Positions 1-14,228 of a DNA stretch of 14,228 nucleotides are shown here, piece by piece (within the stretch, counting starts at the first letter, position 1; each line of letters starts with the position of its first letter). The notes under the pieces were generated by a model. It made no database searches and was not told the origin of the DNA. It was given only the letters and a program-made list of their open reading frames with translations. Source of the DNA: Chitinophagaceae bacterium (GTDB lineage Bacteria > Bacteroidota > Bacteroidia > Chitinophagales > Chitinophagaceae); assembly GCA_023251285.1 (NCBI GenBank), contig JAHEZB010000010.1, forward strand, positions 1-14,228, in the 5' to 3' direction. The position numbers and the translations under genes were made by a program.

Positions 1-549
1 TTCATCTGCACCACCACCTGAAGTGTCTGCATTTGACGCACCGGTGATATAGGCCTGCGGATCTAAAATATTTGTGATCGTACCGGCAATATAACCATTA
101 CCAACCACGCCACTTTGCTGACATATACAATCCACATCAACATCCGAATCGCTGATTAAAATGGAGAAGGATTCTTTTGTTTCAAAAATCACTTTACCAT
201 CAGTACTGGCCACCCTGGTTCCTTGCGGTAACACCAGTGCGCCATGCCCGGCAATTAATGAAAAAGTAATTGCCACTTCAGCAGCAGATGCTGCAAGCCG
301 CTCAACACCTAAGAGTTCACCCAATTTGTCAAGCATTGGGAACACCGCGAATGAAACTAAATTTTGTTCTGCAGCACTTTGTATTGCATTACGCAATAAT
401 ACTTCGCGATATGCAAATGCATTGATCAGTAACCGCTCAGGCTGTCCCGGCTGCAATGTTTTTCCGGTGGCCGCTTCATAAAATGCGATCATCTCCTGAA
501 CGATCGCGCTGGCATCTCTATCAATTAAGTTGGGTTTAGTTAAAGCCAT
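1..549 (-). CDS. J: Baseplate assembly protein J, N-terminal part (gene runs off the left edge)
   Basis: Read on the minus strand from an ATG at 549, this frame is open for 183 codons to the window edge, so the C-terminus is missing. The product belongs to the P2 gpJ / Mu gp47 baseplate wedge family, which helps form the baseplate periphery joining the tail to its fibres. Family-like features are an N-terminal helical segment (MALTKPNLIDRDASAIVQEM), a stretch containing LPQGTRVASTDGKVIFET at about residues 112-130, and GNGYIAGTITNILDP at about 155-170. These are followed by a glycine-rich turn ending GGGADE, typical of the junction before the core domain. The ATG lies inside the end of the gp25-like gene (14-base overlap), so the two are probably translationally coupled. 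The start is supported by that overlap and by family-like sequence from the first codons. Confidence 0.9.
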   Translation of the reverse strand, partial: MALTKPNLIDRDASAIVQEMIAFYEAATGKTLQPGQPERLLINAFAYREVLLRNAIQSAAEQNLVSFAVFPMLDKLGELLGVERLAASAAEVAITFSLIAGHGALVLPQGTRVASTDGKVIFETKESFSILISDSDVDVDCICQQSGVVGNGYIAGTITNILDPQAYITGASNADTSGGGADE

Positions 550-907
550 AGGTTATATTTTGTTGTCCGGTTTCAACGGAATTTTTTATTTTAAAATTTA
601 AAGTGAATGTTACCTGGGATCCACTCAGCTCACTTGTTATTTTTGATTTTACCATATCAATGCGCGGCTCAAACAATGTAACCGCTTCAATAATATCCTT
701 TATCATTCCCGGTATAGCAACATTCACCGGTTGATCTATTCGGTCAATTGCTCCACAACCAAACTCCGGACGCAAAGGATCTGTTCCTTTGCGGGTGTAC
801 ATGATAATATTTAAGCACTGCTTGATATCATTTATACCCTCTACAACAGCTCCCAATTCAGCCATTGAAAGTCCCCACTCACTTGATCGTATATCTTTTA
901 CATTCAT
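536..907 (-). CDS. W: Baseplate wedge protein, GPW/gp25 family
   Basis: This 123-residue protein matches the gp25-like family (T4 gp25, P2 gpW, Mu gp46), a small wedge protein that contacts the sheath and helps trigger contraction. Supporting sequence includes the central block around YTRKGTDPLRPEFGCG (about residues 37-52), the family's characteristic 'RPEFG' region. After it comes a helix with IPGMIKDIIEAVTLFEPRID, where the conserved 'EPRI' precedes the final beta strands. Length is normal for the family. The gene starts 4 bases after the spike gene stops and overlaps the start of J by 14 bases, the usual V-W-J arrangement. The start has no Shine-Dalgarno sequence. Confidence 0.93.
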   Translation of the reverse strand: MNVKDIRSSEWGLSMAELGAVVEGINDIKQCLNIIMYTRKGTDPLRPEFGCGAIDRIDQPVNVAIPGMIKDIIEAVTLFEPRIDMVKSKITSELSGSQVTFTLNFKIKNSVETGQQNITYGFN

Positions 908-911
908 TTTA

Positions 912-1481
912 TTATGGTGTTGGAGGAGAAGTAGATGCCATTCCGGAAGTTACTCCAGCGTGTACGTGTGTTAATAAACTTACTGATGTTGGTCCCGCTT
1001 TCACATCTCCAACGGTTGCTTTTATTTCTCCGGTTTCGGATTCGATATCTTTATTTACCGTTAACTCTCCGGTGATTTCAACATCTGAATCCAATGTTAT
1101 TTTTGTTGATGCTACAATGGTTACGTTTGTGGCTTTCACTATTTCCACATCACCTTCACAACTAACTGTAAGAGCTTTCGTGGTCCTGTTAAACTTTATA
1201 AAGGTTCCATCTTCGAATGTAACAGCACGAACGTTTTTATCTTTTACAATCGGCAACTCTCCATCACTGTAAATTGCTCCGAGGATCACACCATGCTCCA
1301 GGTTCTCATCCATCAAACAAACAACGTGTTCATTCACATCCATCCAGCACTCATCCTGATTTTTTAAAGTGTTTTTCTGTAGCACCGGTAACCATCCGGA
1401 AACAATATCCTGGTCCAAAAATTTAACCCGGCTAAGGCCTTTTTGTTCATCAACTTCCGATATGACTCCAAACTTTAACAT
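912..1481 (-). CDS. V: Baseplate spike / assembly protein V
   Basis: The predicted 189-residue protein is a gpV / Mu gp45-type central spike, the trimeric needle beneath the hub that pierces the host envelope. Residues 1-75 look like the OB-fold domain (MLKFGVISEVDEQKGLSRVK, then GWLPVL and HVVCLMDENLEHGVILGAIY). Residues about 80-162 alternate short beta strands in the pattern of the triple-stranded beta-helix. The C-terminal tip carries THVHAGVTSGMASTSPPTP. The H-V-H at residues 172-174 fits the HxH motif that binds iron at the tip of P2-type spikes; the metal itself is inferred. The frame can be extended two codons to a TTG at 1487, but the ATG at 1481 places the start directly at the conserved N-terminus, 18 bases after the hub stop. 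Confidence 0.92.
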   Translation of the reverse strand: MLKFGVISEVDEQKGLSRVKFLDQDIVSGWLPVLQKNTLKNQDECWMDVNEHVVCLMDENLEHGVILGAIYSDGELPIVKDKNVRAVTFEDGTFIKFNRTTKALTVSCEGDVEIVKATNVTIVASTKITLDSDVEITGELTVNKDIESETGEIKATVGDVKAGPTSVSLLTHVHAGVTSGMASTSPPTP

Positions 1482-1499
1482 ACTCAAATGTAAATTTTC

Positions 1500-3035
1500 T
1501 TATATGGTAATTCCATTTTGTCCTAATCCTAAACCATCAGCAAAACCAACATTCTTAACCTTGCCGCCTCTGTTAATTGAAGGTGCTAAAGTTTTTGCAA
1601 TGGCTTCTGATTTATTTTTTGATTTTAATACCGTGCCAACTGATTTTACATCAGCCGAAATTTCGTATCCGCTCGATTTATTTATAGTATGAGTAGAAGT
1701 GATCACATGATACTTACCGGACAAACCTCCCATCCCTTCCAAGTCAAAATTGTTGCCTGCTAATGTTAATACGGTTTCCGGAGTACCATTAACTGTAAAG
1801 GACCCTTCTTTTGCTTTACTGTTTTTACTGTGCAATGCAGCTTGTGCTTTTATATCTGCCTGTTCTTTTGTTTCGGCTTTGCTATGAATCACAAGAACAT
1901 CGTCCGATGTTTCCTGTGTAAATGTTTCTCCGTCCGCATTTGTTTTTTCAGGTGTACTATATTCGGCTTCAATAACTTCCTTCTTTGCAGGGTTATGATG
2001 CTTTACTGTTGCCTTAGAATAAACTCTCTGAACTTTATCTTTAAATGAATAAGATTTTAACTGATTTCTGTTCAGTGTAAATGCAGAAGGTGCATCCTCC
2101 AATTTAAAAACTGTTGTGAAAAATAAAGTAGCATTCCGGACGCTGAAAATAATTCCATATTCATTGCACAAACGTTTTAAGAAGCCAAGATCTGTTTCAT
2201 GATTTTGCGTAGATCTGTTGATCACTATTCCATCCAACACACCCGACTTAATATTTGTTTGCACAGTAATTCCTGAAGCATTATAAAATTCAGTTGCTAA
2301 CCTGGATGTATAAGCCGATTCATTATACAAAGCGATATCACGTTTTCCTTTGCTGCTACCATCACTAATGCTTAATCCGGCATACAGATTCATAAGTGAA
2401 TTCATTAATTTTTTTACTTCAGCTAATTGCTTGTCTGCTTTTTTTGTAGTTAGCGAGGTCCGTATTTTATCAAGATCCTGCTGTACTCCAACAAGCCCAT
2501 GCTGAACAGCAAGATCGCTTAACGGAACCAGGTTTGTTAAAACCCTGGCATTAAGTCGAAGCAAAGCTGCTTCCATTTTTAAATTATATGGTGTCCGGGA
2601 AGTATTATTAAAACCGCCATCATCAATGGTTAACCCATTGTTTTTCGCGATGGTAGTGGCAATGTCTTTTAATGATTTCCCTTCGTGTGCTGAACTTTTT
2701 TTTGTGTTTAAAACACCTTTTGCCCCGGTGGCCAGTCCGCGAATAATTAAAACATCCGGAGGACCGCTGGCTTCGATCTCATCTATCCAAAACACTCCGC
2801 AATCAAAAGCGCTATCCTGATCAGGCCCCATTGAAACTGTTAACAGATCCTTTTTTTTAGGATACCATTCGTTGCGCCACTTCGCATCACCATCCTCCAA
2901 CGATATTTCAATCTCATCACTTTGGCCATGAACCTGGTCAGTATAACTCAGGTTCAATAAATGATTTGAAATATCATTGGAGATATTTACACCATTGTAT
3001 AAAACCTGGACATAATATTTTGGTGCAACACTCAT
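1500..3035 (-). CDS. D: Baseplate hub protein, P2 gpD-like, with an internal insertion
   Basis: This 511-residue protein is the baseplate hub of the gpD / Mu gp44 / T4 gp27 type, a trimer that links the tail tube to the spike. Residues 1-115 hold the first tube-like half (YYVQVLYNGVNIS; DEIEISLEDGDAKWRNEWYP; GVFWIDEIEASGPPDVL). AHEGKSLKDIATTIAKNNGL at about 116-135 is the conserved helix before the family's usual 'Q.ESD..FL.RL' motif, seen here as QNHETDLGFLKRLCNEYGI at about 277-295. In ordinary gpD proteins these two motifs are only a few dozen residues apart. Here about 130 residues, largely helical and charged, lie between them (about 142-270). P2 gpD is about 387 residues, which accounts for the extra length. 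The gene starts 2 bases after the preceding stop. Confidence 0.92.
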   Translation of the reverse strand: MSVAPKYYVQVLYNGVNISNDISNHLLNLSYTDQVHGQSDEIEISLEDGDAKWRNEWYPKKKDLLTVSMGPDQDSAFDCGVFWIDEIEASGPPDVLIIRGLATGAKGVLNTKKSSAHEGKSLKDIATTIAKNNGLTIDDGGFNNTSRTPYNLKMEAALLRLNARVLTNLVPLSDLAVQHGLVGVQQDLDKIRTSLTTKKADKQLAEVKKLMNSLMNLYAGLSISDGSSKGKRDIALYNESAYTSRLATEFYNASGITVQTNIKSGVLDGIVINRSTQNHETDLGFLKRLCNEYGIIFSVRNATLFFTTVFKLEDAPSAFTLNRNQLKSYSFKDKVQRVYSKATVKHHNPAKKEVIEAEYSTPEKTNADGETFTQETSDDVLVIHSKAETKEQADIKAQAALHSKNSKAKEGSFTVNGTPETVLTLAGNNFDLEGMGGLSGKYHVITSTHTINKSSGYEISADVKSVGTVLKSKNKSEAIAKTLAPSINRGGKVKNVGFADGLGLGQNGITI

Positions 3036-3037
3036 TG

Positions 3038-3418
3038 TTAGATATCAAATTTATTACGTGCATCACCGGTAACAATAGAACCTTCTAACAAACCTCTCAC
3101 AGGTAAGCCGCCATCATTAACCAAAATAAAAAAGGCTTCCTGGCCCACTCCGTTTTCATATCCTTCATCACCCGGATCTAAAATAGCTCCTGTTGCAGGA
3201 TTCACTTTAGTATCGTTATCCGCTGTTAATACAACAGTATAAGGATTGTACCGGGTGGTCCCGATTACAGGAGTATTATCCTGGTTGAAATAAGAAACTT
3301 GAATTTTATGCGTTACCGAATAACTTTCATCATCCTGAGTAAACGATAAATGTTTTGCTTTCCGCTTCAGCCCGCTAACAGGGCAATTAGAAATGGGTAT
3401 TAGAATATTTAGTGGCAT
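3038..3418 (-). CDS. Hypothetical protein in the host-recognition block
   Basis: The frame encodes 126 residues. I do not recognise a family. The protein looks like an all-beta soluble domain: short strands such as SYSVTHKIQVSYFNQ and RYNPYTVVLTADND are separated by turns rich in Asn, Asp, Gly and Pro. It has no signal peptide and no membrane segment. The glycine-rich GDEGYENGVGQEAFFILVND precedes a last strand pair. It sits between the membrane protein gene (11-base gap) and the hub gene (2-base gap), so it is co-transcribed with structural genes. A baseplate- or fibre-associated structural part is plausible from position, but that is inference. The gene is certain as a coding region because it fills the space between its neighbours exactly. 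Confidence 0.75.
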   Translation of the reverse strand: MPLNILIPISNCPVSGLKRKAKHLSFTQDDESYSVTHKIQVSYFNQDNTPVIGTTRYNPYTVVLTADNDTKVNPATGAILDPGDEGYENGVGQEAFFILVNDGGLPVRGLLEGSIVTGDARNKFDI

Positions 3419-3429
3419 GAAAAATAATT

Positions 3430-3789
3430 TTAAACGTTATTGTCGATTGATTTAATTGAATGATTCGGATCCAGTTTATTTAAACTTTTATCAATAAGGC
3501 TTCCTAACCTGGTCAACTTTTTTGCAACTTTATTTTTTCCAATTACTGATGAAATTTTTTCTTCTCCATTTCCGAATTTGTATCCATCCTTTTTGATAAG
3601 TGTTATATTAAACAAATACTGCATACACACGTTTCCATATACATCCTCTACTAATGCAACCTCCATATAGTAATGCGATATCTTTTTAAATTTTAAAGTG
3701 AACAAACAATATGCGATCGCAAATATTTCACCAACAGGTTTTAAAATATTCAGCAGAAGTCGCGCAATAATATGTAGCAGAATCCCCAT
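3430..3789 (-). CDS. Small membrane-associated phage protein of unknown function
   Basis: The frame encodes 119 residues. Residues about 4-33 are strongly hydrophobic (LLHIIARLLLNILKPVGEIF and on), consistent with a membrane anchor or hairpin. The rest is soluble and basic, with the pattern KKDGYKFGNGEEKISSVIGK at about 66-85 and the tail NHSIKSIDNN. From memory this 'NGYKFG...E.ISS.LGKN...L...G......D.NH..KSI' pattern recurs in small proteins encoded by Bacteroidetes phages, next to tail-fibre genes, without assigned function; I could not search this. The ATG directly abuts the stop of the lectin-like gene (TAAATG). A membrane protein is odd among tail genes. It could act on the host envelope, for example in lysis or superinfection exclusion, but the sequence does not decide this. 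Confidence 0.72.
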   Translation of the reverse strand: MGILLHIIARLLLNILKPVGEIFAIAYCLFTLKFKKISHYYMEVALVEDVYGNVCMQYLFNITLIKKDGYKFGNGEEKISSVIGKNKVAKKLTRLGSLIDKSLNKLDPNHSIKSIDNNV

Positions 3790-4539
3790 TTATACTCCCC
3801 ATTTATTAAATAAGTATCTTCTTACTGCATTGTAATTAGCATCGGATAGAACAGTGTTGAAATACAAGGCCTCACAAAAATGACAATTGGAATTTCCAAG
3901 CGCTTGAGTTTCACTTCCCAGATTGATACTGTTTGTAGCACCTATATCACTCGTTGCCCCGGTTAAATGATTTTTTAAGGCATCAAAGCCCAGTTTTTTT
4001 AGTCCGCTGGCCAAAACTCCTCTACAAGAAATCAAATGTATATTTGTAGTATCAACCCCTGTAGTCCAAGAAATAGCTATACTTCCAGTACTAGTTTCAT
4101 AATACCTCATACCTGATGCCCCAAAGCGAGTTATTGCTATGTTTGCGTTAGTCGCTTCGGCAATTGCAGAAGCTCTTACTGAAAAGTTATAAGCAGTGCC
4201 GGATAACGATACATATTTGAAAACAAAAAACGTTGTACGGCTAGTACCTGCCAATCCCGGCACATTAAAACCAGTCATAACACCGTTTACAATTAAAATA
4301 CTATTCCTACCAGTTGCTGCAACTCCTACTTTAAAAGTGGCAGCACCGCCTGCCAACTTATTAAATACAACACCGCTTACTTTGCATTTTATGGTAGAAG
4401 CGGTAGTTCCATCAGTAATGATTCCTCCACTGTTTACCGTGGACATATCATCAGCATCAAGCCACATTCCTAAGCCGGATATTTTATTCGGCAGTATGGT
4501 TGGAACTATTATTTTACTGGCTGTTGTATATACTGGCAT
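3790..4539 (-). CDS. Lectin-like (LamG / concanavalin A-like) tail protein, second paralogue
   Basis: The frame encodes 249 residues and looks like a beta-sandwich of the concanavalin A-like/LamG type, used by phages as receptor-binding or fibre-associated modules. The N-terminal signature is ILPNKISGLGMWLDADDMS (about residues 15-33). The last segment, with FCEALYFNTVLSDANYNAVR followed by RYLFNKW, is the usual closing strand plus short helix of these domains. Both ends match the preceding gene, while the middles differ widely. Together these mark the pair as diverged tandem paralogues. The ATG overlaps the preceding stop as TAATG. Binding to host glycans or surface protein is inferred from fold and from position behind the fibre gene. 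No catalytic residues are apparent. Confidence 0.78.
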   Translation of the reverse strand: MPVYTTASKIIVPTILPNKISGLGMWLDADDMSTVNSGGIITDGTTASTIKCKVSGVVFNKLAGGAATFKVGVAATGRNSILIVNGVMTGFNVPGLAGTSRTTFFVFKYVSLSGTAYNFSVRASAIAEATNANIAITRFGASGMRYYETSTGSIAISWTTGVDTTNIHLISCRGVLASGLKKLGFDALKNHLTGATSDIGATNSINLGSETQALGNSNCHFCEALYFNTVLSDANYNAVRRYLFNKWGV

Positions 4540-5258
4540 TATGCTGGGGTACTGTATTTAGTTCGTAAATAATAAAGGACATCCCGATATTCAGCTTCGG
4601 TTAGCACTCTGTTGTATATGATAGTTTCAAAATGATACCCCAATGAACCACTCGGATTTTCTCCCTGTGCAATAGTCAGCACACAAGAATTGGTAAATGC
4701 AGCGCAGGCAACTTGACTTTGCAGTACCCCCGGAACATTTTGATTTTCATAAGTATAGGTGCCGAAACCGCTTGTAGAGGCTTTTGACATACCGATAATC
4801 CTCCTATTGACCGTGTATGTTCCATTTCCACCCCTACCATTCCCAAAAGTTTTTACAAAAACTCCTTTACCAGTATTGCCTTGTATTATGGCAGATGCAC
4901 ACTCACTAGCCCCATCATACAGCATCTTATGTCCAAACTGAGCATCAGCAGTTGAACCTGTGTATGTCGGTCTAGAAAAGACAGAAAATATTGTAAATCC
5001 AGCTGCTCCGGTAAAAGTTGTTATACCTGTTTTTCTATAATAATTTGTGTCTTGCCCAGTAGTGATGCACGGAAATCCTCCGGGGTCTAATGCCGTCAAA
5101 CCTGCGCCCGATCCTGCCTTAGTTAAATTATTATTTCCGGTTTTATCATTCCATGTAGCCACTGCTGTTCCTATTGCCAAGTTTTTATAATCACTCGCAT
5201 CCCACCAGCCTGATAGGCCACTTATTTTATTCGGAAGTATTGAACCTATTGCTCCCAT
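4539..5258 (-). CDS. Lectin-like (LamG / concanavalin A-like) tail protein, first paralogue
   Basis: The frame encodes 239 residues. The start (ILPNKISGLSGWWDASDYKN, residues 7-26) followed by TAVATWNDKTGNNNLTKAG is typical of phage LamG-like jelly-roll domains, where 'GL.gWwdAsd' and 'W.DkSGn.n' are recurrent. The C-terminal YHFETIIYNRVLTEAEYRDV, then YYLRTKY, is the characteristic last strand plus helix. It is probably a receptor-binding or decoration component of the fibre or baseplate. The ATG overlaps the stop of the long fibre gene as TAATG, so it is likely translated with the fibre. There is no signal peptide, as expected for a structural virion protein. Sugar specificity cannot be read from the sequence. 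Confidence 0.8.
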   Translation of the reverse strand: MGAIGSILPNKISGLSGWWDASDYKNLAIGTAVATWNDKTGNNNLTKAGSGAGLTALDPGGFPCITTGQDTNYYRKTGITTFTGAAGFTIFSVFSRPTYTGSTADAQFGHKMLYDGASECASAIIQGNTGKGVFVKTFGNGRGGNGTYTVNRRIIGMSKASTSGFGTYTYENQNVPGVLQSQVACAAFTNSCVLTIAQGENPSGSLGYHFETIIYNRVLTEAEYRDVLYYLRTKYSTPA

Positions 5259-8200
5259 TATGCTAATCTTTCAAATGTTACCATACTACTTGTAATAGAT
5301 CCTGATGCGTTACTATGCTGAGCATTTACCACTATGGCATTAGCTATTGTTGTATCTAAGGTCTGAGCTGTAAAAGAAGCCACCATAGGAAATTGAGTAG
5401 TGACAAAAGCACCAGTAATTACTTTTAGTACTCCTAATCCGAGCACACTTCCCGAAGCACCTGTATCTAAAAAATGTATTTCGTATTCTAGGTCAAAATA
5501 ATTATCTGTATAAACAGTACCTACAGTAAAAGGGGTGGCATGAGTAAGCGTAACACTTCCTATTTTTATTTCAATCAATAAAGTGTCAGCAATATTTGTA
5601 GAAGTGTATTTACCTTTTATTTTTAATCTTAACGATTTACCGGATACAATACTATTAGCTGGAACCGTTAAAGGGGTAGCAGCAGCTCCGGCATAATCAC
5701 CGGCTGTCGTTGAGATTAAACTTGCTAATGTGGTAGTAGTAACTGTTTTTGCACGATACTGCCTAAAAAACACGCCACTCAACCAATCTTTTGTAAAACC
5801 GTTTTGATCATAATTATAGGATCTTTGAGTAGCATCGTGAATATCTAGTGCTGTTATTTCATAAGCATAATCTGCTGCTCCTGATAGATTGCCCATTACA
5901 GTATTATTTGCAACAGTCCCTTCATCAAGTATAGTAGCGTCCCACGTTGTGCCGTTGTAAGCAAACATTGCCACCTGATTTATTCTTACCATTGTAATAG
6001 AAGCCACAGAAGTTATTATAACACCACTTCCCGAATCAACTTTCCTTACATAAAAAGTAAAGCCTGCCACACCTGTTGGATACGTAGCAATAATAGTACT
6101 TGTCGAAGTGGTTACGTTATAAGTAACTCCATTCTCTGTGGCAGCCACAGTAAACGAAGCGGATTTTGCTATGCCTCTTGAATCATTATCAAATACAACA
6201 CTTTTGCTTATTGCGGCATCCCTGAATTTTAAATTACTTCCATTATACCACATCATACCATTCACAAACCCGGAAGTAACATCAACTCCGGCAGTAAAAA
6301 ACAAATGAGCCTTAGTTGTTGTGGAAGCCGCTAAAGAAATCCATGATTTCGCAGCAGCTGTTATAGCAGCAGCTGATTTTGTTATACCAATACTAAGTTC
6401 AGTTGATGCAAACCAAGTACCTGCTTTATCCCAAATTATTCTAACTATATTATTAGTACGAACAGCGTAATCCTGATTATCAGTAGTCCCGGTGTTGGCA
6501 GTTCCTCCAAAAGCATTACCGCCTTGAGTAAATGCATTTACAACCGATGATGCTGTCCAAGCTCCTGTATTATATGTTCCTGTGTAAGTAAATTGATTAT
6601 TGGGCGCTGTTAAGCTATTTACAACAATAACATTCCCGGCCACCGGTGTTGTATAAACCCAGGCCGCCCCATCCCAGGTAGCAACTTTATTTTCATTCCC
6701 TGGCCACGAGGCTCCGCTTAATCCTGCACCAGGTAATAAATATCTGTCGTTCAAAACCGGGGAACCAGGCTGCGCAGTTACACTATTGGAAATTACAGGA
6801 TCCAGCCAAAAAGCAGTTCCATTAGCAACAAGATTGGCACCACCGCCTCCAATGATCTGAAAGTTAGTACCATCGTAAGCAAGCGGAATTATTTGCCCGG
6901 CTTTAATATCACCCGAAGTCAATGCTTCTGAAACATTTTTTTTGATTGCTATTGCACCTAAACTATTCAGATTTAATGTGGCTGCACCTGTATTCGCATT
7001 CGTAAATTTTATAAAAAAACGATGTGTATTTAAGTAAGCTGTTATTGCAGGTGCTATGGTTGCAGTATAGGTATCAGTTCCGGCTGCGGTTGCAGATATT
7101 TTAGCCCCATTTTGAGTTAAATATTTTGAGCCTTCTAATCCTAATGCCGTTGCAAACTTACCATCATCAGTTCCTGTGTTTATTTCTGCAACACTTAATT
7201 TATTGGCTAATGTTTGAAATAGACCAACCGCCCAATCATACACAGATTTTACACTTGGATATTTTGTATTGCTTGCCTGATCTGTATTTACGTTGGTTGA
7301 TTTGTTAGTAGAATTTTCAGCAGTATAACCGATGTTATTTTGTGTTATTGACCAATTCGCTTGTGTGTTCCCGGGCGTATTTATTAACGCACGTACAATG
7401 TCTCCAATTTCCACAACTTGTCCAGTTGGCAATGTTCCGGCAACTGATATAGTCCATATATCACCTTTTAAAATTGCTCCACTGGCTCCTGATCCTCCGG
7501 TTGATGGATAAGCTCCACCACTCGCATCAAAACTACCACGGTCATCCCATAAACCAACAACCAAACCATCAGAATAGGATGCAGCAGAAGCAAGTGTCGC
7601 TGCTAATGCAACCTTCACAGAATTTTGATCCGGAGCCCCATCAGTGTTATTATTTGTAACATCACTGTACAGTTTAGCTTTACCTTTTACAGTTGGCGAT
7701 GCATCAGCTATTGTTGCTCCGGCAACAGCAGTATCAACATAAGTCTTAGTTGCTTTTTGTGATGCATATTTTGTATCACTGTTCGCTGCTAATGTTCCGT
7801 CTGTATCTTTGTTTGCAACATTTTCAGGAGTGTAACCTATTTTAGTTAAAATAGTTCCATTTGTCTCATCACCGGTATTTGTGCCGGAAATAGCATTTAA
7901 TTTTGCTAACAAAGCATCTGTAAAGCAATTCGTATTAGCATTACTTTCATAAGATATTTTGATCTGCGATGCAGTCATTACAGCGTTTAATAAATCCGGA
8001 TCCGATATTTTTACAAATGTCGCACCAACACCGGTTGTAGTTGCCCTGTAAAGAGCCCAGCGACCATCGCTATCGTCCACAACAAAAATATTTAACGGTA
8101 ATGCAGTAACATCATACAAGTCACGCGCGGTGATATCAGCTACTGATATTTCTTTATTCCCATCATAAATAACTTTCCAGTGAAGGGAATTAAAGGTCCC

Positions 8201-8455
8201 GAATGTTTGCACCAAAGCCTGATATATAATACCATCCTTTAGGCAGCATACATTTGGATTATATATGTGATCAGGATCAGGATTGTATTCACCTAGACCA
8301 AGGAGATCAGCATCATCAATCCTGTTTAACAGACTTGCCTCCATATTAAGCATTCTGTCACGAACGGTGTTGCCTTTTATCTCACGTTTTATGTTAGTAT
8401 ATACGTGATCTGTGATATCCTTTTTTAATTCTGTTTTATTTAAAATTGCTGTCAT
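5258..8455 (-). CDS. Long tail fibre protein (1065 residues)
   Basis: This is a modular tail fibre. The N-terminal part (about 1-100, MTAILNKTELKKDITDHVYT onward) is probably the baseplate attachment region. Two fibre-shaft repeats follow, IGYTPENVANKDTDG...NSDTKYASQKATKTYV at about 205-243 and IGYTAENSTNKSTNV...SNTKYPSVKSVYDW at about 374-412. This 'NKsT...ntKYpSvkA' motif is typical of trimeric phage fibres. Residues about 555-605 resemble a DUF2793 domain (AQPGSPVLNDRYLLPGAG, then WDGAAWVYTTP). The C-terminal 165 residues (from about 900) look like a jelly-roll head, with SLRLKIKGKYTST in its core. The frame extends 38 codons further upstream to an ATG at 8569, but that stretch overlaps gpX. 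The ATG at 8455, 2 bases after the gpX stop, is much more likely. No fibre chaperone gene is seen downstream. Confidence 0.87.
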   Translation of the reverse strand: MTAILNKTELKKDITDHVYTNIKREIKGNTVRDRMLNMEASLLNRIDDADLLGLGEYNPDPDHIYNPNVCCLKDGIIYQALVQTFGTFNSLHWKVIYDGNKEISVADITARDLYDVTALPLNIFVVDDSDGRWALYRATTTGVGATFVKISDPDLLNAVMTASQIKISYESNANTNCFTDALLAKLNAISGTNTGDETNGTILTKIGYTPENVANKDTDGTLAANSDTKYASQKATKTYVDTAVAGATIADASPTVKGKAKLYSDVTNNNTDGAPDQNSVKVALAATLASAASYSDGLVVGLWDDRGSFDASGGAYPSTGGSGASGAILKGDIWTISVAGTLPTGQVVEIGDIVRALINTPGNTQANWSITQNNIGYTAENSTNKSTNVNTDQASNTKYPSVKSVYDWAVGLFQTLANKLSVAEINTGTDDGKFATALGLEGSKYLTQNGAKISATAAGTDTYTATIAPAITAYLNTHRFFIKFTNANTGAATLNLNSLGAIAIKKNVSEALTSGDIKAGQIIPLAYDGTNFQIIGGGGANLVANGTAFWLDPVISNSVTAQPGSPVLNDRYLLPGAGLSGASWPGNENKVATWDGAAWVYTTPVAGNVIVVNSLTAPNNQFTYTGTYNTGAWTASSVVNAFTQGGNAFGGTANTGTTDNQDYAVRTNNIVRIIWDKAGTWFASTELSIGITKSAAAITAAAKSWISLAASTTTKAHLFFTAGVDVTSGFVNGMMWYNGSNLKFRDAAISKSVVFDNDSRGIAKSASFTVAATENGVTYNVTTSTSTIIATYPTGVAGFTFYVRKVDSGSGVIITSVASITMVRINQVAMFAYNGTTWDATILDEGTVANNTVMGNLSGAADYAYEITALDIHDATQRSYNYDQNGFTKDWLSGVFFRQYRAKTVTTTTLASLISTTAGDYAGAAATPLTVPANSIVSGKSLRLKIKGKYTSTNIADTLLIEIKIGSVTLTHATPFTVGTVYTDNYFDLEYEIHFLDTGASGSVLGLGVLKVITGAFVTTQFPMVASFTAQTLDTTIANAIVVNAQHSNASGSITSSMVTFERLA

Positions 8456-8457
8456 CG

Positions 8458-8769
8458 CTAGTCGAAAGATTGATCGAATGAACCAAGGCCACCCGTTGTT
8501 TTTATATCTAAAAGTAATGGCGCTGTTGCTGCAGCTTGTTTTTCCAAATCGCTCGGCACGCGTTTCCACGGTGGCAGCAAACTCTTGTCTGTTTCATTTT
8601 TTATTTCAATTATTGGAACCAACAAACGCTCACCTCCAACAAAGGATGTAGAAAGCGATATCGAAGGGTTCGCTTCTATTATCGGATTCATTTTTGACGC
8701 ATCACCATACGCTTTGTATGCGATACTGTCCCATCTGTCCCCTTGTGTTGCTATGTATTCAGTAAACAT
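8458..8769 (-). CDS. X: Tail protein X, LysM-like
   Basis: The frame encodes 103 residues. The first 55 match the P2 gpX / phage tail X family: YIATQGDRWDSIAYKAYGDA, then IIEANPSIS and VGGERLLVPI, the LysM-like pattern of this family. gpX-type proteins are small tail or baseplate components. P2 gpX is about 67 residues. Here a tail of roughly 40 residues (LLPPWKRVPSDLEKQAAATA and on, ending GLGSFDQSFD) is added; it is low in complexity and may be a linker or docking peptide. The gene begins 3 bases after the gpU-like gene ends and is followed 2 bases later by the fibre gene. Confidence 0.88.
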   Translation of the reverse strand: MFTEYIATQGDRWDSIAYKAYGDASKMNPIIEANPSISLSTSFVGGERLLVPIIEIKNETDKSLLPPWKRVPSDLEKQAAATAPLLLDIKTTGGLGSFDQSFD

Positions 8770-8772
8770 TAC

Positions 8773-9726
8773 TTATAATTGTTTTCTTGATGATTTTAAA
8801 GCGATCAGCGGTGAACACTTTTTTGTAAACTCTTTCATCGCATTCACCAGCAATAAATTAAAGTTTGTTGTATTGTTAAAAATATCAAGTGAGTACTGCG
8901 CGTCTAAATCAGTTGCTACTGTTGGCAATCCCAAAAACGACAGTATTGAATTATCAAAATTTGTTTTAGCTGCTAACACACCGTTCAACGATGTTTGGAT
9001 ATCCGGAGAGAAAGTAAGGATCTGCGGAAACGTAGTTACAAGTCCGGTCACACGCGACAAACTTGTACCGATCGATAGCGCATTTTTAGTTAAGAAAGCA
9101 GTTGTATTTACAGCTTCAGCTGCAAATGCCTGGCCTCTTAATAAAAGAGTTACAGGCGCTGTGATTAAATTTTTTACTCTGTTTATTTCATTATTAATTG
9201 AGTTCACTGCCAGGTTAGCTTCACGCATTGCCATCAATATCATTGCATCAGGAGTTAACGGAGGCACAGGAACACTGGTTGGAGTAGGGCGATTAGGATT
9301 AACTGCAAACGCATTGAGCAGAGCTCTTTTTTGTGCAGACTTCATTTTATCTGCTTCATAAAATTCCCGCAATCCAATGTTCACATCAATATCGGTGTAA
9401 GCTCCATCCTTATCCGTATCGTTCACTATTCGCTCCAGGGTGGTGATCACAAACGTTCCTTCAAAGTAACCGGTGCCGTAAATCAATGGTAAAATTTCAC
9501 CATCGTCCCGGTACCTGTTTAATGCATCGTATTCAACTTCCGGATTACAAAAAGCAATATGAAATTTTACACTGATGGAGAATTCATCCAATGCATTACC
9601 GGTACGTTGCAGACGCGGCTTGCCATCTATCAATGTATGCTCAGCATACACCGCTTCCTTTTTATCAGACATAGATGAAAAACCTTTCAGAGCTTCAAAT
9701 TTTATTTCACCTAGCTGGGCGTACAT
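8773..9726 (-). CDS. U: gpU-like tail/baseplate protein with a long C-terminal extension
   Basis: The frame encodes 317 residues. The first ~135 match P2 gpU: MYAQLGEIKFEALKGFSS, then YAEHTLIDGKPRLQRTGNAL, 'SISVKFHIAFCNPE' and IYGTGYFEGTFVITTLERI, ending in GLREFYEADK. gpU acts in tail completion or baseplate assembly. P2 gpU is about 159 residues. Here a proline-rich linker (NRPTPTSVPVPPLTPD, about 145-160) leads to a ~155-residue helical domain. A two-part layout also occurs in Mu gp43-like 'DNA circularisation' proteins, which occupy the same place between tape measure and hub; equivalence is my inference. The start is translationally coupled to the tape measure by TAATG. Confidence 0.83.
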   Translation of the reverse strand: MYAQLGEIKFEALKGFSSMSDKKEAVYAEHTLIDGKPRLQRTGNALDEFSISVKFHIAFCNPEVEYDALNRYRDDGEILPLIYGTGYFEGTFVITTLERIVNDTDKDGAYTDIDVNIGLREFYEADKMKSAQKRALLNAFAVNPNRPTPTSVPVPPLTPDAMILMAMREANLAVNSINNEINRVKNLITAPVTLLLRGQAFAAEAVNTTAFLTKNALSIGTSLSRVTGLVTTFPQILTFSPDIQTSLNGVLAAKTNFDNSILSFLGLPTVATDLDAQYSLDIFNNTTNFNLLLVNAMKEFTKKCSPLIALKSSRKQL

Positions 9727-11423
9727 TAATATTTACCTCTGTTGTTTTTTCGGTTTGCTTCATCTATCATTTTCACCAGCTCTCCCTGATGCGTTTTTAG
9801 CATCGCTCTAAAATCTTCTTTACTTCCACCGCCACCCATGTGGATCACCGGTGCGTAAGTAATTGTTATTCCACCTGCATTCCCTGGAGAACGCTTCCCT
9901 GGTGCAGCACTTCCTCCCATAGCTGAGGAAGCTATAAGCGTTGTGGCAGCAACCCTTCTCATTGCTTTCATCATTGGTTGCGGTTTCATTGTATCCGCAA
10001 TAGTTTCAATAATTCTAACCCTGTGAAGATCTTTTAAAGGACCAACTTTTGCTGGTGAGAAAGGAAGATAATCCCGGATCTTACCAACCATATTTTTTAT
10101 AGCCTCAACAGGACTATTAACAAAAGCTTTTATTCCATTCCATATTGATTTTACTATATTAGCCCCTGCATTATAGAAGCGTGGGCCCAAGCCTTTCATC
10201 CATTCCCAAAATGACGAAAAGACATTTTTAACCTTTTCCCACAACCCTTTGAAGAAGGCAACTATTTGCGGCCAAAATTTTATAATGAATCCAACTGGTC
10301 CTATAAATAATATTCCCCATTCTTTTACCCAGGAAACAACTTTCCAAAACATATTTTTTATGCCGGCCCATAAGTTCACAAAGAAATCCTTAATACTTTG
10401 CCACACACTTTTTATCCATTTAACTATCGGATCCCAATACTTTACAATCAAAAATATTGCTGCAGCTATTCCCGCAATAATTAACACGATTGGGTTTGCT
10501 GCTAAAAAATTAAATACCACACTCAACCCATTGACCACGCTCATCACAGTGCTGACACCCATTGTTACAATTTTTAATGTAGTGCCAAGCGCCAGCAAAC
10601 CTACACCCACACCGGCAACTACTTTTATGAGCGATTTATTATTTTCTACCCAAGCTTGAATGGCTGGTAAATGTTTTTGAATATCTTTCATAACTGAATT
10701 TACTGCAGGCAATAAAACTTTACCCACTGTTTCCACCACTTCACTCCAACTCACTTTCATTTTAGAGGCTTCTGTAGCGGTAGCTTTGGCAACACCTCCT
10801 ACTTGTTTTTCAACAGCTTTCATGATCAGTTCCTGGGCTTTCAGCTTCTGATTTGATTCTACTAAGGTTTTAATTTTAAGACGCTCAGCTTCACTGAAAG
10901 TGATCCCGGATTTTCGTAAAGCAACTATTCCCCTGATAGGATCCTGAAGCGCCTTACCTAATTGTACTGCATTTCCGGATGCTTCACCAAACCCAGTAGA
11001 AGCCATATCAAACGCGGCCTGAGTAGCGCGGTCCATTATTCCTGTTGTACGCGCGACCGCATCACTTACACTTTTAAACGTAGCAAGTTTAGCTTGTACA
11101 GCTAAAATTTCTTCATCTTCAATTCCGATTTGCGCTGCTAACTGATCTGCGTATTTTTGATTTGCAAGTAATGCTTGGTTGGTAGTTTCACCCATCGATT
11201 TATAAACCTGCTGAAGTCGTTTTACAGAAACTTCATTTTCTTCAGCTGCATCAACTGTGGCTCCGAAAAAAGCCGTCATGGCTCCCCCGGTAATAGCCAT
11301 TTTAGTACCGGCTCGGTTTATACCATCTAAATGCGTATTAGCCTTTGCAAAAGCACTATTAATAACCCCGCTCATCTGATCTACGGCAGTCAAAACCAAC
11401 GCTACTTCAAGGGCCTTATTCAT
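9726..11423 (-). CDS. T: Tail tape measure protein
   Basis: The frame encodes 565 residues. The protein fills the tail tube lumen during assembly and sets tail length. The N-terminal third is helical and hydrophilic, with AITGGAMTAFFGATVDAAEE at about 43-62 typical of the family. Hydrophobic segments lie at about 265-330 (VVAGVGVGLLALG; PIVLIIAGIAAAIFLIV). Next comes a tryptophan/phenylalanine-rich repeat region at about 330-425 (WIKSVWQSIKDFFVNLW and similar units). The conserved DYLPFSPAKVGPLKDL (about 451-466) marks the C-terminal region that contacts the baseplate. It is shorter than P2 gpT (about 815 residues). At about 0.15 nm per residue it would imply a tail of roughly 85 nm, which is an inference. 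Its ATG overlaps the TGA of the frameshifted chaperone extension. Confidence 0.93.
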   Translation of the reverse strand: MNKALEVALVLTAVDQMSGVINSAFAKANTHLDGINRAGTKMAITGGAMTAFFGATVDAAEENEVSVKRLQQVYKSMGETTNQALLANQKYADQLAAQIGIEDEEILAVQAKLATFKSVSDAVARTTGIMDRATQAAFDMASTGFGEASGNAVQLGKALQDPIRGIVALRKSGITFSEAERLKIKTLVESNQKLKAQELIMKAVEKQVGGVAKATATEASKMKVSWSEVVETVGKVLLPAVNSVMKDIQKHLPAIQAWVENNKSLIKVVAGVGVGLLALGTTLKIVTMGVSTVMSVVNGLSVVFNFLAANPIVLIIAGIAAAIFLIVKYWDPIVKWIKSVWQSIKDFFVNLWAGIKNMFWKVVSWVKEWGILFIGPVGFIIKFWPQIVAFFKGLWEKVKNVFSSFWEWMKGLGPRFYNAGANIVKSIWNGIKAFVNSPVEAIKNMVGKIRDYLPFSPAKVGPLKDLHRVRIIETIADTMKPQPMMKAMRRVAATTLIASSAMGGSAAPGKRSPGNAGGITITYAPVIHMGGGGSKEDFRAMLKTHQGELVKMIDEANRKNNRGKY

Positions 11424-11904
11424 TGTTTAGGGTTTAATTTATCGTGTGATTTTAACGCCTCTTTATACCAAAAATCCAAATCCACCAAACTCCACTCAAG
11501 CAATATATTTAATGGTGTATGCGAGAAATGGGCTAGGAACATTATATCTCCCGCCCGGACTAAAAATTTATTGCAGCGAATCTTGCAAAGATCTTATTGT
11601 AATCCTGCATGCTAAGTTCTGCGAGATCTTCAGGAACAATATCCTTATTATCAATAGTAACAAGCTGTGCCATCAGCGTAGCCATATACAACTTTGATTT
11701 CCCTTCTGATTGATCCATTGCTTCCTGGGCATGCTTACCCTTACCTGATAATATCAGGGCTTTTCTGCCATCCGATAAAATGATTTCATTAACAGGAGCT
11801 AAAGGTGCAGGAACTACTTCTGCAGCAGGCGCTGTTTCTTTTTGTACCGCTGTGATTTCAGGTGCTGGTGAATTAGGAGTTTCTCCTGGTGTGTTTGTTT
11901 CCAT
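11420..11904 (-). CDS. Tail assembly chaperone, frameshifted E+E' form (161 residues)
   Basis: A -1 ribosomal frameshift at 11563-11569 would join the 114-residue chaperone to a second frame, open for 47 codons (from 11563 to 11423) and ending in TGA at 11420-11422. The extension contains GDIMFLAHFSHTPLNILLEW, then SLVDLDFWYKEAL. Its spacing and residues (DI..F, P, L, slvdLdfWykeA) match the E' region of P2 and the Phage_P2_GpE family as I recall it. The TGA overlaps the ATG of the tape measure as ATGA. In P2 (E/E+E') and lambda (G/GT) the long form binds the tape measure while the tube polymerises. That this frame is open, family-like and exactly fills the gap is visible; that frameshifting occurs is inferred. 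Confidence 0.82.
11521..11554 (-). promoter_or_regulatory. Candidate stimulatory hairpin downstream of the slippery site
   Basis: On the minus strand GCGGGAGA (11554-11547) can pair with TTTCTCGC (11528-11521). This gives an 8-bp stem with two G-U pairs and an 18-base loop. The stem starts 8 bases after the slippery heptamer, inside the 5-9 base spacing of known -1 frameshift stimulators. The loop is large and stability was not computed, so the role is tentative. Confidence 0.45.
11560..11904 (-). CDS. E: Tail assembly chaperone, short form (gpE-like)
   Basis: The 114-residue product of normal decoding stops at TAG (11560-11562). Residues 1-38 are rich in Pro, Ala, Glu and Thr and probably disordered. 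The conserved part begins at EIILSDGRKALILSGKGKHA (about 40-59) and continues with MDQSEGKSKLYMATLMAQLV and DLAELSMQDYNKIFARFAAI. This is the pattern of Mu gp41 / phage tail assembly chaperones: a beta hairpin, then a helix with '.......M..A..a....', then a '..dl..lt..D........' end. It sits between tube and tape measure, the usual place for the chaperone. The ATG at 11904 follows the tube gene by a 62-base gap that contains a hairpin. Confidence 0.87.
   Translation of the reverse strand: METNTPGETPNSPAPEITAVQKETAPAAEVVPAPLAPVNEIILSDGRKALILSGKGKHAQEAMDQSEGKSKLYMATLMAQLVTIDNKDIVPEDLAELSMQDYNKIFARFAAINF
11563..11569 (-). promoter_or_regulatory. Slippery heptamer for -1 ribosomal frameshifting (A AAT TTT)
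   Basis: Read on the minus strand in the chaperone frame, the sequence is A AAT TTT followed directly by TAG. It satisfies the X XXY YYZ rule with X = A and Y = Z = T. After slipping back one base, both tRNAs can re-pair (AAA and TTT), and decoding continues in the E' frame. The adjoining stop codon slows the ribosome and favours slippage. Position, frame and the downstream conserved extension all agree. Confidence 0.8.
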
Positions 11905-11929
11905 GTGTTTTTTTTCATATTAAAATTAG

Positions 11930-11961
11930 TTGCGGGATAGGGATTCGAACCCTTCCCGCAA
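11930..11961 (-). other. tRNA-like acceptor/T-arm minihelix in the tube-chaperone gap
   Basis: In the minus-strand RNA, UUGCGGGA (11961-11954) pairs perfectly with UCCCGCAA (11937-11930). AGGG (11953-11950) pairs with CCCU (11942-11939), with a single bulged A (11938). The 7-base loop is UUCGAAU (11949-11943). The loop and its closing G-C pair match the tRNA T-loop rule (T54 T55 C56 R57 A58 ... C61). The 3' side reads as a tRNA 3' end: 5 T-stem bases, 7 acceptor bases, then A as discriminator and CUA rather than CCA. There is no D arm, anticodon arm or variable region, so it is not a tRNA. It lies 5 bases after the tube stop. It may stabilise or process the mRNA or end part of the transcripts; there is no strong U-tract after it. 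Confidence 0.72.
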
Positions 11962-11966
11962 TATTA

Positions 11967-12485
11967 TTAGATGCCTAAATTGGCGCGGTATTGCGCTAAA
12001 ATATCAACACCCTTCACTTTGTAAATATTAGCCAACAGATCTATCTCAAGAGTTTCAACACCATCAATTTCCATCTTGCAGTACGTTACAGAAAGGTTTG
12101 TTTCTAACTCAACGTTGTCATTCTGTTTGAAATTTCCTGTAGGGAAATCCTTTGCAGTTGCTGTCATATAAATAACAACAGGAACCTCAGCTGAACGGCC
12201 ACCGGAAGAATACGTTTCCAACGAAGAGCGCACCTGCAGGTTCAAAGGCAGTATCGGATTTCCAACTTTATCCAAAACATCCTTATAAAAACTATTCCAT
12301 TTAATTTTTGCCTCCATCTTTTCTATTCCGGAGAAAAACTCAACTGCGCCAATCATTCCAAGGGCCTTATGTTCAGCCATCTTGTGTTTGATCGTTGGAG
12401 CCATCACCTCTTCCGCACGTCCTAATAATGAATTTCCATTCATATAAATGTTTGCGTTTGTTACTCTTTTTATTTCTTGTGACAT
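11967..12485 (-). CDS. FII: Major tail tube protein
   Basis: The frame encodes 172 residues, matching P2 FII in length. Stacked hexameric rings of this protein form the inner tail tube. Family features include the N-terminal NANIYMNGNSLLGRAEEV (about 10-27), then APTIKHKMAEHKALGMIG and FFSGIEKMEAKIKW (about 50-64). Later come a central strand set and the C-terminal MEIDGVETLEIDLLANIYKV followed by GVDILAQYRANLGI. The C-terminal 'G.d.la..R..LGi' end is typical of P2-like tubes. The gene starts 43 bases after the sheath stop, the largest gap upstream of the minihelix, and has no Shine-Dalgarno sequence. The unusual hairpin follows its stop codon. Confidence 0.94.
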   Translation of the reverse strand: MSQEIKRVTNANIYMNGNSLLGRAEEVMAPTIKHKMAEHKALGMIGAVEFFSGIEKMEAKIKWNSFYKDVLDKVGNPILPLNLQVRSSLETYSSGGRSAEVPVVIYMTATAKDFPTGNFKQNDNVELETNLSVTYCKMEIDGVETLEIDLLANIYKVKGVDILAQYRANLGI

Positions 12486-12528
12486 GATTTTTAAAGGTGT
12501 TTAATTGGGTTAAACTTTTATTTTCAAA

Positions 12529-13950
12529 TTACTTTATGGATGCTAATAAATTAATATCAATAAAGCTGTTAAATGTGATTCTTTCCATCGGTGTTGGAGG
12601 CATAAAGTCTAAGCTGAAAAGAACATGTCCTGCAGCTAATTCAGGCGCTGAGTTTAGCGCCGGATTGTAAGTACATTTTCCATCAACGATCGCTCCGCGA
12701 GATATCAGTGAGCGAATGAATGCATTTACACTCGCACGTACACTATCAATAACTGCTTGTGTAATTGGCTTATCAACAAATTGCAACATCGCCAGTTCAA
12801 TTGACTCATGCATAATATCAGCTGTACGTTGCACGTTTTCAAAATTTGAAGGAGCAGTACTTGCCGGGAAAGAAGCAGATCTGTTACCCCACAATCTCAA
12901 GCCTGTTCCAAAAGAATTAAAAACAGTGGTAATACCTTTTTCGTTCAATAAATTTGCATCAGTTGTTGCATCATTTATTGCAGCGCTTATTTTTCGTTCA
13001 GTTCCTAAAATACCTTTGATCTCATGGTTCGAAGCGGATATCCAATACCCTTCATTACTATCAACAGCTGCGCGAACTCCTGCAGCCCATTGTGAATAAG
13101 GTGTATCGATGATCGTATCCGTTGCAATATCATAAGCCTTCAGCATTGGGAAAAATAATCTCGCACGTTTACTTGCAGTAATAAAATTGATCGTGCTTGC
13201 AGGTCCGCGACCGGCAATTGCACCTGCTACAGTTGTGCCTGCAGGAGCATCTAAATATGCAAATGCTTTATGAAGATCTGCCTGGGCGATCATTTCTACA
13301 GCAACTGTATTTAATGATGAGTAACCAGGTGCAATAAATATTTTCGGTTTAAATCCAAACAAGTTGTATGAATCAACAAAACATTTAAAGCCGGTTCTTG
13401 CTTCAGTTGACCCGTCAACCGTTCCGATAACCAGCGCAGCAATAACACCTGCTGCATTCAGTTTTTTATAAGTAAATTTCAATGTCAATCCATCAGTGAT
13501 TGCAGCATTCAGGATAACCAGGTTCCCGTACACATCAATAGTGTAATCTGTACCTACTGTGTAAGTGGTAGACCCCGCAGAATTTTTAACCACAACTGCA
13601 GCTGCACCAACCGGATTGAATGCGGTTTTTACTTTACGGCTTGCAACTGCAGCCGAAACCTCATCGGTTACAGTAGTCGCCATTGCCGTTTCATCCCAAA
13701 TATTTACCACCAGTACTGTTCCTGCGCCTTGTTTAAATATCGCATCCAGGGCTTGCGGAATATTTAATCCTGTTAAAGGAGGTCCGAATTGTGCCGCATC
13801 CTGGGCATTGTTTACAAGCGTTAATGTTTGTTTAGGACCTGAAGGTGAAATACCAACCAACCCGATAACAGCTGATTTTACAACTGAAATAGGCACTGTT
13901 CCATTTAATAATTCGATGGTTTCAACACCATGTAGATAATTTGCTGCCAT
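12529..13950 (-). CDS. FI: Tail sheath protein
   Basis: The frame encodes 473 residues of the contractile sheath, whose shortening drives the tube through the envelope. The N-terminus MAANYLHGVETIELLNGTVP, then VKSAVIGLVGISPSGP, is the hallmark of P2 FI-like sheaths. FGPPLTGLNIPQALDAIFKQ (about 55-74) is the next conserved block. Residues about 95-165 form a beta-rich inserted domain (TVGTDYTIDVYGNLVI; LTLKFTYKKL). P2 FI is about 396 residues, and this domain explains most of the difference; such insertions decorate the outside of other sheaths. The C-terminal region contains HVLFSLDFMPPTPMERITFN, the conserved strand that links to neighbouring subunits. The start overlaps the preceding stop as TAATG. 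Confidence 0.95.
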   Translation of the reverse strand: MAANYLHGVETIELLNGTVPISVVKSAVIGLVGISPSGPKQTLTLVNNAQDAAQFGPPLTGLNIPQALDAIFKQGAGTVLVVNIWDETAMATTVTDEVSAAVASRKVKTAFNPVGAAAVVVKNSAGSTTYTVGTDYTIDVYGNLVILNAAITDGLTLKFTYKKLNAAGVIAALVIGTVDGSTEARTGFKCFVDSYNLFGFKPKIFIAPGYSSLNTVAVEMIAQADLHKAFAYLDAPAGTTVAGAIAGRGPASTINFITASKRARLFFPMLKAYDIATDTIIDTPYSQWAAGVRAAVDSNEGYWISASNHEIKGILGTERKISAAINDATTDANLLNEKGITTVFNSFGTGLRLWGNRSASFPASTAPSNFENVQRTADIMHESIELAMLQFVDKPITQAVIDSVRASVNAFIRSLISRGAIVDGKCTYNPALNSAPELAAGHVLFSLDFMPPTPMERITFNSFIDINLLASIK

Positions 13951-14135
13951 TAGTTATTTTTTTTAGATTGGGTTTCTTTTTTTTCTTCAACTAGCTTCAG
14001 GGCACCTGTAGCTACTAGTGTTTTAACATGAGATGAATCTGCAGGTAAGGAGTACTCGTTTCCATCCTGCAAACAATGATCAACGCGCGCAATGGTTACA
14101 TAACTTATTTGCCCGGTGTATAAATATTTTTTCAT
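13950..14135 (-). CDS. Small protein upstream of the sheath gene
   Basis: The frame encodes 61 residues. I cannot assign a family with confidence. The sequence suggests a small beta domain (MKKYLYTGQISYVTIARVD; NEYSLPADSSHVKTLVATGA) with a highly charged tail (KLVEEKKETQSKKNN). The '.G......G....lP....yvk.L...G.L' pattern is seen in small proteins just before sheath genes in other phages, and Mu gp38 occupies the same place; homology to gp38 is not apparent. Both ends are TAATG overlaps with the neighbours, so it is a real, translationally coupled member of the operon. Confidence 0.75.
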   Translation of the reverse strand: MKKYLYTGQISYVTIARVDHCLQDGNEYSLPADSSHVKTLVATGALKLVEEKKETQSKKNN

Positions 14136-14228
14136 TAGTTGTAAGTACTGTTTGTAAAAGTTGCTTTCGACTCTGTAATCGGTACACCTGGCTCTTCTGA
14201 AAAATCTTCGACATTTAACGAAGTGCAG
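14135..14228 (-). CDS. C-terminal end of an unidentified gene (runs off the right edge)
   Basis: Read on the minus strand, a frame is open from the window edge and ends in TAA at 14135-14137. The last residues include NVEDFSEEPGVPITESKATF followed by TNSTYN. The stop overlaps the ATG of the 61-residue gene as TAATG, the same junction used elsewhere in this operon, which supports a true coding end. By comparison with Mu and P2 gene order it could be a tail terminator or completion protein (gp37/DUF1834 position), but 30 residues are too few to tell. Confidence 0.6.
   Translation of the reverse strand, partial: CTSLNVEDFSEEPGVPITESKATFTNSTYN

Follow-up and report, generated by a model that had tools for sequence, protein, structure and literature searches.

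The hairpin between the tail tube gene and the putative tail assembly chaperone gene of this phage contig is most likely, to judge from its comparison with related loci, a reduced phage initiator-tRNA gene. The case for a reduced tRNA gene is made by its structure, its homologous position, the covariation of its intact relatives and a match to a covariance model. The element, an acceptor/T-arm minihelix, lies at 11930..11961 on the - strand of the window, by which we mean the whole stretch of 14,228 nucleotides that was analysed.

We lean, with modest confidence, towards a reduced initiator-tRNA gene that today acts as a structural boundary where the sheath-tube mRNA ends and has no tRNA function. 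Its ancestor would have been a phage initiator tRNA gene (CAU anticodon, mismatch at 1:72) of the kind that is still whole between the tube and chaperone genes in some relatives. Loss of positions 8-49, with the D and anticodon arms, and restoration of pair 1:72 would have produced the 12-bp hairpin of acceptor and T arms that stands 6 nt past the tube stop codon. The minihelix may now mark where this mRNA ends, in a slot that is taken in other members of the group by a terminator-like or GC-rich hairpin. Its effect there would be to stabilise the tube message, which is abundant, at its 3' end, to reduce read-through into the chaperone and tape-measure genes, or both, and it would no longer work as a tRNA.

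Gene context, sequence and fold

The called genes of the window are all on the - strand. The tail sheath protein gene (12529..13950; PF04984, PF17482) is followed by the tail tube protein gene (11967..12485), which encodes 172 aa and belongs to Pfam PF04985 (Phage_tube), a family labelled 'head closure' in PHROG 55. Next come a gene of 114 aa (11560..11904), named a putative tail assembly chaperone by its position and with phrog_21320, of unknown function, as its sole match, and the tape measure gene (9726-11423). The tube/chaperone gap (11905-11966) is 62 nt long. The first-pass annotation had called it the longest gap not covered by a coding frame, which holds in substance, although the gap at 11424-11559 is longer (136 nt) and mostly covered by an open -1 frame. 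The frame shares sequence with the end of the chaperone gene and reaches almost to the start of the tape measure gene; a chaperone extension made by frameshifting, or a small next gene, would look like this.

The 5' strand of the acceptor stem (UGCGGGA, tRNA positions 1-7) occupies 11954..11960, its first base being 6 nt past the tube stop codon, and the identical seven letters are present in the complete tRNA of a related locus, L012. The T-stem and T-loop follow at 11939..11953, with four pairs (AGGG at 11953-11950, CCCU at 11942-11939; position 49 is missing) and the 7-nt loop UUCGAAU (11949-11943). A single bulged A at 11938 corresponds to tRNA position 65. The 3' strand of the acceptor stem (UCCCGCA, 11937-11931) and the discriminator A73 (11930) make up 11930..11937, and U(-1) at 11961 pairs with A73, one pair beyond the 7-bp acceptor stem and the 4-bp T-stem, for a total of 12. 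The acceptor stem and T-arm have the tRNA signature U54 U55 C56 R57 A58 with G53:C61, and four of five T-stem pairs. The 44-nt segment 11925-11968 had a minimum free energy of -19.3 kcal/mol (z -4.88), and none of 200 shuffles folded as well. The near-perfect 12-bp hairpin with the loop UUCGAAU that had been noticed at first reading was thus borne out by the fold, as was its description as a copy of the acceptor/T-arm half of a tRNA without D and anticodon arms: the layout matches, with G53:C61 and A73 present.

The four-arm cloverleaf of Rfam RF00005 was not found at the minihelix, the D and anticodon arms being absent, and no tRNA was called there by ARAGORN or by Rfam at E ≤ 10. The window element has no 3' RCCA and carries A-CUA instead. 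The spacer between the discriminator and the chaperone start codon (11905..11929), which begins with this CUA, contains no U-tract of the terminator type, and the hairpin was not called a terminator. The hallmarks of an initiator, an unpaired 1:72 and a CAU anticodon, were likewise absent from the window element; U1 is paired with A72 (position 72 is A), unlike in the 10 intact relatives.

The 3' strand of the minihelix is the exact complement of TTGCGGGATAGGG, the first 11 letters of which are the 5' end of the L012 tRNA plus one flanking base. Template switching at a quasi-palindrome could be the source of the near-perfect stem.

Intact tRNAs in the gap of related loci

Loci with a homologous tube or sheath were sought in IMG/VR (8 scans, three of which returned the best 80 of 116, the best 80 of 445 and the best 80 of at least 565) and in one species-level genome scan (46 loci). 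Removal of duplicates and short flanks left 160, then 181, then 214 distinct loci, the window being counted each time; the 214 loci are a sample, not a census. Among the sampled loci, the closest tube gene was 69% identical to that of the window. Annotated phages included no DNA-level relatives of the window, and the protein-level relatives among them came to 241 records, every one below 60% identity.

A complete tRNA-Met(CAU) in sense orientation was found by ARAGORN in the tube/chaperone gap of 10 of the 181 sampled loci (L004, L012, L016, L061, L108, L111, L126, L113, L121 and L219). As the tRNAs of L108 and L126 are identical, these represent nine distinct tRNAs. Position 1 of the tRNA was 5-8 nt past the tube stop codon in nine of the ten loci and 58 nt past it in L061, and CCA was encoded only in L016 and L121. 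No new gap tRNAs came from the later scan that gave the best 80 of 445, from the 33 loci added to reach 214 after a scan with the sheath alignment, or from a search with the L052 tube. The one other ARAGORN call in the 181 loci (1.05 Mb) was a tRNA-Thr in L279, inside a tandem repeat: about four tandem copies of the palindromic unit GGGCGGGTTTGAAACCCGCCC open the tube/chaperone gap after the tube stop codon of that locus.

Outside the near-identical group L108/L111/L126, the intact tRNAs were 57-78% identical to each other. In an alignment of the nine distinct tRNAs, 94.1% of the cells were paired, and 14 of the 21 pairs had changes on both sides (mean of 8.4 after shuffling; as high in none of 500 shuffles). 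The covariation score was 0.660, compared with 0.188 for shuffled and 0.086-0.128 for slid alignments. The only pair that was never formed was 1:72, unpaired in 9/9 distinct tRNAs and 10/10 loci, as U.U in L004, L012, L016, L113 and L219, A.A in L108, L111 and L126, and C.A in L061 and L121. An unpaired 1:72 marks bacterial initiator tRNAs, and the initiator-like tRNA of two Flavipsychrobacter metagenome-assembled genomes (MAGs) has C.U here, which is consistent with this mark. A11:U24 is a further initiator feature and was present in seven of the eight intact-tRNA rows with letters at these positions.

The phage tRNAs were also compared with 31 distinct tRNAs of one Flavipsychrobacter MAG, read from 30 of the 35 tRNA matches in that genome. 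The initiator-like tRNA of the MAG was the sole best match for eight of the ten phage tRNAs, was tied for L219, and was second, level with tRNA-Pro, for L012. On sequence criteria, the intact gap tRNAs are real and initiator-like. They resemble the bacterial initiator tRNA (tRNA-fMet) in the CAU anticodon and the unpaired 1:72, but the three G:C pairs (GGG/CCC) beside the anticodon loop occur in only four of the ten (L061, L108, L111 and L126), and the window element differs from tRNA-fMet further, with neither anticodon nor D arm and with 1:72 paired. The D arm of the L113 tRNA is eroded.

Degenerate forms and covariance model search

The only parallel to the reduced form of the window is L052, a locus with a truncated tube. 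All acceptor pairs 2-7 are kept in L052, together with five T-stem pairs and the T-loop UGCGAGU; CAU is absent, and no 7-nt anticodon loop is visible at the proper place. In both degenerate forms 1:72 is paired (U1:A72), against a mismatch in all ten intact tRNAs (Fisher test, p 0.015, or 0.022 with near-copies merged, kinship being ignored in both). An anticodon-blind scan of the 181 loci for the acceptor/T-arm layout recovered the 10 intact tRNAs, the window and L052, in all of which the six pairs 2-7 are complete, and four further matches (L062, L096, L103 and L312). The same six pairs are complete in L062 and L312, whose loops do not have U54-U55, and the matches in L062, L096 and L103 fall past the start of the next called gene.

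A covariance model (R1) was made from the nine intact tRNAs, with the window and L052 left out, and was searched in 54 sources, 11 of them (76 kb) with filters off and 43 (284 kb) with default filters. The 11 sources gave 12 matches in total. The first was the window minihelix (11960-11930; 18 bits, E 0.015) and the second was L052 (404-476; 13.6 bits, E 0.26); the near-palindromic nature of the element put the + strand of the window third (13.2 bits), and the nine matches beyond these scored 8-10 bits. The 10 intact tRNAs were found in the 43 other sources at 54.8-94.6 bits. An unrelated match at L181:6241-6286, about 2.8 kb past the tube gene, reached 17.1 bits (E 0.1) and is probably due to chance. 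With such a match in the set, the R1 score of the window is unconvincing by itself, and position is the stronger argument. Over the 3' half of the minihelix, 20 of 23 letters were shared with the phage tRNA of L121, compared with 18 for the best of the 31 Flavipsychrobacter tRNAs.

A chance or terminator-like hairpin with an accidental T-loop resemblance had also been proposed at the outset. Hairpins, terminator-like or other, are common at this site in the relatives, and bare minihelix layouts do arise by chance: in 160 loci scanned on both strands (915 kb) there were seven matches besides the window, although only the window had all seven acceptor pairs, and mononucleotide shuffles of the same loci gave a mean of 4.15 matches of equal minimum quality. 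The decisive evidence against chance is position, since intact tRNAs stand at the same place in relatives. This explanation was rejected because the relatives carry whole tRNAs there, the nearest relative L004 included, and because a U-tract is absent; with the R1 match added, we regard it as very improbable.

The minihelix might be an inert relic, i.e. a phage tRNA pseudogene left by an internal deletion and without present function. In a quick tube tree of 98 rows, the window, L004 (intact) and L052 grouped together (support 85, order unresolved), L004 and L052 were the nearest rows to the window by path, and L219 and L012 were on long branches. The tRNA-like label (window and L052) required one change (support 78) and the tRNA label six, of which starred branches in the tRNA group force three; gains, losses and exchanges of modules therefore look frequent, as an inert relic would lead one to expect. 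The eroded D arm of L113 points the same way, as does L106, which has past its tube stop codon only CCGCAACCA, similar to a tRNA 3' end. Moreover, the nearest tube is only 69% identical, so that the minihelix lacks a close copy by which selection on its stem could be shown, and it could be inert. Against this, all 12 pairs of the minihelix are intact, 1:72 is now paired where all the complete relatives are mismatched, and the gap is the largest of the window except for the one mostly covered by the open frame. We consider an inert relic unlikely.

The short gap of L106 opens directly after the tube stop codon with CCGCAACCA, which resembles the 3' end of an initiator tRNA; the resemblance may be accidental or may mark where a tRNA was lost.

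Origin of the contig

The contig that carries the window, C103 (45.8 kb), had been placed in the bin of an archaeal genome, G000, whose tRNA set was read as archaeal and in which ribosomal L21e is present. As a control, L21e was found only in the four archaea among 14 genomes. When the tube was sought in 99 genomes (G000 and 98 relatives), it was found in G000 itself only. The nearest relatives of the window tube with a named genome of assigned phylum belong to Flavipsychrobacter (Bacteroidota; 67%, L060 and L064), and neither of these loci has a tRNA in the gap. The phage contig was probably misbinned in the archaeal genome, and the host of the phage is probably a bacterium.

These observations bear on the suggestion that the hairpin is a tRNA 3'-end remnant left by recombination. 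Descent from a tRNA was upheld by the intact tRNAs at the site, but the source would be a whole phage initiator tRNA and not a host 3' end. Capture of a host tRNA 3' end was rejected, no close match being found in G000; this is a weak test because G000 is archaeal and the phage host uncertain. In its specific form, the hairpin would be the core of an attP site, copied from the 3' end of a host tRNA and serving in site-specific integration, and tRNA gene fragments do often stem from the integration of phages and other elements (PMC9897764). Yet the 5' acceptor strand is present as well, relatives have the whole tRNA, and the site is within the tail operon. The only other match in G000 to the 21-base 3' part (up to three mismatches) was a tRNA-Leu, in a genome that may not be the host. 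We give the attP explanation almost no credence.

Relation to tRNA processing and to known systems

The minihelix may be cleaved by RNase P or RNase Z. If the minihelix were still a substrate of host RNase P, RNase Z or both, the mRNA would be cut between the tube and the chaperone genes, and as these enzymes recognise the acceptor/T domain, this domain would be kept while the decoding half was free to go. The window and L052 fit such a pattern, in that both have lost the anticodon while acceptor pairs 2-7 are all retained, with four or more T-stem pairs, and human ELAC2 clamps the same kind of acceptor/T minihelix (PMC11996679). Several features argue against it. The encoded RCCA is replaced by A-CUA, the U(-1):A73 pair hides the usual cleavage point, and the 5' strand, 6 nt past the stop codon, would be within the footprint of a terminating ribosome. 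In addition, the 3' processing of the D-armless human mt-tRNA-Ser(AGY) is inefficient (PMC11996679), and the two cases may be one event, as the single change on the quick tree suggests. Processing of the present minihelix is a tentative possibility to which we attach a rather low probability.

A broader form of this idea is that the initiator-tRNA gene itself punctuates the tail operon in a group of tailed phages: host RNase P and RNase Z would cut the late mRNA between tube and chaperone and release a phage start tRNA late in infection, and lineages such as the window and L052 would keep the cutting signal only. This seems doubtful to us; if true, the released tRNA may top up or replace the start tRNA of the host, for instance when host toxins destroy it.

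Among known systems, the AT1-type minimal substrate of RNase P consists of acceptor stem, T-stem and T-loop (PMC11143913). The window element shares this architecture and the canonical T-loop of that substrate. It differs from it in being a natural element of a phage mRNA, with no CCA, with one bulge and with positions -1 and 73 able to pair. In the tRNA punctuation of mitochondrial polycistronic RNA, tRNAs stand between protein genes. The phage loci are alike in that protein genes of one strand are separated by a tRNA or something like it, but they have just one such element, within a tail operon, and any processing of it would be hypothetical. The tRNAs of the relatives are phage genes, as other phage-borne tRNA genes are. 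The latter are usually clustered and of mixed identity, unlike the lone initiator at one fixed tail-operon site that was seen within the flanks read.

No report of a lone initiator-like tRNA at a tail-operon boundary was found among the titles and abstract openings listed from an open-licence library. That such a tRNA is kept by deeply diverged phages at one tail-operon boundary is unusual. Complete tRNA, anticodon-less form and bare minihelix make up a natural series. It allows one to ask whether the enzymes that process tRNAs influence how phage operons are expressed, and what a phage would gain from a start tRNA of its own.

The gap downstream of the tube gene as a boundary

Terminator-like hairpins, called by one fixed rule within 130 nt of the stop codon, were found after 37 of 214 tube genes, 0 of 211 sheath genes and 11 of 174 chaperone genes, and at 6 of 214 random places. 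The gap is therefore a recurrent slot for boundary elements, and in some lineages a tRNA or its relic fills it. Strong hairpins in general say less, being no speciality of the tube/chaperone gap (tube 78/214, chaperone 68/174, sheath 37/211, random 41/214). None of the 12 tRNA or tRNA-like loci had a terminator in the gap, which is not significant (chance 0.10 on the whole set). Many relatives lack any element, the gap being shorter than 30 nt in 82 of 181 loci. In its position, the window hairpin is like an intrinsic terminator between phage structural genes, as found in the 37 related loci, but it differs in having no U-tract. The likeliest present role is that of a hairpin at a boundary or at an mRNA 3' end.

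In L412, L413, L420, L431 and L434 the tube stop codon is followed by clear terminator-like stems, of the ACCGAT..ATCGGT type and accompanied by a T run. After these stems there is a TATATTTACG-like sequence, which is perhaps a Bacteroidota-type promoter for the chaperone.
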